Positions 1-64,000 of a stretch of 64,000 nt of DNA are shown here, in pieces; within the stretch, counting starts at the first letter, position 1, and every line of letters begins with the position of its first letter. The DNA comes from Morchella semilibera (lineage: Eukaryota; Ascomycota; Pezizomycetes; Pezizales; Morchellaceae). Made by a program: the position numbers and the translations under genes. The notes under the pieces are model-generated. The model made no database searches. It saw only the letters and a list, made by a program, of their open reading frames with translations, and was not told the origin of the DNA. The stretch lies in assembly GCA_009192285.1 (NCBI GenBank), contig WBVU01000008.1:1560370-1624369 (forward strand). The letters run 5' to 3'.

Positions 1-860
1 GCATATATAACTCCTTTCGACAAGGTGGGCAGAGTAGACTCCCAGAATTAACATACTTGTTCGATTTAATTTCATACTGCTAGCTGTTTTTGGGTATCCT
101 CTGTGCCAATCGGTTGCAATATGCGCCGTGTACGACATCTCAGAGGCTGTGCGGCTACTTCCTTGCGGCTTTCCGAGCTATATAAGAGGCAGAGCTCTGC
201 CTGCCATCGATCTTGTATCTTTGATGGGCAGAGGCCGCATGTAGGGTGTTGATTGCACGCTCATCAACTCGCGTGCGCCACAATGTGCAAATGTTGTAAC
301 ATTGTATTAACACCATTTAAGCGGAGCTTAGAGTTGGCCTCAAGATGTTTAGCCCTGTTTTGTATTTTTTTCATCCTGTTCCCGAGTTTCTCGACGGAAA
401 GCGCGAGTTGAGGCTCTTGCCAAACCCTAACCCTGATTAGGAACTTAGTAATTTATTTATTTATACTTCACACATGTATGTAGCCCTGGGAGGTAGTAAT
501 GCTCAATTGTATTTCAGAGGATCTCGAGAAAAGGCCTCAAGTATATGTATCCATTAGAAGGGATAACTAAAGTATATGTATGGCCTCGAGTCTTGCGCTG
601 TGCTACTCAACATACGGGACCCAGCAATACATAATAAAGCTCCAATCAGGGAATTGAGTGTCGGTTGCCCCACTTTTCAGAATAGTATCACAACAGAGGC
701 TTTCATTTTCAAAACTCCTACAACCAAGAGTCTCTGATAAGAACGACAAACAGAGAAATACTCCAGGACAGAATATTAACACAATACTGTCCCTCCCTTT
801 CTTTGAACACAATTCAGACTTTAATAGTCCCCCCAATTAACACCTCAAAGTCGTTCTACC
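1..860. other. Intergenic, no gene seen
   Basis: No open frame with coding character was found. A TATA-like run (CTATATAAGAGG) lies near 179-190, in a context that could be a promoter or an old LTR, but I found no paired end. A short CCCTAACCCT motif sits near 425-435. An AT-rich motif (TTATTTATTTATACTTCA on the plus strand) near 459-476 recurs elsewhere in the window (see findings). Confidence 0.5.
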
Positions 861-1891
861 ATGTCCACGTCTGGTAATGGTTTTGGTAGCCCCGATCCCA
901 GAAGTGTGGAGCGGGCCCTCGAATTCTTCCGTATGTCCGCCCCCCCCCCCCCCCGCCCTCCGTCCCACAAGATCTACCCGCTCTAATTACAACCGCGCCC
1001 TCAGGTAGGCAATCCGTCCTCGCACAGGACCCGGCTGCGCCTGGGACCCCCTACACCCCGCTCCAGGGCTCCAAAGAACCCCCCACACCTACAACCCCCT
1101 GCCCCCCCCGACTCACTACCGACCAGTCCCAACCCACAACCCCTGGAATCGTATTCTGCACCGATGTCGCCATCCTCCACTCCGTGATCGGCGCTCTTCA
1201 AGCTGAGCTCAATGCCACCGCCAGTGTCAACAGTAACCTCGCCGCCTCCGTTTCCCGCCTCCAGGCCGAGCTCAACGCAACCACCAGCGTCAACAATCAC
1301 CTCGCCGCAACCGTAGCCCGTTTCCAAGCCGAGCAGGCGTTCCCCACTCCTGCAACCACCACTCCGACCGCCACCCCCGCTCCCACTACCATGACCAGTA
1401 CCCCCTTTCCATGCTCGCACCCAGACCACCCACGTACCATCGCCTCTGGACGTGGCGCCGCTTCGGTGGAGGTCTTCCAGAAGACCGCCAAGACGAACTG
1501 GCACGGGCGTCTCGGCCGTACCCACATGACCGAGGTTGACGCTCTCCCCGCTGCAGCGCTAACCGAGCTCGACAGCTTCCTACGGCGAAAGCTGTACCAA
1601 CTTTACCCCCGCGGTGGTAGCTGCTCGGCGCCTGAGGTGGACACTATTTTTGCGAGTCTTGCAACGCTGGGGCTCCGGCTGGAGGACAGAAGCCCGTATG
1701 CAGATCTGCCTGACTTTAGTGATGAGACCACAAGAGATGCCGCCACATCCTGGAGAGGGAGGCACTGGGTGGGGTGGTACTATTCCCGTGATGCCAGGTA
1801 TGTGGGGTACTGGAAGGGGTATGCGGTAGAGACGCTACTTGAGCTAGCAAAGTACAGGGGACTGCTTGATGATGAAGGGTTTCTTATATAA
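861..1891 (+). CDS. Orphan tandem-family protein, paralog A (two exons)
   Basis: Exons 861-930 and 1005-1891 give a protein of about 318 aa. The 74-nt intron (931-1004) has a GTATGT donor, a CTAAT branch site, a CAG acceptor and a run of about 15 C near its 5' end; the phase-1 join keeps the frame. I do not recognise the family. The N-terminus is short and Gly/Ser-rich, followed by a Pro/Thr-rich linker. Then come two near-perfect 21-residue repeats (LQAELNAT...NSNLAASVSR, then LQAELNAT...NNHLAATVAR), three heptads each, which suggests a coiled coil. The conserved C-terminal half (about 130 residues) starts at KTNWHGRLGR and contains a basic LRRKL motif, a LGLRLEDR motif and a closing LELAKYRGL...EGF motif. 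The initiator ATG at 861 opens exon 1 after an ACC context. Two intact paralogs and two relics lie within the next 6 kb, so tandem duplication is clear. No signal peptide or membrane segment is seen. Function unknown. Confidence 0.8.
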
Positions 1892-2617
1892 AGTGGAATA
1901 ATTTGGCCGGGGAATGAGGAACGGTGTGCTTTGGGAGAGGGAGGAGAGGGAGGAGAGGGGAGTGGAGGGGAGGCATGGGCAGGTAATCAATCATATTGCA
2001 GACAAGATTCTATAGTTGGACGATCCGTTTCCCTAAATTATTATTAATAACCCGCGATACAATACATCGCTCGTAGGTGGTGCTAACTACTATTAAAGAA
2101 CAAGAATAGAGCAAGATAAAACACTATACTCGCGCGGCCAAGTTTTAACTTGATCACATCACCTGTGAGTAGCGAGAGCGAACCTGTAAACTCGGGGGTC
2201 TTTTGCTGTCTCTTCATTGGTGAGCGACTTTCGGGGCTATATGTATGTACTTTATGAAGTATAAATAAAATTCATGAGCTCAATGCTATGGGGCATGCGG
2301 ATCGGTGATGGAGTGGGGAATTTCTTAACGTCGAGCATTTCACGTACCCTCCGGAGAGTGGGGGGTGGCGGCCGCCATAACCAACGGGTTGCATGCGAGT
2401 ATGAAGTACAAATAAATAAATAAGTAAATAATGGGCTCAATGCTCCTAAGGTCCTCTACCCTAACCCTTACCCTAATCCATCCCCAACAAAATGTTTTAT
2501 AAGGCACGCCGTTCTCCACCTCCTATAGCTAACTCCCTCCCCCCCCCATACCCCTCCGCTCCCCCACCCAAACCCAACTAACACCACACTACAACGAAAT
2601 CTCAGAGTCCGTTAGTT
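1892..2617. other. Intergenic between paralogs A and B
   Basis: Holds a purine-rich stretch (about 1934-1975) and two copies, near 2254 and 2399, of a dispersed TATGAAGTAYAAATAAA motif followed by GAGCTCAATG or GGGCTCAATG. A CCCTAACCCTTACCCTAA run sits at about 2459-2476. Poly-C runs precede paralog B. No gene is supported. Confidence 0.55.
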
Positions 2618-2673
2618 ATGCCTTGGCCTCCTTCAGGAGATAGTGAACGTGAGTCTTCCCCTTTAGCTTTGCT

Positions 2674-2722
<49 letters not shown>

Positions 2723-3567
2723 ACAACCCCCTCTGTGCACAAATAAGACCCAGCTCTGATCTAGTCACACCTCTAGATACCGAAGATACCGCAATCACTC
2801 CGAGTGTTTCCCAACCCAGCACCACAGTACGAGGTTACCCACTCCCAAGTGACATCGAAACCCTCAATTTCGTGGTCAGTGCTCTGCTCGAGCTCCAGGC
2901 CACAAACAGCGTCAACACCCACCTCACCGCCTGCCTTGACCGTCTCCGCGCCGAGCAGGCAGCGTCCACTCCTGCCAGCACTAGCACCAGCACCACGACC
3001 GCCGCCTCCGCAACCGCCGTCCCCACCACCCCCCTCACATGCCAACATCCTAATCACACACTCAGTACTATTGCTCCCATTCCATGCCAGCATCCTAACC
3101 ACATACTCACTACCGTCTCCGGACGAGGCGCCGGCTCGCCAGAGGCCTTCCAGAAGATCATCAAGACCAACTGGCATGGCCGTCTCGGCCGTGCTCACAT
3201 GGTAGATGTTGACGCCCTCTCCACCGCGGCGCTAACCGAGCTCGACTGTTTCCTACGGCGCAAACTGCATGCCATCCTCCCTCGCGGGGGGAAGATCTCT
3301 GACCCTGATGCGGACACAATCTTTATGAGTCTTGCTGCGTTGGGACTTCGGCTGGAGGATCGAGGTGCTTATGCGGATGTGCCTGATACTCCCGAGGATG
3401 CCATGCGTGATACCGCCATGACCACGAGAGGGGCCGACCTTGTGGCATGGTACTACGCGCATGGCACATATGTGGACTACTGGCGGGGGTTTGCGTTGGA
3501 GACATTGGTGGAGCTGGCAAAGTATCGGGGGTTGTTTGATGATGAAGGATGGCTGAGGGTGCAGTAG
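2618..3567 (+). CDS. Orphan tandem-family protein, paralog B (two exons)
   Basis: Exons 2618-2648 and 2765-3567 give about 277 aa. The first exon codes only ten residues. The 116-nt intron has a GTGAGT donor and carries 48 consecutive C. I chose the TAG acceptor at 2763-2764 because the two earlier AGs (2747, 2753) do not restore the frame; this makes the acceptor lie further 3' than in paralog A. The coiled-coil segment is shorter (one repeat plus a remnant: LQATNSVNTHLTACLDRLRAEQ). The C-terminal domain matches paralog A throughout: KTNWHGRLGRAHMVDVDAL, FLRRKL, LGLRLEDR, then a Trp/Tyr-rich block and LVELAKYRGLFDDEGW. A Cys/His pattern (CQHPNHT, then CQHPNHI) in the linker is repeated; paralog A has CSHPDHP and paralog C has only PHPDH, so metal binding is doubtful. 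Function unknown. Confidence 0.75.
2675..2722 (+). repeat. Poly-C homopolymer run (48 C) in the first intron of paralog B
   Basis: Forty-eight uninterrupted C on the coding strand, directly read. The complementary poly-G could form G-quadruplexes and the C strand an i-motif. Shorter runs occur at the equivalent place in paralog A (about 15 C in the intron) and just 5' of the start of paralog C (10 C at 5273-5282). Confidence 0.95.
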
Positions 3568-4285
3568 CGTGGGCGGTGAGATAATAAAGATATCACTCCG
3601 CGTAGCTGCCGGTGTCTACGATCAGTACTCGGCAGGAAGGAGGCAATGTATCTAATTCAAATAATCTCATTATACCTACAAGTAGTTATCGGTGGCATAT
3701 ACTCGCTCTGCCAGAAATGAAATACCGTTCACTTCGTCTATGGGTATCTACTATCAACATTTTTAACCAGTTTCAGAACCATCTGCATAAAGCCGTAGCA
3801 ATTAATTATGGCCGGCCAGCGGCACAGCTCCCATGCTTAGGGGCCCTGGGCTTCAGGAAAAGTACTACTGCAAAGAGGGTAGAGCGTTTATTCTCGATCT
3901 TTTTTCTCTTTTCTTCTCTACAAAAGAGCGGTCAAGAGAGAAGAGATCCTCAGGGGAACAGAGTTGTATAGGGAAGATCGAGTCCAGATCGCGCTATGAC
4001 CGAAACAAAAAAATTAGTGCCTCACTTCTTCTAGCACATCTCCGCACTTTTTTATCGTGTTAGATTCTGGCTATTTCTTGTGCTCGTAAAGTACATCAGA
4101 CGGAAAGGAAATCAGGCAACCAACTCCAGCGAACAATAAAGAAACCCTAACCCTGAGAAATGCTGAGACATCCCGTTCGATTTTTTGAGGTCCCTCTCCC
4201 GCTTGCTGTATACTACTCCAGTGGATTATATTCATTTCCCTAGGTTAAAATTATCCCAATAGACCTGCTCTAACTCTGTCTCTAG
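3568..4285. other. Intergenic, no gene seen
   Basis: The open frames at 3612-3971 and 3833-4063 show no family resemblance and no splice structure. A CCCTAACCCTGAG motif occurs near 4144. Nothing else is recognised. Confidence 0.5.
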
Positions 4286-4596
4286 ATGGGAATGAGCCCT
4301 TCCTCCCCACTTATGTACCTACATCGCCGCCCCGGCCCCCAACTTATTATCAACAATCCCCAAGCTGAGCTCAAAGCTACCACCGCCGCCAATACTCGCC
4401 TCGGAATACCCGGTGCTAGGTAATGATAAGAGAGATACAACGAAGGCACAATCAGGAGGGCGCGGAATGCCGCGGCATACTTTTACCCGAATATGAATAA
4501 TTACTGTTCGGGGTACATGCAGGTGTGTGCGGTGGAGACCTAACCTAACTGAAGCGGAGGCCCTCTGGGGATCAGGGATATTTGATGGCGCAGTAA
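4286..4596 (+). pseudogene. Decayed copy of the tandem orphan family
   Basis: The piece around 4360-4405 encodes the coiled-coil signature (PQAELKATTAANTRL), and after a break the piece at about 4465-4596 matches the C-terminal end of the family: Tyr-rich block, GY, AVET, then a GLFD-like end with GCGCAGTAA as in paralog B. The central conserved domain (KTNWHGR through LGLRLEDR) is missing, so this is an internally deleted relic. It sits in the same orientation between paralogs B and C. Confidence 0.7.
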
Positions 4597-5298
4597 TTAG
4601 GGTGGGGGATATCTATGGACGTCACTAAGCTACAATGCGGGGCAAAGCGCGGCCTGTCATCTTTTGCCGCCCCCGGGCCCCCCCTCTGCTCAATCTCTTA
4701 CAGAACACTCCTTCAATAATTATAATAATCTCCATGCCATTCCCCTCTGAACAGATTGAAAGCTCCTTGTTCGGATGTGCTAGAAATGGAGCAGCACCAC
4801 CACCTGCAAATCCAACCCGAATTAAAATCCCAGAGTTAGAGGATCTCGTTCGGGAGAGCGAGGGATCTGGCGAACTGAGATACGGCATACCGAGTCGCGA
4901 CCGTAATTAGGGAGGTGGGGGAATGGTGTGTACTTATTATATACAATGTAATACTCTTAGGCCAGTAGAGAAGTCTGTGCTGAGCTGGAGTCGAGTAATC
5001 CAATATGCTTATACCTTGAAAAGAATCAGGAAACGCAAGTGACATTATTTGTAAGGGAGATTATTGTCCCCTATATAGGTTATCCTGCTATGAGCGGCCG
5101 CATTTTCTGGTACTTTCTCTGGCTGGTGTAGAGAAAAAAGCAATAATCAGGCATCCAAGCTTAATATGCCGGAGCTCTCTCTGGCTTGTCCGGAGTTTCT
5201 TAAAAGCACACAGTTCCTTGAGATTCTTACCCTCTGAATACAAGGCCACCCTTAACAATCACAGAGTACATACCCCCCCCCCAAACAGTCCTTCGACC
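4597..5298. other. Intergenic upstream of paralog C
   Basis: An open frame at 4635-4910 is readable on both strands and resembles nothing known to me. A 10-C run lies at 5273-5282, just before the ATG of paralog C. No gene is called. Confidence 0.45.
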
Positions 5299-6112
5299 AT
5301 GGCCGCATTCGGGGGTAGCCAGCAGCCCAACAGAGGGGTCTTCGGTGGTGCTAGTTACTGTAAGTCCGACCCTTCCTTCGCGCGCCCCACAGGACACGCT
5401 TTAAAGATGCCTAGCTCCCTTTTGGCAACATTCCAGTGCCCCGCAACGCTCCATCACCCCTGACGCCGCTCTTCCTACTGATGTTTCTGCCCTCCAATCC
5501 ATGATCCAAGCTCTGCAGGCAGAGCTGACCAAGGCCACCACAAGCCTCGCCGACTCCGTCGCCCGTCTACAAACCCTGCAGTCAAGTACCACCACCGCCA
5601 CCACTACCACTGCCCCCCTCCCATTCCCGCATCCGGACCACAAACTAGATGTACCCTCCGGCCGCGGCGCCGGCTCGCCAGAGGTGTTCCAGCAGATTAT
5701 AAAGACCAACTGGCACGGCCGTCTCGGCCGCACGCACATGGTGGACGTTGACGCCCTGCCGCCCACTGCACTCATGGAGCTCGATAACTTCCTACGGCGG
5801 AAGTTACAACAAATCTTCCCTCATGGCGTGGGCCACGGCGAGGCTGATGCAGACGGCATCTTTGCGTGTCTTGCGGTTCTGGGGCTCCGGCTGGAGAATA
5901 GAGCACAGTTCGTGGATTTCAAGGTAGCACCTGATAATACTTTACTTCATGATAGCACGCTCAAGAGGGCAAGGCACCTTTCGGCATTCTATATCGGAAA
6001 TCAGTTGTTCGAAAATGTTGGGTACTGGCGTGGGCTTGTGTTGGAGACATTGGTGGAGCTGGCGAGGTATCGGGGACTATTTACTGAGGAGGGATTCCTG
6101 AAATTGGAGTAA
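5299..6112 (+). CDS. Orphan tandem-family protein, paralog C (two exons)
   Basis: Exons 5299-5359 and 5415-6112 give about 252 aa. The 55-nt intron has a GTAAGT donor; of the three AG candidates only TAG at 5413-5414 restores the downstream frame at phase 1. The N-terminus is Gly/Ser/Gln-rich (MAAFGGSQQPN). A short coiled coil (MIQALQAELTKATTSLADS) replaces the 21-residue repeats of paralog A. The C-terminal domain is well conserved: KTNWHGRLGRTHMVDVDAL, FLRRKLQQIFP, LGLRLENR, then YWRGLVLETLVELARYRGLF. Compared with paralogs A and B, the linker is shorter. This and the two other copies differ most in the linker and N-terminus, least in the C-terminal domain, which suggests purifying selection on the latter. 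Function unknown. Confidence 0.8.
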
Positions 6113-6590
6113 GATTGCCGCAGGTAGTGAGGGAGGGGGGCCGAGTAACGGGCGCGTAATCCACCATACACCACCCGTCGAACTCTTTCTGTAGAAGGGA
6201 AATGCGCAAGGGCAGTTAGTGGATTGAGCAAGTACAGCGGGATTGCGGGGACGCAATGTATGGTCAGACTGAGGATGACGGAATAGGAGAAGGGGTCAAT
6301 CTTGAATTTTCTTAGTGAAATTTGTCCCATTTCTTTATTTTTTATCTTCATTTCTTGTTTCTTGGTCTCGAGTATCATCAGTCAATCAATCAATCAATCA
6401 ATCAACTAAATAGCACTATGAAGATGAGGAAAGAATAATCAGTTCAACAAATATGTTTAAACCCCGTCCCACCGTCTGCACGTGCTCGCACATATTCTCC
6501 GTCATAGGCAGTCTGCGGGACTCAAGCATCATCTCGTCGTAGCCTCAGCTCGCCTACCGGGGTTCAGTGGGGGTGGGGATTTCCTACACC
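6113..6590. other. Intergenic, AATC microsatellite
   Basis: A short (AATC)n run lies near 6380-6404. No coding signal. Confidence 0.5.
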
Positions 6591-6777
6591 CTCCCGCCAG
6601 CAGACTCTGCCCAACCCCCCCCCCCACCCGGAAGCCACATTCACCACCGATGTCGCCGCCACCAAAATGATGCCACCAGCATCAATACTCGACTTGCCGC
6701 CTCCGCCGCCCGCCTCCGCCGCCCGCCCCCAAGCCGAGACCAACGCTCACCTCGCTGCCACCGTAGTCTAGCGGGCT
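6591..6777 (+). pseudogene. Relic of the N-terminal coiled coil of the tandem orphan family
   Basis: Around 6664-6730 one frame reads NDATSINTRLAASAARL and then, after a frameshift, another frame reads QAETNAHLAATV and stops. Both match the 21-residue coiled-coil repeat of paralog A. The C-terminal domain is absent. Poly-C runs (6617-6627 and about 6818-6828) flank it, as in the functional copies. Confidence 0.65.
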
Positions 6778-7601
6778 AGGTTCCCTACCAGGGATAGGAG
6801 ATTTTCAACTCCCACCCCCCCCCCACGGACCTTTATCAATTGCCCCCATCACTCCCCCTTCCTGCCACATACCACCCCCCCCCTTGCGCCCCCATAGAGT
6901 CTTCGGCCAGCAGATCCTGGGCAGGGTTAGGGTTACTACCGATGCCCATCCCCGCAGGGACAACCGGCGGGTATTCTAACATTTATCTATTTTTTGACTA
7001 ACGTGCACATGTTTTCAGCTTAGATTTTCCATAGGGGGGCGCAGGTGGTCTTAGCAGAAATTTAGGCAATGTTACATAATGTGCTACATCTTGGGGGCGG
7101 TAATAACCCCGGGGCCGATTAGCACCAGATGTCAAAAGATTGTATGGTGTTTTGCTTAGGGGAAAGAGCTGTTTACTACTCAGCAGATTACTGGGTCTTT
7201 TGCTTGCGCCTGCGACCAATATGGGGCCTGGGTGATCAACCTGATCGCGACCCCCAAAACAAAAAAAAATTGGGGGAAATGTTTTCGAGCATCTCATGAT
7301 TTTTCAACCTGAGAGTGTTGGCTGACAGTACGGGCCTTTTGAGATAAACACTTTGGAGTTTTATAGAAACTAAGCCTCCAAATGTGTTACTAGAAACCCG
7401 TTGAATTAGGTTTTTTATGCCATAGTTTGTACTCTATGCACCTTGAACAGAATACAACTCATTAAAGAATAAAGATAAAAAAAATTTAATTGAAGGTATT
7501 ATTATATAGTTTGGAAAAACTCAAACACAGGCAGATCTAATTCAACCATGTTTTAATCAGTCATGTTCATATTGATCAGTGGCTGTTGATATTGCTAGTT
7601 C
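6778..7601. other. Intergenic, no gene seen
   Basis: AT-rich from about 6970. The 99-codon minus-strand frame at 6998-7297 shows no recognisable domain. Nothing else is supported. Confidence 0.45.
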
Positions 7602-7786
7602 GCAAAATTAACCGGACACCGCGTTGCAACCAAATTTTGTATGGGAAAGCAACTTCAACATCGACTACACCACAACCAAAACAGATAAATGTATGAGATT
7701 TCATCTTTGGTGTCCTCTATACTCATGTTATCATATATTCCAATGTGGACTCAATTGAAGCAATTTGAAAATTTGGTTATTGTAGC

Positions 7787-8726
7787 TGTGACGGAGTAAC
7801 CTGACGCAAAGAAGAAGATGACAATGATGACGCAGAATGGCTCGAGGTGCACAGTCTACGCAACGAGGGGACTGGTGAAGACAAAGGCAACGCCGGGCAG
7901 GCACAAGCACAGGCACCGGCGAGGGCAAAGGCAAGGGCAAGGACACAAGAGCACAGAGCGGGGAGAGTGAGGACCGAATGGACCTCAACGGGAACGATGA
8001 GAGGTACTATGGTTTTCCTCTTTAGAGGACAGGATCTTGAGTACGTGGAGCTATGGCTTGGAGAATAGGAGTGGATTCCCTAATGTAACCGGAGATAACA
8101 GGAAAGACGATACAGAGAGAAAAGAAAGAAGAACTAAAAGGAAAACATCTATCCCCGCTAATTTAACACAACACTGCCTCCACTAGTCTACTATGACTCA
8201 CCCTTTCCGCTCATTAGAAGCCTCATAGAAATCTGTCGCTACCACACCTCGTAATCCTCCCCACCATCTCCGCTATTCTACATTACCAATCCATCACGCC
8301 ATCGAACCTCCCAGAACCCAATGACGACAACCTCCACCTCACGCTCCCCACTCTCGCTTAACCATCAGCAAGATTCAAACTCTCTCCAGAGGCTTGACTG
8401 AGTCTCCGGAGGCCGTTGCCAAGGCAATTACCCTCCCGTCTCTCCTAATAACCTCGCTAACCATTTGTTGCCTCCCGAGCCTCCCGATGGCTTCCCGAGC
8501 CTTCTAGAGAGTCTCCTGAGCCTTCTGTTACCCTCCTTACCTCTCCTGACACCTCGCTAATTGTANAAGCCCCTGGAGATCGAAAGTTTGACGGGTGTCT
8601 CCGAACGTCTCCCACACCTCCCGGGCCTCCGGTAGGGTTGAATAGGCTTGCTGATGACATTACCCTAACAACCACAACCATATATCGCCTACCGCACTGT
8701 CGGGATAGGTGCCAAGACGCCGGGGT
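7787..8726 (-). repeat. 3' LTR of Gypsy-1 (left on the plus strand), carrying a MITE
   Basis: Matches the right LTR except for a 294-bp MITE at 8363-8656. The inner end (about 8720-8727) is degenerate: CCGGGG where the other copies have CCGGGACA. A purine-rich tract (GGAGGGGACC on the element strand, about 8733-8742) lies just inside, as expected for the polypurine tract. Confidence 0.85.
8363..8656. mobile_element. CATCAGCAAG-type MITE, copy 1 (294 bp)
   Basis: Ends are CATCAGCAAG and CTTGCTGATG. The empty site is known from the other LTR copies (CTTAACATTACC), so the insertion and a 2-bp duplication (AC) are directly visible. The interior is rich in CTCCCGAGCCT / GTCTCCTGAG motifs and contains the single ambiguous base (8566). 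Confidence 0.8.
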
Positions 8727-8748
8727 TGATCAGGTCCCCTCCAAGGGC

Positions 8749-11700
8749 CTAGCTCCTGATAGGCCGAGGTTTCGAAGGATATTGGTTGTGAAATGCTTTT
8801 CTAATATCAGGGCCATCAGCAAACTCAACTTATGACTGCAGTCTCCCAACAGTCTCCCAAGTCTCCTGAGAGTCTCCTGAGACTCCTGGAGATATTTTGA
8901 GTCTCCTGAGGCTCAGGAGACATCAGGAGACAAATGGAGTCTTGCTGATGGCTGTGCTCCAAATTACTCGAAGGTTGCTAGGACGGTTCTTCATATCCAT
9001 CATATCTAACCAAGTACTCCACCCATCGCCCCCTCTTCCACGAATCCAATATCTCTGCTACTTCCCATTCAGTCTCCCCTTCAATTTCCACCGGTAGGGG
9101 TGGTTCAACAATTTGTCCGGGAACAGGATCCCCAACCGTCAGCGATAACAATGAAACATGGAATACCGGATGTATTTTCATAGAGGCGGGCAATTCCAGC
9201 TCATAGGCATAAGAGCTCACAACTCGTTTAACCAGGTAGGGACCAATTTGTTTCCGGTCAAGTTTTTTCGAGGGTCGTTTTGTTTCAATGTTTCTAGTCG
9301 AGAGCCAGGCAAAATCGCTGACCGCATATCGAGGTGCCGGAATCCGATGTAAGTTGGCCATCTCCTCCTGTATCTTCTGCGCCCTAAACATCTCACTTTT
9401 CAGAAAGTCAAACACCTGAGACATTTCTCGTGCCAACCCATTAGCCTGGTCCTCATTCACCGTCTGTCCGTGCTGTAAGGGTCCAAAGGTCATTCGAGGG
9501 TGTCTCCAATAGTTAGCCTGAAAGGGGGACATATTAGTAGTTTCGGAGATGTGATTATTAGTAGCAAATTCAGCCAGAGATAAAAAGTCCGCCCAGTTAT
9601 CCTGTTGATATGATACATAACTGCGAAGATACTGCTCCATAATCGCATTGGTCCTCTCTGTTTGCCCATCGCTCTGAGGATGGAATGCTGTGGAATAGCG
9701 AGGGGCAATTTCCAGCCGTTCGCAGAGAGCTTTCCAAAATCCAGCAGTAAACTGTGTCCCTCGATCGGAAACAATAGTCTCGGGTAACTCATGTATCTTC
9801 CATACCTGCTCCAGATACAGGCGAGATAGATCCCTGGCGTTAACATTCTCCGGCGTGGGAATCAAATGCTTCATCTTTGTCAACCGATCTACCACTACTA
9901 GAATGGCATTGAATCCATAACTCTCTGGAAGTCCCGTTACAAAATCTATCGTGACATCCGTCCAGGGTCCTTTGGGCACCGATAATGGGCGCAGAACTCC
10001 TTGTAGGGGATTATGGTTCGTCTTGCTTCGCCGACAGGTATGGCAGTTCTGGACATAGCGGTCTGTATATTTCCGCATGGTCGGCCAATAATACTCCCGG
10101 CTGAGAAGTTCCAAAGTCTTTGATTGTCCAGGATGTCCAGCCGAAGGTTTATCGTGATACTCTCGTAGCAGGTAGAGCTTGAGTTCGTCAAAGTCAGGTA
10201 CATAGAGGGTATTCCGATAAAGCAATAACCCCTCCTCACTTTCCTTGCACTCGCCCAACGAAATCTCTTTCGATTGTCGAACGCCGTCCCGAAGCATGGA
10301 TAGAACTTTACTCGGAAAGCTATCACTCTGTTAAGCTTTATTAAATAAATCAAGTACAGGAGACGATCCTTCAGCGGGTTCATTTGACAAAGAACCCGCT
10401 AACAAACCTATCTTTGTATCTAAATTTTCCTTCTTCAATACCACGCGACTTTGTTGCTCCAATCTTTCATCCCCCTCCTTCGGTAAATCTTTCGGTCTCC
10501 TGGTCAAAATATCCACCTTCCTCCCCTGCTTCCCTGGCCGATATTGAATAATAAAATTAAATCGAGACAAAAATTCCGCCCATCGGGTTTGACGCCGATT
10601 CAGTAATTTAGTTGACATAAAGTACTCAAGATTGCAGTAATCCGTAAGTACTTTGACTTGGAACTGAGCTGTTTCTAAATGAGGTCTCCATTCTTCGAAA
10701 CAACGAATAATGGCCAGTAACTCCTTGTCGTAGATCTCATAGTTACACTCCGCAGGCGAGTGTGTCTTGGAGAAAAAAGCAACTGGATGAAGTATTCCCT
10801 CGTCGTCTCGTTGTGATAATATTCCGGCCGATACATAGTATGACGCATCGGTTTCCACAATAAATTCCTTTTCGGGGTCAGGATGCATCAACACAGGAGC
10901 GGTGGTGAAAGCAGTCTTGAGTTTTTGAAAAGCTTGCTCCACATTCTGGGTCCACTCGAATTGTACATGCTTTTTCGTCAAGGTAGTCAAAGGTCGAGCC
11001 ACTCGAGAGTAAGCATAAATAAAACGTCGATAAAAGTTGGTGAACCCAAGAAATTCCTGAACCTCTTTCACCGTCTTCGGCGCCTCCCAATCTACAATCG
11101 TCTGGACCTTGGCAGGATCCATCTTCATTCCCCCAGGAGTAAGAATCATACCTAGATACTTGGTCTCTTGTACGCTAAACTCGCACTTCTCCGGTTTCAA
11201 ATGAACCTCATTGGCTTCTAGAGCTTCCAATACCTGTCGCACATCTTGTTGGTGTTGCTCCAAGGTTTCCGAATAGATGAGAATATCATCCAAATAAGCA
11301 GTAGCACAACGATCCAGAAAGGGTCGAAGAATATCATTAATCCAGCGTTGAAAGGTAGCAGGAGCATTGGTTAGACCAAAAGGCATCACCAAATATTCCC
11401 AATGTCCATAACGTGTTCGAAAAGCCGTTTTCCACTCGTCCCCTTCTTTAATCCTAATCTGATTGTAACCCCACCGTAGGTCCAGCTTGGTAAAATAATT
11501 AGCTCAGGCTAGGTTGGCCATCGATTCTGGTGTAAGGGGAAGAGGGTATCGATCCTTAACCGTAATAGCATTTAGCTTTCGATAATCGACGCATAAGCGT
11601 AAGGAACCATCAGCCTTTTTTAACAAATAGCACCGGGGCACCAGCTGGAGAATTGCTAAATCTAAGAAATCCTTTCTCCATATTATCGGCCAAATAATCC

Positions 11701-12486
11701 CTCAATGCCTTCAACTCTTCTCGTAACATGCTATACATGGGGCCAAAGGGTGGTACCGTTCCTTCCTGGAGTTTAATCTCATGGTCATAAGGACGATGTG
11801 GCGGTAGTCTCGAGGCGTTAGTCTCATCGAACAACTGTCGGAACCGCTGGTAATCAATAGAAATCGTTCCATCAGGGTTGGCAGGCATCTCCAATATTTT
11901 ATTAACAGCATATAGAGTAGTCGAGTAAACCTGAACAGTAGGGTCCTGGGAAAGTTTTTTTAAACGATCGGGGAGTAACTGCTGAAATATGGGTAACTGG
12001 CCTCTCTGGTGGTGGTGTCGAAATTTCCCGAGCAACGATAGGTTTCCGGTTAGCTATACAGTGTTCGAGACACACTGAGGACTGGAAACGAATCTCATTC
12101 CTTCCACTATCAATTAGAACTCCATGTTTCCTCATCCAAGGTATTCCCATTATGATCGGGTAGTGTCTCAACCTCGTAACAAAAAACGGGCATTCCTCAA
12201 CATGTCCATTAATCTCTAGCTCCAACGTCACCTTTCTGGTTACCTTCCCTGATTCAATAGGTCTTCCATCAATCACATCAATCTCCCTCTCCGTTCTCAA
12301 ATTCTTCATCTTCAGTTCATGACGGCGTACAAAGTCTTCATCAATAAATGCATATCCTGACACTCCAGTATCAATCAGGGCATAAGTGGGTACAATAGAT
12401 TTTTTATTTTGCGAAATAGAACAAACTACAATCAATTGATTCTCATCCATCTCCCCTTCTGATACTGAAAACGTAGAAATAGACAC
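8749..12486 (-). pseudogene. Gypsy-1 pol: protease, RT, RNase H, integrase, chromodomain (broken)
   Basis: The polyprotein is read from 12486 down to a TAG at 8751-8749. In order: aspartic protease (ALIDTGVSGYAF, near 12380), the RT approach region (GAPVLFVKK near 11630), RT catalytic YLDD (near 11300), RNase H (VETDAS near 10855), the zinc-binding H/C part of integrase (HPGQSK...CHTC near 10090), integrase catalytic DRGTQF (near 9760), and the chromodomain start (EWEVAEILDS). Breaks: frame changes near 11990 and 11600, a stop before the RT core, a TAA near 10332, and a TAG where Gypsy-2 has Trp in the chromodomain. The 137-bp MITE at 8814-8950 lies inside the chromodomain tail; the last twenty or so codons, ending KPRPIRS, resume beyond it. 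Closest relative in the window is the intact pol of Gypsy-2. Not functional. Confidence 0.9.
8814..8950. mobile_element. CATCAGCAA-type MITE, copy 2 (137 bp), inside the Gypsy-1 chromodomain
   Basis: Ends CATCAGCAAACTC and GAGTCTTGCTGATG. Removing it together with one copy of the 2-bp duplication GC (8812-8813, 8951-8952) restores the reading frame of the chromodomain tail (LEHS to PDIRK), which confirms the insertion limits. The interior holds several copies of GTCTCCTGAG in both orientations. Confidence 0.85.
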
Positions 12487-12524
12487 CTTAGAAAAAACTT
12501 TGGGAGGTCCCTAGGCTATGCCGT

Positions 12525-13766
12525 TTAGACCAGGGACGAATCTTTTAACTCCTCCTCATCCGACAACAAATCCTCTTCCTTTTCCTTCATTTCTTTCTTG
12601 GCTTCCAACAATGCTCCCCTCATCCTCGATGCTGCCCTTCCCGAAGGCGAAAGCTTACAGTCTCTAACCAAATGTCCAACCCCCCCGCAATAATAACAAC
12701 GATTCTCCACGCGACGTGCCTCCCTTTCTTTGGGATCCGGGCGACGATAGCTATTAGACAAGTCCATGGGGACAGCTCCCCCAGGAGTATAGGAAGGGTG
12801 GGCCGCTGGCGCAGCAATCTTCGGTGGTGGTTGGGGTGTTCCTCGTACGACTGTGGGTGTTGCTAGTGCAACGGGGGGACGGGGAGCAAAGGAACGCGAA
12901 GCAGGGGCACTTGGAATCTGGAAACGAAATCTCCCCATCCTGGCCTGTAGTGCCCGTTGCTTGTTATCAAGGCGTTGAAGAAGCAGCCCGCAGTCCTTAA
13001 TCGTGGTTGGTGTTTCATTCTGAATCATCAGGGCCATTAGGTCCTAGTTAAGTCCCTCCAACAAACATTCAATCTTAGCCGCCTCGTTGAACTCAGAGTC
13101 GGCAGCATATCGCTGAAACTCTGCAAAGTATTCAGAAAAGGTGCGTTGGCGCTGCCTGATCTCTCTCAAATTGCAAGCGGCAGTGGCGGCGCGGTCTGGG
13201 TCCCCAAAAGCATTTTTCAAAATCTCAAAAAACTCCGCCACGGAGTCAAGAGCGATCCCTTCATCCGTAATATAAACTAAAAATTGATCCACCGCTGGTC
13301 CCTCCAGTCGAGAAATAGAATATGCCAGTTGTTGGGCCGAGGTAGGAAAACGATCGAGATTAGCCGTGAGCTTAACCTGTAGTTGTCTTTGAAACGTCCT
13401 GAGGGTCTTGCGATAGCCCCGGTATTTCTCCGGGTCGGGGAGCTGCTCTGACTTGGATGGCTTGTTTAAGTCGTCGTGGAGCTCCTCTAAACCTCCCTTC
13501 ATTCCTTCTTGCAACTTTTGGATCTTAGCCCGTAGTCCCTGGATTTCTTTGTGGAACTCGGCCCGGCCTTGTTCGGTTTCAGAGTGATGAGTGGTGAGGT
13601 CGACCACATATTGCTGGACCCCTCCGTGCGCTCTGAGGAGAAGGGCATACGCTTGCTTCGCTTCTTCCGTTGCAGCGGGGTCCACTTGAGGGTGAGCGAC
13701 AAAGAACCCTTCGAGATCCGTATGGAGCTTTTGATAATCAAATGCATCGGTAGCTGGAGAGGTCAT
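12525..13766 (-). pseudogene. Gypsy-1 gag with CCHC zinc knuckle, one in-frame TAG
   Basis: The frame opens at ATG 13766 (MTSPATDAF) and runs to a TAA at 12525, with one TAG at about 13044 between LLEGLN and DLMALM. It contains a coiled-coil stretch (EIQGLRAKIQKLQEGMKGGL), a retrotransposon-capsid type segment (TFSEYFAEFQRYAADSEF) and one zinc knuckle (CYYCGGVGHLVRDC). The stop is explained by a single C-to-T change of CAG, or could be a readthrough codon; decay is more likely because pol is also broken. Retrotransposon Gag forms the particle shell and binds the RNA. Confidence 0.88.
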
Positions 13767-13815
13767 GGTAAAATATGGTGCGAGGAATTCGGACTGTGCC
13801 AGTCGAGTAAAAGTG

Positions 13816-13825
13816 GTCTCGTCTT
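13816..13825 (-). promoter_or_regulatory. Gypsy-1 primer-binding site, self-priming type
   Basis: In element orientation the 5' LTR is followed by CT and then AAGACGAGAC. This is not the TGG start of a tRNA-primed site but is a perfect 10-nt complement of GTCTCGTCTT inside the LTR (plus-strand 14139-14148). The layout matches Tf1 of fission yeast, where the 5' end of the element's own RNA primes reverse transcription. Confidence 0.7.
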
Positions 13826-13827
13826 AG

Positions 13828-14457
13828 TGTGACGGAGTAACCTGACGCAAAGAAAAAGATGACAATGATGACACAGAATGGTTCGAGGAGCACAGTCTAC
13901 GCAACGAGGAGACTGGTGAAGACAAAGGCAACGCCGGTCAGGCACAAGCACAGGCACCGGCGAGGGCAAAGGCAAGGACAAGGACACAAGAGCACAGAGC
14001 GGGGAGAGTGAGGACCGAATGGACCTCAACGGGAACGATGAGAGGTACTATGGTTTTCCTCTTTAGAGGACAGGATCTTGAGTACGTGGAGCTATGGCTT
14101 GAGAATAGGAGTGGATTCCTATGTACCGAGATAACAGGAAGACGAGACAGAGAGAAAAGAAAGAAAGAACTAAGGAAAATATCTATCCCCGCTATTTAAC
14201 ACACCTCCTCCACTAGTCTACTATGACTCACCTTTCGCTCATAGAACCTCATAGAAATCTGTCGCTACCACACCTCGTAATCCTCCCCACCATCTCCGCT
14301 ATTCTACATTACCAATCCATCACGCCATCGAACCTCCCAGAACCCAATGACGGCAACCTCCACCTCGCGCTCCCCACTCTCGCTTAACATTACCCTAACA
14401 ACCATAACCGTACATCGCCTACCGCACTGTCGGGACAGGTGACAGGACGCCGGGACA
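13828..14457 (-). repeat. 5' LTR of Gypsy-1 (right on the plus strand, 630 bp)
   Basis: Begins TGTGACGGAG and ends CGCCGGGACA on the plus strand. Positions 14139-14148 carry AAGACGAGAC, the LTR side of the self-priming pair; by analogy with Tf1 the RNA start should be here. Similar to the solo LTRs at 14901-15538 and 19574-20205. Confidence 0.92.
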
Positions 14458-14739
14458 GTGGCCCATTTGCATGGTTGCAACGTGAGCGTCCGGTTAATTT
14501 TGCAAACACAATACTTTAAAATGACTAAGGGCCCGTTCGGACAGTCTGATAATCACAATAATCTACTGGATTATAAGGTTTTGAATTATTCTAATAAGTA
14601 GAGGTATTCGGGGAAATGAATAATCTATGTTTTTAATTTCTGCTAATTCAAATAATCAGCCAAGAATATAATTACCTCCAGAGTTGATTTTTCATTCTTA
14701 TCGTTTCCTTTCCTTTAATTATACCTTGATTGCCGCATC

Positions 14740-16620
14740 ATGACCAATATATTAACGCCAGAGAATTTACTGCAAATCATCTCTGTGGTTGAACGGTACC
14801 AAGATCCAAATACCACGCGAAACCCGATATCGACAGGCCAGTTTTATATGAATGAGCTCCTCAACTGTGATAATCCTGAACGGATTCGTCAAGTTCTAAG
14901 TGTGACGGAGTAACCCGACGCAAAGAAGAAGATGACAATGATGACGCAGAAGAACTCGAGGAGCACAGTCTAGGGACGAGGAGACTGACGAAGACAAGGG
15001 CCACACCGGGCAGGCACAAGCACAGGCACCGGCGAAGGCAAAGGTAAGGGCAAGGGCAAGGGCACAGGGACACAGAGCAGGGAAAGCGAGGACCAGATGG
15101 ACCTCAACGAGAACGATGAGAGATGCTATGAGTTTCCCCTCGTCAGAGGATCAAGTATTTGGTACGAGAGGCTATGGCTTGGAATAGGAGTAGATTCCTA
15201 TGTACTGAGATAACAGGAAGACGAGACAAAGAGAAAAGAAAGAAAGAACTAAGGAAAACATCTATCCCCGCTATTTAACACACCTCCCCCACTAGTCCGT
15301 TATGACTCACACTTTCGCTCATAGAACCTCATAGAAACCCGTCGCTACCACACCTCGTAATCCTCCCCACCATCTCCGCTATTCTACATTACCAATCCAT
15401 CACGCCATCGAACCTCCCAGAACCCAATGATGACAACCTCCACCTCGTACTCCCCACTTCTCACTTAACATTACCCTAACAACCACAACCGTGCATCACC
15501 TACCAAACTGTTGAGCCCAATGCCAAAATGCCGGTACACTAAGAATGCCAAAAACAACCTTTTTGACATTATGTCAATGGATGATAGAACAAAGTTTACT
15601 TTCACCTACTCTTTTAACTGTATCATTTCCTGGAGTGTCTGTTGAAGAACAAATAGCGATATTTCTAAAGATAGTATCAGAAAATGCATCCAACAGAACA
15701 GTACAAGAACGTTTTCAACACAGTGGAGATACAATTAGCCGGCATTTACATTCAGTTCTTGAAGGATTATTACATCTTTATCATGATTTCGTTCTTTTCC
15801 CATCGATAGCTATACCTCCAGAAATAGCTAAAAACCTGAAAATGTTTCCATATTTTAAAGATTGTATTGGAGCAATTGATGGTACTCATATACCTGCAAG
15901 AGTACCAACAAACGAAGTTGTACGATTTCGAAACAGGAAGGGTCAGGTCTCACAGAATATTTTAGCTGCTTGCAAATTCAATTTACAATTCAGCTATATA
16001 TTAGCAGGTTGGGAAGGGTCAGCACATGATGCACGTGTTCTTCAACATGCACTATCTCAAGACTTTGATGTTCCGGAAGGCAAATATTTTCTTGCAGATG
16101 CAGGATATGGTTTGCGAAAAGGGTTTCTTACTCCATACCGAGGTATACGATATCATTTACGAGAACATATGCAAGCAGGACAAAGGTAAAATTTTATTTG
16201 ATTGTATAAATAATACAATGAATCAACTGCTAATGCTATTGATTGAATAGACCACAAACCAAAGAAGAATTATTCAATTTACGCTATTCACAGCTAAGAA
16301 ACGCTATAGAAAGAACTATAGGCATTCTAAAACTGCGGTTTCCTATTCTTCGTACCCAACCATAATATAAATTCGATACCTAAGTTAAAATCGTTATAGC
16401 ATTATCAGCATTGCATAACTTTATTCGATTTAACTTCTCCAATGAAATACATGATTGGAAGGCAGAAGAGACCGAAAACCAACAGGGAAATGATTCAATC
16501 AATCATAGGATATCAATAAAATATCAAAAATCAGAATTGGATAAAGAGAATTCTAATATGGTCGAACTGAGAGAAGATATAGCGGAAAGAATGTGGAAAG
16601 ATTATCAAAAATATAAATAG
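14740..16620 (+). pseudogene. Harbinger DDE transposase, interrupted by a solo LTR and two nonsense codons
   Basis: Pieces are 14740-14900, 15544-16185 and 16251-16620, about 390 codons, the usual size. The first break is the solo LTR at 14901-15538 with duplicated CTAAG; removing it joins IRQVL to PKTTFL in frame. The second is a normal 65-nt intron (GTAAAA...TAG). DDE motifs are visible: GAIDGTHIPA (first Asp), GWEGSAHDARVL (second Asp) and RNAIERTIGILKLRF (Glu), with ADAGYGLRKGFLTPYRG between. Two TAA codons follow RTQP and DT, both explained by CAA-to-TAA changes, before the last helix (ALHNFIRF) and a charged tail ending at TAG 16618-16620. The enzyme cuts and pastes the element with its Myb-like partner. 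Inactive here. Confidence 0.9.
14901..15538 (-). mobile_element. Solo LTR of the Gypsy-1 family in the Harbinger transposase
   Basis: 638 bp, TGTGACGGAG...CCGGTACA, with perfect 5-bp duplications CTAAG at 14896-14900 and 15539-15543. No internal retrotransposon sequence remains, so it arose by LTR-LTR recombination. Confidence 0.95.
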
Positions 16621-16630
16621 GTATGTAGAC

Positions 16631-17675
16631 TTATTTCCTTAACTTTTGTAATTCCCGTTCTAGCCATGAATCATGTACAAGTCCCTTTTTCATAACAATA
16701 AATATTTCAGCTTTGATAGTTGACTCAAATATACTCATAGCCAGTACCATATCCACCGTTGTATATGTATGCTCATAATCCTCCTGAAGTATGGTAATCG
16801 CTTGTTGAACCTTACTAATACTAAGGGTTTGAGCAGTTCTATTGATATTACCCAAGGCTTCTGCAATATCTTTTCCGGTACTGCTGCGAATTTTTTTTGG
16901 TCTTATTTATGTACCAGATTGTAATTGAGCGGGAGCGGAATTGATTGGAGAGGAAATCGTTCTTGGATTATTATAGATCGGTAATGTAAGCAATTGTGGG
17001 TCGATGGTTGGTTCTTCAATTTCTATACTCTCTTTACCAAATGCACTGATAGCTTGGGGATTCTCATCGAAAGTATCAAGTTTCCGCTTATTGGTTCCAA
17101 CCTTTCCTAATGCTCCTGATTCGATTTGAGAAGCTGCTATCATAGCATATTCCCCTGTTGCTCGCATTCCAGAAAAAAGTATACTAAGTTCAATAAAGTT
17201 GTTTAAAGGTTTTCTCCGAAATTCCTTAGCTCCTGGATGTGCCTATTAAGAACATTATAAATAAGTATTCTAGAATTAAATAACGTAATATATTACCTTT
17301 AAATAACTGTTTCAAACATCATCAGGCGCCGTCGGCATCTGGTTCTCTTCATCCCATCCAAATCCACTATTATTTTTCAATGATGAGAAGATATCATATT
17401 TGCGTTTGAGCTGGTAGTAAATATATATGTCAGTAAAGCCTAGTATATTAACTTATTTCATAGAGCTTTAGAGTACTAACGGCACTGAGTTTATTTTTTA
17501 CTTGAGTAAACTTGAGTTGAGACATATGTTTTTCGTTGATTTTAAAAAGGGCACTCATATATGATTCTTTTTTGAAGTCATTATCTGATCTCTTTCCTTG
17601 TTGTACCTCACTTAATAGAGCTTGAATAAGCGTCTCTTCCATTTCTTCAGTCCATGATGCTCGTGGTTCTGACAT
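16631..17675 (-). pseudogene. Harbinger Myb/SANT-like partner gene (decayed)
   Basis: Exons on the minus strand: 17675-17481, 17410-17297 and 17242-16631, with introns of 70 and 54 nt (GTTAGT...CAG and GTAATA...TAG). The N-terminus has the Myb/SANT-like pattern WTEEMEETLIQALL...VQQGKRSDNDFKKE...LKFTQVKNKL, then LKRKYDIFSSLKNNSGFGWD, and the C-terminal part is Ser/Pro/Glu-rich with a helical end. Two stops interrupt it: a TGA at the Trp position after APDDV (exon 2) and a TAA after QLQSGT; both fit single C:G-to-T:A transitions. The partner protein is known in this superfamily to bind the transposon ends and help the transposase enter the nucleus. Convergent with the transposase, their stops about 10 bp apart. 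Confidence 0.82.
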
Positions 17676-17759
17676 TTCCGCGATTTGATTGGTATCAACA
17701 GTAAAGTATGGTTGTAAATTTGAGATAGGCTTGTATATATTAATATAATGCTAGATTGA

Positions 17760-18365
17760 GGATCCAGATAAACCCACATTATGTAGTGCGTCATGTACCC
17801 TACTGATAGTTCATGGCAACCATATACCAACACTTTACGTTTTCGATGTACCATATGTATAGTCCTGTACCTTATCAATAGTTTATACCGATCGTATACT
17901 GCTATATTTTATACATTTTTATGTACCCTAACTATAGTTCTGTACCTTGCCGATGGTTTATAACAATTGTTCACTTTATATGGTACTCCCGATGTACTTT
18001 ATCTATAGTCCTGTACCTTATCGATAGTCCATGCCAACCGTTAACTATACTTATATTCAGTGCAATGTACCTAGTCTATAGTCTTGTACCCTACCAATAA
18101 ATAATAACAACCATTTCATATACTTTATACTTCTTCTGATGTACCATATCTATAGTCCTGTACCTTACCGATAGTTTATAACAACTGTATAGTATATTTC
18201 ATACTTTTTCGATGTACCCTAACTATAGTCGTGTGCCCTACCGATAGTCTTTTGCGACCGTTATTTATATTCCATATTCTCTCAATATAATTCGGATAGT
18301 ATATTGCTTCCGTTGCCATGTACCCTATTTATAGTCCTGTACCCTGTCAATAGTTGTACACCGAG
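17760..18365. repeat. Harbinger-internal satellite, block 1 (about 73-bp period)
   Basis: About seven degenerate units, each with a TGTACCCTA...TATAGTCCTGTACC...GATAGT core followed by an AT-rich spacer; cores fall near 17858, 17932, 18006, 18078, 18149, 18224 and 18330. Similar cores occur in block 2 (19398-19520) and once at 20215-20255, after the second solo LTR. Confidence 0.85.
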
Positions 18366-18440
18366 CCATCACCATCACCAACACCAACATCTACCACAAA
18401 ATTTTCATCAGTCAACAACACATCCCCTTCTACATTTATC

Positions 18441-19168
18441 ATGGCCAAATCTAAACCCAAATCAGTCAAAAAAACTCCTACCAGAAGTGCCAAAGGCAAG
18501 AGCAAAGCCAAACTCAAACCTGCTACAACTATTTCCAATTCCACTGCCCCCTCATATAGAAGCTCCAACAGTTACAACAATACACTACAAACTCCTGGAA
18601 TTGTCACCCTCAACTGTACTGCTGAAGAATGCAATAAAGCCTTCTCATATTCTGATGATAAGCTTGCAAGGAAGGCATTGATGAGGCACATTTTTCGATA
18701 TAAATCACTGGTAGAAGATAGGAAGGAGGAGGAAAATGATGAGCATACTGGAGGAGAAAGTAGCAAAGCATGCAAAAAACGAGAGTCCGAAGATGCTCAT
18801 TTTGATGCTTGAGTTATTGAGGGAGAGAAGAGGAGTAAGTTGACTTAATTCCTAATTAATATATTTTCATAGAGACATCTGAAGAGAAACAGAAAAATTC
18901 CAGAGAGCTTTACAAGTTTAACAATCAAGCTAAAGTTGCTAGAGCCTCCTGAATTTCAAACTACAGGGCAAGGGCAAAAAAGATTCCAGAGGTTGCTGAT
19001 AAGAGTTGGGAATCTATTGTGCAATAGGCAGAGGAAAAGGAATTGGCAAGGGAGAAATTAGCACTTGAGAAGGAAATGGAGAATGCTCAATTGGAAAAAC
19101 CTGAAATCTCTAAAGGTAGCTCTAAGAAAGGTAAAGGCAAAGGAAAGGTTGTCAGGAGGGGGAATTGA
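18441..19168 (+). pseudogene. Third ORF inside the Harbinger element (decayed, Lys-rich, possible zinc finger)
   Basis: The first exon opens at ATG 18441 (an in-frame reading exists from 18354) with a Lys/Ser-rich basic stretch (MAKSKPKSVKKTPTRSAKGK) and a compact Cys/His segment (CTAEECNKAF...RKALMRHIF), then acidic residues up to a TGA at 18810-18812. Beyond this stop the same frame continues through a 38-nt intron-like gap (GTAAGT...TAG, 18835-18872) into 300 nt of Lys/Glu-rich, coiled-coil-like code with one TGA and one TAG, ending at TGA 19166-19168 in KGKGKGK-type sequence. All three premature stops fit C-to-T changes (CGA or CAG codons). I do not recognise the protein. A basic N-terminus plus a zinc-finger-like segment suggests DNA or chromatin binding; this is inference. 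Confidence 0.6.
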
Positions 19169-19397
19169 CTTAGTCAAATATATGTTACTGTAAGACTGAA
19201 ATTTTACATAGTTAAAAGTCTATATATAATTTCCGGATTTTTTATTATTTAAACTCTATACTCCACTCCTGCTATATTAAATATATTACTACCAGATTCT
19301 ATTATTTTTTCTGGTCAAAATAATACATATATTGTAATTCACTCAAATATGATTGTGTTGCGCAGTGCAAGCAGCATTCTCAACATACCTCAACCTG

Positions 19398-19560
19398 ATG
19401 TACCCTACCTATAGTCCTGTATCCTACCGGTGGTCTATAGCAACCGCTCACCACACCTAACACCACACCCCACATACCCGATGTACCCTACCTATAGTCC
19501 TGTACCCTACCGGTAGTCCATAGCAACCCCTCACCACACCTAACACCACACCTCAAAACC
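19398..19560. repeat. Harbinger-internal satellite, block 2 (about 80-bp period)
   Basis: Two units of the GTACCCTACCTATAGTCCTG core with CACCACACCTAACACCACAC spacers; a third core lies after the solo LTR at 20211-20262. Confidence 0.85.
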
Positions 19561-19573
19561 ACACCTCATATAC

Positions 19574-20205
19574 TGTGACGGAGTAACCCGACGCAAAGAA
19601 GAAGATGACAATGATGACGCAGAAGGACTCGAGGAGCACAGTCTACGTGACGAGAAGACTGATGAAGACAAAGGCGACACCGGGCAGGCACAAGCACAGG
19701 CACCGGCAAAGGCAAAGGCAAGGGCAAGGACACAAGAGCACAGGACAGGGAGAGTGAGGACCGAACAGACCTCAACGGGAACGATGAGAGGTACTAGGGT
19801 TTTCCTCTTTAGAGAACAGGATCTTGGGTACGTAGAGCTATGGCTTGAGAATAGGAGTGAATTCCTATGTACTGAGATAATAGGAAGACGAGACAGAGAG
19901 AAAAGAAAGAAAGAACTAAAGAAAACATCTATCAGCGCTATTTAACACACCTCCTCCACTAGTCCACTATGACTCACACTTTCGCTCATAGAACCTCATA
20001 GAAACCCGTCGCTACCACACCTCGTAATCCTCCCCACCATCCCCGCTATTCTACATTACCAATCCATCACGCCATTGAACCTTCCCAGAACCCAATGACG
20101 ACAACCTCCACCTCGTACTCCCCACTCTCGCTTAACGTTACCCTAACAACCACAACCGTGCATCGCCTACCAAACTGTCGGAACCAATGCCAAGACGCCG
20201 GGACA
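19574..20205 (-). mobile_element. Second solo LTR of the Gypsy-1 family
   Basis: 632 bp, TGTGACGGAG...GCCGGGACA, with perfect TATAC duplications at 19569-19573 and 20206-20210. It split the internal satellite of the Harbinger element. Confidence 0.95.
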
Positions 20206-20382
20206 TATACCCGATGTACCCTATTGATAGTCCTGTACCCTACCGATAGTCCATGGCAACGCCCACCCCAAACACATAAGATTTTTCCCAACTTCTGCTG
20301 ATTTGAATTATCTCAACCACTTATTAATAATCTGCACTTTAGAATAATCCACCAAATAATCCAAACCAGCCCGAACAGGCCC

Positions 20383-21540
20383 TAAACGTATGAGTATTTG
20401 ATATCCTTAATTCAAGAGAGAGTCCCTACAAACTCGTGGTCGCGGGATGGCTACCTAGTAAATCCTTCTTGGCCTACTTGCACCACCTGCTGCTCTACTC
20501 CATATGTCTTCGTTTCTTTTCAGGAGCTTGCAAACTTACATTCAGTGGGCTAAAACCTAATTCCGTCACGCTTGTCACCCTCCTTCAACAAGTTCTTTCT
20601 TGCTTGGAGCAGATTTCTTTCAGTGTAAACAGCCCAATAACAGCTAGGCTGTTGAATATCCCCACGCTAGTAAGTCATAAAAACCGGCAACAAACGGAGA
20701 ACTATTTGGAGATGTAGCCCGTCTGGTGCAATATCCCCATCTTGGAGCGATGATTCTGATCCAACCAATGCTTCCCTCCGCCCCCCCCCCCCCTCTCCTC
20801 CTAAGAGCCCCTTCGTTATCCCAGGCCCCAATCAAGTAGGATGCTGCTCGCTCCGCCCTCCTCGCACAATATAGTGCGGACAGGGAGGATTAGCGCTCCC
20901 GGTGATATAAGACACCAGCCCACCCAGAGCCAAGACGGGAGAGAGTGGAATGCCCATCAAACAGCACCTAATGGATGGGCAACTCTCCCGAATGGGGTAG
21001 AACAGTTCATTACCGTGGTTGGTACCCCTACTAAGATAGGAACTAAAACCATCAAACGCAAGATGTACGACGCAATACAATACAATATACCTCCAGTAAC
21101 TCAAGTTATCAATTTCACTTTTAAACAGAATACACATCCATTCATATTAACTATTAGGCTAGATCACCCACTACACCCCTCGGTATCACCATATGCTAAG
21201 GCTCAAGCTCCAAGCCCATCTCTGCACATAAATAAATAGCGCTCATCCGCCTTTCCTCCAACCAAGATCCCGCACCGTCAAACAATCGAACCAATATTCC
21301 TTGCGCTGCTCTATTTCAAGCGATACGTCCTACCTTCACTACCCCATCCATTTCACCCACTGTCCGAGACAAGGTTCCTAACAAGCCACCTCACTTTGCC
21401 CTTTATGTCAGATTCACCAGCTAGCTTCCGTCCCTATCCTGTATCCTGCGCTCAACCCCACTATCTAGGAGAAAGCTGACGATCTCTACCCACCCGACCT
21501 CTGCACGCGAGATGCAGGTAATGCTGTAAGGGGAATCTAG
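20383..21540. other. Intergenic, no gene seen
   Basis: Contains a C run at about 20781-20793 and an unremarkable 132-codon frame at 20841-21239 that matches nothing I know. No repeat is recognised. Confidence 0.45.
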
Positions 21541-23956
21541 CTATAAGCCTCTGCCCAGTATTGAGATTACCGCCGCCAGGTGTCGCGCAGCTTGTTGAGG
21601 TGCATCTCTCGCCATGAATCCTGCGCCGTTCTCCTGGAGGATCTTTACTACGGAGAGATGCCCCCTAAGCGCTGCGGTTTGGAGTGGGGTCAGGCCGCTT
21701 CTCTCCATGGCGTTGATATCCGCCCCCTTTGAAAGAAGAAGCTTGACCATCCTCTCACTTCCCACCCATGATGCATGGTGGAGGGGCGTGTCCATGTCAA
21801 CTCCCTTTCCGTTGACATTGGCTCCTCGCTCCAGTAGCATCGTGACCATTTCAATATGACCACCCGAGATTGCAAATATAAGGGGGGTGCGCCTGATGTC
21901 CGGGCTCGCGGAGATGGTGCCCTGGCCGTGGAGACCGCATTGATATCGGATCCCTTGTCCAAAAGATACCCTGCCATAAAAGCTGTCACCGGTAAGGGCA
22001 GCTGTATGGAGTGCACTCATCCCTTTATTGGTCGCGTCAATGTCGGCTCCATTGTCGAGTAAAAGGTCGACCATTGCGTAATCGTGTGCGTGGAGAGCGA
22101 TACGGAGCGGTGTGTCTCCGTTTTTGTTGACTGCCCCGGTGTATGCACCCTTTAGCAGAAGCAGTTCGGCGGATGCTCTGTCTCTGTTGGCCACTGCTAG
22201 GTGCAATAGGGTTACTCCCCCTTCGTGCACCTCGTTGATGTTGACATTCCCTTGCTCTAGAGCTCGGTCCAACTCTGCTGGGTTGCGGGCTATGGTGGCT
22301 TCGTAGGCAGAGATTGGGCCTTCTGTTTAGGCCGGGGTGGTTAGCACCGAGAATGTGCGTTCATGGCATATGTACCTTCATGTCAAAAAGCCCCGGGACA
22401 AGCCCAATGGAACTCCCGGTTGCGCCGTCCGGGACCTTTGAGCAAGAAACTATGCCCGTCGGGGATGAGAGGATTGTACTTATTGAGATATACTCTTCAA
22501 GGTAGCCGATAACTGTTTTGTACGTTAGGTCTCCTTTGACCTTGAACTTCACCATCGTCGAATGATCACCATCTACCGCCAGTGTTTTCTCAATACTTCG
22601 CGGGAGCTGCAAGACGGACGATTGTTCCTCAACAGCGGTGAAGTATTCGCCGGATCGAGACCAGACTCCATCAGGGCCCTTGAAGAGACAGTTAGTTGGG
22701 GGTCACATATGTTCTCTGTGGCCGGTCGGCATACCTGCTTGAGCTTCCTGCTCCTGTCTTTCTCCTTGAAGGTGACAATCTTGAGATCTGTAGTGACCGA
22801 GTAGTTGATGAACCTCTCCAACTCCCGACTGAGCTTCTCCGATCCGGTGGTGAGCGACTCCACAAGCTTCAAACGCTGTGACTGATCTCCTATCATATTG
22901 AGAATGTCGTCCACCAGCATGCCCCGATGTGGTGTTCCAAAAAATAAGGTAGCTCTAGTCCGTTGGAACAGCGCTCCCGCTAGCTCTTTGTCTTCCTTTG
23001 CTTTGACGAGAGCCTGGACGATAACTGTTCCACCGAAACTATGCCGATAAATATGATCGGCCGTTGTTGTTCCTTACACATAGCACGCGTTAGTGCGCCC
23101 GCCCGCGACATGGACACATTATTTCAGTACCTCGGGCGATCTCCTGGCCTTTTTTAGCTCCTCCAAGAGTCTTTCGGTATAATCTGGAATGGTATGCGAC
23201 GCCTGGTTATCGGGTTTGAGACTGGAGTCATATCCGTATATCATTGTCCTGCAGTGTGGTAAATCCTCCGCAAGGAAGTGATGTAGCCACATCCTTCGCT
23301 GTCCGTTACTATCCGTCTTGGTCGCCACGATCCGTAGGCATGGCCGTTGAGACCACAGACAGCGACAATGCTACACATGGAAATCAGACCTACACTTTCT
23401 TGCTCTAACAAGGTATAATCCAATGTACTCACTCAGCCCTGATCAAGCCAGACGTTTGATACATCTGCGTTAAACCGTGAAAGTCCTTATCGATGCCGAC
23501 CCTCCGCCCTCCCACAGATATCTCATCGAAGACATCCCTATGCTTTAGATTAATCAACTGCCTCGGCGTATTGGGCTGGAACTGTACGATTGCAGTCTGC
23601 GAACGTTGATCGGGGGAGGGGCACAGCGTCGTTTGGGTGTTGTCTAGGGTGATGTGTTCGTTCGCAAATGCGAGGGACATTGTGGCGCTGAGATCCTCAG
23701 CTGTAGCAGTTAGGGGGATCTCGGTAATGCGGAAGACGTCCCGACTTGCTGAAGGAGCATCGGTGAGCCCTGTTTCTGTTCTGACCGGGCCATGCTGGGA
23801 GGGAGGCGGCCCCTGGGCGGGAGGCGGCCCCTGGACGCCAAAGAGGTTGCGCAAAGTTAGGCGCCGTAATGGTAGCATTGTGGATCCAGGAAAGTTACTT
23901 GTCAATGTGTAGAGAAGAAAATAATATCGTCGACCAAGAGAGGAAGAAGGCCGCAT
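21541..23956 (-). pseudogene. SERAC1-like lipase/ankyrin protein, five exons, frame breaks
   Basis: Exons on the minus strand: 23956-23433 (a second ATG at 23878 is the better start, MLPLRRLTLRNLFG), 23370-23131, 23072-22735, 22678-22480 and 22322-21541; four introns with clean GT/AG ends and CTAAC-type branch sites. The order is an N-terminal segment, an alpha/beta-hydrolase domain (DIVAVCGLNGHAYGSW, MWLHHFLAEDLP, MIYGYDS, the nucleophile motif IFIGHSFGGT, FFGTPHRG), a DGDHSTMVKF block with the likely catalytic His, then ankyrin repeats (PLRIALHAHDYAMVDLLLDNGADIDA style). This architecture is common in ascomycete STAND-like signalling proteins. Three frame problems: a 1-nt shift after HAYGSW near 23330, and a pair of compensating shifts around 21990 and 21910 that move a good ankyrin motif (YLLDKGSDINA) into another frame. 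Pseudogene or assembly errors; sequence alone cannot decide. Confidence 0.8.
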
Positions 23957-24447
23957 GATAAGGTTGGGGTGCTACCCCGCATTTGTCTTTCTCTCATCAG
24001 CCGATACAGAGATTTCTCACCATGTGTAAGACAGATCTGCAGCGCTGCACAGAGTAATGATCTGAACTGGTTATCGACTGCGCCATGATTACTGGTAGAA
24101 AGGGATGTTTCATCGATAATAGGCTGCCATCGACAAGTGTGCAGCCAAGAAGGATGTTGGTTGCCTCGTTCTTACCCCATCTCTCCCGACTGGGTTGATG
24201 ACTGTTTACTGTACCACGTGAAAATACTAAAGGGTCAGTTGTAATTGTACCAAAGGTCTCTGTGCGCAGTGCGCACCGTTGAAAACACCACACATCCGAT
24301 CTCCCTCCGATAAAGAGTTAGATAAAATCAACGCCCTTCTGTCATCCTCAACACTAACAAACCCAGTCTTTTAACATAAGAAAACAAAACAACAATTTGT
24401 CTCTAATCACGCTAAATTTTAAATCTCGCTCCCCCGTATCCCTTAGT

Positions 24448-24506
24448 CTGTCAGTAAAATGCTGACCCCCCAAGAAGAAGCAAATTTTGTGTGGCTTTAC
24501 TAACAG
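24448..24506. repeat. 59-bp mini inverted-repeat sequence, copy 1
   Basis: Starts CTGTCAGTAAAATGC and ends GCTTTACTAACAG (inverted CTGTTAGTAAAGC). A second copy at 28958-29019 shares nearly all positions. Too short to code; could be a tiny non-autonomous element. Confidence 0.6.
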
Positions 24507-25143
24507 ATCCCGTTATCTCTCTTATCGAATAATAGATACAAATCTAATCCCTCTAATCAATCTCAATCGCGTAATAACCTGCCTAGAAATCACCCAAATA
24601 GGCAATAAATACAGGTGACATTCGGTGGGCTTGGCACTAAAAATGTACTAACTTTCAAGCTTAACTACACCTCTACCACAACACCCAAATTGATTATCTC
24701 TCCATAGGGCTGTAAGAATCTTTCTATAGATACAAAATAGTTTAGAGGGTGTGGTGGTTGAGGAGTTGACACTAGAAGTCAAGGCTAAAGTAGTTGAGTA
24801 TCTCGGGCGACATGATATCGGGTCGGTCTTGGCACATGTAAAAATCTCCATCGGGTAAATCATCAGCTCATAGATGAGGGTCATAGCCCTTTTTGTAATA
24901 AACCGATTGTTTTATGGTGATTGGCGGAGGGAATTTTAGTGGATTTACGGGCCTTGGCAATTTGTATGGATAGAAATTGACCTGCTTCCCTACCAAAATC
25001 ATCCAACCCTATCTCCCCAACCACAACACAACATAGTTAAAAATTGAAGGCTTTAGAACAACTCTGCTCCTGATTTTCCATTCTACGGCCTCTAACCAAA
25101 AATATATCGTGTTTTGGTTGAGGTGATAGATTTGGCATTCATG

Positions 25144-25258
25144 TACAGCGACAGGTAATAAGTGATGGAACGCCCTGAGGTACAAACACCAAATGTTGGT
25201 AGCGTTTTTACCCAAAACAGGCATCACTGTGTTCTATCACTTATTACCTACCGCTGTA
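25144..25258. mobile_element. TACAGCGG-type MITE, copy 1 (115 bp)
   Basis: Inverted ends TACAGCGACAGGTAATAAG and TACAGCGGTAGGTAATAAG (right end read inverted), both bounded by TA. A related copy lies at 55001-55103. TA at both ends is the Tc1/mariner target pattern, so that superfamily is likely. Confidence 0.75.
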
Positions 25259-28200
25259 CTTCTACCAGCTCCGAGATTGTGTCGCCTACTATACCGGCGC
25301 CTAAGACTTGTTGTTAGCGCTTAGAGGTGGCTGCTAATCCATGCGCATCTGGCATAAAATTGCTCCCCCAGTGCGCAGGCCTCCACCACTAAACCAACTT
25401 CCACCACTGACTTCTCCTCCGAAGAGGTTTCTACGTAAGAAAAGACAGCCTGGGATCATTATTATTTTGTGACTTGCTAAAAGCCATTGGGACCTTCGAG
25501 TGATAGTCTATGAACTCAATCATTCAGCCACGCTGCGCTTAAACACAACATGCCATGGGAAACTGTCAAGCTGTGATAGCTCCTTCTCAAGCCTAGGAGC
25601 GGTCTCCAGAACGGTAATTGGTGTGTGCTCTTTCAGCGGAAAGTACAAAGTTCGGAGGTGTTCGGCGTTCAGTTCTGCTGAGCAACTTGATCGGGACGGA
25701 TAGAACTAGAAACGATTTCCCAGAGATTTCTAAAAGTGTGAGATAATCAGACGGATAGAGTATTTATCTATCTATACCGGTGGAGCTGATACCACCATAT
25801 TCTGCCGATTATCTTACTCGGGGATGCATCACCCCACTGTCACTCGGTCTTGGAATCTCACTTGGTGTTATTTACTTATTTATACTTCATAGATGCATGC
25901 AACCTGTAGGCCATGGCAGTCAACTCCTGTACAGAAGATCTAATTTTTCCCCCAGTAAGAAAAAAAAAGAAAAAAAAACTAAAGAAACATCTCTCTTCTT
26001 CCTCAACACTACCTGACCTGGCGCGCTCCACTGTCTCAAGCCTCATACCTCACCCGCTGCTGTATGTGTGTTGCTTCCGGGCATAGCCTTTTTATCTGGT
26101 ACACATATATGTGACTGTCTTCCATGCCTATACAAGACATCTCCTTTTTAATCGGTGTTAAAGAAGCAACGAAGCCTGGTGTGTGCTCTTGACGGAGGAT
26201 ATTTCGTCCGCTGTGTGTTGTTCGTATTCTAAAAGTTGTGCAAGCTAGCCGGTGCACCAACCCCAATCTCGCCCCTCCGCACGTCTCCGCGGGTGCCATG
26301 GCCTAGTATCGTACGTGCAAGTAAGCCTCAAATCAATCAGGATGCACACAACCTTTAGCTATCCCGCCGTGTGGTCCCTCTTCAGACAACTGTAGACAAC
26401 TGTAGGGAGAAAGAGACAATAGCGAGTTTATCGAGCCGCTATCTTCCGCCACCAGGCGCAAGCACGCCTTTCCCGGAACCCCCCGGCGCCGGCGCCCTAC
26501 CACGGATGAGACCATCTAGCTAGGCAAGGGTCTGCAGACTCAGCGTACAGGCCGCGCGGGGTTCTAGAATACGAGTTTGAAGTTTACTCATGTCACAAGA
26601 AGATGTGCGGTAGTGATGAACATAATACAAAACAGGATGTTACTTGAGGGCGGGTGTTTCATCTTTTCGCGGAAGTGCCAAACTCAAGCCACGGGCATAT
26701 TGCGCAAAGTCTCGCGGACATCCACCTGATGCTTCGTATCGACGCTTTTATGCTTGTATTACGGTATTTCATATCATGAGACCGTGTAAAGATCGAATCC
26801 CCGAGGGCCAAATCCAGGAGAACGAGGTTTTGGTGATGATGCCAAGTCACAGACGATCACTCGTATGTTCCGAAAAGTCGCGTGTTGAGATTATCATAGT
26901 GAGCCGGGGAAAATATATCCTCCCATGTAATAATTGTGGCAAGGTCTAGACCACTCTTATATTATGTCATTACTGCTGTTTGCCAAGGCTATTATTGTTA
27001 TAAAAGGGCTATTAAATTCCCTCCTGTACTACAAGAAGATAGGACAAGAATTATATTCGCTGCCAGAGTCAATATTTCAAACATCGCGTAGCACTAATGC
27101 GTGATATGACGATGTTCGATGAAGGTTGTAGACGGATCGTGCTGAGCGTCGCCGGAAATGATGTAGTGTTGACAGTATGTGGTCCTGGTAGAGTTGCTGA
27201 CCAGCCCGTACAGCTGTCGGTGGGGGCGCGCATCGTATAGCTCCTTCCCCCGCCTAACCCAGGTCCTACCTGCAACCCCAGCTGCGCATGCCGTACCCCG
27301 AGTGTGGTGGACCTGGCGCCCGAGAAACGCTCCGGCCTTTTCAAAACCTTGGCGTTTGCCGGGTGGGGGCAAAGCGAGGAATGGCAGGTATGGCAGGATG
27401 CCCCTACGGTATCCAGGGCTCCGATGTACGCCGGAGGAGGACTGTACACACTTTCCCACCAGCTGCATCACCCCTCCCCACATCTTGCGCCGGTGGCGTT
27501 TATCTCTTTGGTTCCGCTGTGGCACCGCGGTGGTATTGGTTGGCTCGGGAGTCCGGATGGGAGGCTGCGGCGGGTGTTGTGGAGAGACAGGTCTATAAAC
27601 ACTGATACAGGATGGACATGTACTTGTAGATGCTAAGTCTTGTGCTCGAGCGAAAAGCTAGCACCATCCGACTCGCAAAGGCCGGTGGGGCGGGCCATTG
27701 AGGACGCGGAGGTGCGGATATGGCAAGATTTGGGGTTGGGGGGACGCTATGTCGAGTCGCGCGCTCGGCTGCTGGCAGAGATCGATTTGGGATACACCTC
27801 TATCCGGAGGATCATGTAGATAGTTATTACCGGGTGTGAGCCCGGGAGGTGAGCGGCCAGATAGCGCCGGCCAACATCACCCGCTCGCCAGGGCGTGGCA
27901 TATCAAGACCGAACACACACCCGCAGTCAATATGTAAATACAAGCAACAGAGCTAGATTGAAACTATTAAACCCTCCAGATGAGTATCAAAAGATCTATC
28001 ACTAACTAAGCCATACCCCCCGCTCAATACTCAGTCTCCGGACCGGAACGGACAGCCAGACATCGTTCAACGCCCCCCTCCCAAAAGTCATCTTCATACA
28101 CACACACAGGCACACGTGCAGGCACCAGACAGAATGCCACCCAAGTGTCCGCCCCCTCCTCCACAGACAGAGATCTCATGCCTAATCCCCCTCCACCACC

Positions 28201-28957
28201 GCCAAGCACCCCCGCCCCTCCCTCCCCTTTCCGCGTCCCCCGGCCACTCCCCTCCCAACAACATACAGTTCACAGATTCCCTCCACGCCCAGGCGGTCGC
28301 CCTCCCACCCGCCACCAACACTCTCTACACCGCCGTACGCGTGTTTCCGATGGTTCTTCGGTTTACTAAGACTGCTTAACGAAACACTTGGATTCATTTT
28401 TTTCTTCTCTCTATATTCAGTTTAGTCCTAGGCTGGGTTTGTATGGAGCTGGAACTCCTCATGCAAAGTGCAAACACCCTACATAGAGCAGACCCTAACC
28501 CTGACCACCGGAACAATTCCTGTTAGACCAATGCCAGGACCTCAGAACGGTTATGCGGTATAGACTGGCTCTTATTCGGGGTTCACTTTCTGAAAATGCG
28601 AACCGGTTACGACCGTTAGAAACACTGGCCTCAGGCTAGTAGTACATCGTCGCACTGGGCGGTCTCGGGCCGGACAACACCCACAACTCACAAGCGATGC
28701 GCTCGTCGGTGACAGCCGCCGTCACAGCTTTTACGGTGTATCCTTCACCGGCCGCAGTACGGGAAATTGGATTTTCTGAGAAGTCCGCCGGCGGGGGGGG
28801 GGGGGGTAAACTAGGCCGACACAATCACGACTGCCCTCACATCGTTTAGCGCCACCACATATAGGCGTTCACGGGGATGCAGAGGCTGTTGGTGGTGGTG
28901 GCCGCGGACATGAATAGATGCGTTGATTCTGGCAGTGTTGAGATTATCCCCTTGTGT

Positions 28958-29019
28958 CTATCAGTAAAATGCTGACCCCCACCCAAGAAGACGCGGATTT
29001 TGTGTGGCTTTACTAACAG
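28958..29019. repeat. 59-bp mini inverted-repeat sequence, copy 2
   Basis: Same layout as the copy at 24448-24506 with three extra bases in the C-rich centre and a few substitutions. Confidence 0.6.
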
Positions 29020-30189
29020 ATTTCTATTTCAGATCCGCGACGCCCCCACCACTAGCTTTTTTTTTCTTTCTTTTTTTTCTTGAATTATATTATTCCAATC
29101 CTAGGTACAAAATGACAAAGTCCGTTGGGTAAGACCAGGTCTCTTTTTGCGTAAGCCACACCGTGAACCCGTAAGAACAGACCAGTCTTATCCAACGGAC
29201 CTTTGCGGTATAGCTAACAACCCCCCCCCCAGGTGCCCACCACCCCGGCTGCTGCGCTCCCCCACTCCACAGGTGCATTCATTGTGAATCCCAGCCCCCG
29301 GCACCCAGACTAGGCACCAATTGTTGTCCACCGCGCTGTCGACACTTGGCACAGCAGCCACACTCACGCTCACGGCCCCAAATCCTGCGATAATGTCGCT
29401 ACCGCATCCGTTGCTGGTGCGGTCTGTGGGCGCGCCAAGAGCCCCAGGACTGCCGGTGCTGCCACGGTTGGGATGGAGAGGAGATACAATGGGGGCGTGG
29501 TGATGGTGCTCAGGATGGCACCGCCGGGAAAGGTATCCGGGTTCGGGGGTGCTCTCTGCCTCTAATGGTGACTTCCAGTGGAGCTCTAGAGCAGTAAATT
29601 TCCAGATTCAGAGTCTGAATGGGGGGTGGGGCCCGTGGGGGGGTGGGGGGGCGCACTCAACAAATCTGAAAGGGTGTAATATGATTGGTTGAGAGATGCG
29701 GGGGTGCTAAAGGCGGGGGATCGGTAAGTAAAGTAAATGGCAGTATTTGTTCCAAGACATCGGCGTTACAGTGGCGTCCTATCAGAGTTTTCACAGCTCA
29801 GCCCGCCTCCTTTTAGGCAGCGTTTGCTTATTACCGCAAAATCCCAGATTGGCCAAATTACTCAATCCCGCAGGCCCAAAGTGGTAAACCAGCCCAGTCC
29901 GATTCGTTATTCCTGACCTGATTGTGATATGAAATGTCACAGAGTAGGCCAAGTCTCCCCCGATAAGGCTGTGCCTTAAATATCAGCACCGCTCAGCCAT
30001 CTTGAAAAGTATCTCATCCTTTAACGAAGATAACCAAATCACTTCTACCCAAAGAACACTGCAAGGCGAGTTACACATATCTATATCTAGCGCAGCGCGC
30101 CTTGGCCACTGCGTATACATGCTAATATAATTGTGTAAGGATAGAAAATACAAGTCTAGCTTTCCAGCGGCCATTCGATAGCATTGAGA

Positions 30190-32798
30190 ATGATTGGTCT
30201 GGTGATAACGCTGCTGCCGGATCTCATCACGGCTGCCCCGGTCCTAAACTCCGGCACAAACGAAGTGTTGATATCCAACCGTACGGAGCCTAGCTTTGTC
30301 CCTGAACCAAAAGGGCGCGGAACCACTGGCCTTATTCTGAGCTGCTTCATCACCCTGATCCTATGTGTCTGGACCGCCATTCATATGAACATCATCCAGA
30401 ACCCGACTCCAGTCCGGCTCCTAATAAACAAGTTTGAGTATGTACTGGTGGCGCTTTTCGCTCCCGAGTTTATCCTTGGTCGAGCGTACACGGAATGGAA
30501 AAAGGCTCGTGCGCTAGAGCAAGCGGTGAGGATGATTGATATTAGTACCGAAGACAGTCATACTTCATTCCAGGTGCAGATGGTCAGAAACTTCGCCCTT
30601 TCACAGAGCGCGAGAATTGAAAAAGACAAAGCGATCCGGGAGTCAGCTTCTAGATATATGGTCGAGTCAAAATCAAAGCTAGCTATGGGAGCGACCGAAA
30701 ATATGACCAAGAGCCTTGATCTGGCTCGTAAAGCAGTGGAAGAAGCCAACGAGGAGGAGGCAGCGAAGTCACCCCAAGGTGAAATGGCAGATTCGAATTG
30801 GAACGAGCTACGGCGCAAGAAACGTCTCGCAATGTGCGCATGTACCAAAGCCCGGTACGCAATGAAAAAAGCACTTCGAGCTGTTCAAAGAGCCGAGCTG
30901 GCCATATACTTTCATCAAAGTTCGCACCCCGAGCTCTTGATATGGCTGCAAGAGCGTTTAGTGTACCTGGGAGTTGTGAATATGGAGGAAGCGTTTGGCA
31001 CACCTGAGAAGGATGGGGACGCATTGGCTTTGGGATGGAAAGCGCATTTTTTACTGTGATGGGTGGCTTCACCTTCTCACTGGCCGCCAGGACTACCGAC
31101 CTTCGCTCAGCCGTTCAGAGAAACCCCATACCAGCCACAGATCCCCAGCCAGGAGATCCCCTGAAGCCGACGCGAACCCAAGACATGCGAATTCGACATA
31201 GGTCAACCCTTGATCATAGAAACTCTCTACGAGAGTCCTTTCCTAACAGCATACGCCGTCCCTCAAGGCTTGATGAACAATCAAATGCCAAGCTACCACA
31301 TCCATTCCGAGGAAGGAACGCCGGTCCAGAGTACACCTTAAGCGCGGAGGGGTTGATTACCCTACTACGGGCCAGAGCAATCACCACCCCCGACTTATCA
31401 AGTCTCAACGAAGATGTACTAGACAAAGGAAAGTCAGACATGGTGGCCAAGCTTTTCGTATGTGCCCAGGCCATATGGATGGTGATAAATTGTCTTCTTC
31501 GGGTGGTTTCTGGTATACCAGTGACCCTTCTTGAATTAAATGTGGTCATACATGTACTCTGTGCAGTATGTATGTACGGATTCTGGATGAAGAAGCCCCA
31601 CAACGCATGTCGACCAATATCGCTTTCTACACAGTTCCCTGATATTGATGGCGTTTGGGCCTTGATGTACACTACACGAGAGGACCAGCCGGCTTTACGG
31701 GCTTCTAGAGAGTTGCCGGGACCGCTTTCGCCTTTACCCTCATTGGCTCTCCAGGAGGATTCACCGGGGCGAGGTCATATATTCGCACCAAAAAACATGT
31801 CAGGATTGCCAATATTCGGTTCTTCCCCTCCGGCGGGCGGCGCTGGGGAGAAGGTGATTCAGCAGGCACAACGAGATGATGGCCAGGTGATGTTATTCAA
31901 GGGGCAGATCCTGGTGGATTCGGAGCATGGATTTACGTACTGCCACACCGAGGACGGCGCAATTCACCTATCGAGATTCGACCTTGACACCTTTGCCTTG
32001 GCTGCACAAGAACTTCGCAAACAGCAATACCAAGACCTTGTCTCCTGCGATTCCCAGCCGTACGCGCTTTATCCCAGACCCTGCCCTGCCATACGCAAAA
32101 CCAGTTCCAGTCAAGGCCTTATTGAGTCATTTTGGTCAATTGTTCCGCTGTGCCTGTTTTACAGTGGAACACATGCTAGTGCATGGTTTAGCCATTTCCC
32201 GACATCAACAGAACGATTCTTCTGGAGAAGCTCATGCCTCGTCAGCGCCACACCTGGCCTGGCTTTGGGAGTAATCGCTGTATTTGGCGGACTGGTTGTA
32301 GGGCTTGAATGGCTCTTTCGATGGTGGCCGAAACAGATAGCTCAAGGTTCCACGCCACAACTCCGGCGTTATATCCGGAGAAGAATCTTTCACCCCGTGT
32401 CGTCGTCCGTTGTACAGGCCTATGAAGGGATATGGGAAAATTCAACCATAAACATCACCCTCACAGGCCCTCTTGTATGGATTCTCGGATTTTTGATATT
32501 TGGCTGCTGTGCTGGTTTCGCAAGCACACTATTTTTGGTTATGACAAGTCTCCCAGCGGCCACTGCTTTGTTGACGGTTCTCGGGGTATTACTAGCGCTT
32601 ACGGTCCTGGTTGTTCTTGCACGACTGCACATGGCGTGGACAGTAAGGACACTTCTTATTATTATCACGTTGTTCTTGTTGAGTATTTATTGGGTTGCGA
32701 GGATATACATGGTGGTCGAGTCTATCATATCTATCAGGAGCGTCCAGTCCGGCGCATACAAGACAGTGGCGTGGGAGGATATCTGGCCCCATGTTTAA
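30190..32798 (+). CDS. Fungal multipass membrane protein of unknown function
   Basis: Start ATG 30190 (MIGLVITLLPDLITAA, a signal-like hydrophobic stretch). The first part has two further hydrophobic segments (GLILSCFITLILCVWTAIH; VLVALFAPEFILGRAYTEW), then a long charged helical insert. The second part, from about 31010, has MGGFTF, a VTLLELNVVIHVLCAV segment followed by YGFWMKKP, and at least six more membrane spans, ending GAYKTVAWEDIWPHV at TAA 32796-32798. This pattern (WxAIHxN, LFAPE, MGGF, LWW/FWMKKP, GAYxTVxW..xPH end) belongs to a large uncharacterised fungal membrane family. The two parts are in different frames; a 53-nt intron 30956-31008 (GTTTAG...GAG) would join them as WGRIGFGMESAFFTVMGGF, but the donor is weak, so a frameshift remains possible. 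Roughly 850 aa if joined. Confidence 0.75.
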
Positions 32799-33122
32799 AT
32801 CCCTACGCGTTGGCTCTGGGGCGGTTCGGGGGGAAGGGGTCCATCGTCCTTTTATTTGCAGGTGATGGGGCTTCGGGGTGGCTTATTGCGGCATCGGTGG
32901 GGACTTGCTTGGGATTATTTTCATTATTTGGGGAGTTGGTGTGGTTTGTAACTACTGGTATGTAGAGTTGCCCTAGAGCAGCTCATGGAGAGAGGTGCTG
33001 GGGTTGTGAGCTTTCGAGATGCATGGGTGCTAGGGATGGACCAACTCACGACCGCGAGCTGATGTAATATATCTAACGGCAGAATTGACCTCCCAACCTT
33101 CTACTCCCTGAACTGATATGTT

Positions 33123-33180
33123 TTAGGGAACAGTGGTAGGACTTAGGGAACAGCGGTACAATTTAGTAAACAGTGGACTG
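33123..33180. repeat. Short tandem repeat, three 20-bp units
   Basis: Units TTAGGGAACAGTGGTAGGAC, then TTAGGGAACAGCGGTACAAT, then a shorter TTAGTAAACAGTGGACTG. Confidence 0.8.
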
Positions 33181-34478
33181 TTGATTTCTCCTCCACTATG
33201 AAGTGCGTATATATTACCCATCCTACTGTCCAGTGGCTACATGTATCCGGCTCTTAGCTACCTAGCATCCTCAGTGTTCTTTTTGGTGCCATGCTAGGTG
33301 AGGGTTTCTATTATCTAGCTAATCATTCTCAATTGAGAATTGTACGTGTTAGCGAGCAAAAATGATGTCGTGGCACTCCGTCTCCACCATAACAATTTTC
33401 CAAACTCCCATACAGTCACTCACTGGGTGGGGTACCTACCAATCCTAGCTAACAAAATTCAGTGTCAGCGTTGATAAACCTAACTATTCTTCACCCCGAT
33501 CCTTGTGGCCGACCAAGGTGTCATGGTTTTTCTCTTATTGCACCATGTAGTCTTCGTCAGCTTCATCTAGGGTCTCTCTGCATGTATATGGTCTGCCTTT
33601 CAGTTCCGCTTACGGATGGGCTTTTAACCTTGACAATATTCTCTTGGACGCCCATACCTATACCTTCAAACTCACCACCCCACCCCCCAAGAGGTTTAGG
33701 GATTGCCTTCTAAACACATATATACATACCGGACTAGCTGGTCTATATCTTCCCGGCTAGCAAGAGACACACCTCCGCCGGAGAAGGTAGTCACTGATTG
33801 TGACTCTATCCCTTAGCATCAACCACACCCCACTAATACCCCACGCCGTCCTTAGAAACCGCGCCTCACGTAATTGTGTTTGTAATTGAACTATGAGTGG
33901 AGAGTCTTGATGGAGAAAGAAGAGAAAAAGAATGCAAGCGAACTCCTCCTCCACACCTTAACACGTCTCCCCCTTCTTGCCACGACACCCACTCTCGCCG
34001 TCCCCCAGCTGCATACCGTCCCACCCCATAACCGCCCTATCGTCCCATATTCACTCTCCCCACCACCCCCGCAGTGCAGAAACCACACCAAACACCCCCC
34101 CCAAACCCAGCCGAGCTCACCTCTACTGACGATATCACCTCACGGCCCACCCACACCAGCGCCTCCGAGCGCCCTATACCTCTCCTCCAGTGTCCTGTCA
34201 CGCGAAATGCTAATGGGAGGAGCAGCAGTGGACATTGTTGCTGTAACGACTTAGTAACAAGGGTAAGGATAACGGTAAGGGTAAGGATAAAGCACCACCC
34301 TTGTTTCGCGCCACGGGCCGGGCCGAGAGTGAGATCAGGACGGACCTGCAGTGGTCCCTGCATATGAGGCGTGATTGTGACTGCATATGCGAAGTGGACG
34401 TCGCGGGCCGAAACCGACAGTTGAAGAAAGGCTTTGTTTACTGGGGCTCAACGGATATATAGGTGAAGGAATAAGACA

Positions 34479-34570
34479 GGAAGGAGATACGGGAAGGAGG
34501 CTGGTAGGATAAAGGAACACGGGAAGAGGGCTGGCAGGTCAAAGGAAATGGGAAGGATGTTGGCAGGATA
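34479..34570. repeat. Short tandem repeat, three units of about 30 bp
   Basis: Each unit reads GGA..ACGGGAAG then a GGCTGGCAGG-type end followed by AAA; three imperfect copies in a row. Confidence 0.7.
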
Positions 34571-36290
34571 GGTATAGCATGGCGGGTCATGTGCAAGCAC
34601 AGGCGTGCCTGGACAATAAGGCATTTCCTTTGTATTTCTTTCCTATTTTCTAGCTATTTCCTTTGTTCGCTTTCATGTCGCTGGCTATAAGAGTAGGCCT
34701 TTTGGCAGTAGAGTATTAGAAACTAATCAAGCATCTGTTTTTATACACTTTCAACAGTGAGGTACTTGAATGCGGGATGAAATGGTAGTATGGCTACCCT
34801 TCCCACCCACAACTCATGGGAGTATTTGTAGATGGTCAACCTCTAACTAGATTAGGCTTGCGCGGGGGCCACGGAAACCACAATACACAACATGTAGTCT
34901 AGGTCCAGATTCAGGGTTACGCCAACTGTGGAGACCTTCGACACTGGCTTTCCTTCCGGGTGCGGGCGTAGTATAGGTACGTGGCCAGTAAGCAAGAAGG
35001 ATATATCGGGAGGAAGGACAGGTAGCCTCTTCTCTTCTTCTTCTCTCCTCTCTGGGGCTGGACGCTCAACAAAACCTTGAGCATCGGCCGCCGGCGCAGG
35101 ATTGACATAAAAAGTAGCGGGGTATACAACTTATCATTAGCATTGTGTCAATCACCACAACATATGTTCGGCAAAAAGATGTTTTGAATCGCGGCAACAG
35201 AGAAAGGGGTCGGTAGTAGAAGTGATTGAGGAATGTATATATGTTTATTACTCTCAGCACGGTTTGGCCGTTTGGATTTGGATGTCAATGATGCTTGCGT
35301 CCCAGTCCTTCCAGATATTGCCCCTTGCTGCGTACTTGACTCCCTTCTTTTCACTTACTATTACTCTACTCCTATCCCCTTTTTTTTCCGGTCTGTATAT
35401 GATGCTAAAGTTGCTGCTACCTACCGCCACCTCCCCACTTCCCACTCCTACTACCGATTCCTTTATCTTTTCCACCCTGAGCTTGCCTAGGCATTATTGG
35501 TGTTTGTTGCGGTCTCTGATTTTCTGGATGTGCCAATAGTTCTGGCGGGTGTTTCCTCTCCATGGCAATTGTTTGTCTGAAGTAGTTTTTTCTCTCATTG
35601 CAGAATCTCGGGGCAGCGCAGCCCCGTAACCAAATCCGGCTCTCTATTGGTCCTGACGGACCATTAGTAACGCTGGCGAGCTTTATCAAGTACATGGGTA
35701 GATTCTACTATATCTGAGTCTAAACGTTTAGTTTTAACTCAATCCGAGAACAATTGGTGGAGTTGTCCCATCTTTTGAAATGGTTCGAGGTCGTTCCCTT
35801 CCTTCATGGTATATCACTCGCCGCGTACTATGCGGAACGACAGACCGTTTAGAAGCAAACTGAGCCGGCTCTGTATTCTAGTTGTCTGGTTTGCTGGTGG
35901 TGCGATCAGGGCTATCGGGTTTTTGGAGAATGGAGCTGGCTCTGTTTGCGTGGAGTCTCTAATTAGTTTCCCTGGCCACTGGGACTCCAACTGGCCGGGC
36001 AGCCAATGATGATCGGTGGAGAAGATGTACCACTACAGAAGTCACTTGCAACGTTGATCTGCGTTAACTATCCGAGTGGGGTGTGTCTACCCAGCGCTGA
36101 AACAAAGAGCATTGCCACGCCGGGCTAGTGGCGGTTGCCCGGCTGTGGCTTTCTCGATGGGGCTGTTGTCTTGTGGCTGGCTGCCAACCAGCTTGGCCAC
36201 CCCCGCTTTAACGTCGTGAAGCTAAAAACACCTCAGCTACTGTACTGCTTTCAATAACGTATTATATTCATTACAGCCGTCATCACCATC

Positions 36291-37459
36291 ATGTCGTTCG
36301 GTATCGGTATCGGTGACGTTCTTTTAATCACCAAAATGGGGTTCTCATTATGGGTAAACGTTAGCGGGGCCAAAGAAGAGCGCGAGGAGTTGATGATGAA
36401 CCTAATGGATTGGAAAGAGAAGTTGGAATCCATTGAGCCTATGCTTACTGACCATGCAGGGATGACACCGCGCGATCTTAGAATTGCCAAGAGGAAATTT
36501 TCAGAGGCTTTAGTAACTCTCCAGGTCCTCGAGGAACTAAACCAAAAGCTTGTGAAAGGAAGGGTATTTCGGCGAGCGGCATGGGAGGTACGAGGAAGGG
36601 CAACGTTTCTAGATTACCAGACGAAGCTTGAAAAGAAGCTCGATGCGATAGAAAAGCTTTTCGGTCACACGTCAATGTATGTAAACTGAATCCAGCTTAA
36701 TTATCGGTTACGCTCTAATTAACCACGTTCTCTAGGGTGGTGCTCAAGGACGAAGTTCGAGCAAACAGTCGTTTATTGGAAGGACTAACCGATTTCTCAA
36801 ACCAGAGGACGATTAGATTTACTGATGCATTAGATATCAAACGCCTAATATTATTGGACTTGTGCCAAAAATGGGAGGTACAAAGTCTATTTAGTCCTCA
36901 TCACAGCGCCTCATGACATTACTGATTCCGTGATCAAAGGATTTCCGAACTATACTCTCTATTCTTTTCAGAGAATCTGCTGGAAAGTCCTTTGTTGAGC
37001 AGGGGGAATACGACATCGTCAACGAAGAGAACGGCGCGCTCCTGAGACCAGAAAATTGGAGTTGCACGGTTAAGGCCGGCATGACACTTTCAATGGCAAT
37101 AGTGCTACGGAAAAGGATAGGTAGGGGGGAAAACGATTATAGGTGCCCGGCTTGCAAAACACAATATATCAGACCAGTTGGTACAGCCGCGAGAAACGAT
37201 CTAGAACGCGTGCAGTGGTAATTGACGCCTACGCTAAGCGAGAGATTTGTGACTGAAATATGGGACTGGCAGCGTGGACAAGCATTGTAGACGGTGGTTT
37301 GAAATATCCTCAGAAAGCACGGTTGTGGCCATTGGTTCTCATACCACCGAGCAACAAAAAGGTTTAAATTCAAACACTAGCGAGCCTTCAAAGGATGACG
37401 ACTTGAAGCATATACAACGGTTCCATATCCGTGTAAACGAGATTGACAGCAGGGTGTGA
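36291..37459 (+). CDS. STAND-type N-terminal domain plus ubiquitin-like domain protein (four exons)
   Basis: Exons 36291-36676, 36736-36877, 36940-37217 and 37273-37459 give about 330 aa; the introns are 59, 62 and 55 nt with GTATGT, GTACAA and GTAATT donors, and all phases fit. The N-terminus (MSFGIGIGDVLLITKMGFSL, then a helical stretch to about residue 125) resembles the fungal_N domain that starts many ascomycete STAND/NLR-like proteins. The middle (TIRFTDALDIKRLILLDLCQKWE, FVEQGEYDIVNEENGALLRP, NWSCTVKAGMTLSM) matches the fungal ubiquitin-like domain that often follows it. Next comes a Cys motif pair (CPAC...C...HCRRWFEIS) that could bind zinc. The TGA at 37457-37459 ends the simplest model, but GTGAGT at 37456 is a good donor and an extra exon (37497-37531) may follow, leading into the intron-like minisatellite. 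Probable role: signalling in self/non-self or stress responses, by family only. Confidence 0.8.
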
Positions 37460-37496
37460 GTTCAAGAGACCTTTCTAATTCACTATGTATACGAAG

Positions 37497-37583
37497 AATC
37501 ACTCCAGCTAAGACCCAATCAGGCCCGAAATGTATGTAAGCCCTCGCTTATCGATGATGTACGTGCTTACCTTATATACACAG
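37497..37583 (+). other. Candidate extra exon plus intron joining the ubiquitin-like gene to the minisatellite
   Basis: If GTGAGT (37456) is used as a donor, a 41-nt intron with a TTCTAATTC branch ends at AAG 37496 and the frame continues as VITPAKTQSGPK. It is followed by GTATGT at 37532 and, 52 nt later, ACAG at 37583, where the array starts. The last 30 nt of this second intron (GATGATGT, GTGCTTACC, TATATACACAG) align with the 3' half of the minisatellite unit. Speculative: no transcript evidence. Confidence 0.35.
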
Positions 37584-38870
37584 GTTGTGAATAGACTCCA
37601 CGCCGGCGAGTATTTCGGTGATATGCTGACCGTATACAGAAGGTGAGTAAAGCGACACTGATTATGGAGTTATACACTGACCGTATGCAGCGAGTAAGGA
37701 GACCACAGACCTCCGAGGACTCCGATGATGTGCTGACCGTATGTAGAAAGTAAGTAGACCACAGACCGCCGAGGACTCCGATAGTGTGCTAACCGTATGC
37801 AGGAGGTAAGTAAATCTATACCACCGCCGAGGACTTCGATGATGTGCTGACGGTATGCAGGAGGTAAGTAGACCACAGACCGCCGAGGACTCCGATGATG
37901 TGCTGACCGTATACAGAAAGTAATTAGACCACAGACCGCCGGGGACTACGATGATGTGCTGACCTTATGCAGGGAGTAAGTAGACCACAGACCGCCGAGG
38001 ACTCCGGTGATGCGCTGACCGTATGTAGAAAGTAAGTAGCCCACAGACCGCCGAGAAATCCGATAGTGTGCTAACCGTATGTAGGAGGTAAGTAAATCTA
38101 TACCACCGCCGAGGACTCCGATGGTTTGCTGACCGTACGCAGGGAGTAAGTAGACCACAGACCGCCGGGGACTCCGATGATGTGCTGACTGTATACAGGC
38201 AGTAAGTAGACCACAGACCGCCGAGGACCCCGATGATGTGATGACCGTATGCAGGGAGTAAGTAGACCACAGACCGCCAAGGACCCCGATGATGTACTGA
38301 CCGTATGCAGCGAGTAAGTAGACCACAGACCGACGAGGACTCCGGTGATGTGCTGACCGTATGCAGGGAGTAAGTAGACCACAGACCGCCGAGGACTCCG
38401 ATGATGTGCTGACCGTATGCAGGTGGTAAGTAAATCTCTACCACCGCCGTGGACTCCAATGATGTGTTGACCGTATGCAGGGAGTAAGTAGACCACAGAC
38501 CGCTGAGGACTCCGATGATGTGCTGACCGTATATAGGGCGTAAGTAGACCACAGACCGCCGAGGGCTCAGATGATGTGCTGACCGTATATAGCGCGTAAG
38601 TAGGCCACAGACCGCCGAGGACTCCGATGATGTGCTGACCGTATGCAGGGAGTAAGTAGACCATAGAGCGCCAAAAACCCCGATGATGTGTTGACCATAT
38701 GTAGGCTGTAAGTATATCTATACCACCGCGGAGGACTCCGATGGTGTGCTGACCGTATACAGGGAGTAAGTAGACCACAGACCGCCGAGGACTCCAATGA
38801 TGCGCTGACCGTATGCAGGCAGTAAGTAGACCACAGACCGCGGAAGACTCCGATGATGTGCTGACCGTAC
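37584..38870 (+). repeat. Intron-like minisatellite, left part (23 triplet junctions)
   Basis: Tandem units of 55-58 bp. The common unit reads GTAAGTAGACCACAG, ACCGCCGAGGACTCC, GATGATGTGCTGACC, GTATGCAG (53 nt) followed by three variable bases; a second type has GTAAGTAAATCTATACCACC at its start (55 nt). Each unit therefore has an ideal donor, a branch-like GCTGAC about 12 nt before the end, and a CAG or TAG acceptor. The AG before and the GT after the triplet are unchanged in every copy read, while the triplet varies (GTT, AAG, CGA, AAA, GAG, GGA, GCA, GTG, GGC, CGC, GCT). The array is broken at 38870 by Gypsy-2, between GACCGTAC and GCAG of one unit. Confidence 0.97.
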
Positions 38871-39473
38871 TATCACGGCGTACCACGGGCTTCGCGGAGG
38901 AGGAGGATATCAGGGTATAGGTCTTCGGGTGTAAAGGTTTCCTTTTGGTTCTTGGAGTTTCTATGGGTTTTCGTTACACGGTGTGATGAGTCATGACTGT
39001 ACAGGGATTAGGAGGGGTATATATATGTTGCTACGGATTTTTCCTGTGTTCTTTTCTTTCTCTTTCTTTCCTTACGTGTTCTTCCTGTTATCAACCCTAC
39101 GGTTTAGTTTCGTCTCGTTTGTGTCTTTAGTTCTGAATATATTACGTCATAACCATAGCCTCTGCCAAGACCCCCTTGGGTCTTCCATAGTATCTCGTCT
39201 TTGTCTCGTCTCGCCTCGTCTTCGTCTCGCTTCGTCTCGCTTCGCCTCGCTTCGCCTCGCTTCGTCCTGCCCATAGCCCATGACCGTAGTACGTATCGTC
39301 TACTGGTATCTTCGTCTCCACGTCTTTGTCAGAGAGGCCATCTGGACCCTCTGCCCCACAACTCTGCTGCTCGGTTAGGTTCTACCGTTGCCCCCCCTCG
39401 TCGTCGTCCTTGCTCCTGCCTCGGTTGTGTACCTCGGCCTTCTTGATTGTTGTCTCCGTGTTGCTCCGTAACA
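38871..39473 (+). repeat. 5' LTR of Gypsy-2
   Basis: 603 bp. A GGGGTATATATATG stretch near 39015 is a plausible TATA region about 55 nt before the predicted RNA start at 39074 (ACGTGTTCTT, the self-priming sequence). A run of TCGTCTCGCCTCG-like repeats fills 39178-39265. Confidence 0.95.
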
Positions 39474-39475
39474 CT

Positions 39476-39485
39476 AAGAACACGT
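39476..39485 (+). promoter_or_regulatory. Gypsy-2 primer-binding site, self-priming type
   Basis: AAGAACACGT begins 2 nt (CT) after the LTR and is a perfect complement of ACGTGTTCTT at 39074-39083 in the LTR. Gypsy-1 has the same layout with a different sequence pair, so the two sides co-vary. Confidence 0.75.
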
Positions 39486-39535
39486 CCCCTCCGCCGACCT
39501 ACACAACGCCCTCGTCTCGCCTCGCCTCGGTTATA

Positions 39536-40525
39536 ATGACCGATCTTGGTTGGGATGTCCCTATGGGGGACTGCCCCAACCCTGTCTTTTTCTCTCCCGG
39601 TCCCCTCGAGTGCTTCTTCCCAGAAAGGAAGGGTTACTGCCACCTCGCCCTCGTCCCCCGCTCCCACTGGTTCGACCTTGGCAACCGCCTCGGCTCGGAC
39701 CCCCACGTCCACCGTCTCCGGCAATATGCTATTTCCCACGGTCTCAAGCGCGCCGACGCCCACTGGGCTAAGGCCACCTTTACTCAACCTGCCCCGGGCA
39801 AGCTCCATATTGGAGCCCCCACCATCGATGACTCCTGCCCCGCCCACGACTCCGAAGCTATTATTCGTGGCCTTAGGGACTCCGCCCTCGCCCAACATAC
39901 CATCGGCCGTCCCCTGGAAATCCCCGTTGCCTCTGCCCCCAATACCCTGACCGAGAGACTCACGAGCTTCTTGGAAACCTTTGGTCCCGTTGAGGAAGAC
40001 TTCGGGTACGAGCTGACCGAGGCTCATACCCTTATCGCCGAAGCTCTTGCCGCTCTGAACGCCCACGCTGATGCCCCCGCCCTCGCCCCCAAAGAACCAG
40101 CCGTATGTACGGCCCACAATGAGGCTATCGAGAACCTCGAAGTGGAACTTGAAGCAGCCGAAGGGAAGGTTGCTGACCTCTGGTCCCGTATGTGCGAGGC
40201 CCAGGAAGAATCAGTGGAGGCTGCCCAGGATCTCCAGGAAGAAGTGGCCTCCCTCATAGCTGAGAAGGAGGAGTTCCGCTACCGCTTGGCCCTGCACCAG
40301 AAAGCCCTCGCTGACGCGGATGCCACCATTGTTGACCTCCGCCGCCGCCTAACTCTTGCCGCCCCCAATGCTACTAGGAAGTTGTCTCGCCCCGCCGCCC
40401 CAACCTCAAAGCCCCGCTACCTCGCCCCTCGCTCCCAGGATTCCCGCACCCCCGACAACTGGCGTAAAGCACCAGTTGAACCAGCAATTCAGAAGCCGGC
40501 GTTAAAAGGTCAGCCCCTTTGGTAG
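39536..40525 (+). CDS. Gypsy-2 gag-position protein, no zinc knuckle
   Basis: ATG 39536 to TAG 40523-40525, 329 aa. Start MTDLGWDVPMGDCPNP is the first ATG in the frame after the LTR; upstream in-frame sequence is LTR. The C-terminal half has a strong predicted coiled coil (AIENLEVELEAAEGKVADLW, LQEEVASLIAEKEEF) and then a basic Pro/Ser-rich tail. I see neither the capsid segment nor the CCHC zinc knuckle found in Gypsy-1 gag (CYYCGGVGHLVRDC), although the two pol proteins are clearly related. It occupies the gag slot between primer-binding site and pol and overlaps pol by 43 nt, so it may be a divergent or replaced Gag. Expected role: RNA packaging and particle assembly; unproven. Confidence 0.75.
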   Translation: MTDLGWDVPMGDCPNPVFFSPGPLECFFPERKGYCHLALVPRSHWFDLGNRLGSDPHVHRLRQYAISHGLKRADAHWAKATFTQPAPGKLHIGAPTIDDSCPAHDSEAIIRGLRDSALAQHTIGRPLEIPVASAPNTLTERLTSFLETFGPVEEDFGYELTEAHTLIAEALAALNAHADAPALAPKEPAVCTAHNEAIENLEVELEAAEGKVADLWSRMCEAQEESVEAAQDLQEEVASLIAEKEEFRYRLALHQKALADADATIVDLRRRLTLAAPNATRKLSRPAAPTSKPRYLAPRSQDSRTPDNWRKAPVEPAIQKPALKGQPLW

Positions 40526-43500
40526 AAATTGGCACACCAAAGGGGCTAGTCCCGCCACCCACCTTTGTCCTCTCCGCCGCCGCCGTTTCCGAAGACAGGA
40601 TGTCCGAGGAGTCTCTTGTTGTTTCCTGCTCGGTTGCTCAAGACGCCGTCGCCCCCATTGCTACCCACGCCCTGATAGATACAGGCGCTTCGGGCTATGC
40701 TTTTGTTGACCAAGGGTTTGTCTTGCAACATGGTCTTGTTCTGGTTCCCCTGAAGACATCACGCTTGCTCGAGGTAATCGACGGCAGGCTGGTGGAATCA
40801 GGGAAAATTACGCATATGGTCAAGCTCTCCCTGGATATTAATGGACACCAGGAACTGGCTCCGTTTTTCGTTACGAAGTTAGGCCACTACCCCCTAGTAA
40901 TGGGTATCCCTTGGATGAGGCACCACGATCTGGCTATCAGACCAAAGACGAATAAGATCATCTTTGATTCTGACTTCTGCGTTCAGAACTGCTCTCGCTC
41001 CTATGCTCCAGTTACGGCAAAAGGAATCTCGGTTTCGTTCCCCGATGCCCCGGCCATTCAGATCGCGGCCATCGGAGCGGTCCCCTTTCTAGGACTTGCT
41101 CGACGCCAGCAGAATAAACTCTTCTGTGCGTCGATCCGGGCTATTGATGAGGCTCTTGCTGGAAAACAAGTCCTCAACCCCCTGGCTCATGTACCTATGG
41201 AACTTCGGGAATTTATATCCTTGTTTAAAGAATCCGATGCCGCCGCTCTGCCTCCACACCGTCCTCATGACTTGAAAATAGTCCTACAGGATGGCAAGAT
41301 ACCCCCGTTCGGTCCCCTCTATGGCATGTCTCGGTTGGAACTCCAGGCTTTGAGGGATTATATTACGGAGAATCTCTCGAAGGGCTTTATTCGCTATTCT
41401 GAATCTCCTGCTGGCGCCCCAGTTCTGTTTGTTAAGAAATCCGATGGCTCCCTTCGGTTGTGCGTTGATTATCGAAAGCTTAACGAGATTACGGTTAAAA
41501 ATCGACATCCGCTGCCCCTAATTCCCGAGACCCTGTCGCGCCTGTCCAAAGCAAAATATTATACCAAGTTGGACCTTCGTTGGGGATATCATCAGATTAG
41601 GATACAAGAAGGCGATGAGTGGAAAACTGCGTTTCGGACCCGTTATGGTCATTTCGAGTATAACGTTATGCCTTTTGGATTGACTAATGCCCCCGCCGCG
41701 TTCCAACACTGGATTAATGATCTCCTGCGCCCCTTCTTGTATGATTTCGCTACGGCCTATCTTGATGATGTATTGATTTACTCGGAGACATTGGAAGAGC
41801 ATAAGCAACACGTTCGGGAAGTTCTGAAGGTGTTCCAAATTCATGGTGTTCACCTCAAGCCTGAGAAATGCGAGTTCTATGTCCAACAGACCAAGTACCT
41901 CGGATTGATTATCACCCCCGAAGGCATTCAGATGGACCCGAATAAGGTATCAACGATTAAGGATTGGGAAACTCCCACCAAACTCCGGGAAGTCCAGGAA
42001 TTCCTAGGCTTTGCAAATTTCTACCGGCGATTTATCTATGCGTACTCTCGAGTTGTTGCCCCGCTTACTGCTTTGACCAAGAAAAACGTAAAGTTTGAAT
42101 GGTCTCCAAGGGCAGAAACAGCGTTCCAGAAGCTCAAGGATGCATTTACCTCGGCCCCGATTCTGGCCCACTTTGACTTTGAAAAAGAAGTTATTGTGGA
42201 AACTGACGCCTCCGACTACGTCTCCGCGGGCATTATGTCCCAGTACGGCGACGATGGAATCTTGCACCCAGTGGCATTCTTTTCTAAGAAACATTCTTCA
42301 GCCGAATGCAACTATGAGATCTATGACAAGGAACTGTTGGCAGTGATTAGGAGCTTCGAAGAATGGCGTCCACATTTGGAGGGATCTCGGTACCCTGTTA
42401 AGGTATTAAGTGACCATAGGAATCTGGAATACTTTATGTCGACTAAGTTGTTGAACCGCCGCCAAACACGATGGGCTGAATTTCTGTCGCGATTTAATTT
42501 CGTTATTCAGTTTAGACCAGGGAAACAAGGGGGAAAGCCGGATGCACTTACCAGGAGGTTAAGAGATTTACCAAAGGAAGGGGACGAACGGTTGATGCAC
42601 CAGTCGCAAGTGATATTGAAGCAGGAGAATCTGGAAGCAGGAATTAAGCTAAGTTTGTTGGCGGGTTCTTTGACAAATGAACCCGCTGAAGGAATGCCCA
42701 CCGTGAAGGAGTTGTTGATTCAAGCTTACCAAGAAGATAGTTTCCCAAATCAAGTTCTGACGATGCTTCGTAATGGCACAAAACATTCCAAGAAGATTTC
42801 TCTTGCCGAATGCACCGAAACCGAGGACGGATTCCTTTTGTATCGCCAGGCGATTTATGTTCCCGAATTTAAGGATCTCCAACTTCGCCTCTTACAGGAT
42901 CATCATGATAAGCCCTCCGCTGGACACCCAGGTCGTGCCAAGACCCTCGAACTCCTCAGCCGGAATTATTACTGGCCAAATATGAGGAAGTATGTCGATC
43001 GATATGTCCTGAATTGCAATGTGTGCTCCCGTAGCAAGGCTCCCCGCAATGCCCTTCAAGGTGTTCTTCGACCTCTTGCTGTACCCAAAGGCCCATGGAC
43101 CGATGTATCAATGGATTTTGTTACAGGACTCCCGGAAAGCAATGGTTTTAATGCGATCCTGGTGGTGGTCGACCGTCTAACGAAGATGCGTCACTTTATA
43201 CCCTGCACCGAGGAAGCAAATGCCAGGGATGTTGCTACCATGTACCTCGACTCGGTTTGGAAACTTCATGGACTCCCAGAAACTATTGTCTCGGACCGTG
43301 GCACACAGTTTACGGCCGAATTTTGGAAAGTTTTATGCTCCCGCCTTGAAATCGCCCCCCGCTATAGTACTGCATTTCATCCACAGACAGACGGGCAGAC
43401 CGAGAGGATTAATGCCATTATGGAACAATATCTCCGAGCCTATGTTTCGTATCAACAGGACGATTGGACCCAGTACCTTTCAATGGCGGAGTTTGCAACA

Positions 43501-44172
43501 AATAATCATGTCTCCGAGACCACCAAAATGTCCCCGTTTCAGGCCAATTATGGGAGGAGTCCCCGTATGTCCTTTGCCCCGCTACAGCATGGAAAGACAA
43601 CCAATGAGGATCAGGCGAATGGTATGGCCAGGACTATGGCACAGGTTTACGAGTTTCTTCGTGATGAAATGGCCCGGGCTCAAAAAATTTATGAGGAGGC
43701 AGCAAATCGGAATAGAATTCCTGCCCCTAGGTATGCTATCGGAGATGAAGTTTTTCTTTCGACTCGGAATATTGAGACCAAGCGACCCTCGAAGAAACTC
43801 GATTGGAAACGTATTGGCCCCTATGTGATTAAGCGGATGGTTAGCCCCTATGCTTATGAACTCGATCTCCCGGCGTCTATGAAAATCCACCCGGTGTTTC
43901 ATGTGTCCCTTTTGTCTCTTGCCCCCAGCAATCCAGTTCCCGGTCAGCGACAGTCCCCACCTCCAGCCATAGAAATCGAAGGTGAGCAGGAATGGGAAGT
44001 GGAACGAATTTTAGACTCCCGATGGCGTTATGGCAAATTGGAGTATTTGGTTCGGTATTTGGGTTATGACGAACCATCCTGGCAACCCCCCGAGGATTTG
44101 GAGCATGCCCCCGACTTGGTCAAGAATTTTCACGATAGTTACCCACGCAAACCTAGGCCTACCAGGAGTTAG
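40480..44172 (+). CDS. Gypsy-2 pol polyprotein with chromodomain, intact
   Basis: The frame is open from 40480 (after a TGA) to TAG 44170-44172 and lies -1 relative to gag, with 43 nt overlap, so expression as a Gag-Pol fusion by frameshifting is likely. Counting from 40519: aspartic protease HALIDTGASGYAF (about 50-62), RT with [20 protein letters not shown] and catalytic YLDD (about 413), RNase H with VETDASDYVS (about 560), integrase with the HHCC zinc region (HPGRAK...CNVCSRSK), catalytic MDFV, SDRGTQF (about 925) and a Glu in TERINAIMEQYL, then a C-terminal chromodomain (EWEVERILDSRWR, LEYLVRYLGYDEPSWQP) ending KPRPTRS. Every expected motif is present and there are no stops. The chromodomain is known to direct chromoviruses to marked chromatin, which fits an insertion in a repeat array. 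Confidence 0.95.
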   Translation, partial: TSNSEAGVKRSAPLVEIGTPKGLVPPPTFVLSAAAVSEDRMSEESLVVSCSVAQDAVAPIATHALIDTGASGYAFVDQGFVLQHGLVLVPLKTSRLLEVIDGRLVESGKITHMVKLSLDINGHQELAPFFVTKLGHYPLVMGIPWMRHHDLAIRPKTNKIIFDSDFCVQNCSRSYAPVTAKGISVSFPDAPAIQIAAIGAVPFLGLARRQQNKLFCASIRAIDEALAGKQVLNPLAHVPMELREFISLFKESDAAALPPHRPHDLKIVLQDGKIPPFGPLYGMSRLELQALRDYITENLSKGFIRYSESPAGAPVLFVKKSDGSLRLCVDYRKLNEITVKNRHPLPLIPETLSRLSKAKYYTKLDLRWGYHQIRIQEGDEWKTAFRTRYGHFEYNVMPFGLTNAPAAFQHWINDLLRPFLYDFATAYLDDVLIYSETLEEHKQHVREVLKVFQIHGVHLKPEKCEFYVQQTKYLGLIITPEGIQMDPNKVSTIKDWETPTKLREVQEFLGFANFYRRFIYAYSRVVAPLTALTKKNVKFEWSPRAETAFQKLKDAFTSAPILAHFDFEKEVIVETDASDYVSAGIMSQYGDDGILHPVAFFSKKHSSAECNYEIYDKELLAVIRSFEEWRPHLEGSRYPVKVLSDHRNLEYFMSTKLLNRRQTRWAEFLSRFNFVIQFRPGKQGGKPDALTRRLRDLPKEGDERLMHQSQVILKQENLEAGIKLSLLAGSLTNEPAEGMPTVKELLIQAYQEDSFPNQVLTMLRNGTKHSKKISLAECTETEDGFLLYRQAIYVPEFKDLQLRLLQDHHDKPSAGHPGRAKTLELLSRNYYWPNMRKYVDRYVLNCNVCSRSKAPRNALQGVLRPLAVPKGPWTDVSMDFVTGLPESNGFNAILVVVDRLTKMRHFIPCTEEANARDVATMYLDSVWKLHGLPETIVSDRGTQFTAEFWKVLCSRLEIAPRYSTAFHPQTDGQTERINAIMEQYLRAYVSYQQDDWTQYLSMAEFATNNHVSETTKMSPFQANYGRSPRMSFAPLQHGKTTNEDQANGMARTMAQVYEFLRDEMARAQKIYEEAANRNRIPAPRYAIGDEVFLSTRNIETKRPSKKLDWKRIGPYVIKRMVSPYAYELDLPASMKIHPVFHVSLLSLAPSNPVPGQRQSPPPAIEIEGEQEWEVERILDSRWRYGKLEYLVRYLGYDEPSWQPPEDLEHAPDLVKNFHDSYPRKPRPTRS

Positions 44173-44176
44173 GCCT

Positions 44177-44192
44177 GAAGGAGGGCCTAATC
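44177..44192 (+). promoter_or_regulatory. Gypsy-2 polypurine tract
   Basis: GAAGGAGGG followed by CCTAATC lies directly before the 3' LTR, the position of the plus-strand primer in LTR retrotransposons. Confidence 0.55.
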
Positions 44193-44795
44193 TATCACGG
44201 CGTACCACGGGCTTCGCGGAGGAGGAGGATATCAGGGTATAGGTCTTCGGGTGTAAAGGTTTCCTTTTGGTTCTTGGAGTTTCTATGGGTTTTCGTTACA
44301 CGGTGTGATGAGTCATGACTGTACAGGGATTAGGAGGGGTATATATATGTTGCTACGGATTTTTCCTGTGTTCTTTTCTTTCTCTTTCTTTCCTTACGTG
44401 TTCTTCCTGTTATCAACCCTACGGTTTAGTTTCGTCTCGTTTGTGTCTTTAGTTCTGAATATATTACGTCATAACCATAGCCTCTGCCAAGACCCCCTTG
44501 GGTCTTCCATAGTATCTCGTCTTTGTCTCGTCTCGCCTCGTCTTCGTCTCGCTTCGTCTCGCTTCGCCTCGCTTCGCCTCGCTTCGTCCTGCCCATAGCC
44601 CATGACCGTAGTACGTATCGTCTACTGGTATCTTCGTCTCCACGTCTTTGTCAGAGAGGCCATCTGGACCCTCTGCCCCACAACTCTGCTGCTCGGTTAG
44701 GTTCTACCGTTGCCCCCCCTCGTCGTCGTCCTTGCTCCTGCCTCGGTTGTGTACCTCGGCCTTCTTGATTGTTGTCTCCGTGTTGCTCCGTAACA
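44193..44795 (+). repeat. 3' LTR of Gypsy-2
   Basis: 603 bp; reads the same as the 5' LTR at every position I compared. A 97-codon frame inside (44305-44598) is duplicated exactly in the other LTR and is not a gene. Confidence 0.95.
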
Positions 44796-45612
44796 CGTAC
44801 GCAGGGAGTAAGTAGAGCACAAACCGCCGAGGAATCCAATGATGTGCTGACCGTATGCAGTTGGTAAGTAGACCACAGACCGCCGAGGGCTCCGATGATG
44901 TGCTGACGGTATATAGCGCGTAAGTAGGCCACAGACCGCCGAGGAGTCCGATGGTGTGCTGACAGTACGCAGGGAGTAAGCAGACCACAGACCGCCAGGA
45001 CTCCAATGATGTGCTGACCATATGCAGGTGGTAAGTAAATCTATACCTTCGCCGAGGACCCCGATGATGCGCTGACTGTATGCAGGGAGTGAGTAGACCA
45101 CAGACCGCCGAGGACTCCGATGGTGTGCTGACCGTATGCAGAAGGTAAGAAAATCCATACCACCGCCGAGGACTCAGATGATGTGCTGACCGTATCCAGG
45201 GAGTAAGTAGACCACAGACCACCGGGGACCCCGATGATGCGCTGACCGTATATAGACTGTAAGTAGATCAGGGACCGCCGAGGACTCCGATGGTGTGCTG
45301 ACCGTATGAAGGAGGTAAGAAAATCTATACCACCGCTGAGGACTCTGATGATGTGCTGACCGCATCCAGGGAGTAAGTAGACCACAGACCACCGAGGACC
45401 CCGATGATGCGCTGACCGTATATAGACTGTAAGTAGACCAGGGACCGCCGAGGACTCCGATGGTGTGCTGACCGTATGCAGGGAGTGAGTAGACCACAGG
45501 CCGCCAAGGACTCCGATGATGTGCTGACGGTATATAGCGCGTAAGTGGACCGCAGGCCGCCGAGGACTGCGATGATGTGCTGACCGTATGCAGTGTGTGA
45601 GTAGACCCCATA
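44796..45612 (+). repeat. Intron-like minisatellite, right part (15 triplet junctions)
   Basis: Continues the array after the CGTAC duplication. Triplets here are GGA, TTG, CGC, GTG, AAG, ACT, GAG and TGT, again always between AG and GT. Donors drift slightly towards the end (GTGAGT three times, GTAAGA twice, GTAAGC once). The last unit runs into unique sequence after GTGAGTAGACCCC. Confidence 0.97.
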
Positions 45613-46933
45613 CCGCGCGTGAGAGTGACTCTCTGACGGATACACTATGGAGCCCACGAATTGAAGAACTTGAGGACTAGTCACCACAATGTGGCTAAAG
45701 CTGGTGGATGAAACCGGATAGTAAGAATCATCTCTCCTGAATTGTGCCCGCATCCACCTCGCCACAGGCTCCTTAACCTTATCTATTCTCTAGGCCGGAT
45801 TGGATATCGCCTGCGCTGTTGGTTTTGGTGCGCGGGGCTTGTGGTGTTGGGATCGGCAGTGCTCTGTGCTCTGTGCTTTTCTTTTTCGTCTTATTTCCTA
45901 TTGTTCTTGTTTATGACTTTTACTCTGGAGGTTGGAGGGGAAGGACTGGTAGAACGAGGTGGTGTTAAGTGGGTGGCATGGTGGTTCAAACGGATATGTT
46001 TTATGGTGGGACGATGGAGCTATGGGATGATAAGACGACTGCGATGGGACGGTGATAGAAACGGATATGTTGTATTTCGGTCAAACTTTCTCAAGCCCTA
46101 CATTTCTTTTGTGGCTATTCAAACGCCTATTTGTGACATTGTGTGAGGAAGTAGCTCCTTGAATCACCCAGCCTATCGAGATTAGCGGGACTTCCTATCA
46201 CTGCTCCCGATTACACAGTACCGAGTGATAGTTTGTGATTCATTCAATCAGAAACCAAAATTGACTCTTTCTCACATAGCTAAATTAACCTTAATGTCGA
46301 AATGAAGTATGTTATTATCAATAAGTCGGGGGGGTCTTTAGCCTTGTGGTGGTTTGTGAATTAACAGCCCCGTAGGGAATCACTCCCCGCTGTGCTCCAT
46401 CAACTGCTCCGGTGGATATTTGTGCATCAATGGTGACTCAAGTATTGTGTCACCCTTTTTAAATGTCCCGCACCGCCATATCGGAGGTATTAACGTTGGA
46501 GGACAAATAGGCTCGAGTGATTGGCCTGGGATGATATTTGTCACCAGTGTATCCCTTCTCCACCACATCCACAACGACGCCCCCGCTAGTTAAATCTCCT
46601 ACACCTTGTGCCTATCCGAAACCCCATCCCCTCCATCATTACTCAACCACTCGTTTGTGCTCTTACCCCAGCATTCTACCTGGTCCTGGCCGTCGTGCGC
46701 GTCCTCGTCCTCCCCCGCCTCCTAAGTTGGGATACAGCTGTGGTACCTGACCGCGTGGTGGGTGTGGCTTTTAATGATTGAGAGATCCATTACAGGCTAA
46801 CCTTGCCCAAGCAGAGGGCGACCCAATAGAAATGTTTTTCACAACCCCACTACCAGCAGCAACGACATCAGCCTCCATTCATCTTTTATGAGCGACTGGC
46901 ATGGCTCGTGCATACCAGCAAGAGAGCTCCCTC
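45613..46933. other. Region after the minisatellite; possible TM-coding exon at 45793-46146
   Basis: After CTCTCTAG at about 45785-45792 a frame stays open to TGA 46144-46146 and codes one strong membrane segment (CWFWCAGLVVLGSAVLCALC, continuing hydrophobic). It has no ATG at its start and could be a terminal exon of a gene reading through the array, or chance. The rest holds no gene. Confidence 0.25.
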
Positions 46934-47343
46934 TTACCCTGTGTCTATAGCTAGCGCCTGCACTAACAATAAACGTAGTAAACTGCACCATATATAAGGA
47001 TCAGATGGCAGTAAGACTTACTTTGCGAAGTACTGCTAGTTGTTTCCTCGCGTGCAGGCGGTGTATCTGTTGGCGATTGAGGACCGGCTGGTGCTCTGGG
47101 GGTTATGGCCCATTGAGGAGCATTTTGGCCATGCACACGCGCAGTCACCTCACGTGATGATTTTCGGCTCACGGATCGAAGACCACATCTGGTGGATGTA
47201 GAGGGGTAGAGACAGTGATGAATGTATCTTAAAGGTCTCCTGTTTGGGGGGCCCCCCATTTCAAAATCATGGAGTGTAGAATAAGCGTCGCTAGGGTCGG
47301 TTTTTCTGGGAGAGGATAGGTTGCTGGGAAAGAGCTCTTGCAT
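46934..47343 (-). CDS. Small hypothetical protein, two exons
   Basis: ATG at 47343; exon 1 47343-47022, intron 47021-46963 (GTAAGT...GTTAG, 59 nt), exon 2 46962-46934 ending in TAA; about 116 aa. The protein is Ser/Arg/Pro-rich (QELFPSNLSSPRKTDPSDAY; TPRAPAGPQSPTDTPPARE) with no domain or membrane segment that I recognise. The support is the open frame plus a good donor and acceptor in phase; no homolog is recalled, so it may not be a gene. Confidence 0.35.
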
Positions 47344-50300
47344 GGAAGGAATAAGACATGGCCAGGGGGATCATATAGTCTAATGTGAGGATCCTTGTTA
47401 CTAGTTGTCTCGAACTAGGAGTTGTGTGAATAAATAAATTGGCGTTGCGAATTCATCCTACGGCATCTTTGTGATCTGCCGATTTATAAAAACTACGCTG
47501 GCCGAATTGGGTCTGGTTCGCGACCACTTTGCTAAGACACTTGAGACATGTCTCAGACTTACTTATTGGGGATTTCAATTTCTTTTTTGCTGTATCTACA
47601 AGGTCGGCCTCTTGGGCCAATCTCTATAGAAAATGTCCCATTACGCTTTCCAAGGCGGCTGCCAGCGAGAATCCTTTGCCCGTGAAGAACAATTCTGGAG
47701 CTCTCAATCTGGTCATGTCTTAGACGCGGATTAGGGACTTGAATCCTTCTTTCCTCTGTTGACCTTGAGCTCGAGGGCAACTGACTACCGGGAAGGATCA
47801 AGAATCCTTTTCCCCAACTTTTAATGAATAATTTTACAAGGTCTATTGCCTCGGGCACCTCTCACCGCACCATGCAATGCTACTTCCAGGAATGCTGCAC
47901 CATGTACCGGGTGTGCACCTTAAATACCGAGACACCTGGATTGATTGGGTAAATTTGTATGGGCGCCATGTGTGGCAACCAAAAGCATCCAATGAACTTT
48001 GGCCTTGGCTGCAAGATTTGTGTGGGGGAGAGGAGTATGGAGACACTTCACATGTTTTCGTTTAAGAGATCTAGATATTTTCCTAGGGGTGCGGAGAGAT
48101 AGCTGCTGGATAGCGCTCAATCTCAGCTTCATCTGAATAGCGATTTGTAGTCATCAAAAAGCATTTTGGTGAAGTTCGAAAAAAACAAAAGTAGAAAAGA
48201 AGTCGAGGAGGTTGTGTTGTGAGAACTGCGGGGCACACTATCCAAATACCTGCTTGGCTGCCAAGTGTTATTTTTTCAAAAAATCATATCATCTGCCCAA
48301 CCAGATCCTTTTGCAGGCCCTCACTTTTTAAAATTCCCTAAAGTGGGCGTCTCAGTACTTACCCTTACACCCCGGTACGTATGCAAACAACCGTAAAATC
48401 CCGACAAGTTGGCAATCTGCGGTTAGTGCTTCTGCTGAATGCTATTGTCCAGCCTCTAAAGTGATCATTAGTAGTAATTCTCATCTTGCATGCATAGCTG
48501 ATTTTTCGACCTTCGGCGGTAATTCAGGTTCGATAGCCCTAGAACCGCTATGCCAATATTGTGTTATACATGATCTAGCTCTTCCTACAGGAACATAAAC
48601 CCCTTTCATCAGGATACTTGTTAACGAGGGCCACTCAACTAGTCGCTGCGAGTCGCAGGTGTTAATACCTTGGGTTACGGATACCAAGTCTTCCCTCTAC
48701 CGCTGATCCAGTCACTTTCCGCTCTGTTCTACGCCATGATCGAGACATCTGATTTTCAAATATATATACTTGATTTAGAGACCAGTACTTCTGGCTGTAT
48801 CACTTCTATTTGAAGGCTCATTTACCCATTCTTTCGGCCCCGGTCATGGGTAGTATCTTGATGTGATGCATTAGCTACCAAGTGTGAACACATCCGTCAC
48901 CGCAACTCTGGATATATCAACAATGCATATATATGTTGACATTCATTAATGGGTAGGTGTCTTCGGAGTCAGAGAGCTGTATACGAGACTCAGCTCACCA
49001 AACTTAATCCCTAGTTGCTTGCGCCATGTAATCAAGCAACCAATAGAGGGTGGTCATCGCCAAATCAGCAATGCGAGATCCATCCCAGCAGTTGGTACAC
49101 AGTGATCTTCACCAAGTATAATGGTATGATGTTCAAACGCGAATAAACCAGCATCCCAAACGCCGACCTCACCTGGCTGCATGCATGCATGAGGTATCAA
49201 TCAATCAACACCGACCTCACACCTCTTCGCGGGGAGCTACACCTAGCCCTGATTAGTATACAGTAGCCTTTGAAATAACGACAGTAGTGGTGGAAGGACG
49301 ACACAGCGGGGGTTCTGGTAATGGGGGTCAAACAGTGGTGTTGGGGCTTATATTAACGGGCATGGTTGGCTGTTGTGATACATCGTTGCCCCCGAAGCAA
49401 TTAACTGTACAAGTCTATTCTCAGGCTTCACCTTATAATATTGTACTGGTTACAGGAAACCTACTGTCCCTGGCTAAGCCAATCTATGTACCTGGGGGCG
49501 CAGGAAAGTGATGCAACGATCAAATAGCCCATATTCCTCAACAACCAAGCGAGCTGGCAAGATCTAGAGCAAATATATGGTAGCAGCTAATACGAGCAGC
49601 CCTTTACTTCCCTCTCGTTAGTGTCCCCTGTCATAAGTTGTTCTTTTGCGGGCTAAAGGCCCAAATCAATGATCATATATATGACTGGAAAAAAACATGC
49701 AGATCTATTCTTGAGACTCAAGTCTCATACAATATACCGGGCTTCGTGAACAGAAAGGCGACCGTTCTATCACCTGTTCCTGCCATGTCAGCTAAGGGGG
49801 CTAGGGGGCCACTTGTACAGGATGATACCAATATCCAGAAAGCAGTCAAAATCGCCACAACTTGACACTGCGGCGAGTCCTAAAGGTGACAACGAAGTTC
49901 AAATAAACCATTAACTACTTTTCAACGTAACAAGATATCAAGAAGCGGTCTGATAGAAATATCGGGGTAATAAAGAAGAACACTTCTATCAGAGGAATTT
50001 TTGATCTATTGGTTGCTTAAAAGGGTATTAGCAGTTTCCTTGAATTTCTTGCCACTAGCTTCAAGACTCGCTGCGCCATACACAATATGAAAACCCGCAA
50101 TACTTTCTCTCTTTGCAGTAAATTGAGCGTTCTAGCGAAGCGCTAGTACCGGGCAATATGTGATTAGTACCAACCAGACCCTTTGATTAGGTTTTGGGCC
50201 GAAATTATAAATTAATTGGTTGAGGCAACAAATTCAAAGAATTCCTAACAAAGGTCAATGCCAGTTCCTCTCTGGGATGAGCTGGTGCACCAATTCCCTT

Positions 50301-50743
50301 TACCGCTATCTATAAAGGTCCCCATAGGTATACGGACTGGTTCGGGTGGAAATTTAGTAAGGCTTCTACTGCTAATATGGGTTGAGTCGTTGTGTTGGTT
50401 GGTATATCCTTGTCCGCAGGGTTTTGGCACCCCCGCTCTCGAAGCCTACAGACTGAAACGGTGATATTAACAGCCGGATAGGGGCCGCCGCAAGGGGGAG
50501 TTTAAGGTAGTTAGATGTTTCCATACTGTGCTATTTTATAACACTCCCTGTGGCGGCTTTCTGAGGATGGGGATCAAAACGCTTTGTTATTGCCATTACG
50601 GATCGTTTTCAAAGTACCAAAACCTTTCAGACTCGACTGTACTTCCAGTAGCCCGTGAAAATATTTTATTTGGTACGTTGTTACGAACTAAACAAGGCTT
50701 CACCTAGTTAAATAGTATAATTTCCAATCGTAGATAGCGTCCA
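47344..50743. other. Intergenic 3.4 kb
   Basis: A minus-strand frame at 47559-47858 (LFIKSWGKGFLILPGSQLP...NPRLRHDQIE) has some coding character but no start or splice model and may be a gene relic. The remainder, including frames at 49287-49511 and 49638-49865, shows nothing recognisable. Confidence 0.4.
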
Positions 50744-52360
50744 TCAATCTCCCGCACCTCCCGCCCCACTCCTCAAGACCCTAACCCTCTTCGTGTCCCT
50801 TCCATCTTCCTCCTCCCCCCTGTCCTTATCTACCATTACAAACTCCTCTCCATCGACTCCGGCCTCCTCGCCCCTAGCCCTTTTCCTCGTCCTATGCACC
50901 GCCGCCCTTCTTGCTAACGCCAAATCCCTCACCGCCATATCCAGTGCCCTGCGATATGGCTCTAGCGGCAGCGGGACCGTGCGGCCATCGTCTGCTAGAC
51001 CGCGCACCAGATCCGATATTCGTAGCGCAGGCTTTGGCTCTGCCGCTGAGGTGCGGGGGAGAATGTCCTAAATCTCGTGGTTAGTTGCTTGAGTGCCGGT
51101 GTGGCGGTTATAAGAGGACTGGGGGCAAGGGGGATATATACGTATTTTGGTCCGTCGCGGACAACTTCGTTGCCAGGTGTGAGGCGGAAGAGCTCGACGG
51201 TGGCCGTGAGGGGACCAACCCACTGCAATGGATCACAGGTGTCGTGGAACTCCTGCAGGAGGAGGGGCGACGGAGAACGTTGCGACTCCACTTGCTCCCC
51301 GCCGAGTTCGTCTTCGTCTTCGTCCCCGTCCTCGCCCCCCCCGCCCCCGCCCTCCTCCCCCTGGTGCGGAGCTGTACCCGACGCCGCCTCAGCTCCTCCA
51401 GTCATAATAGCGCCCTCCTCGATATTCACCACCACCACCACCTCAACCTTGTCTTCAGACCTGGTCAACCACACTTTGGCCACCTCCACCACCTCCTTAT
51501 ACCGCTGCTTGAAGGCAACCTCAAACACCACCCTCGGGAAAGGATCACGCCGCCACTGCCCATCCGCAGCTGCGACCCGCGCATAGAAGAAGGCTGCATC
51601 CGGTTGGCGTACCGACCCGCCCTGCAGCTCTACGTCGCGGCTGAAGCAAAGCACCACGTGCGACCGCTCTTCGGCGGAGAGCACGGCGCGTAGGTCGGCA
51701 TATATTTCCGTCACCCAGGTGCTGAGCGCGTCGTGGACCGCTGTGATCATACCACGGAGAGTAAGGGTGCGAAGCGGCGCGTCGTACGTGTAGCTATGCA
51801 ATATGTTAGCACGCAGATACATCTATATCATCACCGCAAAAACCCGAAAAACTGGTTATCCCCGGCCAGAGATTGGTTGAACGGTGTAGATCATGTCCAT
51901 TCATGGTAGTTGTGATCATATCTGCACGGCCAACGCCCTCCAGGCACGGCGGTACACCACTTTGGTGGGGGTTGGGGCTATCAAACCGAAGTCGTCTGTT
52001 TCGTTTCAGCGCCCAGCGCTGGAACCGTACTAGGCGAGAAGGTGAGACGTGTGTAAGGACGAGAGACTGCTCGTGATAGCAGTCGCCCTCGAGGAAGCTA
52101 TTGATTGAGGAGAAGAAAGCGGACACGGAGGGAGTGGTGGTCCGAAGGGGTTCAGCGAGCTTCGACGCGTAGGGTGGGTCCTCCTCCTCCTCGGGTGGTG
52201 TCGCGGGGTGCTGGGAGCCTGGGGTGAAGTGGGGTTCCGACGGCTGCGGCCCCGGCTGCTGCGGCGGCGGCGGCGGTGGTAGCGCACAGTTGAACGAAGA
52301 AGATTGGGATATCGGGGTTGCTGGGCGGGGTTTGGGCATAGCTGTGGAAGCAGCGGGCAT
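50744..52360 (-). CDS. PD-(D/E)XK nuclease-like protein with acidic linker, three exons
   Basis: Exon 1 runs from ATG 52360 (another ATG at 52339) into 51.9 kb; its donor is not resolved. Exon 2 is 51793-51142 (acceptor TTGCATAG with GTGCTAAC branch) and exon 3 is 51067-50744; intron 51141-51068 has GTATAT, CAACTAAC and TTTAG. Exon 1 codes a Pro/Ser-rich N-terminus with a polyproline run. Exon 2 holds the likely fold: LCFSRDVELQGGSVRQPDAAFFY with the Asp, then RVVFEVAFKQRY with an E-x-A/K-like pair, then WLTRSEDKVEVVVVVNI. This D...ExA layout resembles Uma2-like/PD-(D/E)XK proteins expanded in some fungi. A Glu/Asp/Gly-rich linker (GEEGGGGGGEDGDEDEDELG) follows. Exon 3 is helical with a basic patch (RTRKRARGEE). 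Nuclease activity is inference; the catalytic Lys is not obvious. Confidence 0.6.
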
Positions 52361-52906
52361 TGCTGTGGAGGCAGAGCGCTGGGGTGGGGATGTCGCATGT
52401 GGCAACGCGCTCTGTTATTAAGTAATATGTGCATTTCAGCCACAATCTAGGAGGCGTGGGGGAATAGTGGCTAGAGTGGCGGGTCAGTCGAGAACAAAAA
52501 AAGACATAAAATTACATAGTTAGAGAGGATAACCACATAGGTAGGCCAATATCTAGTTGGGGGCCGCTGTCGTACTTCCTCATCGGCTCCGATAGCTGAA
52601 CGGTGTTTTTTGCCGTCTTTGAAGGAAAGTCTGACGGTCCTAGAGCAGACGTCCACTACCTCACTCTGTAGTGCCTGTTGATATTCCTTAATTCTGGGAT
52701 GTTATCATGGATTGCACCCCACTATCACATAAGGGGAGTTTTGCAGTGAGGTCTGCGCTTAACAGGAAAATTGGGTGAAAGTCGGATGAGGTTTTTGCAA
52801 TAATGCACAGCATATGCGGGGCATCACCCTCACCTTACCAAATTTATCTAAGGATGGCATATAAAATTATTTTCAGGCTCCTGCTATTCAACATCATCAA
52901 CCTACT

Positions 52907-54136
52907 ATGGAACCACACCTTCCTCCAATTGACTTCTTCCAGCCCCAGCGGTCTGGGGTAGGTGCTGCCCTTCGTTCATCAGATATGACAGTAATTAACA
53001 GTTTATTAACTCTACAGATACTTTGAGCAGTCACAAATACTCCTGCTACTATGCGCGCCGAGGGCTCAGAGGCCGCCGCTCCTGGACAGCTTTCCGGCCC
53101 GCTCCTTCAAGAGAGCACAGCCAGCGCCATCAATTTTTCAATAGGGCTCAAGGAGGTTATGAATCTAGCATGCGCGCCTAGTGCGCCGAGCCCGCCGCTT
53201 CTAGGGAGTCAGTCAATCTACCTCTACAGCCTAGCAGCTAGTCTTTGGACTATGCGCAAAGACTCTATCGCCCCGACACACACGCGGAGGTCGCCGAGCC
53301 TGCCACCTCTATACAGCTACCCTTATTACCTCCTTCTCAATCTCCGGACCATGTTCAAGGGACTTCTGAGATGCGTTCTGAAGGGTCTTCATCTATGGCT
53401 ATAGAAAGCCCAGCGGCTGCCAAAGTCTTCAACCGGTTAATAGGAAGAAATGTTGGTGATACCCCCTCAAAGTAGCGTGACAAATTTGATACCAGAATGA
53501 GCGTTGGTTCTTGATGATTTGAGTAATCCGGGTATACTTGCAAATATTCTTGCGTACCTTGACTCTCAAGCTCCCAAACAAGTTAACGGAAAAAAACAAA
53601 GAGTTCAAATCACCAAGGAGGACGATAAAGTAAGTTTAGTGAAGCTGAATTTTGAGTTGTATACCGCTAGTAAAACTAGGTTTTTAGAATTTATGCGAAT
53701 CAAATATTGTGCTCTTACTTGTTAGGGACTGAAGGTTAATGCGAAGGTTTATGTGGATCGGTGGGAACTGAAATGGGTTCTAAAGAAGAATGAATAGTTG
53801 AACGCAACTGCTACTTTGGAGGAAAAAAGCCAGCTGGAGGCAGTAAGGGAAGATATGATTAAAACGCTGTCTAGTAAGAAGCGGGAAGAGAAGCTGCGGC
53901 TCTTCATGCAAACTTCGGGAAAAGACATTTTTCTGAAAGAATTCTGGGAGAATTGCGGGAGAGTGATTCCGAAATGATGGAGTTTTTGTCCAAAAGCGAT
54001 AAAAGAAGAATGGATCGTTGGGAATCAATTTCAACTCCAATGATTACTAGCTTGACTGCTGCACAGTCTCGTAGTCAGGAGGTTCAGGATAGGGCAGAAA
54101 CGGATCGGCTTCACCAAAGATCTGATACTATATAGG
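52907..54136 (+). pseudogene. Decayed companion ORF of a DNA transposon
   Basis: From ATG 52907 (MEPHLPPIDFFQPQRSG) code-like pieces continue with stops between them: YAQRLYRPDTHAEVAEPATS near 53250, FNRLIGRNVGDTPSK, then LDDLSNPGILANILAYLDSQ near 53510, KQRVQITKEDD, a likely intron, then Lys/Glu-rich helical code to about 54130. At least two of the stops fit CAG-to-TAG. It faces the transposase relic at 54430-55235, the same convergent layout as the Harbinger element at 14.5-20.4 kb, so it is probably the DNA-binding partner gene. No clear Myb motif survives. Confidence 0.4.
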
Positions 54137-54429
54137 AAGGAAATATTGTTAGGGATAGTGGGTTGCTGATAATGAACGAGATATACAGGAAATTCTAAAT
54201 ATTGTTAAACCTTTACATGCGAGATAGACAGATTAAGCTATGTACATAAAATCATAGCCATCTATCAGTCCGCTAGATGTTCTTCTATAGTAGGTGGTAT
54301 ACAAGAAAAACACAATGACGTATTAGCCCTGTTATAACAAGTATGACAAGTAGCTAATAAGACAGTAGTCAAATAATGAGCTGCTACCAGTAACAATCCC
54401 ATTTCCATACCCATTCATGACCAACAAAA

Positions 54430-55235
54430 CAAAAGTCCTGTTAAACCTTCCCGAATGACCATTCCTTATAAATTTTCAATCTTGACATTTCCATGTTGAA
54501 TATTTCTTTGGTTTTCTGTTAAAGGTACTTGAGGTAGTGCTCTATAAGTTCCCATAATCCCCGTTGTAATCTATATGCACCATCCCCATAGATCTAAATC
54601 TCCTCGTCAAAAGGTCCCGACAAACTCTCGATATTCCATCGGGGGCTGTTACACCCTGAAGCTGCATGGTATTATCTTTCTTATAACGGGTATAAAACCA
54701 AGCTTGATCAGCTACTTTAGGAATCGGTCGACAAATCGTTTGGTGCCTGCCGTCAATAAAATCTCGAGTCTTCCTGCCTGGCGTCTCCTTTTTGTCGTAT
54801 CGTGTTGCGATAACAGTATAGTCGTACAGGTATAAGATAATTGGGATCCCAGTTTAACTTTTGTTGATACCGTCGCTGAATATGTATGCATATATCATTG
54901 GAAATACCGCTCAACTATGAACTGCAATCGCCAAAAATCTCTACTGCCCCTTTTAACCCAGAAGGCCATGATAAATGATATAGGTCGGCAGCCAGGGTGG
55001 TACAGCGGTGGGTAATAAGCCATCGGACGGAACGCCACCAGACTACGCGTTTGTAGGCAAAGTGTTTTCTAGGTCGGCCGATAACTTATTAACAACCGCT
55101 GTACAGAGAGGTGCTTCATAACGGGCTCTGAAATGGGAATGAATATGTAAAGGCTGGATAAGTTGATTGATTTGCGTCTTGTTGAACTTAGGAAACTTAA
55201 TGTACCATAAACTGGTACGGGTCTGGTTGTTGAAC
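54430..55235 (-). pseudogene. DDE transposase relic (Harbinger/ISL2EU-like), split by a MITE
   Basis: Read on the minus strand, 55235-55104 codes a helical N-terminal piece (FNKTQINQLIQPLHIHSHFRA...YEAPLCTA). A 103-bp MITE (55001-55103) follows, then LYHLSWPSGLKGAVEIFGDC, RRYQQKLNWDPNYL, and in the next 250 nt FIDGRHQTICRPIPKVADQ (first DDE Asp), FYTRYKK and MQLQGVTAPDGI. These match the order in DDE_Tnp_4-type fungal transposases (FIDGT..ICRP, Q, YSGHKR, LKFQGV..PDGI). Several frameshifts and stops; the second Asp and Glu regions are not found. TIRs were not located. Confidence 0.7.
55001..55103. mobile_element. TACAGCGG-type MITE, copy 2 (103 bp)
   Basis: Ends TACAGCGGTGGGTAATAAG and, inverted, TACAGCGGTTGTTAATAAG, bounded by TA. 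It shares the GGAACGCC motif just inside the left end with the copy at 25144-25258. It interrupts the transposase relic. Confidence 0.75.
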
Positions 55236-56296
55236 ATTTACGGAACATAGGTGATGCGGGGTTAAATAGGTCTATCAGGAGGACTTCTATTCATTTCCAG
55301 TCCTTCTGACTTGTCCAAATGCTATCGCATCTCTCATCAGGACAGATGAGTCGTCTTCTGCAAGAACCGCAACAAAAAGAAAGGAAAAAGAAAAGGTTGA
55401 TCCAAGTGCTCTCCTGACGGCCCTCAGAATTTACTTTCACTGGACGTTGAGTCAACCAATTATAACACTTGTTTACATGGCCATAGTGCAGAGTTTTCTC
55501 GGGATTAGTTTAATGCGAGAGTAGACCTGTACTCGCAACCCAGCCTTACCCCTCCCTTTGCTGTGGGTACCACCCGCTAAGTAGTTCAAGCTTCGTTACA
55601 AAAGGCCCCTATGCGCCACCAAGGCGGCTTCAGAACGGATAAGTATCGTTCGATGTCGGGATGGATCGATTCCGTATGTAAGTGAGTACTAGGATATTTG
55701 AAGTTGTATTACGGGAAGAAGTATCGGGTTCCGGAAAGACGTGCTATGGGTTTCTATTTGGGTTTGTCACGCAGAGTACCAATGGGGTTTTCTTCTGGGT
55801 ATTAATCTCCCCCTCGGTCTTGTAGCGGATCCTATTTCTGCCCCTGCCCCCGTTTTGTTCTTGTTCTCCGGAGCCTCGACCCGGGCTCAGATCTTGATTC
55901 CCGACCACGTCGGATACACTTATAATGTTACCGCTAGGTTCCGCGTAGTGGAAAATGGTATCCTGATGATCCGACGCGGGTATATAACTGAGATCATGCC
56001 CTGAGTACCTTGACCTCGGGTCTACTTTCTGGAAGTTAGACTGGTAAAGTATCCGGTATGGGCCTCCATGGGAGCGAGCTTTGAGGTCCCGGGTCGAGAC
56101 TCTTGATTCCAGTAAGTAATTGCCGGTCGGTACTTGGTGTGAGCATCTCGGGAACCTAGGGGTTGCCATCGAATGAACGGAATGGTGTTGAATGTCCGGG
56201 TAAGCAGCTCGCTGCGTTTATTTTCTCAACAAACCACAAACCACCGAACCTCAACTCGGAGTGCTTCCCCTCAAATATATTATTCACATAAACAAT
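55236..56296. other. Intergenic upstream of the F-box gene
   Basis: The open frames at 55741-56004 and 55744-56169 (opposite strands) are mutual shadows with no known content. No repeat is seen. Confidence 0.4.
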
Positions 56297-56956
56297 ATGT
56301 CCTCTTTACCACCTTGCCCGCTCATATCGCTACCGCCAGAGATCATCCTCCTCATCGCGAATTACATCAGCAGGCGTGGGTGGGCATGCCTTGCCCGCAC
56401 CTGCCGCGCGATGGACAATCTGCTCCGCACGAAACTCGATTTATACTTCGAGAAGAACAACTACAGGCCTATGCTTTGGGCAGCGCGGTACAACCGGCCC
56501 CACACGCTCGAGCGCGGCCTCCTCATCCGCGCCGCTAACCCCAACCCCAACCCCGGCCCCGACCACGAAGGCTGGAGCAACATTCAGGCCATCCTGCTCC
56601 ATGAGGCAATCTCGAACCGGTCCCGTGACGCGGTTCGCATTCTCCTGGACAAAGGCGTTGACCCCAATAAGAGTGTCAAGGATTCAAAAATGCCCCCTCT
56701 CACGGCCGCCGTGAGGAAGGGTGACATACAGATTGCGAGAATGCTACTGATGGCGGGTGCGGATGTTAACTATCGCCCGCCGGAAGGTGGAGGTTGGGCG
56801 GCAGCCGCGCAAGCGTATTGGGACGATAATATCGATATGTTGGCGCTTTTGATGGATCATGGGGCGGAGGTTCCCGACGAAGGTGACTCGTACGCATCTT
56901 GCACCGATGAAGATCATCAATCAAATACTTCGGGAGATGTTGATCCGATTATTTAA
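56297..56956 (+). CDS. F-box and ankyrin repeat protein
   Basis: Intronless, ATG 56297 to TAA 56954-56956, 219 aa. The N-terminus is a typical fungal F-box (LISLPPEIILLIANYISRRG, then CLARTCRAMDNLL). Ankyrin repeats follow: LWAARYNRPHTLERGLLIRA (degenerate), LLHEAISNRSRDAVRILLDK with GVDPNK, PLTAAVRKGDIQIARMLLMA with GADVNY, and a last AQAYWDDNIDMLALLMDHGA. The C-terminus is acidic and Ser-rich. F-box proteins link targets to SCF ubiquitin ligases through Skp1; ankyrins would bind the target. A second frame-shifted ORF (56173-56538) overlaps and is a shadow. Such small F-box/ankyrin genes are abundant in ascomycetes. No defect is seen, and the ATG agrees with the F-box start. Confidence 0.85.
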   Translation: MSSLPPCPLISLPPEIILLIANYISRRGWACLARTCRAMDNLLRTKLDLYFEKNNYRPMLWAARYNRPHTLERGLLIRAANPNPNPGPDHEGWSNIQAILLHEAISNRSRDAVRILLDKGVDPNKSVKDSKMPPLTAAVRKGDIQIARMLLMAGADVNYRPPEGGGWAAAAQAYWDDNIDMLALLMDHGAEVPDEGDSYASCTDEDHQSNTSGDVDPII

Positions 56957-58428
56957 CTGTGTCCATGTATTGTTAATTAAAGCGCTGCAATTATATGACT
57001 CTCTACATTCATTGGATAGAGGCACTCGGTGTCCCTAAAGATTATCTTTTCTGTTCAAACATCAACAGAAATTTCTGTCCTCCCTAGGCTCCATGGAGGT
57101 CATTTAACTTAGTGTTTTACACTTAACAGTAAACTTCGGTAGTGTGCTCGCTCTGCTAGGATTAAGTACCGCTTAGTTAATATTTTACCCAAATTTAGGG
57201 CTTGGTTGGGGCTGATCGGCGGCATTTTAATTCTGGCATCATGAGTATATCGCCTGAAACTAGCTACTCACGAAAATATTTCGGGCTGGTTTCTTCCGAG
57301 TCAGCAATGGCCGTTGAGCGTAACACCAAGGCCTCCCCACAAGGCATATAATTTGCCGAAACCGTTTAAACAAGGCATCAGCAAAAGGTTGGGTTTACCT
57401 GTGGCCCCTCGCCCCGGCGGAGCCCCGGCGCCAACCCGGCACCAAAAGACGAAGTTTCGTTTTCAGTCCCACAGCCTTCTGCCGGGCTAGCGATCATGGT
57501 AGAACATGGTTCCCTTCTTCACTGGTAAATCGACATCATATTAACAGCTCAACCATTTAGGTGGCAAACGGTAGATCTTGTATTTTACTCTATAGGGTTC
57601 TGTTTGCAAATATATGCTCGCGCACCTGCCCGCGCGCCCACTTCCCTACCTGCAGAGGTCGTCGATTTGAGCGCGTCCGAAGCGCCATTTTGGCTAGGTT
57701 TTGGACTTCATTTTGGGAGTCCTCCCAGGCGTGGATTAGGCTTGGACTAGGAGTCATTTTGGACGTGGACTAGGAGTCATTTTGTGCGTGTGCTAGGGGT
57801 CAATTTGGGCGTTTGGGATTAAGACTCTGTATAGACGTTAGCACAGGTGTCGGTATATAGGGGTAGCAGGATACTTGAGATGGAGATGGAGGTCAAGGTG
57901 AAGGTTGAGGTGGAGGTGGGGTCGACGGCGGGGTAGATACTCAAGACCCGTGAATTGTGCGCGGCTTGGCCTCTACCGACTAGCTTTGACGAGCTTAGAT
58001 GAGCCGCAGACGACATGTCACCTTTGGAAGTGCAAGACGCACCCGGACGAGGACCCCTGATATCTGCGTCTGGGGAGAAGGTGTTTCGTCCTGGAGAGAG
58101 GTATTATAAGCCTTTCTGGTGGGGTGTCCTTAGTGTCAAGGTCACCACAAAGTAGCGAGGTGCTTTGCAATGAGCAAAAGGAAATTGCAAGGTGACTGTA
58201 CAGCGTCTTTTATTTTGCGATGAGAGAGTATGAGTGATCGTAAAGCGCTACTCACTTCTAGTAATATTACTCAAAGGACACTACTGGCTTTCAATGCCTT
58301 CGGGAATGGAGCCAGGGCAAATGTAGACTGAGGGTGTATATACTGCAGGTCAAGCAGGCAGGCATGCAGGAGCGCAAGGTTCTGCTAGATCCACCGGGGC
58401 TGAGCTTGCGAGGATGTGGCTTTGTATG
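56957..58428. other. Intergenic 1.5 kb
   Basis: Contains a short tandem repeat at 57742-57810 and a GGAGGT-rich minisatellite near 57880-57920 whose complement resembles the CCACCTCCACC stretch near 62645-62695. No gene is recognised. Confidence 0.45.
57742..57810. repeat. Short tandem repeat, about three 24-bp units
   Basis: Units of the form GTGGACTAGGAGTCATTTTG; the third is diverged (GTGTGCTAGGGGTCAATTTG). A related, inverted stretch seems present near 62700-62760. Confidence 0.7.
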
Positions 58429-58657
58429 TACAGCCCCGTTCGAAAAGTCCTGGCACCCCCGGGTCAAAAGTGCGAGGGTGTTTCTTCTATTTTCTAATTC
58501 TCCCATTCCTGTGACTATAACAAAGAGCTATAATATCTTCCTTGTGGCCATACCTAACAATTTTTGAGTATTCGCAGGAGAAATGGTTGTTGGTGGGTTA
58601 GAATTCATAAACAGACACAATATAGTAGGGTGCCAGGACTTTCCGAATAGGGCTGTA
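58429..58657. mobile_element. MITE with CAGCCC ends (229 bp)
   Basis: Inverted repeats of about 27 bp: TACAGCCCCGTTCGAAAAGT and, from the right end inverted, TACAGCCCTATTCGGAAAGT, both continuing CCTGGCACCC. TA at both outer ends suggests Tc1/mariner-type target use. No coding capacity. Confidence 0.8.
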
Positions 58658-59482
58658 CGTGTCGCGCTCATGGTCAGGCCTGTATGTCGTATGTACACCC
58701 GCAGGGAAAAAAGTGAGGAAACAGTGAGAAGCATGACAACGGGTGCCTCCAACTTGACATCCCAGACCTGCAATACAACCCCACGGGTACTCCATAGCCA
58801 TGACTTTTGACAAGTCTGGAAAGCTGATAGAGGATACTCTAAATGAAAACATAGAGGTTATTGAAGCCCAAGCTAGGGAAGAGTAGGAAAGGCCAGAATG
58901 GGGGAAATGTATACAAAATCATTGACCGCATCCCAAAAAGGATTGCAGCAGTAGTAAAGGACTAGGGAGATCATGAAAACTGGTGAATAAAGTTTAGAGG
59001 CCATAGTATCTATTCTGTATTTTGTTGTTTAGTTATATTACTTCTTTTCATCCTTATCTTCAGTTTTGCATTTGGGTTCGGACGGGCTGCACCCGCTGTT
59101 TCTTCATTTTTTTCTGCAGGTGTACAAAACCTCTCTGTGTGAAGAGATATACAGTCAATTCTCGAGAAATCCACTATCCCCGCGTCGCCAAATCTTAATT
59201 CTGGGTGAAAAAAGATATGTATCTGCACGAGTCCATGAAGTTTGACTCGCCAGTTCACCTTGGTTCGGACTTACCATATACAAATACGGGGATAGTGAAT
59301 TATTCGTGCACTTTGAGCCTGATCTGAGCCTCCAAGCGCATTTTCAGCGAAGCAAAGCCCAGCACCTCCGCTCGGCCAACCAATATGACAGTTATCATTT
59401 GACCCATCCGCGATGGTTATAACCTCCACCATGATCCTCCTACTTTCATGTCCACCCGCCATCGAACCTAAGCATATATGCA
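58658..59482. other. Intergenic, no gene seen
   Basis: No start or splice structure supports a gene; the 82-84 codon minus-strand frames have no known content. Confidence 0.4.
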
Positions 59483-60457
59483 ATGCGCAACACCTACTTC
59501 ATCCCGCTTATAGCAGCAGGTGGGGCCGGCATACCATCTGTACCCAGACGGCGTTCTTACCCCACGTATTCGCCTCAATACATTCTGAAAGCGGCGCCCA
59601 GACCTCCAGACGAAGAGTCCGACGACCCCGACTCTGTCCACAACCCGTCGCTGAAGGAACCATATCTCAAATCATACATATACCCTGCGTACCCATGCCC
59701 CGCTGATGTCTCTGAGCCTGGTCTATCCCGGACCTCCAGCTCCCGCCCCCTTCTACCACTAGACCTTGATCCATTGCCTGCCCCTCCCCCAACTTCCACC
59801 TCTGTTCCTGCTCCGCTGCAAACTGCTAACTCCGTCCCTGATTTATCTCCGAGCCCCTCCTGGGTCACTTTTGTGGATGAGTGCGGGCGCCCCGGATAAC
59901 ATTGCTTCCCTCGATATCCCTCCAGTCAATGCCTCTTCTGTGGACATCGCTCACCAGGGTATCACTCCCATGGGCGTCGAGCACGTAGCTATCATCCCCC
60001 CGCCATCTCGCCGGTGGGGCATAACGTGCAAGCCGCCAGTTTGGCCGTGAGTACCAAGGAACACCGGGTCACATTGCCTGGCCCTTTCCCTCCGCCCCCT
60101 CCCTCCCCCGCGGCCGCCCCACAACCGGTGGGCAGTATCCATGACGCCAGGCTGCCTAAAGGGCTCGAGTCTCCCATGTCTACTGGCAGCGTGGAAGCCA
60201 AGCGCTCACTGATACCACTTGGCTCCTCCACCGCCTGCTCCATCCTCCTCTGCATTAACTCGTGGTCGCAGATTCGCGACGCCAAGAACTACCGCATCCC
60301 CGTGTTCCGCGGCCACACAAACGGTGAAAGCACCTCCGACAAGGACCTGTTCCTGGAGGTCCGCGGCGCATACAACGCCGAGCTGCGGTCATTTTGGGAG
60401 CGCTTCTTTTCGCTGCGCGGGCTCAAGTACATTAGTGTTGTCGAGGTATATACATAG
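59483..60457 (+). pseudogene. Orphan gene with two frame changes
   Basis: ATG 59483 opens a Pro/Ser-rich frame to a TAA at 59897-59899. Coding character then continues in another frame (DNIASLDIPPVNASSVDIAH) and near 60010 returns to the first frame, running to TAG 60455-60457. The last part is the best conserved-looking: DKDLFLEVRGAYNAELRSFW then RFFSLRGLKYISVVE, a pattern seen at the end of globular parts in fungal proteins of unknown function (short helix, Trp/Phe-rich turn, IxxVEx strand). GTATAT at 60446, after VVE, is a possible donor for a further exon that I could not place. Either two introns are unrecognised or the gene is broken. Function unknown. Confidence 0.4.
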
Positions 60458-61356
60458 CTGGCAGGTGGTGCGCGGATGCGGGCATCCTTCTTCTTTCTTT
60501 CAATCTCGTTCTCAACACCGCCAAGACTTGAGAATAGGGAGGATCGCCCCACAATTCCGACTTTTTTTAGGCTTCATTGTCTTTAAGATAGTCAAATCTT
60601 CTCACATCCCGACGGACAGCTCTCTTCTGTACACACCCACAAGAGATGTCCCCTACCCTTAGCGATGTCCTTCTCCTCTACTCTCTTCTGGGTTCTCCAT
60701 AACCTACCCTCACTCCTATGGGCTCCTTTGCTCTTTTGCTCAGAAGCTCGCCATTCCGTGGACCCTTTCCTTTTGGATTGCAACCGGGCCCACCCTCACC
60801 ATTCTGGGCAGCGTATGCTCATCAGAAAGTCGTACATAGTCAGCTAGGGAGACTGTGTAAACTAGTAAATCCAGCACCCACACCACCCACTCACCAAGCA
60901 ATTACCCCACTTTTGAGGAACTCTTGCCTTGGGAGCACCTCTACAAACGGCCGCTATTCTGGCTACTTTCCCATTATGATTTTTCTTGGTACGGTTTCTG
61001 TTTTTATTTTTGCGTTTGCTACTTTTCCTTTTTTCTTTTACTTTTCTCTGGGGGGGCTGAGTTTTTGGCATCTGCCTTGAAAGAGGAATTCAAAAGAGTG
61101 CAATACAGTTGGGAGCATACCGTAGTTTCTATATGTTGGGTCTGGCTGTCATTTTATTTTTTTGCAGGGGCACTACCACGTATTCCCCCGGTCGCTCCGC
61201 ACCCAAGCGGCGCTGTATCCGCATCGTCCGCGCCGGACACAGTAGCCCGTGCAGGGATGACAACCACCACGGCCCACACAAATCCCACCTCCGCGACCCG
61301 CGGATCCCCTCAGCACCGCGCCCCCGAGTCGCTTTTTGTTAACAAGTGACACACAC
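60458..61356. other. Intergenic, T-rich stretches
   Basis: Overlapping frames at 60.66-61.35 kb on the plus strand have no recognisable domain. No gene is called. Confidence 0.4.
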
Positions 61357-61402
61357 CCCTGGCAGAATGGGTCCACAATTTCCGCCCTGGAAATCATTTA
61401 TG
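61357..61402. repeat. Dispersed repeat A, copy 1
   Basis: CCCTGGCAGAATGGGTCCAC then AATTTCCGCCCTGGAAATCA; the central GATTTCC..GGAAATC-type palindrome also occurs in repeat B. Copy 2 is at 62106-62152. Confidence 0.8.
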
Positions 61403-61413
61403 CGACATCCACA

Positions 61414-61504
61414 CAAGAGACACACCCAAGCGACACACCCAAGCGACACACCCAAGCGACACACGCAAGCGACACATACAAGCGACACACACATGCGACA
61501 CATA
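61414..61504. repeat. Minisatellite, seven 13-bp units
   Basis: CAAGCGACACACC repeated seven times with few changes (first unit CAAGAGACACACC, last CATGCGACACATA). Open in several frames because it lacks stops, not because it codes. Confidence 0.92.
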
Positions 61505-61637
61505 TATGGGTGGAGACGTGAAGCCCCAGCACCTGGAGCTCCTGGAGCTCCTGGACACACTCCCAAGCTGTGACATAGTTGGCCGACTCCGCTTTGTATG
61601 TGAAGTGGAAGCCACGCTTCTAGTCCCCCCTGTCTCT

Positions 61638-61862
61638 CTATACTCGCTTCCACACCCTGGATGCCATCATGGCACCACACACGTATAGCTTCCTGCTTGT
61701 ACACTCGCTTCCACACCATGGAGGCCACACCGAGATAGTTTCCTCTACAATTGCTTCTACTCTACCGAAGCTATTAGGAACCCACACCCACATACTTCCC
61801 TGCCTTCGCACCCGCTCCCATATCCTGGAGGCCATTACGGAGCCAGACACATATTCCACATC
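61638..61862. repeat. Degenerate 60-bp satellite, block 1
   Basis: About four units of the form CTCGCTTCCACACCCTGGAG, GCCATTANGGAGCCACACCC, ATATGGCTTCCTGCCTCTACA, with indels. Further blocks are at 63004-63195 and 63640-64000, with a fragment near 61985-62040. Confidence 0.8.
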
Positions 61863-62064
61863 GTGACACAATGCCGAACCGTATTCCGTATACGCAATTA
61901 GGTCACCCGTCACGCCCCCACACCTCAACGTGTCCTCGGCCCCCCAGGTTGTTCCCGTTGAAGCATTTTTTGCATATTCATATCTTCACACTCGCCTCCG
62001 TCCCTAGAGTCTGGAACCCGTACCCATGTAGCCTCCTGCCGCGCGCAGGCGGGCGCAGTTAACT

Positions 62065-62152
62065 CTGTCAAAACCCCACCCCCTACTCCGGCCCGCAATC
62101 GTGTACCCCTGGCAGAATGGGTCCACAATTTCCGCCCCGGAAATCATTTATG
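62065..62152. repeat. Repeat C (TGTCAAAACCCCACC) joined to repeat A copy 2
   Basis: TGTCAAAACCCCACCCCCTA followed by CTCCG.CCCGCAATCGTGTACCCCT at 62065-62109 is found again at 63197-63241 with one difference. Here it runs directly into repeat A copy 2 (62106-62152). Confidence 0.8.
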
Positions 62153-62157
62153 TGCCA

Positions 62158-62187
62158 TTTAGTTAGGGTTAGGGCTAGTTAGGGTTA
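62158..62187. repeat. Interstitial telomere-like motif
   Basis: TTAGTTAGGGTTAGGGC followed by TAGTTAGGGTTAG: short TTAGGG-type repeats inside the satellite region. Too short and internal to be a chromosome end. Confidence 0.75.
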
Positions 62188-62442
62188 GTGATCAAGTTTA
62201 TTAAATATCTACTCAAGCTAAGGGGAATCCCAGGAGCCCCGATCAAACTACCACATTCCTCAAGCCCCCAACACCGCCTTTCCGGATCAGTGCAGGAAGA
62301 TCAGAAGGGAGGACACAAGAGACCCACAACTAGAAACCCATTCGAGGAGGAGAGCCCCCACCCGAACCGCAGCCCAACCAAACAGAGAGACGCAATCACC
62401 CAACAGTCAGGTCTAACCAACAGCACAGCAAGGACCAAAACA

Positions 62443-62530
62443 CTAACAATTAGCGTTTCACGATTTCCACCCCGGAAATCCGCCAAATATGCCCGACGTC
62501 AGGCCACCCCGACGTCAGGCACGGTCGGGC
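62443..62530. repeat. Dispersed repeat B, copy 1
   Basis: CTAACAATTAGCGTTTCACG, then ATTTCCACCCCGGAAATC, then two GACGTCAGGC motifs separated by CACCCC. Copy 2 is at 62797-62895; only the first third recurs at 63590-63615. Confidence 0.85.
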
Positions 62531-62796
62531 ATCCCTACCACGTATTATGACACGGAACAGAATCATGTCGGGACCTATGTCAGGCTCAACCACTACAGCA
62601 GGCTCCCATTAGTGAAAATAGGTCTCTAGTATAGCGCCCCCACTATCGCTTCCACCTCCACCTCCACCTTCACCCCCACCCCCACCCCCACCCCATGGAC
62701 ACACCCATAATGACACCTAGGATACGCTTGAAATGACGCCACTAACACGTCCAAATCTACGCCTATGACACGCCCAGATAGTCAAAACCAGGTCCC

Positions 62797-62895
62797 CTAA
62801 CAATTAGTGTTTCACGATTTCCGCCCTGGAAATCCAATAAATATTCCCGACGTCAGGCCACCCCGACGTCAGGCGTGGTCGGGCACAGTCGGGCA
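62797..62895. repeat. Dispersed repeat B, copy 2
   Basis: Same order as copy 1: CTAACAATTAGTGTTTCACG, the GATTTCC..GGAAATC palindrome, and the doubled GACGTCAGGC, then GGTCGGGCA. Confidence 0.85.
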
Positions 62896-63003
62896 TTTCA
62901 AGCACCTCCTGTGACACGCGATAGAATTATGTCGGGCCCAACCAGATCCTGACTCTAACTATGCTCGCCAGGACTCCACCCAAAAGATTCTTTAGCTGAG
63001 CGT

Positions 63004-63195
63004 TAATAATCGCTTCCCCAGGACGGGAGCCATCATGAAGCCAGACACTTATGGCTTCCTACCTCTGCACTCACCCTGACTCCATCCCTGGAGTGTGGGG
63101 ACCATTGGAAGCCATACGCATAAGGCTCGCTGCCTCTACACTCGCTTGCAGGGGCTAGAGGCCATTAGGAGGCCACACCCATATGTGTTCTTGGC
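63004..63195. repeat. Degenerate 60-bp satellite, block 2
   Basis: About three units, ending GGCCACACCCATATGTGTTC. Followed by repeat C (63197-63241). Confidence 0.75.
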
Positions 63196-63373
63196 TCTGT
63201 CAAAACCCCACCCCCTACTCCGCCCCGCAATCGTGTACCCCTTCCGCCCCCACCATACAATATCTTGAGGCCAGTTCGCGTCACACACATACAAACTAAT
63301 ACCACGCTGGACGACTACGGGTCGCATACAACCTCAGTGCACCACAGCATAATCCCATCCCGGCTTAGCGACC

Positions 63374-63500
63374 GGCCCGGCTACCACCACCACCACTACC
63401 ACCAATACCACCGTGCCCGCCACTACCATCACGGTCGCATACTACCGTGATTAAGCGAACCTACCACCCACTCCCTACCACCACCCCTACTCCCACTATC
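63374..63500. repeat. CCA-type trinucleotide-rich stretch
   Basis: Interrupted (CCA/ACC)n microsatellite, e.g. TACCACCACCACCACTACCA. Non-coding. Confidence 0.7.
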
Positions 63501-63639
63501 ACCACCACCAGCATGTCCATCACACTCACCGCACCCTCCAATGTAGTCGTATACCACCATAGTCGAGCGAGCCTACCACCCAACTCGCCCCTAACAATTA
63601 GTGTTTTGCCATTGCTTTTCAGAAACGAGTAAAATCTGC

Positions 63640-64000
63640 CTCTACACTAGCCTCCGCAATATGGAAGCCACATCTAGATAGTTGCCTACCCTTACACCCG
63701 CTTTCACTCCCCCGAAGCCACTAGGAACGTAGGCCACACCCAAATGTTTCCCTGCCTCCGCAACCGCTTCCATATCCTGGAAGCCATTATGGAGCTAGAT
63801 ACATATGGCTCCCTGCTCCTCCACTCGCCTCTGCTGCATGGGGGCCACCCAAGCGGCTTCCTGCCCTACACCCGCCCCCACACCTTAGAAGTTGTCATAG
63901 AGTCACACCTATATGGCTCCCTAACTCTACATTCGCCTCCAGAGCCTGGACGCAATTAGGAAGACACACCCAGAAGGTTCCCTGCCTTTGTACTCGCTTC
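63640..64000. repeat. Degenerate 60-bp satellite, block 3, running off the window
   Basis: Six or more units with period near 60 bp, each ending in TGCCT.TACA-type sequence before CTCGCTTCC; one unit is shortened. It continues past position 64000. Confidence 0.8.

Follow-up and report, generated by a model that had tools for sequence, protein, structure and literature searches.

What kind of DNA varies most at the three nucleotides that lie, in copy after copy of a tandem repeat, between an AG and a GT? The repeat that raises this question lies in a stretch of 64,000 nucleotides (the window, C22:1560370-1624369, whose positions are used below), in which the initial annotation saw units that each look like a complete spliceosomal intron and suggested either an array of one-codon microexons or a satellite born from an intron. 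We studied this array (array A) together with the rest of the genome (56,756,124 bases searched, 23 contigs). The observation is real and the array is more than a free satellite, and we favour a coding reading of it.

The array and the gene around it

Judged by its sequence, array A is part of a gene and not a free satellite. The gene lies on the plus strand, with exons from 36291 that include a ULD_2 domain. Exon 1 (36291-36676, beginning MSFGIGIGDVLLITK...) has an open frame and ends in phase 2, exon 2 (36736-36877) ends in phase 0, exon 3 (36940-37217) carries part of the ULD_2 domain (PF22893) and a Cys pair, and exon 4 (37273-37455, ending ...HIQRFHIRVNEIDSR) is read with a phase 2 end; these four exons encode MSFGIGIGDVLL... 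The ULD_2 match, obtained with sequence taken from exons 3 and 4, has an E-value of 9.8e-10; it covers profile positions 43-84 of 85 and scores 39 bits, above the cut-off of 24.5. For exon 1 the Pfam profile search matched no family. Further ULD_2 matches occur on C1 and at C5:343 kb. Downstream of exon 4 come a 9-nt exon, GCCCGAAAT (37523-37531), the array itself and a last intron (45597-45652) that direct reading resolves as GTGAGT ... CTGAC ... AG. The terminal exon (45653-45680) starts in phase 2 with a single C, continues CCA CGA ATT GAA GAA CTT GAG GAC TAG and would encode PRIEELED*.

Along array A a regular expression finds 37 junctions of the form AG-NNN-GT and direct reading adds a 38th (triplet GTT, 37584-37586, donor GTGAAT), the whole set spanning 37584-45596. 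The count of 38 first reported therefore stands, but the array is not unbroken, because a 5.9-kb LTR retrotransposon divides it into two blocks with 23 junctions before the element and 15 after it. According to the pattern scan and direct reading, block 1 (37584-38821, plus strand) consists of 23 three-nucleotide microexons between short introns, from GTT to GCA at 38819-38821, and block 2 (44797-45596, plus strand) of the remainder of the split intron and 15 microexons, from GGA at 44805-44807 to TGT at 45594-45596. The retrotransposon (38871-44796, plus strand), delimited by sequence comparison, sits within the intron after GCA and is flanked by the repeat GTAC, which becomes CGTAC when the end of the LTR is placed one base earlier. 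Its two 604-nt LTRs are identical, by which we judge the element to be young. Since it was inserted inside one intron unit, array A probably formed a single continuous run until recently.

From one junction to the next the distance is 51, 55, 56 or 58 nt, or 5986 nt where the retrotransposon intervenes, so no unit was missed through the pattern's requirement for AG and GT. Intron length, measured in 35 introns with the retrotransposon-split intron and the first introns omitted, is 53 nt in 26 cases, 55 nt in 7, and 48 and 52 nt once each. U2-type signals (GT donor, branch-like CTRAC, AG acceptor) recur from unit to unit, with exceptions: the GT and AG that had been described as invariant are indeed present at all 38 junctions, and some branch sites are changed. 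Recounting gives the same triplets as before (GGA 13 times, GAG 4, AAA 3, CGC 3, five kinds twice and five once) and the same 28 perfect GTAAGT donors among the last 37. Tandem Repeats Finder (TRF) reports two higher-order periods for block 1, 282 and 338, and one of 170 for block 2. Such periods fit an intron-born satellite, in which an intron with its 3-nt exon was amplified in tandem, the array is skipped or retained whole without coding for anything, and the signals are conserved as copies of the unit. We regard this alternative as unlikely on balance, though serious enough to be weighed against each of the results that follow.

Diverged arrays in a small gene family

Three paralogues have the layout of A with diverged units: B lies on the minus strand of C5, C on C22 near 775 kb and again, as an identical copy, on C21, and D on C20. 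All three have A's upstream intron positions and phases, and exon 3 too has its paralogues. Exon 1 has related exons in C and D and is broken in B by an insert with stops. Where A has its 9-nt exon, B has GCCCAAAAA, and hand reading finds CCCGA within a longer exon of D. At the position of the terminal exon, B, C, D and a relic on C9 have similar sequence, again by hand reading. For exons 1-4 the NG86 ratio dN/dS is 0.36 between A and C, 0.26 between A and D and 0.20 between C and D; two other methods give 0.06-0.50.

Within this shared layout the arrays themselves differ considerably. B contains 40 three-nucleotide exons, with a modal intron of 54 nt and a donor that is mostly GTGAGT, and keeps GT and AG as in A up to a truncated last unit. 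D contains 30 such exons plus one unit without the acceptor AG, with a modal intron of 67 nt, a unit of 70 nt, a branch-like site CTGAAT and a higher-order period of 353. C has four clean 3-nt junctions followed by an indel-rich stretch with C-runs, where some AG-to-GT gaps are not 3 nt; this irregular stretch may be degenerate or may reflect assembly errors. DNA matches between A and B are 67-75% identical, and despite the divergence of the unit bodies A, B and D all retain the donor, the branch-like site, the acceptor and the 3-nt exon. That diverged paralogues have the same layout argues against an intron-born satellite, whereas the period of D and the partial degeneration of C speak for one. 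Several features of the family likewise count against the coding reading, among them the D unit without AG, the truncated last unit of B, the irregular C and the broken exon 1 of B. The B array also holds an LTR element, young like that of A, whose 513-nt LTRs show 0 mismatches, and with retrotransposons inside the arrays of both A and B an intron of about 6 kb would need to be spliced.

If the enclosed triplets are the most variable part of the unit, as had been claimed for A, this should be visible column by column. In diversity the triplets take ranks 1-3 among the 56 columns of A, ranks 1, 2 and 4 among the 57 of B, and ranks 1-3 among the 70 of D, with mean diversities per site (triplet/body) of 0.619/0.171, 0.589/0.115 and 0.732/0.049, respectively. 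Splice positions, on the other hand, are invariant more often than other columns in A (8/10 vs 8/43, p 4.6e-4, in the 26 modal-length introns of 35) and in B (9/10 vs 17/44, p 0.004, in 29 modal-length introns of 38 listed). The 38 listed introns of B include two fragments of one intron cut at a false junction (GAT), and both B tests thus lack one true intron. In D the figures are 9/10 vs 47/57 (p 0.48, 19 modal introns of 26), which is not significant. The entropy comparison proposed in the initial annotation thus sets the splice positions apart from the body in A and B, where it does not refute the microexon idea and speaks against the satellite. It is uninformative in D, whose signal columns, no better conserved than the body, would also suit a satellite. 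These tests, like those on base position and helix content below, cover A, B and D, with C left out.

Comparing units that have identical bodies gives a similarly divided answer. The bodies of D are nearly identical, which a satellite would explain, but 25 of its unit pairs share an identical body and still differ at 1.88 of the 3 triplet sites, which it would not; in B, there are 8 such pairs, and they agree in their triplets too, as expected of satellite copies. The first triplet base is less diverse than the second and third in B (in a comparison that included one false B triplet), and the intervals include zero in A and D. We do not claim diversifying selection on the triplets, since this difference is clear in B alone. 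Homogenised bodies with unlike codons would fit either conversion of introns around a selected peptide or selection for diversity, and the triplets that look hypervariable may be ordinary protein sequence between homogenised introns.

The initial annotation proposed a search of the genome for other AG-N3-GT arrays, and such arrays do exist. A strict pattern (intron, branch, AG-NNN-GTRAGT) has 57 matches genome-wide against 0 for the reversed control, and 55 of the 57 fall in A, B and C including its C21 copy. D has its own array, which the strict pattern misses because the branch-like site there is CTGAAT. When units were searched with up to 3 mismatches, all 57 matches lay within A, B, C or a C9/C10 copy; a search with the D unit, in which best candidates only were scored, placed each of its 24 scored matches in D. 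The C9 relic comprises one unit (AG-GTG-GTGAGT) and a terminal-exon-like stretch about 200 nt further on; a tblastn search of C9:1-14500 with the protein gave no match to exons 1-4 at a convincing E-value. Its counterpart on C10 is known as a search match alone. A more distant relative on C4 has, by hand reading, seemingly single 3-nt exons CGG and ATC in the region before ...PTIERWW, and in a relative at C21:383 kb no unit-like tandem array was found.

This distribution bears on the idea that introner-like mobile introns were inserted repeatedly, one per codon, into an older continuous linker. Insertion would account for like introns flanking unlike triplets, and one study reports introners from Pezizomycotina (PMC9860276). 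Yet no copies were found beyond these loci and a relic, and the genome searches, with best candidates scored, did not yield the copies at many unrelated genes that characterise introners. Insertion would also not predict an exact 3-nt spacing, and the repeated blocks of D carry their triplets along. We reject the spread of a mobile intron as improbable. A still less probable idea is that the introns are the product and the 3-nt exons only spacers, as in tandem hosts of intron-borne snoRNAs. The array does resemble the SNORD115/116 host gene, which is reported to have dozens of tandem introns with related content (PMC11608373). Those introns carry snoRNA-like RNAs, whereas no Rfam family was found in array A: at E-values up to 1 the interval 36200-46000 gave two matches, both below the gathering score and both in LTRs, and among the families that Rfam describes no known small RNA was found in each intron. 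The unit bodies, moreover, differ strongly among paralogues, and we reject a small RNA in the introns.

Reading phase of the triplets

Whether the triplets could be codons depends on the phase in which they are entered and left. Exon 4 is modelled with a phase 2 end in A, B, C and D. In A it has two possible donors, of which GTGAGT leads to phase 2 and a GT two bases upstream to phase 0, and the exon ends were in general chosen by the analyst. The terminal exon in phase 2 gives PRIEELED* in A, SRIEELED* in B, SRIEVLED* in C and SRIVELPDHE* in D by hand reading, the peptides of B, C and D requiring one additional intron ahead of the final codons. Two changed codons in D are synonymous in this phase (CGA/AGG, GAG/GAA). 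The frame of the terminal exon rests on short conserved DNA, and because that DNA is similar among the paralogues the likeness of the peptides is no strong proof of it. If the models of the flanking exons are right, the array adds a multiple of 3. The phases of exon 4 and the terminal exon would match even without the array, as a satellite would allow, and skipping of the whole array would likewise keep the frame, which counts against the coding reading.

The statement, made for A, that the triplets read as codons never give a stop can be extended to B and D in phase 2 but not in phase 0, where D has a TAG triplet and which is not the phase given by the flanking exons. Across the 108 microexons of A, B and D (C left out), phase 2 contains 0 stops in 105 codons, where a column shuffle leads one to expect 4.16 (P 0.0036); an order shuffle, a weak test here, predicts 2.26 (P 0.042). 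Both P values are optimistic, as the units are related by duplication and the codons are not independent. The other phases contain 1 stop in 108 codons (phase 0) and 4 in 105 (phase 1), and the four triplets of C give 0 stops in 3 phase 2 codons. The TAG of D is a stop in phase 0 only, which makes a phase 2 reading of the codons likelier than one that takes each triplet as a codon. A phase 2 free of stops argues against a satellite. Taken by sequence, then, the layout is that of a microexon gene, with 108 three-nucleotide exons in A, B and D and one phase (2) derived from the modelled flanks.

A closer look at the start of the array links A to D. A yields P-E-M-L-S when the 9-nt exon is joined to GTT, AAG and the opening base of CGA, and in D CCCGAGTTAAG, within one 18-nt exon read by hand, spells P-E-L-S with the last base coming from the first microexon. 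The TTAAG of D would then match across an intron of A, so that the first microexons of A align with a continuous exon of D that spans two A introns. This alignment counts against a satellite; that P-E-L-S is less interrupted in D than its counterpart in A would also follow from introner-like insertion. Phase 2 predicts the tail VPEMLSEKRRKEKREQDEEWEAAELEQDCAEWERELRELDAVPRIEELED for A, RPKKRMPDYDLDTDPDYFRVPFRPPLFPSLFPEFPPPVPFRPPTSRIEELED for B and GHMPELSNDYYRRREEARRREARRLFMELNPNSPLFPESTRRSRIVELPDHE for D. A post hoc count of helix-forming residues gives 0.81 in A against 0.56 under column shuffle (P below 0.0001) and 0.62 in D against 0.45 (P 0.018); the tail of B is proline-rich and not helix-like (0.23 vs null 0.31). 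The minus strand might also be thought to encode a repeat protein, given ORFs of up to 262 aa in block 1 of A and the small number of stops there and in the rest of A (3-5 per frame over 406 codons and 1-2 over 280). However, a 56-nt unit is not divisible by 3, and there are 27-35 stops per frame in 706 codons of D and 3-18 in 406 of B. Given the many stops in D and in one B frame, we reject a minus-strand protein, which we find hardly credible.

A proposed coding linker and its relation to known systems

We propose, with a probability of roughly 0.6, that the array is a coding linker of one-codon symmetric microexons which has spread by tandem duplication of an intron together with a codon. 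The match of the modelled flanking phases, the gene context and paralogues, the phase 2 without stops, the signal columns of A and B and the continuous D exon argue for this extension of the one-codon microexon idea, and we count in its favour also the dN/dS values of exons 1-4, the signals kept in diverged units, the apparent single 3-nt exons on C4 and, post hoc, the helix-forming residues of the A and D tails; a phase 0 reading of the triplets is the less likely part of that idea. The repeat unit would be a complete short U2-type intron (GTRAGT ... CTRAC ... AG) with one 3-nt exon, all introns being in phase 2. Intron definition can remove short introns even where the exons are 3 nt, and a spliceosome pairing sites across each short intron would remove the units one at a time, each contributing one residue between the ULD_2 region and the terminal exon. 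With all exons 3 nt long and all introns in one phase, duplication, deletion or skipping of a unit would be frame-neutral. Through unequal exchange between homologous introns, or through their conversion, whole codons would then be added, removed or shuffled, and tandem duplication of blocks (compare the higher-order periods of A and D) would also add whole codons, the introns becoming homogenised within each array while the codons remain different. Splicing of the units, translation of the codons and this exchange are what we infer from the sequence.

A more speculative extension, which we offer tentatively, is frame-safe codon shuffling, where the intron would be the vehicle of recombination and the single codon its cargo, allowing the segment to be extended, cut back and rewritten residue by residue. 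It is possible, if doubtful, that the introns carry the homology and the one-codon exons the diversity in this manner, and skipping of microexons would perhaps add further variation. Were the microexons used, nearly every codon would be split by an intron, and about 40 splicing events would be needed for about 40 residues. If this is true, the gene tests the lower limit of exon size, presents intron definition at its extreme and gives a natural example of protein variation driven by repeated introns. RNA confirming it would establish an extreme gene design that grows or shrinks by whole codons with the frame kept. Ordinary gene finders are expected to miss genes of such design.

How does this compare with known systems? 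Schistosome micro-exon genes have many small exons. In aphid bicycle genes, according to one report, nearly all internal exons are in one phase and one aphid gene has more than 100 microexons (PMC9168663). The locus resembles both in its many small exons and differs in that its array exons are of one codon and its introns are near-identical tandem copies. At the level of single exons, reports describe a 3-bp exon in Drosophila homothorax (PMC7392893), a pair of 3-nt exons in the Dactylellina gene lipS (PMC5639578) and a microexon in Trichoderma Xlr2 (PMC11121469). Fungal spliceosomes are thus among those reported or inferred to use very small exons, with one or two per gene there as against 30-40 in tandem here. 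Introner-like elements and sister stwintrons are similar introns multiplied in fungal genomes (PMC9860276, PMC4457414, PMC8469720); they are described at many positions, whereas the units here are in tandem and were found in one gene family only. The literature matches listed, in which coverage of subscription journals is thin, include single exons of 3 nt, genes with many small exons, introners and hosts of tandem introns; among their titles and abstract openings none describes one-codon exons arrayed in tandem between homogenised introns. Fungal NLR genes have hypervariable repeats, with variable positions in otherwise homogenised repeats. Here, by comparison, the repeat would be intronic and its variable cargo a single codon.

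Mobile elements and other repeats

Array A, the 38 AG-NNN-GT junctions of the window gene, and array B, its paralogue on contig C5, each carry one LTR retrotransposon (window 38871-44796 for A; sequence pieces L009/L010 for B). The LTRs are identical within each element's pair and unlike between the two elements, and the insertion point is nearly equal in both: an intron unit, immediately 5' of the acceptor. Locus B also holds two copies of a short element whose ends read CATCAGCAAAC...TTGCTGATG (L010 near 5850-5990 and L009 near 3280-3415, minus strand), one of the copies lying in exon 1 and the other at an acceptor AG inside the array. Further repeats in the window, at 17844-18250, 19393-19552 and 20215-20252, have in common a TGTACCCTACCGATAGTCC-like core whose recurrence spans ~2.4 kb.

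Matching contig pairs

Around 383 kb and 774 kb, matches fall at like coordinates on C21 and C22, which are identical over the 5.9 kb compared; the same holds for matches on C9 and C10 (position 9568). These paired matches could reflect either assembly duplication or real duplication.

A possible recursive splice site in locus D

One unit of D, the paralogue on C20, reads ATAATAG-GTGAGT (L013 near 4895-4915), so that its sole AG would yield a zero-length exon and may be a recursive splice site; a sister unit reads AG-TAG-GT.
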